The position numbers and the translations under genes are program-made. This document shows, one piece after another, positions 1 through 49,604 of a stretch of 49,604 bases of DNA. This DNA is from Rhodothermia bacterium (GTDB taxonomy: Bacteria > Bacteroidota > Rhodothermia > Rhodothermales > JAAAOL01). Location of the stretch: contig JAUIDY010000033.1 in assembly GCA_030428385.1 (NCBI GenBank), positions 1-49,604 of the forward strand. Reading direction: 5' to 3'. How positions within the stretch are numbered: the first letter of the stretch is position 1; each line of letters starts with the position of its first letter. Under the pieces are notes generated by a model. It had not been told where the DNA came from. It saw only the letters and a program-made list of their open reading frames with translations, and did no database searches.

Positions 1-1
1 C

Positions 2-1282
2 ACCGGCATGATTGGCGGAGGCGACAAGGGCCTCGCCGTGGAGACGGCACCCGTGGAAACGCGCACCCTGACGCAGGTCGTCACGGCCTCGGGCAAAGTG
101 CAGCCCGAAGTGGAAGTGATTATCAGCCCCGACGTTTCGGGGGAAGTCATTGACCTCCCCATCCGAGAAGGGGATCAGGTGCAGCGGGGGCAGCTGCTCG
201 CCCGTATCCGCCCCGACTTCTACGTCGCCCAGGTCGAACAGGCCGAAGCGGGTGTGATGCAAGCACGGGCTACCGAGGCGCAGCGCCGGGCCGACATGCT
301 CAACGCCGAATCGGAGCAGAAGCGGCAACAGGACTTATATGAAAAGGAGGTCATCTCGGAGTCGGCCTATCAGCAGGCACAGACCGCGTTTGAAGTGTCA
401 AAAGCCGCGTATGAAGCCGCCCAGTTCTCGGTACAAAGTGCCGAAGCCCGGCTCCGCGAAACGCGAGAAAACCTTGCCAAAACGACGCTTTATGCGCCCA
501 TGAATGGCACCGTCAGCAAGCTCGACATCGAACTCGGCGAGCGGGTGGTGGGCACGAGCCAGATGCAAGGTACCGAGATGATGCGCATCGCTCGGCTCGA
601 CCAGATGGAACTGGAGATCGACGTGAACGAGAATGACGTCGTGAACGTGGTGGTGGGCGACACTGCCGCGATTGAGATCGATGCCTACCCGGAGCGCGCG
701 TTTAAAGGCGTGGTGACGGAAATTGCCAACTCGGCGCGGGTGTCGGCAGCGGGCACGCAGGAGCAGGTGACCAACTTCCCCGTCAAGATCCGCGTGCTGG
801 ATCCGCACAACCTGGAAGCCCGCACGGCGGCCGCCGCCGAAGGTGGGGTGGCGCTCAATGAAGAGGTGACGTTTACGGGCAGCGACCAACCCAACTTCCG
901 CCCCGGCATGAGTGGCACCGTTGATATCTACACCCAAACCGTCGTCGATGTGATTGCGGTCCCGATCCAGTCGGTTACGGTGCGTGACTTTAACCAACTC
1001 GGAAACGACGACGAGGAGGGAGAGGAGGAAGAAGCCGTTGCCGCTGGGCCAAAGACCGAGGACTTGCGAAAGGTGGTGTTCCTTTTTGAAGAGGGCGAGG
1101 CAAAAATGGTGGAAGTGGAAACTGGCATCACCGATGAAACCCACATTCAGGTCAAAACGGGCCTCTCTGGTGGCGAATCGGTGATTATTGGGCCATACCG
1201 TGCCGTCAGCCGTACGCTGGAGGACGGTGCCAAGGTGCGGGAAGAGGGACCGGGCGGACGTAACTTTGCCGCTGCGGACTAA
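2..1282 (+). CDS. HlyD/MacA-family periplasmic adaptor subunit, 5' truncated
   Basis: This is the membrane-fusion (adaptor) subunit of a tripartite or MacAB-like ABC exporter, which bridges an inner-membrane permease and an outer-membrane channel. The reading frame is open from the first bases of the window, so the N-terminal membrane anchor lies upstream and the ATG at position 8 is internal. What remains starts with the barrel/lipoyl strand ([23 protein letters not shown]). A long alpha-helical hairpin rich in Gln, Ala and Glu follows (about residues 75-150). The second lipoyl half comes next ([22 protein letters not shown]) and then the beta-barrel and membrane-proximal domains. An acidic insertion ([10 protein letters not shown]) lies near residue 340. 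The ABC ATPase starts 59 bases downstream, which supports a MacA-like role. The permease is not in the window and is presumably upstream. The substrate is unknown. Confidence 0.85.
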
Positions 1283-1341
1283 CGCCCGCCTTGCTGCTGT
1301 TTTCTTCGGTGTCATTCAACGCTTCAACCTCGCGCAACCCT

Positions 1342-2076
1342 ATGGAAGTATCTTCTCGCCGCTCGCTGATTGCCCTGCGCGATGTGACCAAGTTTTACCA
1401 GATGGGCTCACAGGAAGTGCGGGCGCTGAACGGGGTCTCTGTCGATATTTACCCGAACGAGTATGTCGCCGTGATGGGGCCGTCGGGGTCAGGTAAGTCT
1501 ACCATGATGAATATCATCGGCTGCCTCGACACGCCGACGGGCGGCACCTACACGCTCAATGGCCAAAGCGTGGGCGCGATGACGGACGACGAACTGGCCG
1601 CGATTCGCAACCGGGAAATCGGGTTTGTTTTTCAGACGTTTAACCTGTTGCCGCGCGTCAACTGTTTGCAAAACGTGGAACTGCCGCTCATCTATTCCGG
1701 CAAATCGCGCAGCCTGCGCCGCGAACTGGCCGCCGAAGCCCTATCGAGTGTGGGCCTGGGCGACCGTATGGATCACAAGCCGAACGAACTCTCCGGTGGA
1801 CAGCGCCAGCGTGTGGCCGTGGCACGGGCGCTGGTCAACAAACCCTCGCTCATCCTCGCCGACGAACCCACAGGCAACCTCGACACCAAGACGGGCGAGG
1901 AAATTATGCGGCTGTTCGAGTCGCTCTACCGCAAGGGCAACACGCTGCTGGTGGTCACCCACGAAGACGAAATCGCCCAGCACGCCCGCCGCATCATTCG
2001 CCTCCGCGATGGTGTTATTGAAAGCGACGTGCGGGTGGAAAGCCCCACACTGGCGGGGTTGGAAGTGCCCGTGTAG
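1342..2076 (+). CDS. ABC transporter ATP-binding protein, MacB/LolD type
   Basis: This cytoplasmic ATPase powers the exporter whose adaptor is the gene just upstream. Visible motifs are Walker A GPSGSGKS, the Q-loop in [11 protein letters not shown], the signature [15 protein letters not shown], Walker [10 protein letters not shown] with the D-loop NLD, and the H-loop VTHE. The [16 protein letters not shown] segment is characteristic of the MacB/LolD/FtsE subgroup. At 244 residues it is a stand-alone ATPase, not a MacB fusion, so a separate FtsX-like permease is required and is not seen here. I chose the ATG at 1342 because the conserved fold begins at once ([14 protein letters not shown]); an upstream ATG at 1291 would add a non-conserved extension. 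It probably forms an operon with the preceding gene. Confidence 0.93.
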
Positions 2077-2135
2077 CAACGTTCGGAGGGTTGGGTGGTC
2101 TCGTTGTCAATAGACAACAACTCCTCTCCGTGCTG

Positions 2136-2930
2136 ATGCCGCTCATCCACCGCTACCTTTTCTATTGCTTGCTCTTGGCTGTATGCCTTTGCGGAACGGC
2201 CACCCTGGCCCCTGCGCAAACGACCGATGTGTATGTCTCGCAGACGGTTAGCTTCCTTTCCGAAGACAGCGTGTGGGTTTTTGCGGATCTGTATCCGGCC
2301 CAGCCTACGCCATCGGCCAAACAAGGCCCTGTCATCGTTTTGATGCACCAGTCGGCGTCCAACAGCGAAGAGTACCGCCCCATTGCACCGAAACTGGTGG
2401 CGCTTGGTTTTACCTGCCTGGCCGTAGATGCACGCGGTGGCGGGACCCGCTGGGGCAGGGCCAATCGTACCAACGCCAACCTGCCTCACCACGGCGGCGG
2501 CGCACAGGCGTATTTCGACTTTAAGGCCGCGTTGCAGTATTTGCGCGACGAAGGCTACACCGGTAAGGTGACGTTTGTGGGCAGCAGCTACAGCGCGGGG
2601 CGCATCTTTCAGTTTCTAGGCACCAAGCCCGATGGCGTCGCAGCCGTGCTGTCGTTTTCGCCAGGGGCGGGGTTTGCACGGCGTGGCCCGAACGGTGAGC
2701 CTGCCTGGGCCGAGGGCGTGGACCTGCCCGTGTTTATGACCTGGGCACCGCACGAGTTGGACGCAGACCGTCGTGCCCGCTTTGATCGGGTTGCCTCTGT
2801 CACCAAGGTGCTGTATGAGCAACCCGCAGGCGTCCACGGGGCTTCCACACTGCGCCCCGATGCAAATCCAGAAGGACACGCTGCCATCTGGGAAGCGGTC
2901 GTTGCGTTTCTGGAAACACACGCCCGGTAG
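2136..2930 (+). CDS. Secreted alpha/beta hydrolase (dienelactone-hydrolase-like)
   Basis: A 264-residue exported hydrolase. The first 28 residues form a signal peptide (Arg, hydrophobic core LFYCLLLAVCLCGTATLAPAQ, Ala-Gln cleavage region). The rest reads as an alpha/beta hydrolase core: strand PVIVLMHQSASNSEEYRPIAPKLVALGFTC, then AVDARGGGTR, then the nucleophile elbow FVGSSYSAGR, and a late histidine in GVHGAST. The elbow is S-x-S-x-G or G-S-S-Y-S rather than a textbook G-x-S-x-G, so the exact nucleophile is uncertain. I chose the ATG at 2136 because it gives an uninterrupted signal peptide; a TTG at 2091 is the alternative. The substrate is not evident. The separate signal peptide and a 59-base gap from the ATPase gene give no clear functional link to the exporter. 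Confidence 0.75.
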   Translation: MPLIHRYLFYCLLLAVCLCGTATLAPAQTTDVYVSQTVSFLSEDSVWVFADLYPAQPTPSAKQGPVIVLMHQSASNSEEYRPIAPKLVALGFTCLAVDARGGGTRWGRANRTNANLPHHGGGAQAYFDFKAALQYLRDEGYTGKVTFVGSSYSAGRIFQFLGTKPDGVAAVLSFSPGAGFARRGPNGEPAWAEGVDLPVFMTWAPHELDADRRARFDRVASVTKVLYEQPAGVHGASTLRPDANPEGHAAIWEAVVAFLETHAR

Positions 2931-3026
2931 ACAAAAACGGCTACGGGTGCGGAAAGGGATGGATAAAAACCGGCAAATCCCCGATTATCCGCTCCATCGC
3001 ATTGTCTTGCTTACTCTCCCGCATTG

Positions 3027-3551
3027 ATGACTCCACTTTTGCAACGTCTCGCCGAAGGAGACCGTCGTTCGCCCGGTGCAGCGGCAGCGGTGGCGGACAT
3101 GGTGCTTGAACAGCCGGTGATGCAGGAGGAATTGTTTGATGGTTTGTCGACAGCAGACGCTGCCACATGCGCCCGCATCGTACGCGTGCTGCTTCAGGTA
3201 GCCGAAACCGATGCCGCCTTGATGCAGCCCTATAAAGACCGCGTCTTGCATGAATGGCCGGATCATCCGCAGTGGGAAATCCGCATGCACGGATGCCAGA
3301 TCCTGCCGCTTCTCCACCTGAGGCCCGCCGATGTGGACGCCGCGTATGCCGCGTTCGAGACGTACCTCGCCGACCGCAGCAGCATCGTGCGGACGTGCGC
3401 CATGCAAGCGATGGTTGATCTGTTGCCAAGGGCCTCCGAGCGTCGCGAAGAGGTGACCCAACGCATCCAACGGCTGACAGAAACTGGCACCGCAGCTATG
3501 CGTGCACGCGGCCGTCACCTGCTTGCCCACCTCGACCGCACCGCCCGTTGA
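3027..3551 (+). CDS. HEAT-like helical repeat protein, hypothetical
   Basis: A cytoplasmic 174-residue protein that I do not recognise as a named family. It is built almost entirely of amphipathic helices: LLQRLAEGDRRSPGAAAAVADMVLEQ, then ARIVRVLLQVAETDAAL, then WEIRMHGCQILPLLHL, and IVRTCAMQAMVDLLPRA. The spacing of Arg and paired Leu/Ala resembles HEAT or ARM repeats of the kind seen in 'DNA alkylation repair-like' or PBS-lyase-type helical proteins. There is no signal peptide or membrane segment. The stop overlaps the start of truC (TGATG), so the two are probably translationally coupled. The ATG at 3027 directly follows a TTG at 3024 and is preferred. A structural or adaptor role is only an inference. 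Confidence 0.65.
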   Translation: MTPLLQRLAEGDRRSPGAAAAVADMVLEQPVMQEELFDGLSTADAATCARIVRVLLQVAETDAALMQPYKDRVLHEWPDHPQWEIRMHGCQILPLLHLRPADVDAAYAAFETYLADRSSIVRTCAMQAMVDLLPRASERREEVTQRIQRLTETGTAAMRARGRHLLAHLDRTAR

Positions 3552-4309
3552 TGCCGCCGCTGGAGATTTTGTACCACGATGCGCACGTCGTAGCCATCAA
3601 CAAACCGGCGGGGTTGCTGGTGCATCGGAGCAAGATCGACCGCACGGCGACGACATTTGCCATGCAGCAGGTGCGCGACCAGCTTGGGCAGTACGTGTAT
3701 CCCGTGCATCGGCTGGACAAACCGACCTCCGGCGTTTTGCTGTTTGCCCTTTCGCCTGAGATGGCGCGTACGCTCAGCGCGGCTTTTGCCGAGCGTACGG
3801 TGCAGAAAACCTATGTGGCCGTCGTGCGCGGCTACACCGCCGACAACGGCACCATCGACCACGCACTGCACGAGCGGCTGGACAAAACCACTGACGCCCG
3901 CATCCGCCCAGACAAACCGCCACAGGCAGCCGTCACCGACTACCACACCCTGGCCCGGGTGGAACTCAACGAAGCCATAGACCGCTATCCGACGAGCCGG
4001 TATGCCTTGGTGGAGGCAAAGCCTCAAACCGGACGTAAACATCAGCTACGCCGCCACTTTAAGCACATCGCCCACCCCATCATCGGCGACCGGAAGTATG
4101 GCAAGAATGTACACAACGACTTTTTTATCCGGCGTTTTGGCTGCCGACGGCTGTTGTTGCATGCGGCCTCGCTATCTTTTCCGCATCCGGTGGAATCGCA
4201 CCCGGTCACCATCAAGGCTCCGCAGGATGACGCTATGCAAGCCATCATCGAGGCCTTGTTTGGGGGTACGGATTCTGCAAGTCCAGAAAGTGGCAGGGCA
4301 CGGCGATGA
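3551..4309 (+). CDS. truC: tRNA pseudouridine(65) synthase TruC-like, RluA family
   Basis: Isomerises a uridine to pseudouridine in RNA. Within the RluA family it matches TruC (tRNA U65) best. Diagnostic segments are EILYHDAHVVAINKPAGLLVHRS, the catalytic motif HRLDKPTSGVLL with the active-site Asp near residue 57, and the C-terminal GRKHQLRRHFKHIAHPIIGD. The last is nearly identical to what I recall of E. coli TruC. There is no N-terminal S4 domain, as expected for TruC and unlike RluC or RluD. The 252-residue length is normal for TruC (about 260). Its ATG overlaps the upstream HEAT-like gene's stop, so translation is probably coupled. A possible Rho-independent terminator follows about 45 bases after the stop. 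Confidence 0.9.
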   Translation: MPPLEILYHDAHVVAINKPAGLLVHRSKIDRTATTFAMQQVRDQLGQYVYPVHRLDKPTSGVLLFALSPEMARTLSAAFAERTVQKTYVAVVRGYTADNGTIDHALHERLDKTTDARIRPDKPPQAAVTDYHTLARVELNEAIDRYPTSRYALVEAKPQTGRKHQLRRHFKHIAHPIIGDRKYGKNVHNDFFIRRFGCRRLLLHAASLSFPHPVESHPVTIKAPQDDAMQAIIEALFGGTDSASPESGRARR

Positions 4310-4355
4310 ACGCATTAGGCAACAGGGACGCCTAGGCCGTGTATGCTGACGCACG

Positions 4356-4390
4356 AAGCCCGAAGGGATAGCCACGAAGGCTTGTTTTTT
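4356..4390 (+). terminator. Putative Rho-independent terminator after truC
   Basis: A short stem (AAGCC at 4356-4360, GGCTT at 4379-4383) is followed by a run of six T. The loop is 18 bases. It is placed to end the exporter-truC transcription unit before the regulator of the polysaccharide island. The stem is only five pairs, so confidence is moderate. Confidence 0.45.
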
Positions 4391-4506
4391 CACGCGTTAC
4401 CTTTGTGGAGAGGGCGTGTTGAAGCGTATGGCTTCCTTCGGCTGTTTCTGCCTAAAAACAACGCTTGCAACGTTGGGCAAGACGGCTTACTTTGAGGTGC
4501 TTCGAC

Positions 4507-4517
4507 TGATAATATCA
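4507..4517. promoter_or_regulatory. Palindrome upstream of the GntR-family gene, candidate operator
   Basis: TGATAATATCA is a perfect odd-centred palindrome lying 27 bases before the regulator's ATG. GntR/FadR-family proteins usually bind short palindromes near their own promoter, so autoregulation is a reasonable inference. I did not find an identical copy in front of the other island genes. Confidence 0.3.
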
Positions 4518-4543
4518 ATTTAGAGAGCGTGTGCGCTGAGCGT

Positions 4544-5263
4544 ATGAAAACACACATGGGACGGCTTGAAAAGTCGAATTTATCCGACGATGTGACCGAA
4601 CGGCTGGTGGAGATGATCCGGTCGGGTGTCTATCAGCCGGGCGACCGGCTGCCCGCCATCATGGAAATGGCCCGGAGCTTCGGGGTGGGTCACCCGACCC
4701 TGCGCGAAGCCCTCAAAAAACTTGAAGCCATTGGCATCGTCGAGATCAAGCACGGCTCGGGTGTCTATGTGAAGGGCGGACAGGACGTATTGTTGGTCTC
4801 CAACCCGGTGTATGGCAAGGCGATCTCCAAAAAGCTGATGATCGACCTCATCGACGCCCGCATCCCGATTGAAGTGAAGGCGGTGGGGCTGGCAGCTACC
4901 GAAGGTACTGATGCCCAATTGGAAGGGTTGAAGCATCTGCTGGAAGAGGCCGAAGCGAATATGGACAATGACGTGGTGCTGAGTGCCACCAACATGTCGT
5001 TCCACCGTGAGATCGCGGTTGCGTCGGGCAACGCCGTGCTGGCACAACTTCAGGAGGTCCTCACCAACCTTTTCCAACTGGAGCAGCGCATGATCCTCGG
5101 CATCTACGGCTCCCGCGAAGGAGACCACAAAGAGCATGTGGGGATCCTTGAAGCCCTGCAACAGCGCGATGCCGAACTGGCAGAGTCGCGCATGCAATCC
5201 CACCTGGAAGGCGTCCGTGATGTGTTGCGGCGCTGGGATCCTAAGCAGAACCCCATTTCCTGA
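4544..5263 (+). CDS. GntR/FadR-family transcriptional regulator of the xylan/uronate island
   Basis: A 239-residue DNA-binding regulator with an N-terminal winged helix and a C-terminal all-helical FCD effector domain. The winged helix (about residues 8-75) shows the GntR signature: VTERLVEMIRSGVYQPGDRLP, then ARSFGVGHPTLREALKKLEAIGIVEIKHGSGVYV. The FCD region carries LIDARIPIEVKAVGLAA, the metal- or ligand-binding pattern NMSFHREIAVASGN (Asn/His), and the late HVGILEALQQRDAELAESRMQSHL histidines. FCD regulators typically sense sugar acids or other carboxylates. As the first gene of an island for glucuronate release and metabolism, it is probably the local sensor of a uronate or aldonate. The start could also be the ATG at 4556 or a GTG at 4529; I favour 4544. 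Confidence 0.9.
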   Translation: MKTHMGRLEKSNLSDDVTERLVEMIRSGVYQPGDRLPAIMEMARSFGVGHPTLREALKKLEAIGIVEIKHGSGVYVKGGQDVLLVSNPVYGKAISKKLMIDLIDARIPIEVKAVGLAATEGTDAQLEGLKHLLEEAEANMDNDVVLSATNMSFHREIAVASGNAVLAQLQEVLTNLFQLEQRMILGIYGSREGDHKEHVGILEALQQRDAELAESRMQSHLEGVRDVLRRWDPKQNPIS

Positions 5264-5283
5264 CATCGTATTCCCCCATTCGT

Positions 5284-8277
5284 ATGTCTGATCGTAATGT
5301 TTCTATGAGGCAGCAGGTGCAGAAACACCGCCGCCTGTGGCTTGGTGCGTTGCTGCTAGGTCTTGTGGTCGTGTTGTCGGGTTGTGAACCCACCGAGGTG
5401 GTGGGCGAGAATGCCCAGGACACCCCGGATACACCGCCTGCGTTCCGTGCCACCGCCGCTGCGTCGTACGTTTCCACCGAGGCGGGGGCCGGGCGCTTTG
5501 CGTTGGCCGCGTCAGGGCAGCCCGCGGCGCTATATGTCAGCGGCGACGATGATCCCGGCGTCCTTCGGGCAGTGAACAACCTGCAAACCGACCTTGGGCG
5601 GGTGGTAGGGAATGCGCCTTCGCTTTCGACAGATGCGCTTCCCGAGGCCGAAACCGTGGTATTGATCGGCACGCTGGGGCAAAGCGCCGTCATCGACGAA
5701 TGGGTAGCCGCAGGCACCTTGGATGTGGCCGACATCGAAGGGGAATGGGAGGCATTTGCCTTTGAGGTGGTAGACAACCCCACGCCCGGCATCGCGCAGG
5801 CGTTGGTCATTACCGGCAGCGACAAGCGCGGCACCATCTTCGGCGTCTACGACCTCATCGAACGCATCGGCGTCTCGCCGTGGCATTGGTGGGCCGATGT
5901 GCCCGTGGAGACGCAGGCCGATCTGTACGTCTTGCCGGGATTGCGCACCGACCAGCCCGCCGTCAAGTACCGGGGCATCTTCCTCAACGACGAAAACCCC
6001 GCGCTCTACGGCTGGGTACACGAGAACTTTGACGGGTTTAACCAGCACTTCTACGAGCATGTCTTTGAACTCATCCTGCGGCTCAAGGGCAATTACCTCT
6101 GGCCCGCGATGTGGGGTAAGGCCATCTACGACGACGACCCGCAGAGCCCGATTTTAGCCAACGAAATGGGCGTCGTCATCGGCACCTCGCACCACGAGCC
6201 GCTGATGCGGGCGCATGTGGAGTGGGAACGCTATGGCACGGGCGAATGGAACTACAACACCAACCCCGACACGCTGGAAGCCTTCTGGCGGCACGGCATC
6301 GAGCGGATGGGCGACAACGAAAGCCTCGTGACCATCGGCATGCGCGGCGATGGCGACGAAGCCATGACTGAAGGCACCGCCATCGGCCTGCTCGAAAGCG
6401 TCGTCGCCGCCCAACGCAAAATCATCGGCGAGGTGACGGGCAAAGATCCGGCGACCGTGCCGCAGGTGTGGGCGCTGTATAAAGAGGTGCAGGATTACTA
6501 TGACCAGGGCATGCAGGTGCCCGACGACGTCACGCTGCTCTTCGCCGACGACAACTGGGGCCATATCCGCCGCCTGCCTGAGCTCGGCAGCGAGCGTCCC
6601 GGTGGCTACGGCGTGTATTATCACTTCGACTATGTAGGCGGGCCGCGCAACTACAAATGGCTCAACGTAACGCAGATCGAGCGGGTGTGGGAGCAGATGC
6701 ATCTGGCGCGTCAGTATGGGGCCGACCGCATCTGGATCGTCAACGTCGGTGACCTCAAGCCGATGGAGTTTCCCATCTCGTTCTTCCTCGACTATGCCTG
6801 GGACCCAGAGGCGTGGCCCGTGGAACGCTTACCGGAATACACCCGAGACTGGGCGGCGCAGCAGTTTGGTGAACAATATGCTGACGAAATCGCCCACCTG
6901 CTGAAGCAATACACCCGCTTCAACAGCCGCCGCACGCCCGAACTGCTCGATGCCAGCACCTACAGCCTGATCCACTTCCGCGAGGCGGAAACCGTTGTGG
7001 CCGAATACAACGCGCTGACCGCCGAAGCCGAGCGGATCAACGATGCTCTCCCGGAAGCCTACCGCGACGCCTTTTTCCAACTCGTACTGTTTCCCATCCA
7101 GGCGTGCGCCAACCTCAACGACCTGTACGTCACCGTTGCGAAAAATCGCTGGTATGCCGCGCAGGGACGCGCGGGGGCCAACGACCTCGCCGAACAGGCC
7201 CATGCGTTGTATGCCCGCGATGCCGAACTGACACGCCAGTTCCACGAAGACCTGGCCGATGGCAAATGGAACCACATGATGTCGCAGGTGCACATCGGCT
7301 ACACCTACTGGCAGCAGCCGCCCGAGCAGACCATGCCGGAGGTGCAGGAAATAGACGTTCCCGCTGGGGCCGACATGGGCGTGAGCATCGAAGGTTCGGC
7401 GCAGTGGTGGCTGGAGGCCGAAGAAGACGCCGTGTTGCCGGGCTTCGACGTGTACCATCAGCAGACGTCCTATCTCGATGTGTTCAGCCGGGGGCAGGAA
7501 ACGTTTGATTTTACCGTGAGCACTGAGCCGTGGGTTATCGTGACGCCAAGCAGCGGCACCGTCGATGTGCAGCAGCGCCTTGACGTAAGCATCAACTGGG
7601 AGGCCGCGCCCGTGGGGACGCAGCGGGCCGCCATCACGGTGGCAGGACCCAATGAGACGAGCGTGGTGGTGTTTGCGGATGTTTCCAATCCCGAAGCACC
7701 CGGTCGTGAAGACATTGTCGGTTTTGTAGAAAGCAACGGCTATGTGTCGATGGAGGCGGTGCATTATGCCAACGCCGTCGGTCAGGGTGCGATCACGTGG
7801 AAGCCGATAGAAGGGCTAGGGCGGACCCTTTCTGCCATTACGGCCTTTCCCGTCACCGCCGAACCGCAAACACCGGGCGGCGACAGCCCGCACCTGGAAT
7901 ACCCTGTTTATCTTACGAGTACGGGCGAAGTCACCGTGCATGCCTACCTTTCTCCCTCCTTCGACTTCTGGGGGACAGACGGCCTTTACTACGCCGTTTC
8001 GTTCGACGACGCTGAACCGCAGGTGGTGAATATGCACCCGGAAGGTTCGCTCAGCCCGGATACCTACCACCCGGAATGGAACCAGATGGTGGGGCGCAAC
8101 ATCCTGCAATCAACCTCGACGCATGTGATTGATACGCCCGGTGCGCATGTGCTGAAGTTCTGGCTGGTCGATCCGGGGGTTGTTTTGCAAAAGCTGGTCG
8201 TGGCAACCGATTCGCTCCCTCCTTCCTATCTCGGCCCACCCGAGAGTTTCAACCGGACCCTCACCACCAACCCGTAA
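5284..8277 (+). CDS. GH115 glycoside hydrolase (xylan alpha-1,2-glucuronidase), lipoprotein
   Basis: GH115 enzymes remove (4-O-methyl)glucuronic acid from internal as well as terminal xylose residues of glucuronoxylan. The family is recognised from the segments GTIFGVYDLIERIGVSPWHWWADVPV, VKYRGIFLNDENPALYGWV, LKGNYLWPAMWGKA, and DNWGHIRRLP with YHFDYVGGPRNYKWL. The order is: lipoprotein signal (residues 1-34, lipobox VLSGC), an N-terminal alpha/beta domain, the catalytic barrel (about 190-510), a helical domain (about 520-700), an Ig-like linker and the GH115 C-terminal beta domain (FVESNGYVSMEAVHY onward). At 997 residues it is in the usual GH115 range. The ATG at 5284 is used; an in-frame ATG at 5302 would still keep the lipobox. 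It follows the regulator by 20 bases and is probably co-transcribed. It is likely anchored in the outer membrane or on the cell surface. Confidence 0.93.
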   Translation: MSDRNVSMRQQVQKHRRLWLGALLLGLVVVLSGCEPTEVVGENAQDTPDTPPAFRATAAASYVSTEAGAGRFALAASGQPAALYVSGDDDPGVLRAVNNLQTDLGRVVGNAPSLSTDALPEAETVVLIGTLGQSAVIDEWVAAGTLDVADIEGEWEAFAFEVVDNPTPGIAQALVITGSDKRGTIFGVYDLIERIGVSPWHWWADVPVETQADLYVLPGLRTDQPAVKYRGIFLNDENPALYGWVHENFDGFNQHFYEHVFELILRLKGNYLWPAMWGKAIYDDDPQSPILANEMGVVIGTSHHEPLMRAHVEWERYGTGEWNYNTNPDTLEAFWRHGIERMGDNESLVTIGMRGDGDEAMTEGTAIGLLESVVAAQRKIIGEVTGKDPATVPQVWALYKEVQDYYDQGMQVPDDVTLLFADDNWGHIRRLPELGSERPGGYGVYYHFDYVGGPRNYKWLNVTQIERVWEQMHLARQYGADRIWIVNVGDLKPMEFPISFFLDYAWDPEAWPVERLPEYTRDWAAQQFGEQYADEIAHLLKQYTRFNSRRTPELLDASTYSLIHFREAETVVAEYNALTAEAERINDALPEAYRDAFFQLVLFPIQACANLNDLYVTVAKNRWYAAQGRAGANDLAEQAHALYARDAELTRQFHEDLADGKWNHMMSQVHIGYTYWQQPPEQTMPEVQEIDVPAGADMGVSIEGSAQWWLEAEEDAVLPGFDVYHQQTSYLDVFSRGQETFDFTVSTEPWVIVTPSSGTVDVQQRLDVSINWEAAPVGTQRAAITVAGPNETSVVVFADVSNPEAPGREDIVGFVESNGYVSMEAVHYANAVGQGAITWKPIEGLGRTLSAITAFPVTAEPQTPGGDSPHLEYPVYLTSTGEVTVHAYLSPSFDFWGTDGLYYAVSFDDAEPQVVNMHPEGSLSPDTYHPEWNQMVGRNILQSTSTHVIDTPGAHVLKFWLVDPGVVLQKLVVATDSLPPSYLGPPESFNRTLTTNP

Positions 8278-8483
8278 CTACCCTCGCTGCCGCAAGTCAC
8301 CAGAGAGCCCCCTCGTTACGGGGAAGCTGCCGGGATTTGTGATCTTGGCCCAGATAAGGGACTGGATAGCGGTGCCAGAGGAAGACCTCCACCACCTCGC
8401 CCTGGAAGCAGGATGCCTCGGCGTTCTGCGGGGTGCTGTACCGAAGAACCATGTCTGCTCGCCACTCCATCCTTGAGAATCAA

Positions 8484-10181
8484 ATGACACAATCCAGGCC
8501 TTTCTACATCGGGATGCTGGTAAGCATGCTGCTCCTTGGCGCCTGCACCTCCCCGGAAGCGACGAACCCAGCCAGTAAAAACCCCCGCTTCGACTGGTTT
8601 GAGTATGTGGGCAACGACGCAGTGTATAATCAGCAGGCCCGCACCGACAGCCAATATTACAACCCAATCCTGACGGGCTTTTACCCCGATCCCAGCATTG
8701 CGCGGGCAGGCGACGATTATTACCTCGTTACGTCGTCGTTCTCGTATTTCCCGGGTGTGCCCATCTTTCACAGCAAGGACCTGGTGAACTGGACGCAGAT
8801 CGGGCATGTGCTAGATCGCCCGTCGCAGCTCAACATCGTCGACCAACGCATGTCGCGGGGTGTGTTTGCACCGACCATTCGGTACCACGACGGCACCTTC
8901 TACATGATCAATACACTCGTCGATGCCGGGGGCAACTTTATCGTCACCGCTACCGATCCGGCGGGGCCGTGGTCTGACCCCATTTTGCTCGGCTTTGATG
9001 GCATCGACCCCTCCATGTTTTTCGACGACGACGGCAAGGTATACGTCACCAACAACGGCCCGCCTGACTACGAGCCGCTGTATAACGGGCACCGGGCGAT
9101 CTGGATACAAGAGTTTGACCCCGAGGCGCAGGAGATGGTCGGCCCGCGTACCGTCATTGTAGACGGCGGCGTAGACCTCTCGCAGGAGCCCATTTGGATC
9201 GAAGCCCCCCACATTTTTAAAGTCGATGGCACGTATTATCTGATCTGTGCGGAGGGCGGCACGGGCTACAATCACTCCGAAGTGGTCTTTAAGAGCGACA
9301 ATGCGACGGGACCGTACGTGCCGTACGAAAACAACCCCATCCTCACCCAGCGTCACCTGGATCCCAGCCGCTCCCATCCGATTACGACCACGGGGCATGC
9401 CGATTTTGTGCAGTTGCCCAACGGCGACTGGTGGGCCGTTTTTCTGGGCACGCGCCCGTACGAAGGCGATTTCTATAACACCGGCCGCGAGACGTTTTTG
9501 CTGCCTGTGCGCTGGGAGAATGGCTGGCCCCACATGCTCGAAGGCGAAGCCACCGTGCCCTATGTACTCGACAAGCCCGCGCTGCCACCACAGCCTGCTG
9601 CCTCGATCCCGCACAGCGGCAATTTCACCATCCGCGACGACTTCGACGGCCCGGAGTTGCCCATCTACTGGGACTTCATCCGCACGCCCCGCGAGGTGTG
9701 GTACGACTTCACCACGTCGCCGGGCTCCGTCACGCTTCGTGCGCGGCCTGCAGCCATCGACGGGTTCACCCAGCCGTCGTACATCGGGCGGCGGCAGCAG
9801 CACCTGACGGCCACCGCGTCGACCGCCATGACGTATCGCCCCGAGCAGCCCGGCGACAAGGCTGGCATGGCGGCTTTCCAGAACGATAACTACTTCTACC
9901 TGCTCGCTGTTACGCTGGTGGATGGCAGCCCGGTGGTGCAGCTAGAGAAGAAAGCAGGCGAGGCCCCTGCCGAAGTGATCGCGTCGGCTCCGGTGGACAG
10001 CGATACCGTCTTTCTCAAGATCGACGCCGAGGGCGATACCTATCACTTCTCGTACGGGACAACCCCTGATGACTGGACGCTGCTGCATGGCAACGCCGAT
10101 GGGAAAATCCTTAGCACGCAGACGGCAGGTGGCTTTATCGGGGCGTACTTTGGCCTGTATGCGTACACGCCAGCGCTGTAG
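8484..10181 (+). CDS. GH43 beta-xylosidase/arabinofuranosidase, lipoprotein
   Basis: Hydrolyses xylo-oligosaccharides and/or arabinose side chains. The lipoprotein signal is clear (lipobox LLLGAC; mature Cys near residue 18). The five-bladed propeller carries the three expected acids: base Asp in GFYPDPSIARAGDDYYLVTSSF, pKa-modulating Asp in GFDGIDPSMFFDDDG, and acid Glu in PIWIEAPHIFKVDGTYYLICAEGG. A C-terminal beta-sandwich (from about residue 375, IRDDFDGPELPIYWDFIRTP) is the domain typical of two-domain GH43 xylosidases, in which it helps close the active site. The length of 565 residues fits that architecture. I use the ATG at 8484 since it begins the lipoprotein signal. Specificity between xylosidase and arabinofuranosidase cannot be fixed by eye. 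Its neighbours point to glucuronoarabinoxylan. Confidence 0.92.
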   Translation: MTQSRPFYIGMLVSMLLLGACTSPEATNPASKNPRFDWFEYVGNDAVYNQQARTDSQYYNPILTGFYPDPSIARAGDDYYLVTSSFSYFPGVPIFHSKDLVNWTQIGHVLDRPSQLNIVDQRMSRGVFAPTIRYHDGTFYMINTLVDAGGNFIVTATDPAGPWSDPILLGFDGIDPSMFFDDDGKVYVTNNGPPDYEPLYNGHRAIWIQEFDPEAQEMVGPRTVIVDGGVDLSQEPIWIEAPHIFKVDGTYYLICAEGGTGYNHSEVVFKSDNATGPYVPYENNPILTQRHLDPSRSHPITTTGHADFVQLPNGDWWAVFLGTRPYEGDFYNTGRETFLLPVRWENGWPHMLEGEATVPYVLDKPALPPQPAASIPHSGNFTIRDDFDGPELPIYWDFIRTPREVWYDFTTSPGSVTLRARPAAIDGFTQPSYIGRRQQHLTATASTAMTYRPEQPGDKAGMAAFQNDNYFYLLAVTLVDGSPVVQLEKKAGEAPAEVIASAPVDSDTVFLKIDAEGDTYHFSYGTTPDDWTLLHGNADGKILSTQTAGGFIGAYFGLYAYTPAL

Positions 10182-10345
10182 GATAGCATTCAATCGAGCA
10201 GCGAAGCAAAAATGCGCGCGTCGGAATCCAAGCCTGCCAAGGATCAACGTGCTTGTTTTGTATGTGTATGGGTATCCCTTCCTCAAATGACCCCATAGGG
10301 GGACGAAGGTTAAAGGAATTGTAACCCTTCCTTTCAATACCTCGC

Positions 10346-10375
10346 TTGACAAGCTCAAGCTTCATGTTCTATACT
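10346..10375 (+). promoter_or_regulatory. Sigma70-like promoter before the GH95 gene
   Basis: TTGACA at 10346-10351 and TATACT at 10370-10375, with an 18-base spacer, are near-consensus -35 and -10 boxes. The AAAGT...ACTTT inverted repeat just downstream (about 10383-10401) could be an operator over the start site. Many Bacteroidota use a different -33/-7 consensus, so activity in this host is an inference. Confidence 0.45.
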
Positions 10376-10418
10376 CCACATAAAGTCATCATATCACTTT
10401 GTAGATGAATGATGTAGC

Positions 10419-12881
10419 TTGGTCGCCCTTTTCCACACATTGCCCCTTCAACGATTAGGTTTGCTCTGCCTTGCCTGTGTGTTTTGCACAGCAGGAGGGA
10501 TGGGTTGTCTTCCACCGACAGTACCCGAAGCAGCACCCTCCTCTGGCTGGACGGAGGCGTATGCGGAGCGGATGAAGCTGTGGTATGCCGAGCCTGCTGA
10601 TCAATGGGAAGAAGCGCTTCCGGTGGGGAATGGACGGATGGGCGCGATGGTGTTTGGGCGTGTCGGCGACGAACGCATCCAACTGAACGAGGAAAGCGTG
10701 TGGGCGGGCCGCCGGATGGATGATAACAACCCGGGTGCGCTTGCACATCTCGAAGAGATCCGGCAGTTGATATTCGACGGGAAAAACACCGAAGCCTTTG
10801 CGCTTGCCACAGAACACCTGCTCGCGACGCCGCAGAGTGTGCGCTCCTACCAAACGTTGATGGACGTGCATGTGCAATCCCCGTTGGGAGAACCTTCTCA
10901 CTATGAGCGGGGACTGGATCTGGGTCAGGGCATTGCCTATGTCCAGTATCAAATCGGGGAGGTGACCTACAGCCGGGAGGTGTTTGCCTCAGCCGTGGAT
11001 GATGCTATTGTGGTGCGGCTGGAAGCCAGCACGCCCGGCATGCTTTCCACGGCCATTGCGCTTCGTCGTGAGAAGGATAGCACCGTAGAGATGGTGGGGA
11101 CCAATACCTTACTGCTCACCGGACAGATTCATTATCCTGAGCAGCAAGGGCGCGGTCCTGGCGGGATAGGTATGCGCTTCGCCGGGCGCCTGCAAGCGGT
11201 TGCTGAAGGAGGGACTATTGCTGCACACGGCGACACCCTGCACGTGGAGGCTGCCGACGCCGTTACACTCCTGATAACGGGAGCGACCGACTATAACCGC
11301 GCCCTTCTCGATCTGGACCCGTCGCAGGACCCCGAGGCCGAAACTCAGGTGCTGCTTCATGAGGTTGCTACCACCGATTATGCGACCCTGCGGGCACGCC
11401 ATATTGCTGACCATGCTTCTCGCATGGAACGGGTAACGCTGGATCTAGGGGCAACGAACGATACACTGGCAACAGATGCCCGCCTCGAACAGGTACAGAC
11501 CGGTAGCGTGGATGCGCAACTGACAGAATTGTATTTCCAATATGGTCGGTATTTGTTGCTGGGCAGCTCGCGGGCACCGGGGGTGCTGCCGGCCAACCTG
11601 CAGGGCATCTGGAACGAACATCTCGCTGCGCCCTGGGAAAGTGACTACCACGTAAACATTAACCTCCAGATGAACTACTGGCCTGCGGAGGTTACCAATC
11701 TTGCTGAAACCGCCGAGCCGCTCATCGGGCTCGTGGATGCGTGGCGTGACCCCGGACAGGCTACGGCGAACGCGATGTATGGTGCAGGAGGCTGGGCAAT
11801 GCACCATAACACCGACATCTTTGGGCGCACGGGCCTTCATGATGGGATTAACTGGGGCACGTTTCCGCTAGGTGGTGCATGGATGACGTTTCCTGTGTGG
11901 CGGCATTATGCGTATTCCCGCGATGCCGACTACCTGCGCGATACGGCCTATCCGATCCTGAAGGGCGCAGCGCAATTTATCATCGATTTTCTGGTTGAAA
12001 GCCCTGAGGGATACCTTGTCACAACGCCCTCCTACTCGCCCGAGAATGCTTTTTTGCTGCCTGATGGCTCCGCGATGCAGCTTACCTATGCGCCGACGAT
12101 GGATGTGCAGATTATCCTGGAGTTGTTCCAGAACACCATCCATGCGGCGGAGGTATTGGGCGTCGATGCCGCCTTCCGCGACTCGCTGGCGATGACGCTC
12201 ACACGGCTTCCGCCCGTGCGGGTCGGTGCAAATGCAACGATCATGGAATGGATTCAGGATTTCGAAGAAGCCGAGCCTGGGCATCGCCATATTTCGCACC
12301 TGCTGGGCTTACACCCCGGCACCACGATAACGCCTGAGACGCCTGATCTTTACGCAGCCGCCCGTACCACCATCGACCGGCGGCTCGCGCATGGCGGTGG
12401 GCATACGGGCTGGAGCCGGGCCTGGATTATTAACTTCTTTGCCCGACTACATGATGGCGAACAGGCACACGCAAATTTGCAAGCGCTTTACCAGCATTCC
12501 ACCCATCCTAACCTGTTCGACGACCACCCGCCGTTTCAGATCGACGGCAATTTTGGTGCCACGGCAGGGGTAGCCGAGATGCTTTTACAAAGCCATGCTG
12601 GGTACCTTGATCTGTTGCCCGCGCTTCCCGTCGCGTGGCCCAAGGGGAAGGTGCAGGGTTTGCGGGCCGAAGGGGGATTTGAAGTAGACATAATGTGGGA
12701 AGACCAGGCGCTCTCGGAGGCCTGGTTAACATCCACCATCGGCGGTCCGGTGCAGGTGCAGAGTGCCGAACCGCTGGTTGTGTATGCAGGAAACGATGTC
12801 GTTGCGGTGGAAGATGCTGCAGGGCGGATTTCTTGGGAAACCCAACCTGGTAGCACCTATCACCTGCGGAGGGCAAATTGA
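10419..12881 (+). CDS. GH95 alpha-L-fucosidase (or alpha-L-galactosidase), lipoprotein
   Basis: GH95 inverting enzymes release terminal alpha-1,2-linked fucose, or L-galactose, from plant xyloglucan and similar glycans. The family is clear from [28 protein letters not shown] and [10 protein letters not shown]. It also has [30 protein letters not shown], which holds the paired catalytic Asn residues, [25 protein letters not shown], and [21 protein letters not shown], which holds the conserved Asp. A lipoprotein-like signal ends at GGMGC (Cys near residue 30). No ATG is available: the frame is closed by a TGA just upstream at 10410. Translation must therefore begin at TTG 10419 or another non-ATG codon. 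Total length of 820 is normal. A good promoter lies 45-75 bases upstream, so this gene may have its own transcription start inside the island. Confidence 0.9.
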
Positions 12882-13289
12882 TGCATTTTGTGACATCGAA
12901 AGCCCATGTGTGCCACGATAGCACCCCAAAAAACACCGCAAAGGCCCGCGTTATGCAAAAGAATACGACACCGGTTTGCGCTGTAAATGGGAGGACATCG
13001 CCCGGCATGCAACTTCTTGGTATCTATGACGGTCTTATAGTCACCTTGTCATCTGATGAATTCCTTGCCGATGATCTATGCCGCTCGTTTGTTGGACGGA
13101 TGTCCTACACGACATGGTGGAGTCGGCATTCGTTATTAAGCGCCCGTGGGCAGGCATGACATGATGACGAGGGACCACCTATTTCATCTGAATTCTTTGA
13201 ACGCCAACCTTTATATAAACGGTTTTATCAATACCATTCACTGCCTGCAATCAGGGACCGCTTGCAGGGTTGAGGGGATCATTTAATCT
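12882..13289. other. 408-base intergenic gap between GH95 and the enolase gene
   Basis: No convincing gene. A 93-codon open frame (12878-13159, +) has no family resemblance and overlaps the GH95 stop, so I treat it as chance. The downstream half is more AT-rich (TTTATATAAAC near 13211-13221) and probably holds the promoter for the dehydratase-GH67 pair. An inverted repeat close to the next start is listed separately. Confidence 0.5.
13244..13268. promoter_or_regulatory. Inverted repeat before the enolase gene, candidate operator
   Basis: CCTGCAA (13244-13250) and TTGCAGG (13262-13268) form perfect 7-base arms around an 11-base spacer, about one and a half helical turns centre to centre. The site lies 21 bases before the dehydratase ATG, a typical place for a repressor site or a 5'-UTR hairpin. 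There is no T-run, so it is not a terminator. Confidence 0.35.
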
Positions 13290-14534
13290 ATGCGCATTAC
13301 AGACATTCGTGCCACGCCTGTTTCGGTGCCGTTGGAAGCTCCCCTGCGGCATGCCAATGGCTGTCACTGGGGACGGTTTGTCCGCACTATTGTGGAGGTT
13401 GAAACCGACGAAGGCCTCGTCGGACTCGGTGAAATGGGCGGCGGCGGCGAGATTGCCACGGCGGCGTTCGAGGCCATGAAACCCTATCTCCTTGGGCACG
13501 ATCCGGCTCGGATCGAGGAGATGCGTTTTCTTGTTGCCAATCCCACCGCGTCGCTGTACAACAACCGCACCCAGATTGTGGCGGCGCTGGAGTTCGCCTG
13601 CCTCGACCTGTTGGGACAAAAGTGGGGCGTCCCCGTGTCGGAGATTCTGGGCGGACGACTGCGTGACCAAGTGCCGTTTGCCTCCTACCTGTTCTATCGG
13701 TATCCCTTCCCCAATGATGGGGCGTTTGAGGTGCGGACGATTGATCAGTTGGTGGCCGAGGCGCACCGTCTGAAAAAACAACACGGCTTCACCTCGCACA
13801 AGCTCAAGGGGGGCGTGTTTCCTCAGAAATACGAACTGGAGTGTTACCGCGCCTTGGCCGATGCGCTGCCCGATGACACCCTGCGTTTTGATCCCAATGG
13901 GGTCTGGTCGGTGGAGCAGGCCATTTGGTTCGGACAGCAGATCGCCGACCTGCCCAATGACTACCTCGAAGACCCGACGTTTGGGTTGCATGGCATGCGG
14001 CGCGTGCGCGAGAAAGTGCAGATGCCCCTCGCTACCAACACCGTCGTGGTTAACTTCGAACAGCTTTCGGCAAACATATTAAATACCGCCGCCGATGTGG
14101 TGTTGCTCGATACGACGTTTTGGGGAGGCATCCGACCCTGTGTGAAGGCCGCTGGTGTTTGTGAGACGTTCCAGTTGGGCGTGGCCGTACATTCCTCCGG
14201 AGAACTCGGCATTCAACTTGCCACCATGTTGCACCTGGGTGCGGTCTTGCCCAACCTGAGCTTCGCCGCCGATGCCCATTACCATCATCTGGTTGACGAT
14301 GTGATTCAGGGCGGTAAGTTTACCTACAAGGACGGAGCCATTGCGGTGCCAACCGGACCAGGGCTGGGCGTGACCCTCAACCAAGACAAGCTTTGTGAGT
14401 ACCACGAACTCTACAAGCGTCTCGGCTCGTATCCCTATGACCAAGACCCGCTGCGTCCCGGCTGGACGCCGCTGATCCCGAACGATCGCTGGGCCGACCC
14501 CGCTGATGAACGTGTTCCCAACGTCCCGATTTAG
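13290..14534 (+). CDS. Enolase-superfamily sugar-acid dehydratase, glucarate-dehydratase-like
   Basis: A mandelate-racemase/enolase superfamily member that should dehydrate an aldaric or aldonic acid in the cytoplasm. The N-terminal capping domain covers about residues 1-125. The barrel carries the K-x-K base motif (HKLKGG, Lys171/Lys173) and metal-ligand regions RFDPNGVW (Asp201, Asn203) and YLEDP (Glu227). It also has PLATN near 250, Asp274 and His301 (AVHSSGELG), which match the Asp-His dyad. The C-terminal [22 protein letters not shown] closely follows the E. coli GudD tail. Length 414 is slightly under GudD (about 446). The [11 protein letters not shown] segment differs from GudD's HSNNHFDISLA, so the true substrate may not be glucarate. 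It ends three bases before the GH67 start, so the two are surely co-transcribed. Confidence 0.85.
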
Positions 14535-14537
14535 AGT

Positions 14538-16703
14538 ATGACAACATCCATGATGCGCCGTTGCCTGCTGCTGGTTGCTTTTCTGTTCGTTCCTTTGGCA
14601 TCGCAGGCCGACGACGGGTATGACCTGTGGTTACGCTACGACCCCATCACCAACGAAGCACTGCTTGAGCAATATCGCAGCGTGATCACGGAAGTGTGTG
14701 TGACGGGCGACTCGCCTACCTTTGCCATCGCCGGGGAAGAACTCCTGCGTGGCTTGCAAGGGCTGCTTGCCACCGACGTGCCCCTATGTGGTGCGGAAAT
14801 CCAGGATGGCGTGGTGCTTATTGGAACGCCTGAAAGCTCGCAGGCCTTGGCGGCGTTGGAGTTGAACAACAACCTGCGGCATGTGGGCGACCAGGGCTAC
14901 ATCGTGTGGACGCTCACCGTGGATGGAAAGCGCGCCACCGTCATTGCAGCCAACACCGACATCGGGGTGCTGTATGGGGTGTTTCACTACCTGCGGATCT
15001 TGCAGATGGGGCAGCCCATCGACCGCCTCTCGGTCATCGACGCACCCGGCATCGACCGTCGCATCCTGAACCACTGGGACAACCTGGACCGCACCGTGGA
15101 GCGCGGCTATGCCGGCTTCTCGCTGTGGGACTGGCACCGCCTGCCCGACTACCTCGATCCGCGTTACACCGACTATGCAAGGGCGAATGCGTCTATCGGC
15201 ATCAACGGCACGGTGCTGACCAACGTGAATGCCAACGCCACGGCGCTGACGCCGCTGTACCTCGAAAAGGTGGCCGCCCTGGCCGATGTCTTTCGCCCGT
15301 ACGGCATTCAGGTCTACCTCACCGCGCGTTTTAGCGCCCCCATCGAAATTGGCGGCCTCGGCACTGCCGACCCACTTGATCCCGCCGTGGCAGAATGGTG
15401 GAAGGCCAAGACCGACGAAATCTACAGCTACGTGCCCGACTTTGGCGGTTTCCTGGTTAAGGCCAATTCCGAAGGCCAGCCCGGGCCGCAAGACTACGAC
15501 CGCTCGCACGCCGACGGGGCCAACATGCTGGCCGATGCGGTGGGGCCACACGGTGGCATTGTGATGTGGCGGGCGTTTGTGTACTCCAATGAGGAGCCCG
15601 AAGACCGCGCCAAGCAGGCATACAATGAGTTCGTTCCGCTCGATGGCACCTTCCGCGACAACGTTCTGATTCAGGTAAAAAACGGCGCGATTGACTTCCA
15701 GCCTCGCGAGCCGTTCCATCCGCTCTTTGGAGCCATGACGGAAACGCCGCTGATGATGGAGTTTCAGATTACCAAGGAGTACCTGGGACAAGGTACCCAC
15801 CTCGCGTACCTCGCTCCGATGTACGAAGAGGTGCTGGAGGCCGACACGTATGCACGGGGCGAAGGTTCGCTGGTAGCCGAGGTCATCGATGGTACATTGT
15901 ATCACCACGACCTCACAGCCATCGCCGGGGTGTCTAACATCGGTACGGACCGCAACTGGTCGGGCTCCATCTTCGATCAGGCCAACTGGTATGCCTATGG
16001 ACGCCTTGCCTGGAGTCCTCGGCTTGGATCGGAAGTCATCGCCGACGAATGGATCCGCATGACGCTAAGTCGCGACCCGGCGTTTAGGGGTCCCGTGAAA
16101 GAGATGATGATGACGTCTCGTGAGGCCGTTGTCGATTATATGACGCCGCTGGGCTTACACCATCTGATGGCGCGTGGGCACCACTACGGCCCGGGTCCGT
16201 GGGTAGAAGGAGGGCCCCGTGCGGATTGGACCTCGGTATACTACCACCGCGCGGACTCTATCGGCGTGGGCTTCGACCGCACGTCATCCGGCAGCGACGC
16301 CGTGGGTCAGTATTTTTCGCCCGTACGAGAGCAGTTCGACAACATCAACACCGTGCCGGAAGAATTTCTGCTGTGGTTCCACCATGTGCCCTGGGACTAC
16401 GAGATGCCTTCCGGGCGTATCCTGTGGGACGAACTGGCCTACCGCTACGACCGGGGCGTGCAGGCCGCACGCGCCATGCAGGAGACCTGGAACGGCCTTG
16501 AAGGCTACATCGACGACGGGCGGTATGAGCAAATCAAAGCCTTTCTCGCGATTCAGGCCAACGAAGCTGTGTGGTGGCGCGACTCCAGCCTGCTCTATTT
16601 CCAGACGTTCTCTGGGCGTCCTATTCCCGAAGATATCGAACAGCCCGCGCACACGCTGCAATATTACATGAGCCTCCGCTTCCCCTACGCGCCCGGCAAC
16701 TGA
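14538..16703 (+). CDS. GH67 alpha-glucuronidase, exported
   Basis: GH67 enzymes release (4-O-methyl)glucuronic acid from the non-reducing end of xylo-oligosaccharides. The signal peptide (residues 1-24, MMRRCLLLVAFLFVPLASQA) implies export, probably to the periplasm, because no lipobox is present. The diagnostic core is RRILNHWDNLDRTVERGYAG (about 174-193). Catalytic residues fall at the spacing of the Cellvibrio enzyme: Glu312 in VKANSEGQPGP, Asp386 in KNGAIDFQPREPFHP, and Glu414 in FQITKEYLGQGTH. The C-terminal helical domain contains HHVPWDYEMPSGRILWDELAYRYDRG, which is also typical. Length 721 is standard. Together with GH115 earlier in the island, both known routes to remove xylan glucuronate are covered: GH115 acts on polymer, GH67 on oligomers. 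Confidence 0.95.
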   Translation: MTTSMMRRCLLLVAFLFVPLASQADDGYDLWLRYDPITNEALLEQYRSVITEVCVTGDSPTFAIAGEELLRGLQGLLATDVPLCGAEIQDGVVLIGTPESSQALAALELNNNLRHVGDQGYIVWTLTVDGKRATVIAANTDIGVLYGVFHYLRILQMGQPIDRLSVIDAPGIDRRILNHWDNLDRTVERGYAGFSLWDWHRLPDYLDPRYTDYARANASIGINGTVLTNVNANATALTPLYLEKVAALADVFRPYGIQVYLTARFSAPIEIGGLGTADPLDPAVAEWWKAKTDEIYSYVPDFGGFLVKANSEGQPGPQDYDRSHADGANMLADAVGPHGGIVMWRAFVYSNEEPEDRAKQAYNEFVPLDGTFRDNVLIQVKNGAIDFQPREPFHPLFGAMTETPLMMEFQITKEYLGQGTHLAYLAPMYEEVLEADTYARGEGSLVAEVIDGTLYHHDLTAIAGVSNIGTDRNWSGSIFDQANWYAYGRLAWSPRLGSEVIADEWIRMTLSRDPAFRGPVKEMMMTSREAVVDYMTPLGLHHLMARGHHYGPGPWVEGGPRADWTSVYYHRADSIGVGFDRTSSGSDAVGQYFSPVREQFDNINTVPEEFLLWFHHVPWDYEMPSGRILWDELAYRYDRGVQAARAMQETWNGLEGYIDDGRYEQIKAFLAIQANEAVWWRDSSLLYFQTFSGRPIPEDIEQPAHTLQYYMSLRFPYAPGN

Positions 16704-16731
16704 CCGTGCCTCTTTTTCGGCGCGTTGTGGG

Positions 16732-16785
16732 TATCATCCTGAGCGAAGGCCCACTCGGGCCGAGGCCGAAGAACCTCCCACGTTG
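16732..16785. repeat. Degenerate intergenic repeat with hairpin (ATCCTGAGCGAAGG type)
   Basis: The stretch ATCCTGAGCGAAGGCC ... GAGGCCGAAGAACCTC resembles a dispersed intergenic repeat known from many bacterial genomes, here degenerate. It contains the hairpin GGCCC-ACTC-GGGCC (16748-16761). It sits in the 177-base gap between GH67 and the SDR gene and may mark an insertion or a transcript end. No second copy was seen in this window. Confidence 0.35.
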
Positions 16786-16880
16786 TTGGTTTGCGAGACT
16801 GCAAAGTGGAAGCGTCTTCGACGCCCTTTGGTGCAGCATGATACCGTACATTGGTTTTTTTCTCATCGTTTCCTTAATCC

Positions 16881-17696
16881 ATGCCCAACAACCCTTTTGA
16901 TCTTTCCGGACGTGTTGCCGTGGTAACCGGTGGTTATGGCGTGCTTGGTGGCAGCATGGCCGACGCCCTTGCTGCCTCTGGCGCTAAAGTCGCCATCCTC
17001 GGTCGCAATGCCGAGGCTGCCGAAGCCAAAGTCCAGGCGCTGCGCGACAATGGCACCGATGCGCTTGCCCTAGTCGCCGACGCACTCGATGAAGCTCAAC
17101 TCAAAAGCGCCCGTCAGAAGCTGCTGGATGCCTGGGGCCACGTCGATATTCTGATCAACGCTGCGGGGGGAAACGTGGCCCGGGCCCGTACCGACCACGC
17201 ACCCATCTTTGTGTTGCCCTTCGATGCGTTTGATGAAGTGGTACGGCTGAACCTGCACGGCACCGTCTATCCCACGCTCGTTTTCGCCGAGGCAATGGCG
17301 GAGCAGGGAAAAGGCAGCGTGGTCAACATCTCTTCGATGGCCGCACTCCAGGCCATCAGTGGGACGATGGGGTATGCCGCTGCCAAAGCTGCCGTGGACA
17401 ACTTCACGAAGTGGATGGCGGTAGATCTGGCGCGGCGCAACGGCGAGGGCCTGCGGGTGAATGCCATCGCGCCGGGTTTCTTCATCGCCAAACAGAATGA
17501 AGCTGTCTTGCTCAACCCGGATGGTTCGTATACCCAGCGCGCCAAAACCATCGTCGACCTGACACCAGCGGGGCGTTTTGGTCGGTCTGAAGAATTACAG
17601 GGGCCGGTGCTGTGGCTATGCAGCGATGCTGCCTCCTTCGTCACCGGGGCGGTGATTCCGGTAGACGGTGGCTTCAGCGCGTTCAGCGGGCTTTAA
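16881..17696 (+). CDS. uxuB: SDR-family D-mannonate oxidoreductase (UxuB-like)
   Basis: A short-chain dehydrogenase likely to interconvert D-fructuronate and D-mannonate with NAD(H), the second step of the glucuronate isomerase pathway. Visible motifs are the cofactor loop TGGYGVLGG (residues 16-24), NAAGG (93-97), and the catalytic Ser151/152, Tyr165 and Lys169 (NISSMAALQAISGTMGYAAAKAA). The later insert FFIAKQNEAVLLNPDGSYTQRAKTI, with TPAGRFG, is characteristic of the SDR-type mannonate oxidoreductase (Bacillus YjmF/UxuB). UxaC and UxuA are not in the window. It is 271 residues long. It converges on the VOC gene, and the two share the palindromic TTAA at their stops (four bases overlap), leaving no room for a terminator between them. 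Confidence 0.82.
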   Translation: MPNNPFDLSGRVAVVTGGYGVLGGSMADALAASGAKVAILGRNAEAAEAKVQALRDNGTDALALVADALDEAQLKSARQKLLDAWGHVDILINAAGGNVARARTDHAPIFVLPFDAFDEVVRLNLHGTVYPTLVFAEAMAEQGKGSVVNISSMAALQAISGTMGYAAAKAAVDNFTKWMAVDLARRNGEGLRVNAIAPGFFIAKQNEAVLLNPDGSYTQRAKTIVDLTPAGRFGRSEELQGPVLWLCSDAASFVTGAVIPVDGGFSAFSGL

Positions 17697-18064
17697 GCGG
17701 CTGATTCGTCGTCTAATCCCTGATCAGACCAGACGGCCAGTTCATTGCCGCTCGGTTCGGTGAAGTGAAAGCGCCGCCCGCCGGGAAAAGAGAAGATTTC
17801 CTGCACGATGGTGCCGCCTGCTGCGATGATTTTTGCCTGGGTTGCTTCGAGGGTGCGGCTGTACAGCACAATCAGCACGCTTCCGCTTTGGGGACGTGCC
17901 GCCAACTCGGAGGTGAAGAAGCCCCCTTCCAGCCCGGCGTTGGAGAAAGCAGTGTAGTCGGGGCCGTAATCCTGAAACGTCCAGCCGAATGCCTCCGCGA
18001 AAAACGTTTTGGTTGCTGCGAGATCGCGGGCAGGAAACTCGACGTAGTTTATTTTTTCGTGCAT
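17693..18064 (-). CDS. VOC (glyoxalase/bleomycin resistance) superfamily protein
   Basis: A small 123-residue protein of the vicinal-oxygen-chelate fold. It shows the paired beta-alpha-beta-beta-beta pattern: INYVEFPARDLAATKTFFAEAFGWTFQDYGPDYTAF in the first half, and GSVLIVLYSRTLEATQAKIIAAGGTIVQEIFSFPGGRRFHFTEPSGNELAVWSD in the second. The FTEPSGNELAVW tail with its Glu is a standard metal-ligand strand. The N-terminal ligand position (VEF) has Glu rather than His. The substrate cannot be assigned. It lies nine bases downstream of lexA on the same strand and is probably co-transcribed with it, which hints at SOS-linked expression. That is an inference from spacing only. Confidence 0.85.
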   Translation of the reverse strand: MHEKINYVEFPARDLAATKTFFAEAFGWTFQDYGPDYTAFSNAGLEGGFFTSELAARPQSGSVLIVLYSRTLEATQAKIIAAGGTIVQEIFSFPGGRRFHFTEPSGNELAVWSDQGLDDESAA

Positions 18065-18073
18065 AGGACGTTG

Positions 18074-18718
18074 TTAGGCCGCGTATGCGTGGCGCGAAGA
18101 GCGTTTGTAAATCCCTCTCTGGTTAACATGTCCCACGTAACGCCCGAGGATGCGCACTTCTTCAAAGACATCGGGCCGAATATGGATGTCATCGTACTCT
18201 TCGTTGGCAGGTTCTAGTCGTAGGCCCCGTTCGTCGTGATACACTTTCTTGAGCGACGTTTCGCCGTTGTATAACACCGCCCCGATTCCGCCGTTCGGAA
18301 TGTCATCGTCGATGAGTAGCACAAAGTCGCCATCGTTAATGTCCGCCCCGATCATGGATTGTCCTGAGACCCGGATGGCAAAGATGCGATGCAGGTTGGG
18401 GAACAGCGTTTCGAGCGAGATCGTGCCTAGGTTGGCCTCTACGGCTTCTTGTAGCACTCCTGCCGTGATGATGCCGACCACCGGGATGCCATTGTTTTCT
18501 TCCCTGACTGCTGCTGTGAGTTGGTAGCCATCTTCCTCGCGGCGGAGGTAGTGTTTTTTGTGCAGTGCTTGCAGGTTCTGCGTCACACTGTTAGGCGAAC
18601 TGTAGCCAAAGTGATCAATGATTTCGCGGTAGGTGGGCCACACCCCATTCTCCCGAACGTACGATTTGATGTATTCCAGGAAGGCGTGCTGTTTGGCGGT
18701 TAGCTTGCGGCGACTCAT
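18074..18718 (-). CDS. lexA: LexA repressor of the SOS response
   Basis: Represses DNA-damage genes and self-cleaves when RecA filaments form. The N-terminal winged helix (residues 1-70) reads LTAKQHAFLEYIKSYVRENGVWPTYREIIDHFGYSSPNSVTQNLQAL. The cleavage site is Ala86-Gly87 (IITAGVLQE). The peptidase S24 domain has the nucleophile Ser121 (VSGQSMIG) and the general-base Lys157 (ETSLKKVY). Length 214 is close to the family norm (about 200-240), with a short extra C-terminal tail (KRSSRHAYAA). Two copies of ACACATGT lie just upstream and are candidate operators for autorepression. The VOC gene follows nine bases later and recO lies upstream on the same strand behind a 183-base gap. Confidence 0.95.
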   Translation of the reverse strand: MSRRKLTAKQHAFLEYIKSYVRENGVWPTYREIIDHFGYSSPNSVTQNLQALHKKHYLRREEDGYQLTAAVREENNGIPVVGIITAGVLQEAVEANLGTISLETLFPNLHRIFAIRVSGQSMIGADINDGDFVLLIDDDIPNGGIGAVLYNGETSLKKVYHDERGLRLEPANEEYDDIHIRPDVFEEVRILGRYVGHVNQRGIYKRSSRHAYAA

Positions 18719-18752
18719 CAGGACAACAGGTTATGTGTGGAGCAGGCAGCAA

Positions 18753-18778
18753 ACACATGTCTGAAAGAGGACACATGT
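18753..18778. promoter_or_regulatory. Candidate LexA operators upstream of lexA
   Basis: ACACATGT occurs at 18753-18760 and again at 18771-18778, 18 bases apart. A half-site ATGTGT lies at 18733-18738. The core ACATGT is palindromic. Paired sites 35-60 bases before lexA fit autoregulation. The motif differs from the E. coli CTG-N10-CAG and Bacillus GAAC-N4-GTTC boxes, so it would be lineage-specific. Confidence 0.45.
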
Positions 18779-18901
18779 ACCACACAGTATAGGGGGTCTA
18801 TTCCAAAAAGACAACACAACAGCCATAAAATAACATGGCAGGGCGGTGATGCCTGTTGGCCTTCGCTTCGTTCCCCGTTGCCCCTCTTTTCTATGTTTTC
18901 C

Positions 18902-19648
18902 TCACCCCAGCAAGCGTCCCGTAATCTTTTCAGATCGTGTCGGATAGGCGTCTTCGAGATGAAACTGTAGATATTGATCCACGAGTCGGTTTACCTCGGT
19001 GCGGAGGGGTGGGTCCAGGTGCATCCGCATGACGGTGTCGAGGTCGGCGCGGGCAAAAATGGCATACGCCCTGAGGGCAAGCCGCGAAGCTTGACGGGTG
19101 GCCGTAGACGCGGTATGAAGCGGAGAGATGGCTCCGGTGTCTAGATTTAGCAGGCCGCCTTCATTGGAAAGGGCTTCTACCGTTTGTTTGTCGATGTGAG
19201 GGGCAAAACCAAGAATGATGGCGAGGCGCAACTGGAAATAGGCCAGCAGGTTTTCGGTGCGGTCGGTAGCGGCATTGAGGGTTTCTAATACCTCGACCAA
19301 CAGATTAAATACGGGCGGATGGGGCTCCTCTGCCGGAATAAGAGCAGCTACCAGTTCTACGAGGCGTTGCCCAACGGCGAGCTTTACAAGGTCGCGGCTG
19401 ATGCCCATGAGTGGACGAACATGGGCACTTTCGGTAAGGGTTTGTAAGCTGCGGGTTGGTTTGTGATAAAACACCACCTGTGTGTAGGCCATGGGTTGCA
19501 GGGTGGCACCAAAGCGGCTCTTGGGTAGCCGTGCCCCTTTCGCCAAGACAGCCAGCTTTCCTTTTTCGCGGGTGAAGAGGGTAACAATGCGACTGGTTTC
19601 GCCATAGTCCATCGCGCGAAGCACCACCGCATCGGTTCGTATAATCAT
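18902..19648 (-). CDS. recO: DNA repair protein RecO
   Basis: Part of RecFOR: binds DNA, anneals single strands and helps RecA replace SSB. The N-terminal OB fold is clear (IIRTDAVVLRAMDYGETSRIVTLFTREKGKLAVLAKGARLPKSRFGATLQPMAYTQVVFYHKP, residues 2-63). A helical middle (TENLLAYFQLRLAIILGFAPHID) and the C-terminal helical domain follow. In many RecO proteins a four-cysteine zinc site follows the 'LGF.P' motif. Here those cysteines are missing, as in several Gram-negative lineages. Length 248 is normal. It starts divergently from the ComEA-like gene, 161 bases away. Confidence 0.9.
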   Translation of the reverse strand: MIIRTDAVVLRAMDYGETSRIVTLFTREKGKLAVLAKGARLPKSRFGATLQPMAYTQVVFYHKPTRSLQTLTESAHVRPLMGISRDLVKLAVGQRLVELVAALIPAEEPHPPVFNLLVEVLETLNAATDRTENLLAYFQLRLAIILGFAPHIDKQTVEALSNEGGLLNLDTGAISPLHTASTATRQASRLALRAYAIFARADLDTVMRMHLDPPLRTEVNRLVDQYLQFHLEDAYPTRSEKITGRLLG

Positions 19649-19809
19649 GGCATCTTAAAGCTGGACCCCAGGGATATGCTGCGTACGCTAAGCTCTTTGG
19701 GAAGTGCCATTTTAAGCAATGTCAAGAAAAAGTGAAGGATGAGCTAACAGGGTAAAGCATGACGAATAATAAGGTGCCGGCATCGCAAGAAGATCCACCT
19801 AAAAATTAG

Positions 19810-20400
19810 ATGTCTATGCGTTGGTTATATCATGTCCAGCAACGGCTTTCCATTACGTGTGGTGAGTGTAACGTAATGCTGGGGTTTGCTTTTTTGATGA
19901 CATTGGGTTTGACCGCACAATATGTGCAAAGTCAGCCTCGCTCGTTACCCGCCGATGTGTATGAGGCGCAGGATCGGCTGTTCAAGGAAGCAACCATGCG
20001 TGGGCAAACAGGGCATGCGCTAGCAGTGAACGCGAAGGACTTGCCCTCGCCTGATTCTCTGGTTGCTCCGCCGCACCAACATGGGCAAGGGACGCCCCCA
20101 GGTTCCGTTACGGAAGAAGCCTTGGCTCGGGATGTTGCCACCTCAGAAACGTCCATAGATGCTGCCGAAAAGGTTGCCGCCGCTGATACGCAGCCTCCAC
20201 GAATGAACCTGAACACGGCCACCGCGAGTCAACTCGAACGGTTGCCTCGGATTGGACCCACAATGGCAGGCCGCATTATTGCGTATCGGACAACACATGG
20301 GCCGTTTCAGCGCGTCGAGGAATTGATCAACGTAAAAGGGATCGGCGAAAAAACACTGGCTCAACTGTTGCCGCTGCTGTTTGTGGAGACACAAGGATAA
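19810..20400 (+). CDS. ComEA-like helix-hairpin-helix membrane-anchored protein
   Basis: A 196-residue protein with one N-terminal membrane segment (about residues 25-42, MLGFAFLMTLGLTAQYV), a low-complexity linker and a C-terminal double helix-hairpin-helix domain. The HhH part reads MNLNTATASQLERLPRIGPTMAGRIIAYRTTHGPFQRVEELINVKGIGEKTLAQLLPLL (about 134-193). Its two G-x-G hairpins (PRIGP, KGIGE) bind DNA backbone. This layout is that of ComEA, the DNA receptor of natural competence, although many bacteria carry such proteins without known uptake. Two ATGs (19810, 19816) are usable. The stop is followed by a long perfect inverted repeat shared with the convergent regulator gene. Confidence 0.8.
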   Translation: MSMRWLYHVQQRLSITCGECNVMLGFAFLMTLGLTAQYVQSQPRSLPADVYEAQDRLFKEATMRGQTGHALAVNAKDLPSPDSLVAPPHQHGQGTPPGSVTEEALARDVATSETSIDAAEKVAAADTQPPRMNLNTATASQLERLPRIGPTMAGRIIAYRTTHGPFQRVEELINVKGIGEKTLAQLLPLLFVETQG

Positions 20401-20407
20401 CAACGAA

Positions 20408-20451
20408 CAACGGCATCAACACAAGCACATATTGCTGCGTTGATGCCGTTG
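20408..20451. terminator. Bidirectional terminator hairpin between convergent genes
   Basis: A perfect 13-base inverted repeat, CAACGGCATCAAC (20408-20420) and GTTGATGCCGTTG (20439-20451), with an inner AGCA/TGCT pairing in the 18-base loop. It starts eight bases after the ComEA-like stop and sits 28 bases before the end of the ArsR-like gene. There is no clear T-run on either strand, so it may pause or stabilise transcript ends rather than act as a classical intrinsic terminator. Confidence 0.55.
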
Positions 20452-20479
20452 CGATGTTGGTGGGAGCAAGAAGCGGGAG

Positions 20480-20923
20480 CTACGCTTCGGTGCCGTCCTT
20501 GAAAAAGCTGATCAGGCAACCCACAAAGACCGAGGCTTCATTGAGCCGGTAGTAAATCGTCTGCGCATCCCGGCGGGTGAGGACGATCCCGCATTCACGC
20601 AGCTTCTTGAGTTGTTGAGAGATGGCCGGCGTAGTAAGTTCGAGGATGGTAGCCAAGTCATTTACGCGCACTTCGCCGCGCCGCCACAAGAGATAAAGGA
20701 TGCGAATCCGGGTGTCATTGCCTGCGGCCCGCATCAGGCTCATTAGCGGATCCAGCCAGTTCTGAATGTCCAATTCATCGCGGAGCACATCCATTTGGGA
20801 TTCCCGCAAAGGGGCACCTTCTGGGGTGGGTTCGCGAACAATGAGTTCAACGTTTTCTACACTAATCGTAGATACGCCGTCGCTTTGTGCTGTGGGTTCA
20901 ATAAGGACCAGGGTGTCTTTCAT
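20480..20923 (-). CDS. ArsR-family winged-helix regulator
   Basis: A 147-residue transcription factor. The C-terminal two thirds are an ArsR/SmtB winged helix: MRAAGNDTRIRILYLLWRRGEVRVNDLATILELTTPAISQQLKKLRECGIVLTRRDAQTIYYRLNEASVF (about residues 64-133), with recognition helix TTPAISQQLKKL. The N-terminal 50 residues are acidic and lack known features. The usual ELCVCDL metal-site motif is replaced by EVRVNDL, so sensing of metals through alpha-3 cysteines is unlikely. One Cys near residue 109 and one near 136 remain. The target and ligand are unknown. No adjacent resistance gene is present. Confidence 0.85.
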   Translation of the reverse strand: MKDTLVLIEPTAQSDGVSTISVENVELIVREPTPEGAPLRESQMDVLRDELDIQNWLDPLMSLMRAAGNDTRIRILYLLWRRGEVRVNDLATILELTTPAISQQLKKLRECGIVLTRRDAQTIYYRLNEASVFVGCLISFFKDGTEA

Positions 20924-21063
20924 TGTAGTTCTCCATTGACAGATACGTGCGCCTAGCTCTACTAACGAAGAAGTTTTGATAAGTAGCGATAGGTTATTAA
21001 AAAATTTTGCATCTCATTAATTACGCACTTTGCTATGCATGCTTGCGCGAGATCATGGTATAC

Positions 21064-21101
21064 AAAAACGCCCCGCCTTCGATAGAGAGCAGGGCGTTTT
21101 T
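21064..21101. terminator. Rho-independent terminator for the heme lyase gene
   Basis: AAAAACGCCC (21064-21073) and GGGCGTTTTT (21092-21101) form a 10-base stem with an 18-base loop. On the minus strand it sits 18 bases after the heme-lyase stop and ends in a T-run. The A/T-flanked symmetry lets it work in both directions. Confidence 0.8.
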
Positions 21102-21118
21102 GTGGAAGGCAGAGCGGG

Positions 21119-23548
21119 CTACACGCGGGGTGCCGAAGGGCGCTGTTTGGCATCCTGGATGCGTCGCATAAACGCCAGCCCAAAGCCGCCTGTCATGATG
21201 ATGATGCCAATCCAGAGGATGTTGATGAAGGGTTTTTCGTACGCTTGCACCACCAGCCAGTCTTCGGGCATGACGGGGATACCTTCCACACCCAGGACAA
21301 TTTCGCCGGTGTTTACGTTCATGCGCCGGAAGGTAAGCGTCAGGTTCCAGTCATCAGCGGCAGCGGGGATGAACGACACCTGCCCATTGCTCTTTTGCAA
21401 CAGGTAAACGGGGTTCAACTCGCGCGTCTCGCCGGTCGCGGCATTGGTCACATCCAGCACGGCCCCCACGCGCAGCGTATCGGAGGCATCTGTAAGCATG
21501 GCGCTGGGGTCGGCGTCGAAGCTTTTAAACAGCACCTGAAACTGGTTATCGGTGCCGATGAGCGTCGGCTGCCCGCGTTGGATAGAAAACTCATCGTTGC
21601 TGACGCCCTGCTCTTCAAACATCACACTCGGCGAGACCGCGACAAAGATGTCTTTCTCCATGTACATCTTCAGGTCAGGGTGCTGGATCCACTGGTCTTT
21701 GTTGCTCTTGTAGACGACCGGCTTCACGGTGAACGCTCGTCCTTGTTGGTCTTCAAAGTTCAGCACATAGCGCGGGCGTCCCTGATCCGTGGTTTCCTGC
21801 CCTGCGTATGTTACCGTGTAGCCTTCCACCACCGTCGGTTTGTCACGCTCGGCGATGAAGTTTTCGCGCCCGGGTTCGGGCGGGGCCAGTGGGTTGCTAA
21901 AGCCACCGGACGCAATAATACCGAGCAGCGAGAGCGCGAGCCCCACATGGGCCATTGCACCGCCTGCCATGCGCAGGTTGCCCCGCCCCACGCGCCATAG
22001 CACGATGCCGTTGCCAAACAGTGCAAAGAACGACACGAACAAGAGCAGCAGCATCAGTAAGCCTTGGCCATACATGCCCCAGAAACCGCCGATGCTGGCT
22101 TCGACCATGGTTACGGGTTCCGGCGCAAGGTTAACGGTCTTCTCGACAAACGGGGTGAAAATGAGAATGAGCAGCGTGGCGGCTACCGACAGCGCAATCG
22201 GTTTAAGGAGCACCTTGTTCACGCTCTCCACACTCATCTTATTCCACCAGAAAAGCTGCCCCAGGCCCGCCAGAAACATAAAGCCGACGGACAGCGGCAG
22301 GGTCCATTTGTTATAAAACTCAATGGGGACAGCAGCGGGGTTGTCGCGGAAGATGCGCCCAAAGATAGGGGCGCTGGTGCCGAGGATAACCACGGCGGCG
22401 ATGGCGCAGAGCAGCATCGCCCCCGAGAAAATCATAAACTCGCGCGAGAGGTAGTAGGGCTCGCGGTCGGGCTTGGGGAGTTCGCGGTAGCGGTAGGCGA
22501 AAAGCCCAAAGCCCAGCACGCCCATCGAGAGGATCCAGAGCAAGAGTTGGTTGTGCAGACCGAGGTCCACAAACGAGTGCACCGACACGTTGCCGAGGAT
22601 GCCGCTGCGGGTGAGGAAGGTAGAATACACCACCAGCATAAACGACAGGATGCTCAGGAACAGCGCCGACTTGTGCCCGAGGCCGCTCCGCCGCTGGATG
22701 AGCATGGCATGGATGGCCGCCACGCCCGTGAGCCACGGCACAAACGACGAGTTCTCGACCGGGTCCCACGCCCAGTAGCCGCCGAAGGATAGCGTGACGT
22801 AGGCCCAGTAACCACCCATCGAGATACCCACGCCCAGGATAGCCACCGCGAGCACGGTCCAGGGCAACGCCGGGCGCACCCATTCGGTGTATTGCCTGCG
22901 CCACAACGCCGTGATGGCCATGGCAAAAGGCACAATCATCAGCGTGAAGCCCACGAACAGGGTCGGCGGATGAATGACCATCCACGGATTTTGCAGCAAG
23001 TCATTCAGGCCGGTGCCATCGGCGGGGACAAAGTTGGGGTTCGATTGAAAGACTGGAGCTTCGGGGAAGGCCTCAGCGAGGGTATGGAAGGGCGAGGAGC
23101 CAATGGGCAACGCGCCAAACTTGAGCCCCACAATCATCGAGATCAGGAATACCTGACAGAATGCGATGATGGACAACACGGGGGCTTCATACCGGCGGTC
23201 AATCCATTTAATCAACGCGAGGCCGAGGAGGCTGGAGAACAAGATCCACAGCATAAACGACCCTTCTTGTCCCGCCCATGCCGAGGAAAACAGGTAGCGC
23301 GCCGGGAGGTCCACCGACGAGTTCTGATAGACATAGGCGTACTGAAACTGGTGCGTCGCAATCAGATAAATGAGGATGCCGAACGCCGCTGTCATCGCGC
23401 CTGCCATGGTGGCCCACGAGAGCCGCCCCACCCGCAGCCAGTTCACCGGGTCGTTGGCCTCCTGGGCGACCCGGAAAAATGCAATGCCTGCTAATCCACT
23501 CGCTACGAAGGAAATCAGGATGAGCAATTCACCAATTGTACCAAGCAT
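21119..23548 (-). CDS. ccmF: Cytochrome c biogenesis heme lyase, CcmF/CcsA family
   Basis: A large polytopic membrane protein (809 residues) that handles heme for attachment to apocytochrome c at the periplasmic face. The diagnostic WWD domain is GGYWAWDPVENSSFVPWLTG. Conserved histidines flank it (NPWMVIHPPTLFVGF before; AAIHAMLIQRR and VYSTFLTRSGILGNVSVHSF after), as in CcmF. At least a dozen hydrophobic segments are visible. There is a large soluble region near the C-terminus (about residues 590-770), followed by a final membrane helix. The start at 23548 (MLGTIGELLILISF) opens the first membrane helix; an in-frame extension to 23665 has no conserved content. No other ccm genes lie next to it, and a terminator follows. 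Confidence 0.9.
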   Translation of the reverse strand: MLGTIGELLILISFVASGLAGIAFFRVAQEANDPVNWLRVGRLSWATMAGAMTAAFGILIYLIATHQFQYAYVYQNSSVDLPARYLFSSAWAGQEGSFMLWILFSSLLGLALIKWIDRRYEAPVLSIIAFCQVFLISMIVGLKFGALPIGSSPFHTLAEAFPEAPVFQSNPNFVPADGTGLNDLLQNPWMVIHPPTLFVGFTLMIVPFAMAITALWRRQYTEWVRPALPWTVLAVAILGVGISMGGYWAYVTLSFGGYWAWDPVENSSFVPWLTGVAAIHAMLIQRRSGLGHKSALFLSILSFMLVVYSTFLTRSGILGNVSVHSFVDLGLHNQLLLWILSMGVLGFGLFAYRYRELPKPDREPYYLSREFMIFSGAMLLCAIAAVVILGTSAPIFGRIFRDNPAAVPIEFYNKWTLPLSVGFMFLAGLGQLFWWNKMSVESVNKVLLKPIALSVAATLLILIFTPFVEKTVNLAPEPVTMVEASIGGFWGMYGQGLLMLLLLFVSFFALFGNGIVLWRVGRGNLRMAGGAMAHVGLALSLLGIIASGGFSNPLAPPEPGRENFIAERDKPTVVEGYTVTYAGQETTDQGRPRYVLNFEDQQGRAFTVKPVVYKSNKDQWIQHPDLKMYMEKDIFVAVSPSVMFEEQGVSNDEFSIQRGQPTLIGTDNQFQVLFKSFDADPSAMLTDASDTLRVGAVLDVTNAATGETRELNPVYLLQKSNGQVSFIPAAADDWNLTLTFRRMNVNTGEIVLGVEGIPVMPEDWLVVQAYEKPFINILWIGIIIMTGGFGLAFMRRIQDAKQRPSAPRV

Positions 23549-23855
23549 ATTCCACACGATTAAAAAGGAGCAGAAAGGAGGGGCTGCGGGGTTCAAGGAA
23601 AAAAGAGGAGCCCGGTTCCTGAGCAGTCCTCGAAAACGCAGCAATTTTGCCCTTGAGGACACCATCGCGGGTACGTACGCCCAGCGCTTGTGAGGCCATG
23701 TTGCAAAAAAGGCCCTAAAAAATTGCAGTGTAAGCTGAAATTTACGATTGTAGCGATGGAAATTCGATGCATGCCCGGATCTGACCGCTGGTGCGGAGGG
23801 GATGCAGGATATCCGTTTTGGCTGCGTTTTCTCCCACCATTTATCGCTGCGTTAC
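23549..23855. other. 307-base divergent intergenic region
   Basis: Separates the minus-strand heme lyase from the plus-strand BON-OmpA gene, so it must contain promoters in both directions. I see no consensus -35/-10 pair, no large inverted repeat and no RNA-like structure. A weak GGCC...GGCC arm pair lies near 23694-23715. It is not otherwise interpretable by eye. Confidence 0.4.
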
Positions 23856-24899
23856 ATGACAGACACCTCCATTAAGTGGATGGGTGTTGCGGGTCTATTG
23901 ATTATTTGGGGCTTGGGTGTTGTGGTATCCAAGGCCCGCATCGAGAACGACCTCACCCTTCAAGCGACCCAGGCACTCGCGGATGCTGGCGTCGAAGGGG
24001 CGCGCATCCAGTTCGGCGGACGTGATGGGGTGTTGGTCGGCACCGTTCCGGAGCGTACCATGGTAGCGCAGGCCACCCAGACTGTGCAAACCATTCGGGG
24101 AGTGCGGGTGGTTCGCAATCGCCTCACCGTGGCTGAGCCGACAGATCCCATTGCTTATTATGAACTCGACGTTCGCCGAGAGGAAATTGTCCTGAATGGG
24201 GTGGTAACCGACGCGGACGAAGCAGATCGGCTACTGACAACCCTGACAACCCTGTTTCCGCGACGAATGGTGATTGACAACCTGCATGTTAACCACGAGA
24301 TGCAGGAGGCAGATTGGTGGTTGCCGGCGGGGGGGATGCTGCAAGTGTTGCGGGAATTAGAAGAGGCGCAGTTTGGCGTCAAAGGAGACATGGTGCACTT
24401 GCAAGGTGAGGCGCTGCGTGGTCGCCTGGCAAACATGCAGCAACTCGCGCAGGGCAGCATGCCGGATGAATATACCTTGACCCTCGCCTTAGAAGAGGCG
24501 ATGCCGCCGGATCCGGAGCGGGTTGCCCAGGCCCAGGGCTTGGAAGCAGAACTGGCTGCCTTGCTTGGGGAGGATTCTGTTGCCTTTAATTCGGGCAGTG
24601 CCGGACTCACTATCGAAGGACAGGCCGTGCTGGATGATGTGGCAGGTATTTTACGGCGGCAGCCTGGAATACCTGTGGAAATCCAAGGACATACTGATAA
24701 TAGCGGAGCCACGGACATGAATGAGCAACTCAGCCGACGCCGCGCCGAGGCGGTTCGCGATTACTTGGTGGCGCATGGGGTTGACGAAGACCGGCTTTCC
24801 ACGGTTGGGTTTGGTCCCCACCGTCCGTTGGTAGACAATGCAACGCCAGAGGGTCGCCGTCGTAACCGTCGTATAGCCTTTCGTCCACTCTTGCACTAA
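23856..24899 (+). CDS. BON and OmpA-domain envelope protein
   Basis: A 347-residue protein with an N-terminal membrane anchor (WMGVAGLLIIWGLGVVVS, about residues 8-25). A BON-like domain follows (about 28-93: ATQALADAGVEGARIQFGGRDGVLVGTVPER...TIRGVRVVRNRLTV). A second, BON-related region comes next, and then a C-terminal OmpA/MotB peptidoglycan-binding domain (about 245-346). The OmpA signature is present: VEIQGHTDNSGATDMNEQLSRRRAEAVRDYLVAHGVDEDRLSTVGFG, and RRRNRRIAF at the end. The Asp and Arg that contact diaminopimelate are in place. The combination is like the mycobacterial ArfA layout, and probably ties the inner membrane to peptidoglycan. It is followed 63 bases later by the coiled-coil HhH gene and may be co-transcribed with it. 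Confidence 0.85.
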   Translation: MTDTSIKWMGVAGLLIIWGLGVVVSKARIENDLTLQATQALADAGVEGARIQFGGRDGVLVGTVPERTMVAQATQTVQTIRGVRVVRNRLTVAEPTDPIAYYELDVRREEIVLNGVVTDADEADRLLTTLTTLFPRRMVIDNLHVNHEMQEADWWLPAGGMLQVLRELEEAQFGVKGDMVHLQGEALRGRLANMQQLAQGSMPDEYTLTLALEEAMPPDPERVAQAQGLEAELAALLGEDSVAFNSGSAGLTIEGQAVLDDVAGILRRQPGIPVEIQGHTDNSGATDMNEQLSRRRAEAVRDYLVAHGVDEDRLSTVGFGPHRPLVDNATPEGRRRNRRIAFRPLLH

Positions 24900-24962
24900 C
24901 CCCTTCGTTTGGGGTACCCTCGTTGCCTGCTATGGGCGCATTCTTCACGTCACCAACGCATT

Positions 24963-25676
24963 ATGTTTTATCTGCTTGTACAAACGGGATTTTGGGTCTT
25001 GCTTGCATTTCTTTTGGGTTCGTTCATCGGGTGGCGGTTGCGGGGGCATGTGGTAGGACAGGCCATGGACGAAATGGCGGATGAATTGAATATGGCGCAG
25101 GCGCAGCAAGCTGCTGCTGTGGACGACGAAGAACTGGAGGCGCTTGAAAAGGCCGTGCACGAGGCGGAGAAAAAGCAACGCGCGGCGGAGCATGCCCAGG
25201 CAGAGGCCGAGGCTGCTCAACAAGCCGCCGAACAGGAACTTGCACGCGTCCAAAGCACCCTGCAAGAGGCCGAAACCGAGGTGGAAACCGTAAAGCAGAA
25301 GTTTCGGGAATCGATTCAGGTACGCGAGTCCGACCTGTTGGCGTTGCGGCAGCAGCTACAACACACGGAAGAAGCCCTGGCGTTATGCCAAGGGCAACAC
25401 TCGCAGTCAGCAACACAACCTGAAGCCACCGAACAGCCCGTGGCGGTGGTGCATGCCGCCGATGACCTGAAGAAAATCAAAGGCATCGGGCCGCACCTCG
25501 AGGGCAAGCTAGCTGAACAGGGAATCACCACCTACCGCCAGATTGCCACCCTCACCCCCGCCGATATTGAACGGATTGGTGCACACATTGGCCGTTTTGC
25601 GGGGCGCATCGAACGCGAAGACTGGCTGGGCCAGGCCCGCGACCGGCACGCCCAAAAATACGGAGAGGACGTGTAG
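24963..25676 (+). CDS. Membrane-anchored coiled-coil protein with C-terminal HhH domain
   Basis: A 237-residue protein with three parts: an N-terminal membrane helix (FYLLVQTGFWVLLAFLLGSFIGW, residues 2-24), a long Ala/Glu/Gln-rich coiled coil (about 55-140), and a C-terminal helix-hairpin-helix module (DDLKKIKGIGPHLEGKLAEQGITTYRQIATLTPADIERI, about 168-206). The C-terminal module is of the type found after ribosomal-L21-like or DUF4332 regions ('kIkGIGp...L...GI.ty.qia.lt'). It binds nucleic acid or protein in other contexts. No named function is known to me. It converges with rny, 28 bases between stops, with no visible terminator. Confidence 0.75.
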   Translation: MFYLLVQTGFWVLLAFLLGSFIGWRLRGHVVGQAMDEMADELNMAQAQQAAAVDDEELEALEKAVHEAEKKQRAAEHAQAEAEAAQQAAEQELARVQSTLQEAETEVETVKQKFRESIQVRESDLLALRQQLQHTEEALALCQGQHSQSATQPEATEQPVAVVHAADDLKKIKGIGPHLEGKLAEQGITTYRQIATLTPADIERIGAHIGRFAGRIEREDWLGQARDRHAQKYGEDV

Positions 25677-25704
25677 GGCGGATAACGGGTAAATCCAGCC
25701 TGGA

Positions 25705-27390
25705 TTATTTCGCAAACGACACCGACCGCACCTCTCGAATCACCGTCACCTTGATCTGTCCCGGATACTGCATCTCATCCTGAATCTTTTTGGAGATGTC
25801 GTGGGCCAACTGCTCGGCCTTGGCGTCGGAGACGAGGCTGTGGTTGACCATCACACGGATCTCGCGGCCTGCCTGGATGGCAAACACGCGCTCCACGCCT
25901 TCGAATGACGCTGCCAGCGATTCCAGCTTTTCCAACCGCTTGACGTATGCCTCAAGTGCCTCGCGCCGCGCGCCGGGACGGGCGCCCGAAATGGCATCGG
26001 CGGATTGCACGATGGGGGAGATGAGGGCGGTCATCTCAATCTCATCGTGGTGTGCGCCCACGGCATTACACACGTCGGGGTTTTCTTTGTACTTCTTGCA
26101 CAACTCCATGCCCACAATGGCGTGTGGCTGCTCGATTTCTTCTTCGACGACCTTGCCGATGTCGTGCAGCAGCCCGGCCCGGCGTGCTTCGGCCGGGTCG
26201 AGGCCCAACTCGGCCGCCATGAGCGAGCAGATGCGGGCCGTTTCGATGGAGTGCGACAACAGGTTCTGCCCGTAGCTGGTGCGGTACTTCATGCGCCCGA
26301 TGAGCCGGATCAGCTCCGGGTGTAGCCCGTGCAGGTTCAGGTCGATGACCGTGCGCTCGCCAGTCTCAATCAACTCCTCTTCCATCTCGGAACGGGCTTT
26401 GTCTACCACTTCCTCGATGCGTCCTGGGTGGATGCGTCCGTCCTGGATGAGCCGGGTGAGGGCAATGCGGGCCACCTCGCGACGGACCGGGTCGAAGCCA
26501 GAAAGAATAACCGCCTCGGGCGTATCGTCTACAATCACCTCGATGCCGGTCGCGGCTTCAAACGAGCGGATGTTACGCCCCTCGCGGCCGATGATGCGGC
26601 CCTTCATTTCGTCGGACTGGATATTGACGACCGAGACCGTGTTTTCGATGGCGTGGCTGGCGGCGGTGCGCTGAATGGCGGTCAGGATAATCTTGCGCGC
26701 CTCGCGGTTGGCTGTGAGCTTGGCCTCGTCGCGGATGTCCTTGATGCGCGAGGCGGCTTCGAGCTTGGCCTCATCGATCAACTGCTCCATAAGCTGGTCA
26801 CGGGCTTCGCGCTGCGTCAGGCCGGACACCTGTTCCAGTCGCCGCAGTTGTTCGCCCACCATCTGATCCAGCTTTTCGCGTTTGCCTGCCAGTTCGCGCT
26901 TGAACTGCTCTACCTCGGCCTCGCGCTGCTCGATGTCTTCGCGCCGCGTGGTGGCGTCGTCCAGAAGCGCTTTCGCCCGGGTGCGCAGTTGTTCGGCGTG
27001 GCGGCGGTGTTGTTCGGCTTCTTTTTTGAGCCCTTCAATGGCCTCGGTGGCCTTGTGCAGGAGGTTCTCGCGCTCGTTGACGCGCTGGGTGCGGCGGTTG
27101 AGTTTGCCCTGGCGCTGGTCCAGCTTCTGGCGGGTGCGTTGCAGGCCACGCTTGGTTTCAGCACGTTCCTCGTCAAACGCCTTGCGTTGGCGTTCGAGGT
27201 CCGTGTTCGCTTTTTCGATGTGTTCCGTACGGAACGCGGCGGCTTCTTGCTTGGCCTCGTCGAGGAGGCGGGCAGCGTCTTGCTTGGCCTGGGTCAGCGT
27301 GTGACCACGGCCACGGGCAAGCAGCCATCTATCGACAGCGATTCCTATCGCAAGCGCGACCACGGCAACGATGATCGTTGTGGGATCCAT
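25705..27390 (-). CDS. rny: Ribonuclease Y
   Basis: A membrane-bound endoribonuclease that starts mRNA decay. It has an N-terminal membrane helix ([22 protein letters not shown], about residues 4-25), a long charged coiled coil (about 30-200), and a KH domain ([49 protein letters not shown], about 255-310). An HD metal-dependent domain follows ([38 protein letters not shown], with AHHDEIEM), holding the catalytic His-Asp pair. The C-terminal region includes [18 protein letters not shown]. Length 561 is in range. In this block it follows zapA and a structured RNA, and the RNA's terminator lies about 47 bases before its ATG, so it probably has its own promoter or receives readthrough. Confidence 0.96.
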
Positions 27391-27436
27391 GATCGGGTAG
27401 GTCTAATGTTGGGGTGTACCGGGTGGCACACGGCGT

Positions 27437-27480
27437 AAAATAACAAACGCCCCGATAGCACGCAGGCTACCGGAGCGTTT
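27437..27480 (-). terminator. Rho-independent terminator of the structured RNA
   Basis: On the minus strand a 15-base stem (arms at 27466-27480 and 27445-27459, two G-U or mismatched positions, 6-base loop) is followed by GTTATTTT. Its 5' arm is complementary to CCGGGGCGTTT near the RNA's 5' side, so terminator and closing stem exclude each other. Confidence 0.75.
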
Positions 27481-27730
27481 AATTCCTGTCATCAAGCCGA
27501 GGCGGCCGGGGTTCCTAAGAACCCTTCAGAGCTACACAGTGGGTGCCGCTCAAGCTCTTCCCCCTTCCACTGTTGACTTCCGGCGAGCCGGAAAGCCGTT
27601 GCCGAAGCAACGGTGAGGCCTGGTGTCAGAAGCTTGAAGGAGGGCTCCCTATCGGCATAATTGTAAAGGTTCTTAATTGCCGAAAACGCCCCGGATGGAT
27701 GCAGGATGTCTCTTGCGAGACAGGTAGCCG
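27437..27730 (-). ncRNA. Structured non-coding RNA between zapA block and rny; 6S RNA candidate
   Basis: No protein fits this gap, but the minus strand reads as a densely folded RNA. Hairpins seen in order include TGTCTC-GCAA-GAGACA (GNRA loop) and CGGCAATT-loop-AATTaTGCCG. Then come GTTGC-TTCG-GCAAC (UUCG loop) and TTCCGG-CTCG-CCGGAA. The last two are ACAGTGG...CCACTGT and GGGTTC-TTAG-GAACCC. A strong terminator ends it. The loop AAGAACC can pair with the later GGTTCTT. A long-range pairing CCGGGGCGTTT (27694-27684) with AAACGCTCCGG (27480-27470) would close a 225-nt molecule. zapA-ssrS linkage is well known in E. coli, so 6S RNA is my first candidate. I could not match a 6S, tmRNA, SRP or RNase P consensus by eye. 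Confidence 0.55.
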
Positions 27731-27827
27731 TTACACAGAACACCCAACGGGCAGTTCCGCGTGTGCCGTACGATAGGGTTAGGCAGCGGCTTAATCAAGC
27801 GTTTCTTCACCAAGGTATGAAGAATGC

Positions 27828-27867
27828 GGGGAGTGGGTATGGGAGTGTGGGAGAAAGGGGGAGAGGG
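27828..27867. other. G-quadruplex motif in a polypurine tract
   Basis: Six runs of three or more G separated by 3-5 bases on the + strand (starts at 27828, 27835, 27841, 27849, 27857 and 27865). This satisfies the usual G3+N1-7 pattern. On the minus strand it is a polypyrimidine tract just after the DUF6090 gene stop, upstream of the structured RNA. It may be part of a degenerate GGGAGTGT-like intergenic repeat. Confidence 0.5.
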
Positions 27868-27891
27868 AGAAAGAGGAGGTCGAAGGTTTGA

Positions 27892-28770
27892 TCAGCGGTT
27901 CCGTTCTGCTTCTACTTGTTGGCGGGTACCTTGCACCAACACAAGCAAGCGTCTGTGCAGGGTCTGGAGGACGAGCAGATGGTCTGACATGGCCCGCCAA
28001 TCGCGGAAGGAGGCCGCATCGTTCAGCAGTGCCGCGTAGTCCTCAGCGAACGAAAGCTGGCCGTTCTCCGGTATGGTTTGGGCATGGGATTCGATATACG
28101 CGGTGCCGTTGCGCATCTCCTCAACCGGGAGGAGGGCCAGGTCGGCGTAGAGGTCGGTGGTAGCGGTGCGCTCGCGCAGGCGTACAAGAACGGGGAAGAA
28201 CGCTTCAACCAGGGTCTGTTCGATTCCCTGGACGCGCTGGACGTCATCGACCAGCCGCGAGAGAGCGATCCGCGTTGAGTCGTCGCGGATGAGTTGGAGG
28301 TCACCGGTTTCGATGAGTGCGCTGGCCGTTCCCATCCGATAGGTGGGGAGGCTGATGTACTGGGCCTCGAACAGCCAGCGGGCGAGGGAATCCCGAGGAA
28401 CGGTATCCGGCACGTAGGCGGCACGGATGAGCGCCGACGTGGCATATCGCGTGTTCCCGATACCGTCGATCGCTCCTTGCAGTGAGGTTTCCGTCTCGAT
28501 GAGGTCGCGGCGGATCTCGTTCAGGTAGCTCTGCTCCTTGGCGCGGTCACTGCGCGCTTGCCCCCACGCGGTCACCTGAAAGCCGATTACCACGCCGAGC
28601 ACGACGATGCCGATTTCGAGCACGACGGCGAACCAGTTTTGCGCACGCACCGCCTGCGACAGTCGTGCGAGGATTGTCCATGGACGCTTCGGGCGCGGGG
28701 AGGGTGGTAACGCAGACGATGTGTCGTCGGAGTCTGGTTCGGGCAGCGGTGTGGTTGCAGTGTCGCTCAT
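27892..28770 (-). CDS. DUF6090-like single-pass membrane protein (copy B)
   Basis: A 292-residue protein of unknown function. The N-terminus is Pro/Asp/Ser-rich and cytoplasmic. One membrane helix follows (WFAVVLEIGIVVLGVVIGFQVTAWGQ, about residues 46-71), then a mostly helical domain with the pattern YLNEIRRDLIETETSLQGAI and SALIETGDLQLIRDDSTRIALSRLVDDV. These features match the DUF6090 family common in Bacteroidota and Rhodothermota. It is a diverged paralogue of the gene directly upstream: both have the same WF-AxxxLEI-hydrophobic-A-W helix and a 'tGdLrLIR' motif. Their reading frames overlap by four bases (ATGA), so they are translated as a pair and might form a heteromeric complex. No catalytic motif is seen. 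Confidence 0.72.
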   Translation of the reverse strand: MSDTATTPLPEPDSDDTSSALPPSPRPKRPWTILARLSQAVRAQNWFAVVLEIGIVVLGVVIGFQVTAWGQARSDRAKEQSYLNEIRRDLIETETSLQGAIDGIGNTRYATSALIRAAYVPDTVPRDSLARWLFEAQYISLPTYRMGTASALIETGDLQLIRDDSTRIALSRLVDDVQRVQGIEQTLVEAFFPVLVRLRERTATTDLYADLALLPVEEMRNGTAYIESHAQTIPENGQLSFAEDYAALLNDAASFRDWRAMSDHLLVLQTLHRRLLVLVQGTRQQVEAERNR

Positions 28771-29624
28771 CGGTTTAATTCGGTTTCGACCAGGCGTTGC
28801 AAGTCACGGGTATCCTCTAACTGCTGCTGGGCAAACTCGCGCGCGTAGGCCGCCACCCGCATGCGCTGGAGAAGGATGGCCCGAACGGTATTCCACACCG
28901 GCGCATCAGGCGGCAGGCTCCAGATCGGATCCGGCCCGTCCACATACCCACCCCTTGTCTGCGTTCGAAGAAGGGAATCGGATCGAGCCAGCCGCGTGAC
29001 CCCAGATTGGCTGTCGAAATAGAGGAGTCCCGCCCGAAGTACTTCATGCGCGTACAACGCATCGACAAAGACCGCGTTGTTCTTGTTGTGAATATCCACG
29101 ACGCGTTCGGCCTCTTCGTAGAACGACACCAGTTGGTCGCGGAGCGTCTGGTTTCGAATCAGCCGGAGGTTGCCGGTGTTGATGAGGTCCTCGTATGCCG
29201 GTTGTGTGACATGGATGGTCCGGCGTTCGAGCAAGCTTTCCAGGCCTTTCGAGGCTGCCTCCTGCTCTACTTCCGAGGGGGCCGCCATCGACAGAACGCG
29301 ATAGGCGGTGATCCCGTCTTGGAATTCTTTATCCTCGTAGATTGACAACTCCTCCAGGTTGTTTGCCATCTGGCCGAGGTCGCGGTGGATGAGCGCGAGG
29401 TAGGTCGCCTCGCTTGCTGCATCCTGCCGTCCTTGCCACCACGCATTAATCGCCAGCGCGATGAGCACGCCCGCGACGACGATCAGAATTTCGGCGGCAA
29501 ACCAGCGCAGCTTGGCCTGCCAGTCCCAGTGTTTCAGCAAACGCACCGGCAGAGACGCTGGGGTGAGCGGCGTGTCGTCCGGATCCGGTTCAGAAACCGG
29601 GAGAGATTTGTGGGGCTCAGACAT
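28767..29624 (-). CDS. DUF6090-like single-pass membrane protein (copy A)
   Basis: A 285-residue paralogue of the following gene. Layout: acidic proline-rich cytoplasmic start, a membrane helix (LRWFAAEILIVVAGVLIALAINAWW, about residues 39-63), then a helical region with ATYLALIHRDLGQMANNLEELSIYEDKEFQD and PAYEDLINTGNLRLIRNQTLRDQLVSFYEEAERV. These are the hallmarks of DUF6090. Function is unknown. The pair sits between zapA and the structured RNA/rny, where the conserved order has no such genes, so it looks like a lineage-specific insertion. Base composition is not obviously different from the neighbours. The ATG is 47 bases after zapA's stop, close enough for co-transcription. Confidence 0.72.
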   Translation of the reverse strand: MSEPHKSLPVSEPDPDDTPLTPASLPVRLLKHWDWQAKLRWFAAEILIVVAGVLIALAINAWWQGRQDAASEATYLALIHRDLGQMANNLEELSIYEDKEFQDGITAYRVLSMAAPSEVEQEAASKGLESLLERRTIHVTQPAYEDLINTGNLRLIRNQTLRDQLVSFYEEAERVVDIHNKNNAVFVDALYAHEVLRAGLLYFDSQSGVTRLARSDSLLRTQTRGGYVDGPDPIWSLPPDAPVWNTVRAILLQRMRVAAYAREFAQQQLEDTRDLQRLVETELNR

Positions 29625-29671
29625 GCCTGAAACGTTGAGACCCGCAGCAATATGGAACGACCGTCTGCACC

Positions 29672-29956
29672 TTACAACGCGGCTGCCAGCTTGTCGGCCA
29701 GTTCATCCAGCGAGGTGTTGAGTTCACCAAGGGCGTCATTTCCTTCTTCGCGCAGGGCAAACAGTTCCTCCGCCAGGGCAAGGGCGGTGATGACGGCGGC
29801 AGTGAGTTCAGGTTGCTCGGGGTGGGCCTTGCGGAACGACTCGATCTTTTCGTTGACGTAGGCCGCCATGCGCCGGGTCATGAGTTCATCTTCCTCATCG
29901 CCTACAATGAGGGGATAGTCCCGGTTCAGGATGCGGATGCGGATGGATCGTTCCAT
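29672..29956 (-). CDS. zapA: Cell division protein ZapA
   Basis: A 94-residue FtsZ-associated protein that bundles protofilaments at the division ring. The N-terminal beta-hairpin domain is RSIRIRILNRDYPLIVGDEEDELMTRRMAAYVNEKIESFRKAHPE, and a C-terminal helix rich in Ala, Leu and Glu forms the dimer coiled coil. Length and pattern match ZapA (about 90-110 residues). It lies 20 bases after the zapB-like gene and downstream of pheT, a common order in many bacteria. In Proteobacteria the 6S RNA gene follows zapA, which supports the RNA call downstream. Confidence 0.9.
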   Translation of the reverse strand: MERSIRIRILNRDYPLIVGDEEDELMTRRMAAYVNEKIESFRKAHPEQPELTAAVITALALAEELFALREEGNDALGELNTSLDELADKLAAAL

Positions 29957-29976
29957 GGTGGGCTCAACGGGCGGAC

Positions 29977-30297
29977 TCAGGCGGCGGGATCAGACTCGGT
30001 GGGTTGCTCGCCTGCAAGATAGGCGTCGATTGAAGCAATAAAACCTTCTACCTTGCGGCGCAGGGAGGCGGGGTCTTCGTCGAAGGTGAGCAGCGTGAGG
30101 TCAGGGTCTACCGCAGGGCGTGCTTCCAGTTCTTCGATGCGTTCGTACAAGGCCGCATTTTCCTGGCGCAGACGGGCCAACTCGTCCACGGCTTCTTGCA
30201 CCCGGTCGCGCAGCCGCTGCAGGGACTGGGGGTTTTTCATTCGGGCGACACCGCGTGGTTTGGATCCATCAGAAGAAGCGCCTTCAGGGCTACTCAT
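29977..30297 (-). CDS. Small coiled-coil protein, ZapB-like
   Basis: A predicted 106-residue protein between pheT and zapA. Its core is a heptad-repeat coiled coil: MKNPQSLQRLRDRVQEAVDELARLRQENAALYERIEELEAR (starting about residue 20), followed by an acidic tail (DPDLTLLTFDEDPASLRRKVEGFIASIDAYL). ZapB and similar small coiled-coil division proteins have this form, and position next to zapA supports a role in the Z ring. The similarity is one of shape rather than sequence. The start is uncertain: ATG at 30297 is used, ATG at 30240 would start directly at the coiled coil, and 30327 is also open. Confidence 0.65.
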   Translation of the reverse strand: MSSPEGASSDGSKPRGVARMKNPQSLQRLRDRVQEAVDELARLRQENAALYERIEELEARPAVDPDLTLLTFDEDPASLRRKVEGFIASIDAYLAGEQPTESDPAA

Positions 30298-30447
30298 GGG
30301 ACTGGGAGCGTGGATGATAGTCATCAAGAAAACGAGGAACGGACAGGGGTTGGCGCTCCTCGGTTAAACAAAAACAATAATAGGATTCCTGTGCCACGGA
30401 AACAAATCCATGGAGTGATTTGCAACCGTATTTCTTGATCGACTTCT

Positions 30448-32922
30448 CTACTGCCGAAGCACAGCCCCAAAATCATCCACCAGACGCTTCACGATAGCAT
30501 TTACCTGACGGTCCACCTCGGCGTCTTTGAGCGTGCGGTCGGCTCCCAGCGTGAGGGCAAACGCCACGCTTTTCTGATCGGCCTCGATGCGGTCGCCTTC
30601 GTAGAGGTCGAACACGTTTACGTCGCGGAGCAGCGGTTGGCCGACTGTGCGAATGGCGTCGAGCAAGGGGCCGACGGCTTGCTGCCGTGCCACGGCCACC
30701 GCCACATCGCGGTTTACCGTGGGGAAGCGCGGCACAGCGGCATAGGTGTGGGCGTCGAGTGCCGTGCTTAAATCCACCAAGAGACTCCAGTTTAACTCGG
30801 CGAAGAACACGGGCGTTCGCAGGTCGTGGGCGTCCATCAGTTCATCCGAAAGCCGGGCAATCACGCCAATCGGCTGTTCCCCGGCGGAAAGCGACAGGTG
30901 GTAGCTGCTCACGGATGTGGCTTCGTTGACCGGTTGCATCGCAATCGGCGGAAGGCGCAGCGATGCCAACAACGCCTCTGTCACCCCTTTGAGGTCGTAA
31001 ATATCGGACGTGCGCGGCGTCTGGTCCCAGCCGATGGTGGTAGTGGGACCGCTAAGGGCGATCAGTACCGCTTCCTGTTCGGCGTAACCCGGCACCGCGC
31101 CCGGGTGTGTGGTGCTGCGATGGAAAACGTGGCCGAACTCGTAAAAGCGCAGCACCTCTTGTCCGTGGTTCTGGTTGTGCGCCATCACGCTGAGGACGCC
31201 CGGCAGCAAACTGGGACGCAGCGTGGTCATCTCCTGCGTAATCGGGTTCAGCGTCTCCACCACATCGCCTGCCACCGTTGCCAGTGCGGGCTGGTTGAAC
31301 GTCTCGGCCCGTTCTTTCGAGAGCAGGCTGTTGGTGTACGTCTCGCGGTAGCCGAGGCCGCTGAGGAGGGCGCGCGCTTGAGTCCGAAGCTGGTCGGCAG
31401 GGAGGGCCTGCGGCGTGCGGTTGGGCAGCGCCGTGTGGGCCGGTTCAGGGATGCGGTCGTAGCCGTAGATGCGGGCCACTTCTTCTACGAGGTCGATCTC
31501 GCGTTCCACATCGGGCCGCCATGTGGGCACACCGACGCGGAAGGAGCCGTCCGCCACGTGCTCCGCCGAGAAGCCAAGCGCGGTAAGGATCTGGTCGATT
31601 TCATCGTCGGCAACAACCACGCCTAGCACCTGCGCAACGCGTTGGCTGCGCAACTCAAGTGTGGGTGACTCGGGCGTTTGGGGATGTGCGTCCACCATGC
31701 CCGGGACGATTTCGCCGCCACCCAGTTCGGTGATGAGCGCAGCGGCCCGGGCGGCGGCCCACGCTTGCCCCACGCGGTCCACGCCGCGCTCGAAGCGGTA
31801 CGACGCATCGGTCGAGATGCCGAGCAGTTTGGCGGCCCGGCGCACGGTGGATGGATCGAAGTAGGCGCTTTCGATGAGGATGTTGGTGGTGGCGTCGGTC
31901 ACCTCCGAGTTTTCGCCACCCATCACACCCGCCAGTGCCACCGGACGCTCGGCGTCGCAGATGAGCAGGGTGCCTTCGGGCAGCGTGTGCTCTTTGCTGT
32001 CGAGCGTGGTGAACGGCTCGCCGCCTTCCGATGCACGGACGATGATTTTGGCTCCAGCGATTTGGTCGAAGTCGAACGCATGGAGGGGTTGCCCGCATTC
32101 GTACATGACGTAGTTGGTCACGTCGACGACGTTGTTGCGCGGGCGCAGGCCAATGGCGGTCAGCCGCTGTTTCAGCCATGCAGGCGATTCTTTGATCTCC
32201 ACACCGCGCACGATGATACCGACATAACGCGGGCAGCCATCCGGGTCTTCAATCTCAATGGCGATTTGCTCAGCCGCTGCACCGCCATGCTCCGGCACCG
32301 TCACTTCCGGGCGCTGGAGCGGGAGGTTTTCGAGCGCCGCCACGTCCCGTGCTACGCCGATATGGCTGGTGGCATCGGGGCGGTTCGGGGTGATGGCAAT
32401 GTCGATAGCGGCATCCTGCGCAGCAATGCCGAGCGCCGCAAGGTAGTCCTCAAATGGCTGTCCTACCGTGGCATCGTCGTGCAAGACCATGATGCCTGCA
32501 TGGTCGTCGGAGAGGCCCAGTTCATCTTCGGCGCAAATCATCCCGTTGGAGACTTCGCCGCGCAGCTTGGCTTTCTTGAGTTTAACGGCGACCTTTTCAG
32601 CGGGGTTATCGCGGCTGGGCAGCATCAGCGTGGTGCCCACGGTCGCGACGGGTACTTTTTGTCCACCGGCCACATTTGGGGCGCCACAGACGATCTGCAC
32701 CGGCTCGCCGTCGCCGAGGTCTACCTGACACAGCGTGAGGCGGTCGGCATTGGGATGTTGCGCGGTTTCAAGCACATGCCCCACCAACACGCCGTCCAGC
32801 GCGTTGCCAATCGGGATCACCTCCTCTTCCTCCAGTCCCGCCATGGTCAGCTTGTCCGCCAGTTCCTGCGGGCCGAGCGTGTGGGCGACGTAGTCTTTCA
32901 GCCAGTTGTAAGAGATTTTCAT
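30448..32922 (-). CDS. pheT: Phenylalanyl-tRNA synthetase beta subunit
   Basis: The beta chain of the alpha2-beta2 PheRS. It binds tRNA and edits Tyr-tRNA(Phe). Domains in order: N-terminal EMAP/tRNA-binding domain (GVLVGHVLETAQHPNADRLTLCQVDLG..., about residues 43-155), and the B3/B4 editing domain (SPAWLKQRLTAIGLRPRNNVVDVTNYVMYECGQPLHAFD). B5 follows, then the catalytic-like core (YGYDRIPEP...YTNSLLSKERAE), and the C-terminal FDX-ACB domain (PRFPTVNRDVAVAVARQQAVGPLL, about 735-824). Length 824 is normal. It starts 59 bases after pheS, with a short direct repeat in the gap, and is the second gene of the attenuator-controlled pheST operon. Confidence 0.97.
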   Translation of the reverse strand: MKISYNWLKDYVAHTLGPQELADKLTMAGLEEEEVIPIGNALDGVLVGHVLETAQHPNADRLTLCQVDLGDGEPVQIVCGAPNVAGGQKVPVATVGTTLMLPSRDNPAEKVAVKLKKAKLRGEVSNGMICAEDELGLSDDHAGIMVLHDDATVGQPFEDYLAALGIAAQDAAIDIAITPNRPDATSHIGVARDVAALENLPLQRPEVTVPEHGGAAAEQIAIEIEDPDGCPRYVGIIVRGVEIKESPAWLKQRLTAIGLRPRNNVVDVTNYVMYECGQPLHAFDFDQIAGAKIIVRASEGGEPFTTLDSKEHTLPEGTLLICDAERPVALAGVMGGENSEVTDATTNILIESAYFDPSTVRRAAKLLGISTDASYRFERGVDRVGQAWAAARAAALITELGGGEIVPGMVDAHPQTPESPTLELRSQRVAQVLGVVVADDEIDQILTALGFSAEHVADGSFRVGVPTWRPDVEREIDLVEEVARIYGYDRIPEPAHTALPNRTPQALPADQLRTQARALLSGLGYRETYTNSLLSKERAETFNQPALATVAGDVVETLNPITQEMTTLRPSLLPGVLSVMAHNQNHGQEVLRFYEFGHVFHRSTTHPGAVPGYAEQEAVLIALSGPTTTIGWDQTPRTSDIYDLKGVTEALLASLRLPPIAMQPVNEATSVSSYHLSLSAGEQPIGVIARLSDELMDAHDLRTPVFFAELNWSLLVDLSTALDAHTYAAVPRFPTVNRDVAVAVARQQAVGPLLDAIRTVGQPLLRDVNVFDLYEGDRIEADQKSVAFALTLGADRTLKDAEVDRQVNAIVKRLVDDFGAVLRQ

Positions 32923-32947
32923 AGGAAAGAAAAACGTTTACCGTCGA

Positions 32948-32979
32948 AGCTGACAGCCAAAAGCTGACAGCCGACAGCC
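32948..32979. repeat. Short direct repeat in the pheS-pheT gap
   Basis: AGCTGACAGCC occurs at 32948-32958 and 32962-32972, followed by a partial copy GACAGCC at 32973-32979. It ends just before the pheS stop codon on the minus strand. It looks like a small simple-sequence element and has no evident regulatory function. Confidence 0.5.
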
Positions 32980-32981
32980 AT

Positions 32982-33995
32982 TTAAAACTGTTCGAGGAAG
33001 CGGATGTCGTTTTCGTAGAAGACGCGGATGTCGTCGATGCCGTAGCGCAGCATCGCGGGGCGCTCCACGCCCATGCCGAAGGCATAGCCGGTGTATTTTT
33101 CTGGGTCGATGTCCACCGCTTTCAGCACGTTCGGGTCCACCATGCCGCAGCCAAGGATTTCGAGCCAGCGTCCGCCGCCCGGCAGGTTCTCATCGCTCCA
33201 CCAGATGTCGACTTCGGCGCTGGGTTCGGTGAAGGGGAAGAAGCTAGGGCGGAACCGCATCCGTACGTCTTCGCCAAAAAAGGCCTTGGCGAAGGCATGC
33301 AACAGATACTTCAGGTCAGCAAACGTGACGCCCTCGTCCACATACAAACCCTCAACCTGATGGAAGAGGCAATACGATTTGTACGAGATGGTCTCGTTAC
33401 GGTAGACGCGGCCCGGTGCCAGCACGCGGATCGGCGGTGCCTGGTCTTTCATCACCCGGATCTGCACGGGCGACGTATGGGTGCGAAGCAGCACGCCGCC
33501 TTCGCCCCCTTCCGAGGCTTCCACAAACAGCGTGTCCTGCATGTCGCGGGCCGGGTGGTCCGGGGGAAAGTTGAGCGCAGTGAAGTTGTGCCAGTCGTCT
33601 TCGATCTCAGGACCGTCGGCCACAGAGAAGCCATACCGCTCGAAGATGCGCACGATGTCGTCGCGGGTCTGTGTCAGCGGATGCACGGAGCCGGTTAGGG
33701 GGCGCCGTCCCGGCAGCGTCAGGTCGATGGTTTGTGTCTCGGCTTCGGCAGCAGCGCGGCGCAGGATGTCGCGGGATTCGTCGAGCCGTGCTTCAGTGGC
33801 CTGCTTGAGCGCGTTGAGCTGTTGCCCAAACGCCCGGCGGTCTTCGGGCGCGACCTCCCGGATCTTTTTGAACAGGTTGGTGATGCTTCCGCTTTTCTGG
33901 CCGAGGTATTTGATGCGGAACGTTTCCACTTCATCCTCGGTGGCGATGCGCTCGGCTTCCATTTCGCGGCGCAAGGCTTCAACGACGTCTAGCAT
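32982..33995 (-). CDS. pheS: Phenylalanyl-tRNA synthetase alpha subunit
   Basis: The catalytic chain of PheRS, which activates phenylalanine and charges tRNA(Phe). The N-terminal coiled coil (about residues 1-90) contains the typical [27 protein letters not shown]. The class II core follows: motif 1 in [40 protein letters not shown], motif 2 in [13 protein letters not shown] and [29 protein letters not shown], and motif 3 in [18 protein letters not shown]. Length is 337. The ATG at 33995 is chosen; a TTG at 34019 lies inside the T-run of the attenuator terminator and is unlikely. A Phe-codon leader peptide and terminator precede it, so transcription is probably tuned by charged tRNA(Phe). Confidence 0.97.
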
Positions 33996-34017
33996 GGGTC
34001 GGGGTAAAATGTGGTAC

Positions 34018-34057
34018 AAAAAAAATCCCGCCAGGCCTGCGGGGCAGGGGCGGGATT
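34018..34057 (-). terminator. Attenuator terminator upstream of pheS
   Basis: On the minus strand, arms AATCCCGCC (34057-34049) and GGCGGGATT (34032-34024) with an inner CCTGC/GCAGG stem are followed by eight T. It ends 22 bases before the pheS ATG. Its 5' half overlaps CGCCCCTG (34052-34045), which is perfectly complementary to CAGGGGCG in the leader (34097-34090). That gives an alternative antiterminator. Confidence 0.85.
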
Positions 34058-34085
34058 AAAAGCGAACGCCGCGCATGCGCGACCG

Positions 34086-34145
34086 TTAACGCCCCTGGTG
34101 TGAAGGCGCAACGGTAAAAAATCGTTCATTCAGACGGCGGGTCAT
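34086..34145 (-). CDS. pheST leader peptide with tandem Phe codons
   Basis: A 19-codon frame, MTRRLNERFFTVAPSHQGR, opening 18 bases after rplT. Two consecutive Phe codons (TTT TTT, 34121-34116) lie immediately before segment ACCGTTGCGCC (34115-34105), which can pair with GGCG..AACGGT (34093-34082). If a ribosome stalls at the Phe codons that hairpin is blocked, and CAGGGGCG at the peptide's end is free to pair with the 5' side of the terminator. This is the logic of the E. coli pheM attenuator, in the same chromosomal position between rplT and pheS. No Shine-Dalgarno is visible, as is common in this lineage. The sequence itself is not related to pheM beyond the Phe pair. Confidence 0.65.
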   Translation of the reverse strand: MTRRLNERFFTVAPSHQGR

Positions 34146-34163
34146 ACGACGCAGGGTCTGGAT

Positions 34164-34508
34164 CTATTTGGCGTGTTCGGCCACTTTGGCGAACGTGTCC
34201 GGGTCGTGCATGGCGAGATCGGCCAACACCTTGCGGTTCAGTTCGATGTCGGCCTTGCGGAGGGCACCCATCAGCTTGGAGTAGCTCACTCCGTTCAGGC
34301 GAGCGCCTGCGTTGATGCGCGTGATCCACAGGCGGCGGAACTGACGCTTCTTCTGGCGGCGGTCGCGGTAGGCGTACTGGAGGCCTTTCTCGACGGAGTT
34401 TTTGGCGATCGTGTAGATTTTGCTGCGGCTGCCCCAATAGCCCTTGGCCATGTTGAGGATCCGCTTGCGGCGGCTACGGGAGGCCACTCGATTTCGTGCG
34501 CGCGGCAT
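34164..34508 (-). CDS. rplT: Ribosomal protein bL20
   Basis: A 114-residue large-subunit protein essential for early 50S assembly; in other bacteria it also represses its own operon. The sequence is textbook: [113 protein letters not shown]. It has the basic N-terminal extension that threads 23S rRNA and the globular C-terminal domain. It follows rpmI by 33 bases. The pheST attenuator begins directly after its stop, so pheST can be read from this operon. Confidence 0.98.
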
Positions 34509-34541
34509 AGTGTTAAATCAGTCTAGCGTTCGTCAGAAGGG

Positions 34542-34736
34542 TTAGCTGCCCAGCAGGCGCTTCATGCGCGGCTCGTCGGCGGCATCGACCAAGGTGTCGT
34601 GGCGCAGATTACGCTTCCGCTTCTGGTCTTTTTTCGTGAGAATGTGGTTGGCGAAGGCTTTCTTGCGTTTCAGGCGACCGGTGCCGGTCACTTTAAAGCG
34701 CTTTTTGGCTCCGCTGTTGCTTTTCATCTTGGGCAT
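34542..34736 (-). CDS. rpmI: Ribosomal protein bL35
   Basis: A 64-residue basic protein of the large subunit: [61 protein letters not shown]. The start [14 protein letters not shown] is the family signature. It precedes rplT in the canonical infC-rpmI-rplT order but is separated from infC by 311 bases. That gap contains a terminator and a G/C-rich hairpin just before this start, suggesting separate control of rpmI-rplT. A perfect inverted repeat (TCCGGCC-T-GGCCGGA, 34763-34777) lies 26 bases before the ATG. Confidence 0.98.
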
Positions 34737-35047
34737 CGTGTTCCTCTCAATCTCTGCGCGTGTCCGGCCTGGCCGGAAGAGCTAAAAAAAGAGGCGTTCC
34801 GAAGTGGATCGCCCCTTAGGCTACAAGCAATGTTGAGCTTCGCATAATACGACCGGGCGGCGTAGCGAACAAGCCTTGGCGCTCATTCGATCCGGTGAGG
34901 TAGGGAATTTACCGTGAAGTCAGGGTAGTTCGGTGGGAGTCACAGGTTTTTCAGGTCCGCAGGTCACAGATCTGGGAGCTGGGTACGCCCCATGCCTCAT
35001 TCCCTAAACGCTCTCGTTCCCCTACCCTCAATCCGCTTCCCACACCG
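34737..35047. other. infC-rpmI intergenic region (leader of rpmI-rplT)
   Basis: At 311 bases this is far longer than the gap in a simple operon. On the minus strand it would be a 5' leader. It ends with a terminator hairpin (34784-34817) and a small perfect hairpin at 34763-34777. L20 represses through leader structures in E. coli and Bacillus, so an L20-responsive leader is plausible. The middle also contains GTCACAGATCTGG (near 34964), which recurs in inverted orientation near 40525. Confidence 0.45.
34784..34817 (-). terminator. Terminator in the rpmI-rplT leader
   Basis: On the minus strand AGGGGCG (34816-34810) pairs with CGCCTCT (34796-34790, one G-U) around a 13-base loop and is followed by seven T. 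It ends 47 bases before the rpmI ATG. It could terminate infC transcripts or be the regulated terminator of an L20 leader. Confidence 0.65.
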
Positions 35048-35563
35048 TCACTTGTGCTTTGCTGGTGCCAAAATCGTTGTCATCCGGCGACCTTCCATGC
35101 GGGGAGCTTGGTCAATCTTGGCGACATCCTGAAGCTCTTCAATAAACTTTTTGAGCATCTCCATGCCTTGGTCCTTGTAGATAATATCGCGCCCACGGAA
35201 CTGGACATAGGCCCGTACCTTGTTGCCGTCTTCGAGGAAGCCGCGGGCGTGGCGGGTCTTGAAGTCGAAGTCGTGGTCGTCGGTGCGGGGGCGGAACCGA
35301 ACCTCCTTCAGTTGGGCATGGTGCTGCTTTTTGCGCTGCTCTTTTTCCTTTTTCTGCTGCTCGTACCGGTACTTCCCGTAGTCCATGATTTTGCAAACCG
35401 GCGGATCCGCTTTCGGTGCAATTTCTACGAGGTCCAGTTCCTGTTCGCGCGCCATGGCGAGCGCTTTTTCAATCGGGTAAATACCGTGGTTTCCCCGGGG
35501 GTCCACAACGCGTACTTCGTGCACGCGGATTTCTTCGTTAATACGGGTACGTTCGTTTGCGAT
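35048..35563 (-). CDS. infC: Translation initiation factor IF-3, probable AUC start codon
   Basis: IF-3 binds the 30S subunit and proofreads the start codon and initiator tRNA. The body is clear: INEEIRVHEVRVVDPRGNHGIYPIEKALAMAREQELDLVEIAPKADPPVCKIMDYGKYRYEQQKKEKEQRKK (N domain and linker), then VRFRPRTDDHDFDFKTRHARGFLEDGNKVRAYVQFRGRDI (C domain). The conserved RINEEIR lies upstream of the first GTG (35524), and back to the in-frame stop at 35615 there is no ATG, GTG, TTG or CTG. Several ATC and one ATT codons are present. E. coli infC famously starts at AUU to allow IF-3 autoregulation. I place the start at ATC 35563 (GAGA eight bases before), giving 171 residues; ATC 35569 and ATT 35542 are alternatives. 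Confidence 0.9.
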   Translation of the reverse strand: MANERTRINEEIRVHEVRVVDPRGNHGIYPIEKALAMAREQELDLVEIAPKADPPVCKIMDYGKYRYEQQKKEKEQRKKQHHAQLKEVRFRPRTDDHDFDFKTRHARGFLEDGNKVRAYVQFRGRDIIYKDQGMEMLKKFIEELQDVAKIDQAPRMEGRRMTTILAPAKHK

Positions 35564-35701
35564 GGTGATTCTCGTTTTGGTTCGGATGATAAGAAAAGGG
35601 TTTGGTGATCGTGGTTACGAGCGAATGCGCGTATAAAATACGGCTAAATTTAAATAAATCGCCTGCGAGCAGGTTTCCGTAGCGGATGACAAAACGAAAG
35701 G

Positions 35702-37681
35702 TTAGGCTGTTTGCTCCGTCAAGCCTTTACGCTGGCGGTCAATTTCGTCGTTGATCCGGGCGATAAAATCGGCGAGCGGGGCGGCACCCTGGTCACCCTC
35801 ACCATGTTTGCGGACAGCGACGGCCCCTTGCTCCTGTTCGCGTTTGCCCACAACGAGCATGTATGGGATCTTTTGCATCTCGGCCTGGCGGATTTTGTAT
35901 CCGACGGTTTCGTCACTGGCGTCTACGTGGATGCGGAGCCCGGCGTCTTGTAGCGCTTGGCCGACTTCGGCAGCGTAGGCGTTGAAGTCTTGCCCAATCG
36001 GCAACACGCGAACCTGCACGGGTGCAAGCCACGTGGGAAAGTTGCCGCCGCAGTGCTCAATCAGCACGCCGATGAACCGCTCCAGCGAGCCGAACGGGGC
36101 CCGGTGGATCATGGCGGGGCGGTGCTTCTGGTCGTCCGCGCCAATGTACCACAGGTCGAAGCGCTCAGGCAGGTTGTAATCAAGCTGCACGGTGCCGAGC
36201 TGCCACTCTCGTTTCAAGGCATCTTTGACCATAAAGTCGAGCTTGGGGCCGTAGAAGGCAGCCTCGCCCGCTTCTTCCACAGCGTCCAGCCCCATTTCGG
36301 CAGCGGCTTCGCGGATGGCTTGCTCAGCGGCATCCCACTGGGCCGGTTCGCCGACGTATTTGTCGGGGTTGTTTTTATCGCGCAGCGAAATCTGGGCCTT
36401 GAAGTCGTCGAACGACAGGGCGCGCAGCACCGTCAGCGTCAGGTCGATGACGTTTTTGAACTCGTCCTTGACCTGTTCGGCGGTGCAAAAGATGTGGGCG
36501 TCGTCCTGTGTAAAGCCGCGCACGCGTGTCAGGCCGCCCAACTCGCCGCTCTGTTCATACCGATACACAGTGCCGAACTCGGCGTAGCGGATGGGCAGGT
36601 CGCGGTACGAACGCGGTTTGTCGGCGTAGATCTGCGTGTGGTGTGGGCAGTTCATCGGCTTGAGGAGATAGCCATCTTCTTCCACGCCGTCGCCGCCTTC
36701 ATCTAGGAGCATCGGGGGGAACTGGCTTTCCTTGTAATACGGATAGTGCCCGCTGGTGCGGTACAACTCCAGCCGTCCGATGTGCGGGGTGATGACGGGC
36801 TCGTAGCCGCGCCGCACCTGCTCCTCTTTGAGGAATTCCGCCAGCGTCTCGCGCAAGACCGCGCCTTTGGGAAGCCACATCGGTAGGCCAGGGCCAACCT
36901 TGGCGTTGAAGGTGAACAACTCCAACTCTTTGCCCAACTTGCGATGGTCGCGCTGGCGGGCCAGTTCGAGCATCTCCAGGTACTCGGTCAACTCCTTCTG
37001 CTTGGGGAAGGTGATGCCGTAGAGGCGCGTAAGCTGCGGGCGTTTCTCATCGCCGCGCCAATACGCCCCGGCGATGTTCAGGATTTTGGCGGCCTTGATG
37101 GGCTTCGTCGACGGAATGTGCGGCCCACGACACAGGTCCACGAAATCGCCCTGCTGGTAAAACGTGATCGTTCCGTCTTCCAACTCGCTGATGAGTTCCA
37201 GCTTGTAGTCGTCGCCTTTCTCCGTGAAGTATTTAATCGCCTTCTCTTTCGAGACCGGGCGGCGTTCGTAGCGATTGTCCTGCCGCGCCAACTCCTTCAT
37301 CTTCTGCTCGATCTTGGGCAAGTCCTCTGCTGTCAGCTTGCGGTCGCCAAGGTCCACATCGTAATAAAACCCGTTTTCGATGGCAGGGCCGATGCCGAAC
37401 TTAACGCCCGGAAACAGTGCTTCGAGGGCCTCGGCCATGAGATGCGCCGACGAGTGCCAGAACGTCGATTTGCCTTCCTTGTCGCGCCACGTCAGGATTT
37501 CTACCGTCGCATGTTCGTCGATGGGGCGGTGCAGGTCGCGCACCTCGCCATTGACTTTGATTGCGAGGGCGTTGCGGGCGAGGCCCTCCGAGATGCGGGC
37601 CGCCACGTCGTAGCCCGTCACGCCGGACAGGTGCTGGTGGACGGAGCCATCGGGAAGGATGATGTTTATCGAGTCGATCAT
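35702..37681 (-). CDS. thrS: Threonyl-tRNA synthetase
   Basis: Charges tRNA(Thr) and edits Ser-tRNA(Thr). Domains in order: TGS (IDSINIILPDGSVHQHLSGVTGYDVAARISEGL, about residues 1-62), and the N2 editing domain with the zinc-like HxxxH (HSSAHLMAEAL) and CRGPHIPST. The class II catalytic core follows, with the zinc ligands in LLKPMNCPHHTQIY and RYAEFGTVYRYEQSGELGGLTRVRGFTQDDAHIFC. The anticodon-binding domain begins near residue 555 (LAPVQVRVLPIGQDFNAYAAEVGQ). Length is 659 from the ATG at 37681. Upstream open sequence to 37741 runs through the attenuator hairpin and is excluded. A Thr-rich leader peptide, a terminator and tRNA-Val precede it. Confidence 0.97.
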   Translation of the reverse strand: MIDSINIILPDGSVHQHLSGVTGYDVAARISEGLARNALAIKVNGEVRDLHRPIDEHATVEILTWRDKEGKSTFWHSSAHLMAEALEALFPGVKFGIGPAIENGFYYDVDLGDRKLTAEDLPKIEQKMKELARQDNRYERRPVSKEKAIKYFTEKGDDYKLELISELEDGTITFYQQGDFVDLCRGPHIPSTKPIKAAKILNIAGAYWRGDEKRPQLTRLYGITFPKQKELTEYLEMLELARQRDHRKLGKELELFTFNAKVGPGLPMWLPKGAVLRETLAEFLKEEQVRRGYEPVITPHIGRLELYRTSGHYPYYKESQFPPMLLDEGGDGVEEDGYLLKPMNCPHHTQIYADKPRSYRDLPIRYAEFGTVYRYEQSGELGGLTRVRGFTQDDAHIFCTAEQVKDEFKNVIDLTLTVLRALSFDDFKAQISLRDKNNPDKYVGEPAQWDAAEQAIREAAAEMGLDAVEEAGEAAFYGPKLDFMVKDALKREWQLGTVQLDYNLPERFDLWYIGADDQKHRPAMIHRAPFGSLERFIGVLIEHCGGNFPTWLAPVQVRVLPIGQDFNAYAAEVGQALQDAGLRIHVDASDETVGYKIRQAEMQKIPYMLVVGKREQEQGAVAVRKHGEGDQGAAPLADFIARINDEIDRQRKGLTEQTA

Positions 37682-37724
37682 GGAAAGGAAGGTTCTGGGA
37701 GTTTCGGCCAGCGCGGGCGTCAAC

Positions 37725-37755
37725 AAAAAAAGCGCCCGCAACGGTGTGGGCGCTT
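37725..37755 (-). terminator. Strong terminator upstream of thrS (attenuator or tRNA terminator)
   Basis: Perfect 8-base arms AAGCGCCC (minus 37755-37748) and GGGCGCTT (37737-37730) are followed by T7. It lies 44 bases before the thrS ATG. The 5' arm's GCGCCC can instead pair with GGGCGC at 37792-37787. That segment can in turn fold locally with GCGCC (37777-37773), giving the alternatives needed for attenuation. Confidence 0.85.
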
Positions 37756-37804
37756 CAAATAAACGAGATAACGGCGCGCAGATGATGCGCCCTCCAGGTC
37801 CGGG

Positions 37805-37873
37805 CTACCGATGGTAGCAAGGCACGCCGTGCGTCGTGCACGTTCGGGTGAAGAAGTAGGACCGGAGGTTCAT
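37805..37873 (-). CDS. Putative thrS leader peptide rich in Thr codons
   Basis: A 22-codon frame starting with ATG 22 bases after tRNA-Val and ending with TAG 13 bases before the antiterminator segment. Its centre reads FFTRTCTT, so four of six consecutive codons are Thr (ACC 37849, ACG 37843, ACG 37837, ACG 37834). A strong terminator follows before thrS. This is the arrangement expected for transcription attenuation by uncharged tRNA(Thr). It differs from E. coli thrS, which is controlled translationally by an operator that mimics tRNA. No Shine-Dalgarno is visible. The alternative is chance composition in the spacer after a tRNA gene, with the terminator serving only the tRNA. Confidence 0.5.
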   Translation of the reverse strand: MNLRSYFFTRTCTTHGVPCYHR

Positions 37874-37895
37874 CGGGGTGTATCTGCTGTTGAAG

Positions 37896-37969
37896 TGGGT
37901 CCTGGCAGATTCGAACTGCCGACCTCTACGATGTCAACGTAGCGCTCTAACCAACTGAGCTAAGGACCC
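37896..37969 (-). tRNA. tRNA-Val (GAC anticodon)
   Basis: On the minus strand a full cloverleaf can be drawn: acceptor GGGTCCT/AGGACCC, D-arm GCTCAGTTGGTTAGAGC, and anticodon stem CTACG/CGTAG around loop TTGACAT (anticodon GAC). The variable loop is AGGTC and the T-arm is GGCAGTTCGAATCTGCC. The discriminator base is A and CCA is not encoded. It lies upstream of thrS and may share its transcript. Confidence 0.95.
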
Positions 37970-38121
37970 TTTGGCGACTCTCGCAAAACGGGCACGCAAT
38001 ATATCGTGCTGCCGCAGCGGATGTCAAGCGCGTAAACGATGAAGGTACGGGGGCGTTCGCGCTTCATGGAAACTTGAACGGGGGGCTCCGTCGTTCGGTT
38101 GCGCCTCGTTTTTGTTGTTTG

Positions 38122-38706
38122 ATGCCTATGCCACACTCCGACCCGCTTTTTCCCACTCCTGCGCAGACCGCCCACCTGATTCGCACCCGGCGCACCATCC
38201 ACCTGTTCAAGCCCGAGCCGCCGCCCCTCGACGTTTTGAAAAAAGGGTTGGCATTGGCGCGCTGGGCACCGAACCACCGCCTGACGGAGCCGTGGCGGTT
38301 TTATCTGCTGGGCGAAGAAACCCGTGCGGCCATCGCCCACCTCAACGCGGATCTGGTCACGGAGGCACGCGGCGAAGCGGCGGGGCGCAGCAAGCGCGAA
38401 CGCTGGCTTTCGATTCCAGGCTGGCTGGTGGTGACCGCACAGCGGAGCGACGACCCATACCGGGACAGCGAGGATTATGCGGCCACCTGCTGCGCGGTGC
38501 ACAACCTGCAACTCTACCTGTGGAGCCATGGCATTGGCACCAAATGGACAACAGGTCCTGTCACGCAAGAGCCACGCTTTTTCGAACTCTTGGCCATCGA
38601 CTCCGAAGTCGAGCGGTTGGTGAGCCTGCTGTGGTACGGCTATCCCGCCGAGGTGCCACAAACCGAGCGCAAGCCGCTGGAGGAGGTGTTGGTGGTGTGC
38701 CCGTGA
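38122..38706 (+). CDS. Nitroreductase-family FMN oxidoreductase (YdjA-like)
   Basis: A 194-residue member of the nitroreductase fold, which uses FMN and NAD(P)H to reduce nitro- or quinone-type compounds; natural substrates are mostly unknown. Family marks are TRRTIHLFKPEPPPLDVLKKGLALARWAPNHRLTEPWRFYLLGEE (FMN-binding Arg-Arg and the 'aPnh...pWrF' loop), DYAATCCAVHNLQLYLWSHGIGTKWTTG, and the C-terminal LLWYGYPAEVPQTERKPLEEV. The 'WAPNHRLTEPWRF' and length are those of YdjA-like compact nitroreductases. The ATG at 38122 is used; 38128 is equally possible. It stands alone, followed by a palindromic repeat. Confidence 0.85.
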   Translation: MPMPHSDPLFPTPAQTAHLIRTRRTIHLFKPEPPPLDVLKKGLALARWAPNHRLTEPWRFYLLGEETRAAIAHLNADLVTEARGEAAGRSKRERWLSIPGWLVVTAQRSDDPYRDSEDYAATCCAVHNLQLYLWSHGIGTKWTTGPVTQEPRFFELLAIDSEVERLVSLLWYGYPAEVPQTERKPLEEVLVVCP

Positions 38707-38750
38707 GGAGATTACTCAAGAGCGAAGGTGGGGATCATGATCTGGTTTAT

Positions 38751-38907
38751 CGTTCTTTTGGATCAAGCCAAAAGAACCAAAAGATCAAGGCTCCACCAAA
38801 ATCGGCTGACGCTGCGCTGCGGGAGCGGCACAACTTCAAACTCGCTGCGCTCAGACAGGAAGTTGCGCTTGTCGCTCCCTCTGCTTCGCGTCCGAGACGC
38901 CGATTTT
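38751..38907. repeat. Large palindromic intergenic repeat element
   Basis: Two nested structures make up this 157-base element. First is a perfect hairpin GTTCTTTTGG-ATCAAG-CCAAAAGAAC (38752-38777), then a spacer beginning CAAAAGATCAAGG. Second is an imperfect cruciform closed by AAAATCGGC (38798-38806) and GCCGATTTT (38899-38907). Inside it are GGGAGCG...CGCTCCC and AACTTC...GAAGTT. It looks like a REP/MITE-type dispersed element. No other copy is in the window. Confidence 0.65.
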
Positions 38908-38927
38908 GCTAAGGCCGTTTTCTGGAT

Positions 38928-39623
38928 TTAAAACCGAACCTGTAGCTGGGCCGTGGGCGCAGTGGCACCACGGGCAGGTGGGGCGACGGAGAGGGAGACG
39001 TTGGCGGCGTTAGAGCGGCGGGCGGCGCGGGCGGCCATAAAGCCGGAGAGCAGCCGGTTGGTTACCAGCGTGGCGATGAGCAGCGTGCGGCGGTTGCGGA
39101 AGCGGTCGGCTTCATCGCGCAGGTCGCGGTAGCGCTGGAAGTCGTCCTCGGTGGCCCAGGCCCACTGAAACGTGGCGTCGTCCACATAACTCAGGTCGTC
39201 CCAGGCTCGGTTGCGCAGTTGTGTTTCGAGGTATTCGTCGGACGAGCGGTAGGTGGCGAGTTCGAGGAAAAAGCGGCGGTCTTTGCCCTCAATTAGGGCA
39301 TCGGCGCGGGTGGCAGCGAGCGACTCAAAGCTCTCGACGGTGCTGGTGTGGCGGGCGTCGGTAACAAAAATGCTGGTCCAGAATCCTGCTTCGGCGAGGG
39401 CGAATGCCGAAGCCCCGCCGTCCCAATCGCCGTGGTGCGCATAGCGATGCCCGAGACCCGGCACGAGCAAACTCAGCGCAAAGGCATTCTTCGGCGAACG
39501 ATGGGGCCGTTCAACGGTATCTTGCGCCTGCGCGGTGGGCACAAGCATCAGTAGCAGAAAAAGTGTTGCGGCGTATCTGGGAATGAAACGTGAAAAGTGA
39601 AAAATGAGGAAGCTAAGAGTCAT
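38928..39623 (-). CDS. DUF5683-like exported or membrane protein, hypothetical
   Basis: A 231-residue protein with an N-terminal signal sequence (AATLFLLLMLVPTAQAQ, cleavage near residue 34). A conserved patch follows: SPKNAFALSLLVPGLGHRYAHHGDWDGGASAFALAEAGFWTSIF (about 43-86). The 'sPk.A...S..lPGlGh.Y' pattern is that of DUF5683, found in Bacteroidota envelope proteins of unknown role. A second hydrophobic stretch (RTLLIATLVTNRLLSGFMAARAAR) lies near residue 178. The C-terminus ends in a short beta-strand with Phe (QLQVRF), reminiscent of outer-membrane association. The first dozen codons lie in a TTTCACTTTTCACGTTTCA-type repeat, so the annotated start may have been created by a repeat insertion. 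Confidence 0.65.
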   Translation of the reverse strand: MTLSFLIFHFSRFIPRYAATLFLLLMLVPTAQAQDTVERPHRSPKNAFALSLLVPGLGHRYAHHGDWDGGASAFALAEAGFWTSIFVTDARHTSTVESFESLAATRADALIEGKDRRFFLELATYRSSDEYLETQLRNRAWDDLSYVDDATFQWAWATEDDFQRYRDLRDEADRFRNRRTLLIATLVTNRLLSGFMAARAARRSNAANVSLSVAPPARGATAPTAQLQVRF

Positions 39624-39726
39624 CGTTAAGAGTCAGAAATAAATAGTGCTTTTGAGGTGCGATATTCTACGTTTTAAGCAACGACGCTTGTATACGAGTT
39701 CACGTTTTACGTCTTCACGTTTCACG
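39591..39726. repeat. TTCACGTTT-type simple repeats flanking an intergenic region
   Basis: Two clusters of TTTCAC/TTTTACG words occur. One (39591-39610, minus orientation TTTTTCACTTTTCACGTTTCA) lies inside the 5' end of the DUF5683-like gene. The other (about 39699-39726, TTCACGTTTTACGTC and TTCACGTTTCAC) lies before endonuclease V. They appear to be fragments of one degenerate intergenic repeat family. Confidence 0.45.
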
Positions 39727-39762
39727 CCGTCGCATCAAATACAAGGACCGTTAACAAGTTTC

Positions 39763-40428
39763 ATGGAATTCAGCCTGCACCATGCCCATCCGTGGGACGT
39801 CACACCCAAAGAAGCCATGGCCATCCAGCGCGATCTGGCGGGCCATGTGCAACAGACACCGCTGGCCGGTCCTGTCGAAACCATCGCGGGAATCGATGTA
39901 AGCATTCGCGGCAATTTGGCGCAAACGGCCATCGCCGTCATCCGGTTGTCGGATCTGGCGCTGATCGATCAGGTGATCTACCGTGCCGCTGTGCCGTTTC
40001 CGTACGTGCCGGGGCTGCTCAGCTTCCGCGAGATGCCGGTGATTCTGCCTGCGCTGGAAAAACTCACCGTCCGCCCCGATGTGCTAATGACCGACAGTCA
40101 GGGACTGGCCCACCCGCGCCGGTTCGGACTCGGCTGCCACCTCGGCGTGATGCTCGACTGGCCCACGCTTGGCGTTGCCAAAAGCCTTTATGTGGGAAAA
40201 CATGACGAACTCGGCATCGAAAAAGGCCACCGCGCTGATTTGATAGACAAAGGCGAAGTGGTGGGCGTGGCACTGCGCACCCGCCCCAACGTCAAACCCG
40301 TTTATGTCAGCGTTGGGCATCGCATCACGCTGGATGAAGCCGTGGCGTTGGCGCTCCGCTGCGCACCGAAATACAAGATCCCTGAGCCGACGCGGCAGGC
40401 GCATGTGCTGAGTCGGTACGAGGAATGA
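39763..40428 (+). CDS. nfi: Endonuclease V (deoxyinosine 3'-endonuclease)
   Basis: Repairs deaminated adenine by nicking DNA one base 3' of deoxyinosine. The 221-residue protein has the full family core: ETIAGIDVSIRGNLAQTAIAVIRLSDLALIDQVIYRAAVPFPYVPGLLSFREMPVILPALEKLTVRPDVLMTDSQGLAHPRRFGLGCHLGVMLDWPTLGVAKSLYVG. The metal-binding acids are Asp in GIDVS, Glu in LSFREMP and Asp in MTDSQG; the wedge is in the PYVPGLL loop. The second half (VVGVALRTRPNVKPVYVSVGHRITLDEAVALALRCAPKYKIPEPTRQAH) is equally conserved. The start is at ATG 39763; the open frame upstream runs through repeat sequence. No partner genes are adjacent. Confidence 0.95.
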   Translation: MEFSLHHAHPWDVTPKEAMAIQRDLAGHVQQTPLAGPVETIAGIDVSIRGNLAQTAIAVIRLSDLALIDQVIYRAAVPFPYVPGLLSFREMPVILPALEKLTVRPDVLMTDSQGLAHPRRFGLGCHLGVMLDWPTLGVAKSLYVGKHDELGIEKGHRADLIDKGEVVGVALRTRPNVKPVYVSVGHRITLDEAVALALRCAPKYKIPEPTRQAHVLSRYEE

Positions 40429-40546
40429 GGAGGTTGTAGGGAATGGGGGATAGCCAGTAGGGAATCTTGAATGACGCGCCGCAAATGACGCAATGAAGCG
40501 AGTATAGCAAGCCCCCAGACCTGCCAGATCTGTGACTAATCAAGCC

Positions 40547-43066
40547 TCAAAACGCCACGCGCATCCGCACGTTAATCGTTCGCGGCGTGAGGCGGGTGGG
40601 AATGCGTTCCCAGATGCCTTCGCGGTTGGGGAGCCACGAATACGCCACCGTGTTGGTCATGTCGAAGATGTTAAGTAGTTCGGCAGTGAACTCAAGGCGG
40701 ACGGGGCCGTTAGGCCCGCGTTCGGTGAGGGTGAGCAGTTTGGTCGCACCTAGGTCCACACGGCGATATTCGGGGTAGCGGGCGGAGAACCGCTCGCCGG
40801 GGATCTGCTGCACGATGTTGCCGATGCGCTCGCCGGGGATGGGCGGGGTGTACGGAAGCCCGGTGCCGAAAAACGCCGCCATGTGCAGCTTCCACGTGGG
40901 ATCGGTCGGGATGTAGTCCTGCACAAAGAGCGAAAACGTGTGGCGCTGGTCGGTTGGGCGCGGAATGATACCTGCGGTGAAGGTGTCCTCAAATGACGGC
41001 AGAAAATCTTCGCGGGCAACGAGGAAACCGTAGTTAACCCAGCTTTCGAGGCCGGGCACGAACTCGCCGCGCACCTGGAGGTCAAGGCCGTAGACGTAGC
41101 CGTCGGCGTCATTCTCGCCGGAATAATTAACGCGGACGTTCTCGACGGTGTAGGAGATGACGTTGTCGAGGGCTTTGTAAAACGCCTCGCCGCGCAGGTA
41201 AAAGCGCCGCCGGGGCAAGAAATACTCGGCCCCAACCACTGCCTGAATGGACCGCTGCGATTTTAAATCACGGTTCAGCGCGTCGTTGATGGCCTGACCG
41301 GGAATCGGGCTGCCGCGCAACTCACGGTACGTCGGCTGCTGGTAGTAGAGGCCAATGGCACCCGTCAGCGTCAGCAATTCGGTGCGGCGGTAGCGGGCCG
41401 AGACCCGCGGGGAGACGGTCCATTCATCGTTGAACGAGAAATAATCCGTGCGCAGCCCGGTTGTCACGATGAGGCGATCCGTGGTGGGCAGGGCGTCGAA
41501 CGTGTGCTGGACGTACGCCCCGGCCTGCGTAGCGGTAAAGGTGGCGTTGTCTTTCAGGCTGTCCACCACCACCCGCACGAAGTCGCCGTCGAGGGCGCGG
41601 CCCTGTATGATGGTGTGTTCGTCCAACTGGTCGTCGAACTGCAACTGCCGGACCTGCCAGCCACCTTCCCACGCATGACGCTGCTGGGTGAAATAATAGC
41701 GTCCCTGCCCCGTCCACGAGGTCACGTCCACGCGGTTGTCGGCGCGTTCTTCCTGTGAGGCACTGCCGCGTGGAAACTTGCCTTCCTCGGAGTCGGGGTC
41801 GCTGTTGGGGTCGATCTGATAGATCACCGACGAACCGCGCAGTAGGTATTCCTCGGTCTCCTCGGTGCCGTAAAACGAGCCGTCATGCGCCATCCGAAAG
41901 CGCGGCGAAAACTGGCTTGAAAGCCGCAGTCCGGCGAACTGCGTTGCGTAGCTGTCGGTCTCGCGGCTGGCGTCGTCGTAGTTAACAAACACCGAGCGCA
42001 GGTCGGACGGCGTGTTCGGGTCCGCGCTGATGACGCCGAAGAATGTCTGCCGTGCCCTAGGATCGAGGTCAAACACATGGTCGGCCCAGATGCCGACGGC
42101 TTCGAGTTCATGCCCCGGTGCCAGCCGGTAGCCCACAAGGGCCTGCACATCGGTGTAGTCGGGGCGGTAGTTGCCCTGTAGCTCCTGCGTACTGAAAAAT
42201 CGCCGCGCCCGCGCCTTGCGCACGCCCACGTTCCACCCCAGCCGCCCGCCAAGGGCCGAGGCGCTGGCGTTGGCTCCGGCGTCGAGCAGCGAGGCGTAGG
42301 CGGCTCCCCGCAGCGACTGGTTTTCGGGACGGGCGTATTGCACCTCTAGGGCCGACGACAGCTTGCCGCCGTAGCGCGCTGGGAAGCCGCCGGTGTAGAG
42401 CGTCACGCGCTCGGCGAGATCTGGGTTAAACAGGCCTAGTCCTTCCTGCTCGCCCTGGCGCGGGCGAAACGGCATAAACACCTCAAAGCCGTTGATGAAG
42501 ATCAGGTTTTCGTTGAAACCGCCGCCGCGCACCGAGTACTGGTTCGAGAGTTCGTTGTTGGTCGCCACACCCGGCAGCGATTTGAGCGCCTGAAAGCCTT
42601 TAAACGGCGTGGGGATATTGCGCACTTGTTCCGGCGTCATCTCGTGGACGCCCGCTTCGGAAGGTGCGGCGCTTTCTTCGACGGTCACCTCGCCCAGTTC
42701 AAGCACGGCGGGGACGAGGCGGACATTGTATTCCAAGGTGGCATCGCGGCGGACGGTGAGCGAGTCGGTGTGCGGCTGAAAACCCACGGCAGAGAAGCGC
42801 AGCAGGTACGATCCGGCGGGGATGCGGAGGGCGAAGGTGCCCGCGTCGGTGGTGGCCGTGCCGTAATTGGTGCCGTCGACGAGCACCGTCACGCCCGGCA
42901 GCGGCGCGCCAGAGTCGGCTTCGGTGACGCGGCCTTCCACATTGCCCCAACCCTGTGCCCAGGCGGTACCCGGAAGCAGCACACATCCAATCAGAAAAGC
43001 GAAAAAGCGACCCATGCCACGCACTACGGCTTTGTTTTTTGCGTCGGTGAAGCGCGTTGATGACAT
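40547..43066 (-). CDS. TonB-dependent outer-membrane receptor
   Basis: An 839-residue ligand-gated beta barrel that imports a substrate using TonB energy. Order of parts: signal peptide (GRFFAFLIGCVLLPGTAWAQ, ending near residue 37), and an N-terminal carboxypeptidase-regulatory-like domain (GNVEGRVTEADSGAPLPGVTVLVDGTNYGTATTDAGTFALRIPAGSYLLRFSAVGFQP, about 40-105). The plug follows (VRNIPTPFKGFQALKSLPGVATNNELSNQYSVRGGGFNENLIFINGFEV...YTGGFPARYGGKLSSALEV, about 150-255), and then a barrel ending in the outer-membrane signature NVRMRVAF. The start could be ATG 43066 or 43015; both keep the signal peptide. There is no SusD partner, so it is not a classic SusCD pair. The substrate is unknown. Confidence 0.92.
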   Translation of the reverse strand: MSSTRFTDAKNKAVVRGMGRFFAFLIGCVLLPGTAWAQGWGNVEGRVTEADSGAPLPGVTVLVDGTNYGTATTDAGTFALRIPAGSYLLRFSAVGFQPHTDSLTVRRDATLEYNVRLVPAVLELGEVTVEESAAPSEAGVHEMTPEQVRNIPTPFKGFQALKSLPGVATNNELSNQYSVRGGGFNENLIFINGFEVFMPFRPRQGEQEGLGLFNPDLAERVTLYTGGFPARYGGKLSSALEVQYARPENQSLRGAAYASLLDAGANASASALGGRLGWNVGVRKARARRFFSTQELQGNYRPDYTDVQALVGYRLAPGHELEAVGIWADHVFDLDPRARQTFFGVISADPNTPSDLRSVFVNYDDASRETDSYATQFAGLRLSSQFSPRFRMAHDGSFYGTEETEEYLLRGSSVIYQIDPNSDPDSEEGKFPRGSASQEERADNRVDVTSWTGQGRYYFTQQRHAWEGGWQVRQLQFDDQLDEHTIIQGRALDGDFVRVVVDSLKDNATFTATQAGAYVQHTFDALPTTDRLIVTTGLRTDYFSFNDEWTVSPRVSARYRRTELLTLTGAIGLYYQQPTYRELRGSPIPGQAINDALNRDLKSQRSIQAVVGAEYFLPRRRFYLRGEAFYKALDNVISYTVENVRVNYSGENDADGYVYGLDLQVRGEFVPGLESWVNYGFLVAREDFLPSFEDTFTAGIIPRPTDQRHTFSLFVQDYIPTDPTWKLHMAAFFGTGLPYTPPIPGERIGNIVQQIPGERFSARYPEYRRVDLGATKLLTLTERGPNGPVRLEFTAELLNIFDMTNTVAYSWLPNREGIWERIPTRLTPRTINVRMRVAF

Positions 43067-43167
43067 CAACAAGCGTCGTAGCGAAATGCGATGCGAGGCG
43101 GTGTATTGGTTCAGTCGAAAAGTGGAGTCCCTAAAAACGCAGGGTTGAAGCGCACGTTCCGGCAAGT

Positions 43168-43857
43168 TCAGACCCCCAGCCAACCGAGCGTGTATACAAG
43201 GTACAGTTCTGCATATGGCACAACGAGCCCAAACGCCATGCCTGCCATCACCTGTGCCCACGAATGCACCCGGGCATGCACCCGCGCCCACATCACCAGC
43301 GGGATGAGCAGCGCACAGGCGAGTACCAGCGTTGGCGTCAAAAAGCCCGTGCTCGCAGGCCATTCGATTTGCCGCACAAATGCCAGCATAACGACAAACC
43401 CGGCGATGGCGGCGCTGTGAATCGAAATTTTCCAGCGGGACGTGATGGTGGTGAGCACCAGCGTGTTAACGATATGGCATGCTATCACCGCAACAAGCAG
43501 TGCGCTGCCAGTCCCGCCAAGCGCAGCCACGATGCCCAGCGCTACCGCATACGAAGCCACGCCCACAAGAAACGGCGTCGTCCGCCGCGAACGGTCGCGG
43601 ATGTCGAGCGAGCGGGCGCGTCCCGTGCGCACCATCCACACCACATAGCCGAGCGGTACCAGCGCGAAGAACACCACGCCCAGCCCCACGGCACGCGTGA
43701 CCTCACTCGCCGTTGCGCCCACATGCACCAACGCCAGCCCGAAAAAGATAGGAGGCAGGATTAGCGGACTGATGACATACGCCACCGCCAGCGCCAACCC
43801 GTAGCTGAGGGAAGGGACAAGAGGGAGGGGGGAAGCCGGTGGTTGGGAGGCAGGCAT
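43168..43857 (-). CDS. PAP2-like integral membrane protein
   Basis: A 229-residue membrane protein with about six hydrophobic helices. Residues LDIRDRSRRTTPFLVGVASY, then SRWKISIHSAAIAGFVVML, then RVHARVHSWAQVMAGMAFGLVVPY occupy the places of the three phosphatidic-acid-phosphatase-2 motifs (basic-RP, PSGH, SR-H). The pattern is 'kiSiHsa...aR....H...qv..G'. This is a degenerate PAP2 layout as seen in uncharacterised Bacteroidota proteins, so lipid phosphatase activity is possible but unproven. The ATG at 43857 (MPASQPPASPLPL) is preferred; the longer upstream frame overlaps the divergent lipoprotein gene's 5' region. The neighbouring receptor lies downstream on the same strand, 101 bases on. 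Confidence 0.65.
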   Translation of the reverse strand: MPASQPPASPLPLVPSLSYGLALAVAYVISPLILPPIFFGLALVHVGATASEVTRAVGLGVVFFALVPLGYVVWMVRTGRARSLDIRDRSRRTTPFLVGVASYAVALGIVAALGGTGSALLVAVIACHIVNTLVLTTITSRWKISIHSAAIAGFVVMLAFVRQIEWPASTGFLTPTLVLACALLIPLVMWARVHARVHSWAQVMAGMAFGLVVPYAELYLVYTLGWLGV

Positions 43858-44072
43858 GGTGGCTTCGGCGGGGCGAGGTGCCAGAAGATCGTTCTTGGGG
43901 TGCCGAGATGAAAGGCAGGGTGGAGGTTGTGGTCGGTGGTGTCTTGCGGCGTAATTTTTGAAGCCTAGGAGACACCATACATCCAATGCTGCCAGATGCG
44001 GCGAAAGACGCCATTCCAGCATCGGGGCTTGGATACAGAACCGTACACCGTGTCCATCCAACCGCTCACATC

Positions 44073-44435
44073 ATGCAACACCGAGCCTGTGTTCTATTTG
44101 TCCTTCTCCTCGTTACAGGGTGCACGCCCACTGCCGAAGTAGCCTGGCTTTCCGAGAGCACGTACACGCCGCTGGAAGCCAACCAAGCCATTCGTCTTAC
44201 TACCGGTGATCTTGATGAAGCCTACGAAGAGATGGCCATCATCACCGTATGGGCCGAGCGAACCTTTAAGGAGCGCAATGTGCTGGAGAAACTCAACAAA
44301 CTATTGCGCATGGAGGCCCGCACCCTTGGCGCGGACGCCGTGGTGCGGATCGACTATGAGATGCAAACGTCGACTGGCGAGGCCGACCTCAAGCAATCCG
44401 CCACCGGCACCGCCGTACGCACCACAAGGCCCTAG
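44073..44435 (+). CDS. Small lipoprotein, YbjQ-like fold suggested
   Basis: A 120-residue lipoprotein: signal MQHRACVLFVLLLVTGC (lipobox VTGC, Cys17), then a compact domain. The segment ERNVLEKLNKLLRMEARTLGADAVVRIDYEMQ has the 'A..lGAdAVv.i.y' pattern of YbjQ/UPF0145-type and related small envelope proteins. That is a fold suggestion rather than a functional call. The ATG at 44073 is chosen because it starts the lipoprotein signal directly; upstream frame to 43986 is non-conserved. It is divergent from the PAP2-like gene and converges with proS, with 21 bases between stops. Confidence 0.7.
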   Translation: MQHRACVLFVLLLVTGCTPTAEVAWLSESTYTPLEANQAIRLTTGDLDEAYEEMAIITVWAERTFKERNVLEKLNKLLRMEARTLGADAVVRIDYEMQTSTGEADLKQSATGTAVRTTRP

Positions 44436-44456
44436 CCCCAAACGCCCACACCCAGC

Positions 44457-45944
44457 CTAATACGCCCGCGCAAACACCACTCGCTGCGCTGACGGCTTGC
44501 CTGTTAGCATGTCCACGCCGGGTTCATTCGAGCCGAGCGCTTCGGCTTCGTCGGGCATCGGGATGCAGCGGATCGTGGCTTTGGTTTCTTCCTTGATGCG
44601 GGCTTCGGTTTCGTCGGTGCCGTCCCAGTGTGCCAGCACAAAGCCGCCCTTGTCGTCGAGTACGGCTTTGAAGTCGTCGTACGAATCGACTTTGGTTGTT
44701 TGTGCGGTGCGGTAGGCGAGGGCGCTGTCGAACAACCCTTGCTGGATCTCGCCCAGCAAGCCGCTGATGCGGTCGGCGAGACCCTCTTGTGGAACGCCTT
44801 CTTTGGTTTTGGTGTCGCGGCGGGCCAGTTCGATGGTGCCGTTTTTAATGTCGCGGGGGCCGAGGGCGAGGCGAATCGGGACGCCCTGCACTTCGTACTC
44901 GTTAAACTTCCAGCCCGGACGCTGCGACTCGCGGGCGTCGAGCTTCACGCGGATACCAGCGTCGCGTAGCTCTCGCTCGATCCGCTCGGCGGCTTCGAGG
45001 ACTTCAGTTTTGGCATCGCCGCGCCAGATCGGGACGATGACGACCTGCGTCGGCGCGAGCTTTGGCGGGAGGACAAGCCCCTGGTCGTCGGAGTGGGTCA
45101 TGATAAGCGCGCCGATGAGCCGCGTGGAGACGCCCCACGAGGTCGCCCACACGTATTCGAGCGCGTTGTCTTTGTTCTGGAACTGGCAGCCGAACGCCTT
45201 CGCAAAGTTCTGCCCGAGAAAGTGGCTCGTCCCGGCCTGTAAGGCCTTGCCATCCTGCATCAGCGCCTCGATGCAGTACGTCTCCACGGCCCCGGCAAAA
45301 CGCTCGCTGGCCGTCTTGATGCCGCGAATGACCGGCGTGGCCATGAAGTCTTGCGCAAAGGTGGTGTACACATCCAGAATCTTGAGCGTCTCCTCCACGG
45401 CTTCGGCTTCAGTGGCATGGGCGGTGTGGCCTTCCTGCCACAGAAACTCCATCGTGCGGAGGAACAGCCGTGTGCGCATCTCCCACCGGACGACATTCGC
45501 CCACTGGTTGATCAAGATCGGGAGGTCGCGCCAGCTTTGAATCCACTTGCTGTACGTGTCCCAGATGATCGTCTCGCTGGTCGGGCGCACGATCAGGTTT
45601 TCTTCGAGGCGCGAGGCGGGATCGGGCACCACGCCTTTTTCGTCATCCACCATCAAGCGCGAGTGGGTGATGACGGCGCACTCTTTGGCAAACCCTTCGA
45701 CGTGCTGTGCTTCCTTGGCGAGGAACGACTGAGGGATGAAGACCGGGAAGTAGGCGTTTTCGTGGCCCGTGGCTTTGAACATGCCATCAAGCGCGGCCTG
45801 CATGTTTTCCCACAGCGCGTAGCCGTTGGGACGGATGATCATGCAGCCTCGCACCGGCGAGTAATCCGCTAGCTTGGCCGCCTTTACAATGTCGATATAC
45901 CACTGCGAGTAGTCGTCTGCCCGGGTCGTGATCGCGTCAGCCAT
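44457..45944 (-). CDS. proS: Prolyl-tRNA synthetase (insertion-less, type 3)
   Basis: Charges tRNA(Pro). The 495-residue enzyme starts directly with the class II core ([47 protein letters not shown]). It lacks the large editing insertion between motifs 2 and 3 that marks the E. coli type. Motif 2 is [57 protein letters not shown]. The anticodon domain begins near residue 295 ([18 protein letters not shown]). The C-terminal zinc-like/unique domain ends in VFARAY. This is the archaeal/eukaryotic-like form common in Bacteroidota and Thermus. A hairpin with a nearby T-run lies upstream and may be an attenuator. Confidence 0.97.
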
Positions 45945-46275
45945 AGTGTACAGTCAGTGATAGGTTTAGCGTACAGTCAAAAAAGTCAGGCGCTATTTAC
46001 GCGCCAGAGCGAAGAAAAAAGCAGGTCGGCGCGGTATTTGTTGCTTCTTCAAGACAGCTTAACCACGCATTCCCCAGCCGCTGTTACACGAAGGCTACTC
46101 GGCGCGGCTTATTAGGGTGAAGGCGTTGTGCGCAAGGGCAGCCAATATACCCGCTCGGGTGGCTGTTTCCAAAGCAACCTCGCCAAACCCAACCTCGCTG
46201 GTAACCATTTACGGGTGGCTGCGTTAGCTACTTGCTTGAGGCGCAAGCCCACCACTTTTTGACTTGTTGTTTGCC
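45945..46275. other. 331-base divergent region between proS and the repeat lipoprotein
   Basis: It must contain a promoter for each gene. The minus strand contains a hairpin with a T-run near proS. It also has two small open frames: TTG 46052 to TAG 45993 with two Pro and three Phe codons, and a 37-codon ATG frame near 46207-46094 with no Pro. A small GCTTG/CAAGC hairpin (about 46234-46248) lies before the lipoprotein. Nothing else is recognisable. Confidence 0.4.
45979..46005 (-). terminator. Hairpin with T-run upstream of proS
   Basis: On the minus strand GGCGC (46005-46001) pairs with GCGCC (45993-45989), with loop GTAAATA, then four unpaired bases and T6. It ends 35 bases before the proS ATG. 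The stem is short. An upstream GCGCC within codons CCG CGC CGA (about 46030) could compete for its 5' arm. Confidence 0.4.
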
Positions 46276-48093
46276 ATGAACCGATTGCCTGACATTCGTT
46301 CTCTCCACACTCCCTCGCGGTTCACTTCGCTGTTGTTGACGGGGGTGCTGGTGTTTAGCCTGACGGGCTGTTATACCCAACTCGCCAGTACAGACCGCGA
46401 CTACTACGACTACCGCGCCGAGGAGGTGTATGCCGAAGAGCAGCAGCCCCTTGATTATGTCGTTGAAGACGGCGGGGCGTATGGCGACAGCGTGGTGGTG
46501 AACCGGTATTATTACGAAGACGACTACTACGAATCCGACAACTACCGTCCGTACAGCTACGCCCGCTACTTCGGTCGCTTCTACTACGACCCGTGGTACC
46601 ATGATTACTACACCCCGGCGTATTACGACCCGTGGTACTATGGTTCTTCGTTCTCGGTGAGCCTGCACTTTGGCGACTCTTACTATGGGCACTACTACGA
46701 CCCGTGGTATTATGGAAGCTGGTATCGTCCCTATCATTACAACAGTTGGTACACGTGGTGCCCGCCGCGCTATGCCTACTACTACCACTACCGCCCGCAC
46801 CACTATAATTCCTACTATGGTGGGTATTACACCGGGTACTACGGTGGCGGCTATTACGGCTACTATGGAAATAACGGCACCGTACGGCGCATACGTGGAA
46901 ACTATGGCGCGCGCGGAAGCACCGTCGGGCGGTATGCCACGGCCCGCGACACCCGCAGCGGCGCACGCGGAACAAGTACACGGGGCAGCGCCACCTATGG
47001 CAGCAGCCTGGATCGTTTCCCGGATGACCAGCGCGTAGGCCGCAGCGCCACGCGGTCGAGCAGCGGCGTCGCCAAAGACCGGGGCACCACGACACGGACC
47101 ACCGAACGCGGCACCGTCAGCCGAGGCACCACGACGCGGAGCACGACACGAAGCACCACCAGCCGGGGCACAACTACGAGTCGGGGCAACACCGCCCGCT
47201 CGTCGGGCGACCGCAGCAGTTCGGGCACGACGACGCGCTCCACGCAAGATCGCAGCACGACCCGTTCGACAACCCGTTCTTCTTCGGGTAGCAGTCGTAG
47301 CACGACGCGCTCTTCTGGTTCCAGCACCCGATCTTCAGGCACGTCGACCCGTTCCTCGGGCTCCTCAACGCGTTCTTCGGGCACGTCAACCCGCTCTTCG
47401 GGTTCGTCCTCCCGCTCGTCGGGCAACCGCAGCACCACGCGTTCGTCGTCTGGTTCTTCCAACCGTTCCTCGGGGTCGAGCAGCCGCTCGTCCTCGCGCG
47501 GTAGCGGCAACGATGGGGTCTCGAATTACAGCACCTACGACAGCCGCACAGGGCGGACCTACGACCGCAACGGCCTGTTTACGCGTCCCGACCCGCAGGG
47601 CTCGTCTTCGATAGACAACGGGCGGAATTCAACGTTGCGCACCGCGCCGTCTTCCACGCGCCGCGCCATCGAAGCCAACAACGCCGCCCGCGCACGGCGT
47701 TCCAGCGAACAAGCCCGGCAGGCGCCGCGCACGACCCAGCCGTCGCAGCGGGCCACCTCGCGTCCGGCACCGCGCCCGCAACCGCGTCAGGCCGCGCCTT
47801 CTTCGTCACGGGTACCTTCCAACCGCAGTTATTCACCGAGCCGCTCTTCTGGTTCGAGCAGTCGCGCCACTTCGTCGCGTTCCTCTGGTTCTAGCAGCCG
47901 TGCCACTTCGTCCCGCTCGTCAGGGTCTAGCAGCCGCGCTACGTCGTCACGTTCGTCGGGATCGAGTAGCCGTGCCTCGTCTTCGCGCTCGTCAGGCTCG
48001 AGTAGCCGCAGCAGCGCCCGTTCGTCCGGGTCGTCGTCGCGTTCGTCGAGCAGCCGCTCCAGCGGGCGCAGCAGCAGCCGTCGCGGCAACTAA
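46276..48093 (+). CDS. Low-complexity lipoprotein: Tyr-rich region then Ser/Arg/Gly repeats
   Basis: A 605-residue lipoprotein of unknown function. The signal is clear (FTSLLLTGVLVFSLTGC, lipobox near residue 32). Residues 35-215 are extremely rich in Tyr, Asp and Gly, with repeated YDPWY/YYGSWY motifs (three YDPWY copies). Residues 220-400 form a Thr/Arg/Ser region (TTRSTTRSTTSRGTTTSRG), then 7-residue RSSGSST/RSSGTST repeats. After a short non-repetitive stretch (GVSNYSTYDSRTGRTYDRNGLFTRPD) comes a 12-residue SSGSSSRATSSR tandem array to the C-terminus. Codons within the arrays vary silently, so the peptide sequence is being kept. Highly basic and hydrophilic, it could be a cell-surface, matrix or polyanion-binding protein. 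A clear terminator follows. Confidence 0.8.
   Translation: MNRLPDIRSLHTPSRFTSLLLTGVLVFSLTGCYTQLASTDRDYYDYRAEEVYAEEQQPLDYVVEDGGAYGDSVVVNRYYYEDDYYESDNYRPYSYARYFGRFYYDPWYHDYYTPAYYDPWYYGSSFSVSLHFGDSYYGHYYDPWYYGSWYRPYHYNSWYTWCPPRYAYYYHYRPHHYNSYYGGYYTGYYGGGYYGYYGNNGTVRRIRGNYGARGSTVGRYATARDTRSGARGTSTRGSATYGSSLDRFPDDQRVGRSATRSSSGVAKDRGTTTRTTERGTVSRGTTTRSTTRSTTSRGTTTSRGNTARSSGDRSSSGTTTRSTQDRSTTRSTTRSSSGSSRSTTRSSGSSTRSSGTSTRSSGSSTRSSGTSTRSSGSSSRSSGNRSTTRSSSGSSNRSSGSSSRSSSRGSGNDGVSNYSTYDSRTGRTYDRNGLFTRPDPQGSSSIDNGRNSTLRTAPSSTRRAIEANNAARARRSSEQARQAPRTTQPSQRATSRPAPRPQPRQAAPSSSRVPSNRSYSPSRSSGSSSRATSSRSSGSSSRATSSRSSGSSSRATSSRSSGSSSRASSSRSSGSSSRSSARSSGSSSRSSSSRSSGRSSSRRGN
47845..48021 (+). repeat. 36-bp in-gene tandem repeats (SSGSSSRATSSR)
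   Basis: Units begin at 47845, 47881, 47917 and 47953, with a partial fifth from 47989. The first three encode exactly SSGSSSRATSSR with many synonymous differences; the fourth reads SSGSSSRASSSR. An earlier 21-bp repeat (RSSGSST/RSSGTST) occupies about 47326-47410. Confidence 0.85.
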
Positions 48094-48127
48094 GCTTTTT
48101 TTGACATCGTCCTGTGTGGTTAACGGG

Positions 48128-48160
48128 AAAAGCCCGTGCAACGCGCGTGTGCGGGCTTTT
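48128..48160 (+). terminator. Rho-independent terminator after the repeat lipoprotein
   Basis: AAAAGCCCG (48128-48136) and CGGGCTTTT (48152-48160) form a 9-base stem around a 15-base loop ending in T4 plus CTTG. It lies 34 bases after the lipoprotein stop and before the next gene. Confidence 0.8.
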
Positions 48161-48218
48161 CTTGTGCCCAATCGCCACGCCCCATCGCTGAAAACAACCG
48201 CTTTTTGCAGATATCGCT

Positions 48219-49604
48219 ATGACTAAACGCCATAAAACCTACCGCCTCAGCGCGCTATTGCTGATGCTGATGGTGCCGTTCTGGGTGCCCACCGCGCAGG
48301 CGCAGACTGCCGAAGACGCCATCCGTTTCACTGAGCGTTTCCCCGCTACGGGGGCACGCATGATCGGGATGGGCGGGGCCGGGGGTGCTGGCATTGCCGA
48401 CCCCTCCGCGTTTTTCACCAACCCAGCTGGTCTCGGCTACTTCCGCTCGTCGCTGTTCTCGGGTTCGCTCAACACGTTTGCGACCACCGACGAGGCGTTT
48501 TCTCCGGCCTTCAACACCACGTTCGACAGCGATGGCAGCGCCACGCAAATTGGCAATATTGCGTACATCTACAAAGCGCCCACGCGCCAGGGCTCACTGG
48601 TGATTGGCGGGGCCTTTAATCAGGTCAGCAGCTTCGAGCGCGACTTGTTTATTCAGGGGCTCAACAACCAGAGTTCGATCACGACGACGTTCCTGCCCTT
48701 CAACGACGAGTTCGCCATCGACAACAACGGCAATGCGGACCTGCTCAACGATTACGCCTTTGCCGGTTTTTTGGGCGGGGCCATCGAGTATTTCCCTGAG
48801 TTCTTAGAGGAAGATCCCAACGCCTACCCATTCCTCGAAGCCGTCACACCGGGGACGACGATTGAACAGACATCCTCCGTGATCGAGGAAGGACGCATGA
48901 ACGAACTCAGCCTTGGCGGGGCCGCCGAAGCCACGCGCGGTGTGATGGTGGGCGTGTCGGCGAACCTTGTCTTTGGGCAGTATGACCTGCTGAACACCTT
49001 CGAGGAAGTGGATGTCAACAACGAAAACCGACCCGAAGATTACACGGTCATTACGGGCAACGGCCTGCTGGAAGGTTTTGACGCCTTTGAGGCGCGGCAG
49101 ACGCTGGAAACCGATCTGGTGGGTGTCAATCTGCGGGCGGGAGTCTCCGGGCAGGTGGCCGACGACGTGCGTGTGGGCGTGACCATCGAGACGCCCACGT
49201 ATTACGAGGTGGAGGAGCAATTCACCACCGAATACACCACCTTCTTCGACTTCGGCGGCGACCTGTCGTTTGGCCTTGATCCCGACGACTCGTTTGGGAA
49301 CGGTGAGTTTGACTACACCATTACCACGCCGTGGCGGCTGGGTGCCGGCATAGGCTTCGACGCGGACGACTTCTCGGTGATGGCCGATGTGGAGTTTGTC
49401 GACTGGAGCGAACTCGAACTCGACGCCGACATCGACCGGGCGCTTGTCGACTGGGTTCTGGAGCGCCTCGCCAAGCGCGCCGGGCGGTATGTACACGATC
49501 GTCCCGCTCACCGCGTACTCAGCCGCGGCGCCGTCCGGGACGAGCGCGGCGTCTACCACAACGGGGAACTCGAAGCGCACGACGCCGTCGATCGGCGCGG
49601 TGGC
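48219..49604 (+). CDS. OmpP1/FadL/TodX-like outer-membrane protein, 3' truncated by window end
   Basis: The frame runs open from ATG 48219 to the last base, 462 codons, so the gene is incomplete. A signal peptide (LSALLLMLMVPFWVPTAQAQ, residues 10-29) precedes the family hallmark ATGARMIGMGGAGGAGIADPSAFFTNPAGLGYF (about 40-72). That hallmark is typical of FadL-like hydrophobic-compound channels and related Bacteroidota porins. Alternating beta-strand pattern follows to about residue 405 (WRLGAGIGFDADDFSVMADVEFVDWSELELDADIDR). The final roughly 55 codons (LVDWVLERLAKRAGRYVHDRPAHRV...) do not look like barrel strands. They may reflect a frameshift, a misjoin near 49440-49480, or a genuinely divergent tail. 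Confidence 0.75.
   Translation, partial: MTKRHKTYRLSALLLMLMVPFWVPTAQAQTAEDAIRFTERFPATGARMIGMGGAGGAGIADPSAFFTNPAGLGYFRSSLFSGSLNTFATTDEAFSPAFNTTFDSDGSATQIGNIAYIYKAPTRQGSLVIGGAFNQVSSFERDLFIQGLNNQSSITTTFLPFNDEFAIDNNGNADLLNDYAFAGFLGGAIEYFPEFLEEDPNAYPFLEAVTPGTTIEQTSSVIEEGRMNELSLGGAAEATRGVMVGVSANLVFGQYDLLNTFEEVDVNNENRPEDYTVITGNGLLEGFDAFEARQTLETDLVGVNLRAGVSGQVADDVRVGVTIETPTYYEVEEQFTTEYTTFFDFGGDLSFGLDPDDSFGNGEFDYTITTPWRLGAGIGFDADDFSVMADVEFVDWSELELDADIDRALVDWVLERLAKRAGRYVHDRPAHRVLSRGAVRDERGVYHNGELEAHDAVDRRGG

Follow-up and report, generated by a model that had tools for sequence, protein, structure and literature searches.

A probable divergent 6S RNA gene between zapA and rny in a Rhodothermales genome, recognised through its relatives

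The minus strand of positions 27485-27705 very probably carries the 6S RNA (ssrS) gene of a Rhodothermales genome in a divergent form. The window, by which we mean the whole stretch of 49,604 nucleotides analysed, comes from a Rhodothermia bacterium (contig JAUIDY010000033.1, assembly GCA_030428385.1). Since the window's own sequence of this RNA matches no Rfam model, its identity as 6S RNA was shown only through relatives. 6S RNA is a global transcription regulator with which bacteria park RNA polymerase as growth slows down. The first-pass annotation of this gap had favoured a 6S RNA linked to zapA, an idea that was borne out by the alignment of relatives to the Rfam model, the structure of the RNA and its gene neighbourhood.

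The gap between the zapA block and rny contains no conserved coding sequence, in agreement with its earlier description as protein-free. Its minus strand folds at -131.1 kcal/mol, compared to -101.7 kcal/mol (sd 5.9) for shuffled sequences (z -5.0), and none of the 200 shuffles was as good. The GCAA hairpin (27708-27723), the cUUCGg hairpin and the strong 3' terminator noticed in the first pass were all found, and a CCCCGG...CCGGGG terminator resembling that of the window lies 3' of the RNA in most relatives. The structured RNA that the first-pass annotation had spread over 27437-27730 does exist, but the real RNA is slightly smaller and shifted, with a core at 27517-27674 and, when the closing stem is included, an extent of 27485-27705, both on the minus strand.

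The window was searched with Rfam, as had been proposed. At curated thresholds the only match in the whole window was a tRNA at 37896, and no 6S match to the window was seen at either the gathering threshold or E = 10. The Rfam 6S model, RF00013, run on the window's own genome alone also gave no match. A plain DNA similarity search in relatives recovered only pieces of the RNA. The locus was also looked for in the order by means of the window's RNase Y and was found in 57 of 114 genomes. A homologous RNA lies upstream of rny in other Rhodothermales, in the same zapA-rny gap, and shares the pattern AAGAACC...GGGAGCC..CUUC..GGAC.NCAGGCC.CA [hairpins] GNGGAAG..GGAAG..GAGCGGCACCCA..UGUG..GGUUCUU.

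A covariance model of this RNA, R1, with 153 positions and 27 pairs, was built from 34 sequences. In the window it matches 27518-27673 on the minus strand with 111.3 bits, which is its sole match in the genome. Among 44 Rhodothermales genomes, 39 have a single R1 match, as do 156 of the 394 Bacteroidota genomes sampled, and the named hosts with a match include Rhodothermus sp., Roseithermus sacchariphilus and uncultured Rhodothermales. One match per genome, together with the terminator and conserved promoter-like elements, describes a predicted transcription unit of its own, as for a 6S RNA gene. When R1 was run on 4 kb of E. coli, the best match was ssrS in the right register, at a weak score (8.4 bits, E 0.28). 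Five genomes of one genus of the order (G013, G023, G033, G047 and G054) and one family of the class (f18), all nearly complete, had no R1 match under stricter filters. In such genomes the 6S RNA has either been lost or diverged beyond the reach of R1.

Covariation in relatives, which had been named as a check, was strong over the 27 core pairs. Among 42 Rhodothermales sequences, 95.0% of the cells were paired and 18 of the 27 pairs had changed on both sides. The covariation score was 0.488, compared to 0.198 in shuffles (0 of 500 as good), and it collapsed when the partner was slid by one column. In 28 sequences from outside the R1 training set (27 Ignavibacteria or loosely named Bacteroidota assemblies and one other Bacteroidota genome), 94.8% of the cells were paired and 18 pairs showed double changes, again with 0 of 500 shuffles as good. 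The alignments were fitted to R1 and so favour its structure, but the shuffled and slid versions were derived from these very alignments. The positions of the features are given in Table 1.

Table 1. Features of the predicted 6S RNA gene and its neighbours in the window
Feature	Positions	Strand	Evidence or remark
zapA, upstream neighbour	29672..29956	-	Pfam ZapA, 57.1 bits
Promoter-like GGAACT-N17-TGTAAC	27730..27758	-	Degenerate copy of GGAACW-N17-TATAAR
Outer closing stem, 5' arm, including CCGGGGCG	27679..27705	-	Duplex with 27485-27508, -32.6 kcal/mol
6S RNA core, P1 to P1	27517..27674	-	R1 match, alignments, covariation
P1 5' strand AAGAACC	27668..27674	-	Pairs with 27517-27523
P2 5' strand GGGAGCC	27643..27649	-	Pairs with 27541-27547; 99.2% of cells paired
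P3 5' strand UUCAAGCU	27631..27638	-	Pairs with 27549-27556; double changes in 6 of 8 pairs
P4 (CCNC/GNGG) around two variable hairpins	27567..27618	-	Flanked by conserved AGG/AA internal loop
P3 3' strand AGCUUGAG	27549..27556	-	Covariation
P2 3' strand GGCACCC	27541..27547	-	Covariation
P1 3' strand GGUUCUU	27517..27523	-	Alignment, covariation
Alternative hairpin GGGUUC-UUAG-GAACCC using P1 3' strand	27509..27524	-	Predicted release hairpin
Outer closing stem, 3' arm, including CGCCUCGG	27485..27508	-	Duplex energy; equivalent stems in relatives
Intrinsic terminator	27444..27481	-	16-pair stem, then TTATTTT
rny (RNase Y), downstream neighbour, outside the RNA gene	25705..27390	-	Pfam RNase_Y_N, KH_1, HD

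Inside P1, the core has a central bubble, the elements P2, P3, P3b and P4 and, at its tip, two variable hairpins. The complementarity of AAGAACC and GGTTCTT recognised in the first pass forms the long-range helix P1, with compensatory changes in relatives: all six modelled pairs show double changes and 96.8% of the cells are paired. The bubble strands, of about 15-20 nt, are unpaired in the consensus. P4 has the layout seen in the Rfam 6S model, and its pair 63-148 occurs as four pair types through double change. In the outer stem, CCGGGGCG pairs with CGCCUCGG, which lies between P1 and the terminator. Closing stems with unrelated sequences recur outside P1 in relatives; wherever limits could be set to the sequence preceding the terminator, their energies run from -16.7 to -65 kcal/mol. 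The covariation of P1 to P4 and the recurring outer stem describe a rod with a closing stem, a large central bubble and a terminal arm, as in 6S RNA. In the window, this consensus structure is 5.8 kcal/mol above the minimum-free-energy fold.

The relatives also connect the RNA to Rfam. RF00013 has matches in six Rhodothermales genomes, all at this same RNA, with 35-46 bits and E-values down to 3.9e-8. None of them passes the gathering score of 46.4 bits, the best reaching 46.3. At five of the six loci rny lies 159-783 nt downstream; the remaining one, L048, sits at the end of a contig, 71 nt after zapA. In the four orthologues inspected the alignments are full length, covering all 187 positions, and the elements follow the order of RF00013: a GAACC/GGUUC helix, the central bubble, a GGG/CCC helix, the long arm, an AAG/AA internal loop and the terminal stem. 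The proposed Infernal check with Rfam models came out in two parts, with no 6S match to the window at E = 10 and an alignment of RF00013 to its orthologues. RF00013 had 12 matches in 38 Bacteroidota genomes, of which 11 coincided with R1 matches; the twelfth (G339, 24.9 bits) was off the R1 match, and a single one (G147, 47.1 bits) was above the gathering score. Only one (L134) of nine Ignavibacteria or Bacteroidota loci was matched by RF00013. The control genome Bacteroides ihuae gave no RF00013 match, as would be expected if this model has a blind spot in the phylum.

The gene neighbourhood points the same way. In E. coli the gene order is zapA-ssrS-fau, and a zapB-zapA-ssrS array has been described for beta- and gamma-proteobacteria (PMC7641849). 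The zapA-6S order in Rhodothermales is that of E. coli. In most of 69 loci zapA precedes the RNA core by 71-398 nt, and in most loci of Rhodothermales and Ignavibacteria rny is 56-362 nt downstream of the RNA. The linkage to zapA is present in the window as well, with two extra genes intervening, and a ZapB-like coiled coil, below the Pfam cut-off, precedes zapA. The zapA-6S-rny synteny was also observed outside the order, in Ignavibacteria and relatives (L066-L092), where eight such loci were searched with RF00013 and gave no match.

The P1 3' strand appears to have a second partner. By thermodynamic prediction, the hairpin at 27509-27524 has a probability of only 0.011 as long as the RNA is free, but of 0.96 once the P1 5' strand is masked in the way a pRNA would mask it. 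Many relatives use the other flank for this hairpin (e.g., AUAUGAAG-GAGGUU-CUUCAUAU), and the arms are compensatory between relatives: UUUGGAG/CUUCCAA, GUGGAA/UUCCAC, GUCGA/UCGAC and GUGUAA/UUACAC. A shuffled-flank test of the hairpin gave a weak signal, with a mean z of -0.85 over 69 sequences and a z of 0.0 for the window. The matched-arm permutation test, for which two controls were null, was cleaner. For type A, the matched arms scored -7.72 compared to -5.88 (sd 0.37) for arms swapped between species (0 of 5000 permutations; 35 dereplicated sequences), and for type B, the type of the window, p was 0.013 after dereplication. These sequence comparisons support a conserved switch in which the P1 3' strand would either pair with the P1 5' strand or refold into the neighbouring hairpin. 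Prediction and permutation test both suggest the refolding upon pRNA synthesis that is expected of a 6S RNA. Such refolding is how polymerase is known to be released from 6S RNA in E. coli and B. subtilis, and the hairpin of the window fits this mechanism. This is more likely the meaning of the "loop-to-hairpin complementarity" of which the first-pass annotation had spoken.

By homology to characterised 6S RNAs, we infer that the RNA is transcribed, binds polymerase, templates pRNAs and releases the enzyme in Rhodothermales. The long outer stem and P1 close the predicted transcript, the central bubble would mimic a melted promoter and the P2-P3-P4 arm follows. During slow growth, the RNA would bind the housekeeping sigmaA-RNA polymerase holoenzyme. 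Upon recovery, the polymerase would copy the 5' side of the bubble into short pRNAs covering P1, for which the P1 5' strand would be part of the template. Once P1 is copied, its freed 3' strand would snap into the neighbouring hairpin, the RNA would loosen and the polymerase would be released. The predicted pRNA start is opposite a U at 27665-27667, placed with the Rfam 6S alignment and the E. coli pRNA start site. The predicted pRNA of the window's species would begin (AA)AGGUUCUU, antisense to the AAGAACC strand.

The first-pass annotation had also considered a cis-regulator of rny and a new RNA class. If it acted in cis on rny, as its leader or attenuator, the RNA would have a closing stem and a terminator that exclude each other. 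It does lie directly upstream of rny, with its terminator ending 54 nt before that gene. The 5' segment CCGGGGCGUUU (27684-27694) does repeat the 3' arm of the terminator, as had been pointed out, and in the window its duplex with the terminator 5' arm, at -19.0 kcal/mol, exceeds chance (shuffles -11.0, sd 2.2; 0.1% as good). However, of the 23 sequences tested, just two (the window and L043) show this complementarity above the ordinary, whereas the outer stem recurs with unrelated sequences. The 5' segment is also already occupied: the outer stem, in which the CCGGGGCGUUU segment pairs with CGCCUCGG, is stronger (-32.6 compared to -19.0 kcal/mol), and CGCCUCGG is transcribed before the terminator. 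The built-in switch between closing stem and terminator was accordingly rejected, and we take the CCGGGGCGUUU repeat to be a by-product of similar GC-rich stems. Moreover, the zapA-RNA pair is kept at nine loci without rny (L117, L118, L122-L124, L126, L127, L130 and L133). The persistence of the pair where rny is absent argues against an rny leader, and we consider a role of this kind very unlikely.

If the RNA belonged instead to a new class that had no relation to 6S RNA and lay beside zapA by chance, this would agree with the failure of Rfam to match the window meaningfully, whatever the threshold, and with the pair of variable hairpins in which the arm ends. We find this hardly credible, as RF00013 aligns end to end to the orthologues and matches the same RNA in other Bacteroidota, and as the RNA adjoins zapA in the way E. 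coli ssrS does. Being single-copy, highly structured and conserved, the RNA could also be imagined as another housekeeping RNA, that is, RNase P RNA, tmRNA or SRP RNA. The RNase P RNA was found elsewhere in the genome (G000:C105, 233 bits), so this identity was rejected, and the tmRNA and SRP models matched nothing in the region with E-values allowed up to 10. The probability of this third reading is negligible.

The divergent 6S RNA proposed here shares several traits with known systems. Its orthologues align with RF00013 over 187 positions, closing stem included, and it follows zapA like E. coli ssrS. It differs from RF00013 in that Rhodothermales stay below the gathering threshold throughout and the window itself scores nothing. 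It differs from E. coli in having rny instead of fau downstream and two hairpins at the tip. In the same phylum as the window, the 6S RNA of Bacteroides thetaiotaomicron has been experimentally detected, along with pRNAs (Ryan et al. 2020, PMC7366714). Another Bacteroidetes RNA to which a 6S function has been ascribed is 6S-Flavo, which came to light because homology searches overlook diverged members (Weinberg et al. 2010, PMC2864571). The 6S-Flavo model, RF01685, had no match in the 114 genomes of the order or the 38 selected genomes, but it matched none of the controls either, and its failure to match the Rhodothermales RNA is to be read with this in mind.

The RNA is a divergent member of a known family and not a new kind of system, and its recognition usefully corrects the annotation. 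Across Rhodothermales and much of Bacteroidota, 6S RNA escapes the main public RNA model, and R1 finds it by structure. The zapA-6S neighbourhood of Proteobacteria extends to Rhodothermales and Ignavibacteria, usually with rny next to it, and the release hairpin gains comparative support outside its two usual model organisms. No paper joining "6S RNA" with "Rhodothermus" was found; the survey of Wehner et al. 2014, the likeliest place for a listing of such 6S RNAs, lay outside that search.

Several minor observations were made around the gene. The sequence GGAACW-N17(19)-TATAAR is perfect upstream of the 6S RNA at 14 of the 42 Rhodothermales loci, drawn from several families (L023, L024, L026, L028-L033, L035, L038, L043, L044 and L046), and the window has a nearly perfect one. 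Each genome contains the strict N16-18 pattern 0-2 times, and several genomes have it mainly upstream of 6S RNA; other families have TTGAC-N17-TATA upstream of the RNA. It is conceivable, although we think it rather doubtful, that in several Rhodothermales families 6S RNA is driven by GGAACW-N17-TATAAR through a dedicated sigma factor or activator, with sister families using the ordinary TTGAC-N17-TATA. The genes between zapA and the 6S RNA in the window are two overlapping paralogues on the minus strand (27892-28770 and 28767-29624; 32% identity), which had no Pfam or NCBIfam match and were not seen in other loci with zapA beside the RNA. A purine-rich low-complexity tract at 27828-27871 (GGGAGAAAGGGGGAGAGGGAG...) has several copies, 84-93% similar, elsewhere in the genome and in the nearest relative.

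Follow-up and report, generated by a model that had tools for sequence, protein, structure and literature searches.

A candidate threonine leader-peptide attenuator between tRNA-Val and thrS in the Rhodothermales

Among aminoacyl-tRNA synthetase genes, pheST, trpS, and leuS have known classical attenuators (PMC1262725). In the pheM-pheST system of E. coli, a cognate leader peptide, a terminator, and an antiterminator control a synthetase, as we propose for the locus described here, but that system senses Phe and has no tRNA gene in front. The trpS and leuS attenuators of Streptomyces likewise represent classical attenuation of synthetase genes, whereas they respond to other amino acids and belong to another phylum (PMC1262725). 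E. coli thrL-thrABC shares a Thr-rich leader peptide and a terminator with our locus; however, it controls Thr biosynthesis and contains both Thr and Ile codons. The translational operator of E. coli thrS also exerts feedback control on thrS, but does so through ThrRS, which binds tRNA-Thr-like hairpins and blocks the ribosome. The T-box of Firmicutes thrS resembles our proposal in responding to uncharged tRNA-Thr and acting through a terminator, but binds the tRNA directly and involves no peptide. A thrS leader peptide has previously been proposed in Streptomyces lividans, where it is listed with alaS (PMC8079986). As far as the passages on thrL describe it, the peptide of strain TK24 lies before thrS and contains Thr codons, as here; it differs in that it reads MKRVRPFLETTPGFVPAR with only two Thr, is leaderless, has a termination called 'not clear', and comes from Actinomycetota, and those passages mention no tRNA gene, unlike the tRNA-Val of our locus (PMC8079986). 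The initial annotation of the present DNA regarded a Thr leader as an 'unusual third solution' for thrS. Our searches of the locus and its order gave no T-box match and no E. coli-type operator hairpin, but the claim is weakened by the S. lividans listing, as given in those passages (PMC8079986). A leader-peptide switch is of a known kind that is hardly ever reported for thrS, and our literature search found no report of such synthetase attenuators for Rhodothermota.

The window analyzed here is the whole 49,604-nt stretch of DNA from a Rhodothermia bacterium. The minus strand carries, in order, a promoter-like site, tRNA-Val(GAC), a 22-codon ATG ORF, a G+C-rich switch region, an intrinsic terminator, and thrS, with infC, rpmI, rplT, pheS, and pheT downstream of thrS. 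The parts are as follows.

37998 to 38027, minus strand: sigma-70-like promoter TTGACA-18-TATATT, 5' of tRNA-Val, 11 of 12 consensus matches
37895 to 37969, minus strand: tRNA-Val(GAC), the sole tRNA-Val(GAC) found in the genome
37805 to 37873, minus strand: leader ORF MNLRSYFFTRTCTTHGVPCYHR with its stop codon, 22 codons, ATG at 37873-37871 and TAG at 37807-37805
37849 to 37832, minus strand: putative regulatory codons ACC CGA ACG TGC ACG ACG (TRTCTT) within the leader ORF
37822 to 37850, minus strand: predicted hairpin within the ORF (segments 1:2), with the Thr codons in its 5' arm
37830 to 37822, minus strand: segment 2, ACGGCGTGC, with GCGCGCCGT at 37779-37771 as an alternative partner (9 bp)
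37787 to 37795, minus strand: segment 3, GGAGGGCGC, candidate antiterminator arm (p = 0.016 or 0.009, depending on the control)
37771 to 37779, minus strand: segment 4, GCGCGCCGT, able to pair with segment 3 or segment 2
37725 to 37755, minus strand: intrinsic terminator, a perfect 8-bp stem of AAGCGCCC (37755-37748) and GGGCGCTT (37737-37730) with a T7 run (37731-37725)
35702 to 37681, minus strand: thrS, threonyl-tRNA synthetase, function by homology

We propose, with a probability of about 0.66, that thrS is controlled here by a ribosome-mediated (classical) transcription attenuator responding to charged tRNA-Thr. The conserved ORF, the conserved terminator, their order, and the excess complementarity of an upstream segment to the terminator arm are shown by the sequences themselves; translation of the ORF, stalling, the exact order of switching, and the regulation of thrS are inferred. 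TTGACA-18-TATATT was the only promoter-like match in 37600-38200, where 0.2 were expected, and presumably drives the tRNA, the leader, and thrS together. As tRNA-Val(GAC) was found only once in the genome, its promoter presumably has to remain active; with an attenuator placed behind the tRNA, thrS could vary independently, so that the tRNA and synthetase genes would have a common promoter and yet be uncoupled.

The 22-codon ORF with Thr at four of six consecutive codons, as first annotated, is present at 37873-37805, with Thr at codons 9, 11, 13, and 14 (ACC, ACG, ACG, and ACG). Its core FFTRTCTT is also there, although at 37855-37832; the interval originally assigned to it, 37849-37832, encodes TRTCTT. 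Of 2000 dinucleotide-shuffled versions of the window gap, 6 contained an ATG ORF with at least four Thr in six codons, and the corresponding Thr clustering in relatives appeared by chance in 0 of 2000 shuffles for G030 and 15 of 2000 for G259. No Shine–Dalgarno sequence was evident for the leader ORF. The perfect 8-bp T7 terminator before thrS was confirmed, and GGGCGC (37792-37787) has the two partners claimed for it, a local GCGCGCC (37779-37773) and GCGCCC in the terminator arm (37753-37748); the CCTCC of the ORF is a further possible partner of segment 3.

To place the locus in its order, we found thrS in 110 of 114 Rhodothermales genomes and read about 100 upstream regions, 11 of which have an ATG leader ORF and, behind it, a terminator. 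The arrangement tRNA-Val, leader ORF, terminator, and thrS is seen in nine of these: the window, G267 of family f45, and G284 to G289 and G304 of family f7. All nine frames are open with an ATG and a stop codon, and all contain in-frame CGA-ACG (R-T), within the motif TRTP in six, MRTP in one, TRTCTT in the window, and TRTWTP in G267. Fewer Thr codons are present in G285 and G304 (two each) and in G289 (one). The other two leaders belong to family f4, in which the ORF and terminator stand directly before thrS without a tRNA (G030, MNRTTDTTTQPR; G259, MLMRRRTTDPQTTMPR; each ending at a stop codon); these are Thr-rich and lack CGA-ACG. When loci were instead screened for an ATG ORF with at least four Thr in eight codons, 7 of 103 in the order qualified and all seven were followed by a terminator, one of them (L109, a Thr-rich frame without a tRNA in the family mate of the window) being judged doubtful. 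Outside the order, in the class and phylum, such an ORF occurred in 1 of 124 thrS loci, without a terminator, and the combination in 0 of 124. The L005 locus (G179) was left out of the count; its tRNA-linked gap has a terminator and a frame that contains ACG, but no CGA-ACG. The initial proposal of a Thr attenuator between tRNA-Val and thrS is thus supported by the recurrence of the ORF and terminator in several genera and families of the order, one family having them without the tRNA.

The distribution of the switch within the order is patchy. In genera g8 and g149 and in family f3, a terminator follows tRNA-Val directly and leaves no room for an ORF; in other families the tRNA, the ORF, or both are missing, and G260, the only family mate of the window, has neither the tRNA nor a clear leader. 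A terminator thus occurs independently of the ORF, and repeated gain or loss of the attenuator is probable; a terminator directly behind tRNA-Val probably served the tRNA first. These loci suggest the alternative that the hairpin is only the terminator of tRNA-Val, with thrS transcribed from its own promoter and the ORF an incidental spacer. A terminator kept without the ORF, the pattern originally named as refuting the attenuator, does occur in some lineages (g8, g149, and f3). However, the strongest argument that the ORF and terminator serve thrS rather than the tRNA comes from family f4, which keeps both without any tRNA. The preservation of the frame and of the CGA-ACG codons in nine genomes also argues against a spacer, as does the short distance of about 44 nt from the T-run to the thrS start in the window, an interval in which no sigma-70-like promoter was found; the corresponding distance is 41-56 nt in G030, G285, G288, and G289. 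We therefore regard a plain tRNA terminator as unlikely, while giving it some weight.

The attenuator model is further supported by complementarity between the terminator and the segment preceding it. In the window, the segment between the ORF and the terminator is more complementary to the terminator 5' arm than expected (p = 0.016 versus shuffles and 0.009 versus real thrS coding sequence), and the nine genera tested gave combined Fisher p values of about 3e-7 and 1.7e-7, respectively. The signal was strongest in G267, G285, G284, and the window, and was not significant in G286, G288, and G289. The complementary segments are GGGCGC in the window and G267, GGGGCGC in G284 and G285, GAGCGCC in G304, and GCGGAGGCG in G030. 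The 2:4 duplex fell below 0.05 only in the window (p = 0.037) and G284 (p = 0.023), and 2:4 pairing was consequently rejected as a significant conserved helix.

Under the proposed mechanism, transcription would begin before tRNA-Val and continue through the leader. With ample Thr-tRNA, the ribosome would reach the stop codon of the leader and segment 3 would be held in upstream pairings, allowing the terminator to form, so that the tRNA alone is made. Under a shortage of charged tRNA-Thr, the ribosome would stall at ACC-CGA-ACG-TGC-ACG-ACG and open the hairpin around those codons; the freed 3' arm, segment 2, would pair downstream with segment 4 and displace the partner of segment 3. The released segment 3 could then pair with the terminator 5' arm, and polymerase would read into thrS and the genes behind it. 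Such a switch would most likely let the cell raise synthetase output when charged threonine tRNA runs low. The last two pairings of this chain cross, forming a pseudoknot. In equilibrium nested-fold predictions with the ribosome placed on the Thr codons, the terminator was still dominant in 9 of 11 leaders, and simple ribosome-masking folds did not reproduce the switch, which implies that switching would need kinetics or crossing (pseudoknot) pairing. If correct, the model would extend leader-peptide attenuation of thrS to the Rhodothermales, where comparison across genera can test the mechanism, and would give threonyl-tRNA synthetase a third mode of control beside the E. coli operator and the T-box.

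Leader-peptide attenuation appears to be used elsewhere in the order, for trpE and pheS, which counts in favor of a thrS attenuator. Trp leader peptides with WW or, in many cases, WWW precede trpE in most of the Rhodothermales loci examined (L306 and L295-L324), and the genome of the window has MTTNRTYFGFWWWHPVHAAGRSSVLA followed by a stop codon at this position. The neighboring pheST attenuator mentioned initially has an RFF leader before pheS, MTRRLNERFFTVAPSHQGR with its stop codon (34145-34086, minus strand), which resembles that of E. coli pheM-pheST and is followed by a terminator. Comparison of the window with loci L235-L290 revealed RFF (CGA TTT TTT/TTC) in 14 of 16 FF-containing pheS leader candidates, in families f1, f2, f4, f5, f8, f45, and f46. 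The cluster would then hold two leaders, one sensing Thr in front of thrS and one sensing Phe in front of pheST. A search of 20 genomes for a Thr leader before thrA was negative, which counts against the thrS attenuator.

In both the thrS and pheS leaders, CGA directly precedes the cognate codon (9 of 9 tRNA-linked thrS leaders and the 14 pheS candidates above), although CGA accounts for only 10 of 273 Arg codons in the genes of the window. The genome contains tRNA-Arg with anticodons ACG, CCG, CCT, and TCT, and no tRNA-Arg(TCG) was found; decoding of CGA would thus depend on tRNA-Arg(ACG) with inosine, a modification that we presume. In yeast, CGA-CGA codon pairs are inhibitory (PMC6301793). 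It is conceivable, if rather doubtful, that the rare CGA is a built-in slow step and that one or two cognate codons suffice to sense charged tRNA, a design that would differ from the long cognate-codon runs of classical leaders. An RNA-structure constraint behind the invariance is equally possible. Either way, the invariant CGA offers a simple new hypothesis for the workings of short leaders. The same observations would suit a different signal, in which an invariant CGA-ACG(-CCG), or R-T-P, acts through sequence-specific ribosome pausing rather than Thr counting and the signal may include more than Thr-tRNA; G289, which retains MRTP with a single Thr, points in this direction. However, the f4 leaders are Thr-rich without this codon pair, CGA does not precede TGG in the order's trpE leaders (for which reason CGA before cognate codons was rejected as a general rule), and the invariance could be due to a conserved RNA stem that includes these nucleotides. 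We consider pausing of this kind improbable and retain the attenuator that senses charged tRNA-Thr.

The flanks of the leader ORF differ between G286 and G287, by 5 of 25 nt on the upstream side and by 8 of 77 nt on the downstream side. A reading without a translated leader, in which the region acts as a non-coding RNA regulator or yields a small RNA processed from the tRNA-Val transcript, would agree with the strong folding of the region (z = -2.4) and with weak, sub-threshold Rfam sRNA matches over the terminator, but is very improbable, given that all four differences between the G286 and G287 ORFs are synonymous third-position substitutions, that all nine tRNA-linked frames are open, and that tRNA was the only Rfam family at the gathering score.

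The other known modes of thrS control were also considered. The region has no Rfam T-box match even at E values up to 10, in agreement with the absence of a T-box noted initially. A crude scan of the region around the start codon for hairpins whose 7-nt loop contains NGU detected no tRNA-Thr anticodon-arm-like hairpin in 100 loci of the order, and an E. coli-type operator was rejected; the same crude scan detected operator-like hairpins in 17 of 94 thrS loci elsewhere in the phylum. Hairpins of Pedobacter, Mucilaginibacter, and relatives (L031, L129, L181, L194, L019, L140, L167, L173, L177, and L179), located about 54-88 nt ahead of thrS, have ATCAC and GTGAT arms around a 7-nt loop with a central NGU, and judged by sequence they look like the tRNA-Thr anticodon-arm mimics of the E. 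coli operator.

Two further observations were made in the order. Family f2 (L007, L010, L012, and L013) has a strongly conserved stretch before thrS, GGTTACAACCTG...GCGGGTAGAAAGGGCCATGCAAAC. In the same assembly as the window, a 13-kb contig (L422, G000:C151:1-1700) has a dozen or more extra tRNA genes packed closely together, which may represent a phage or mobile element.
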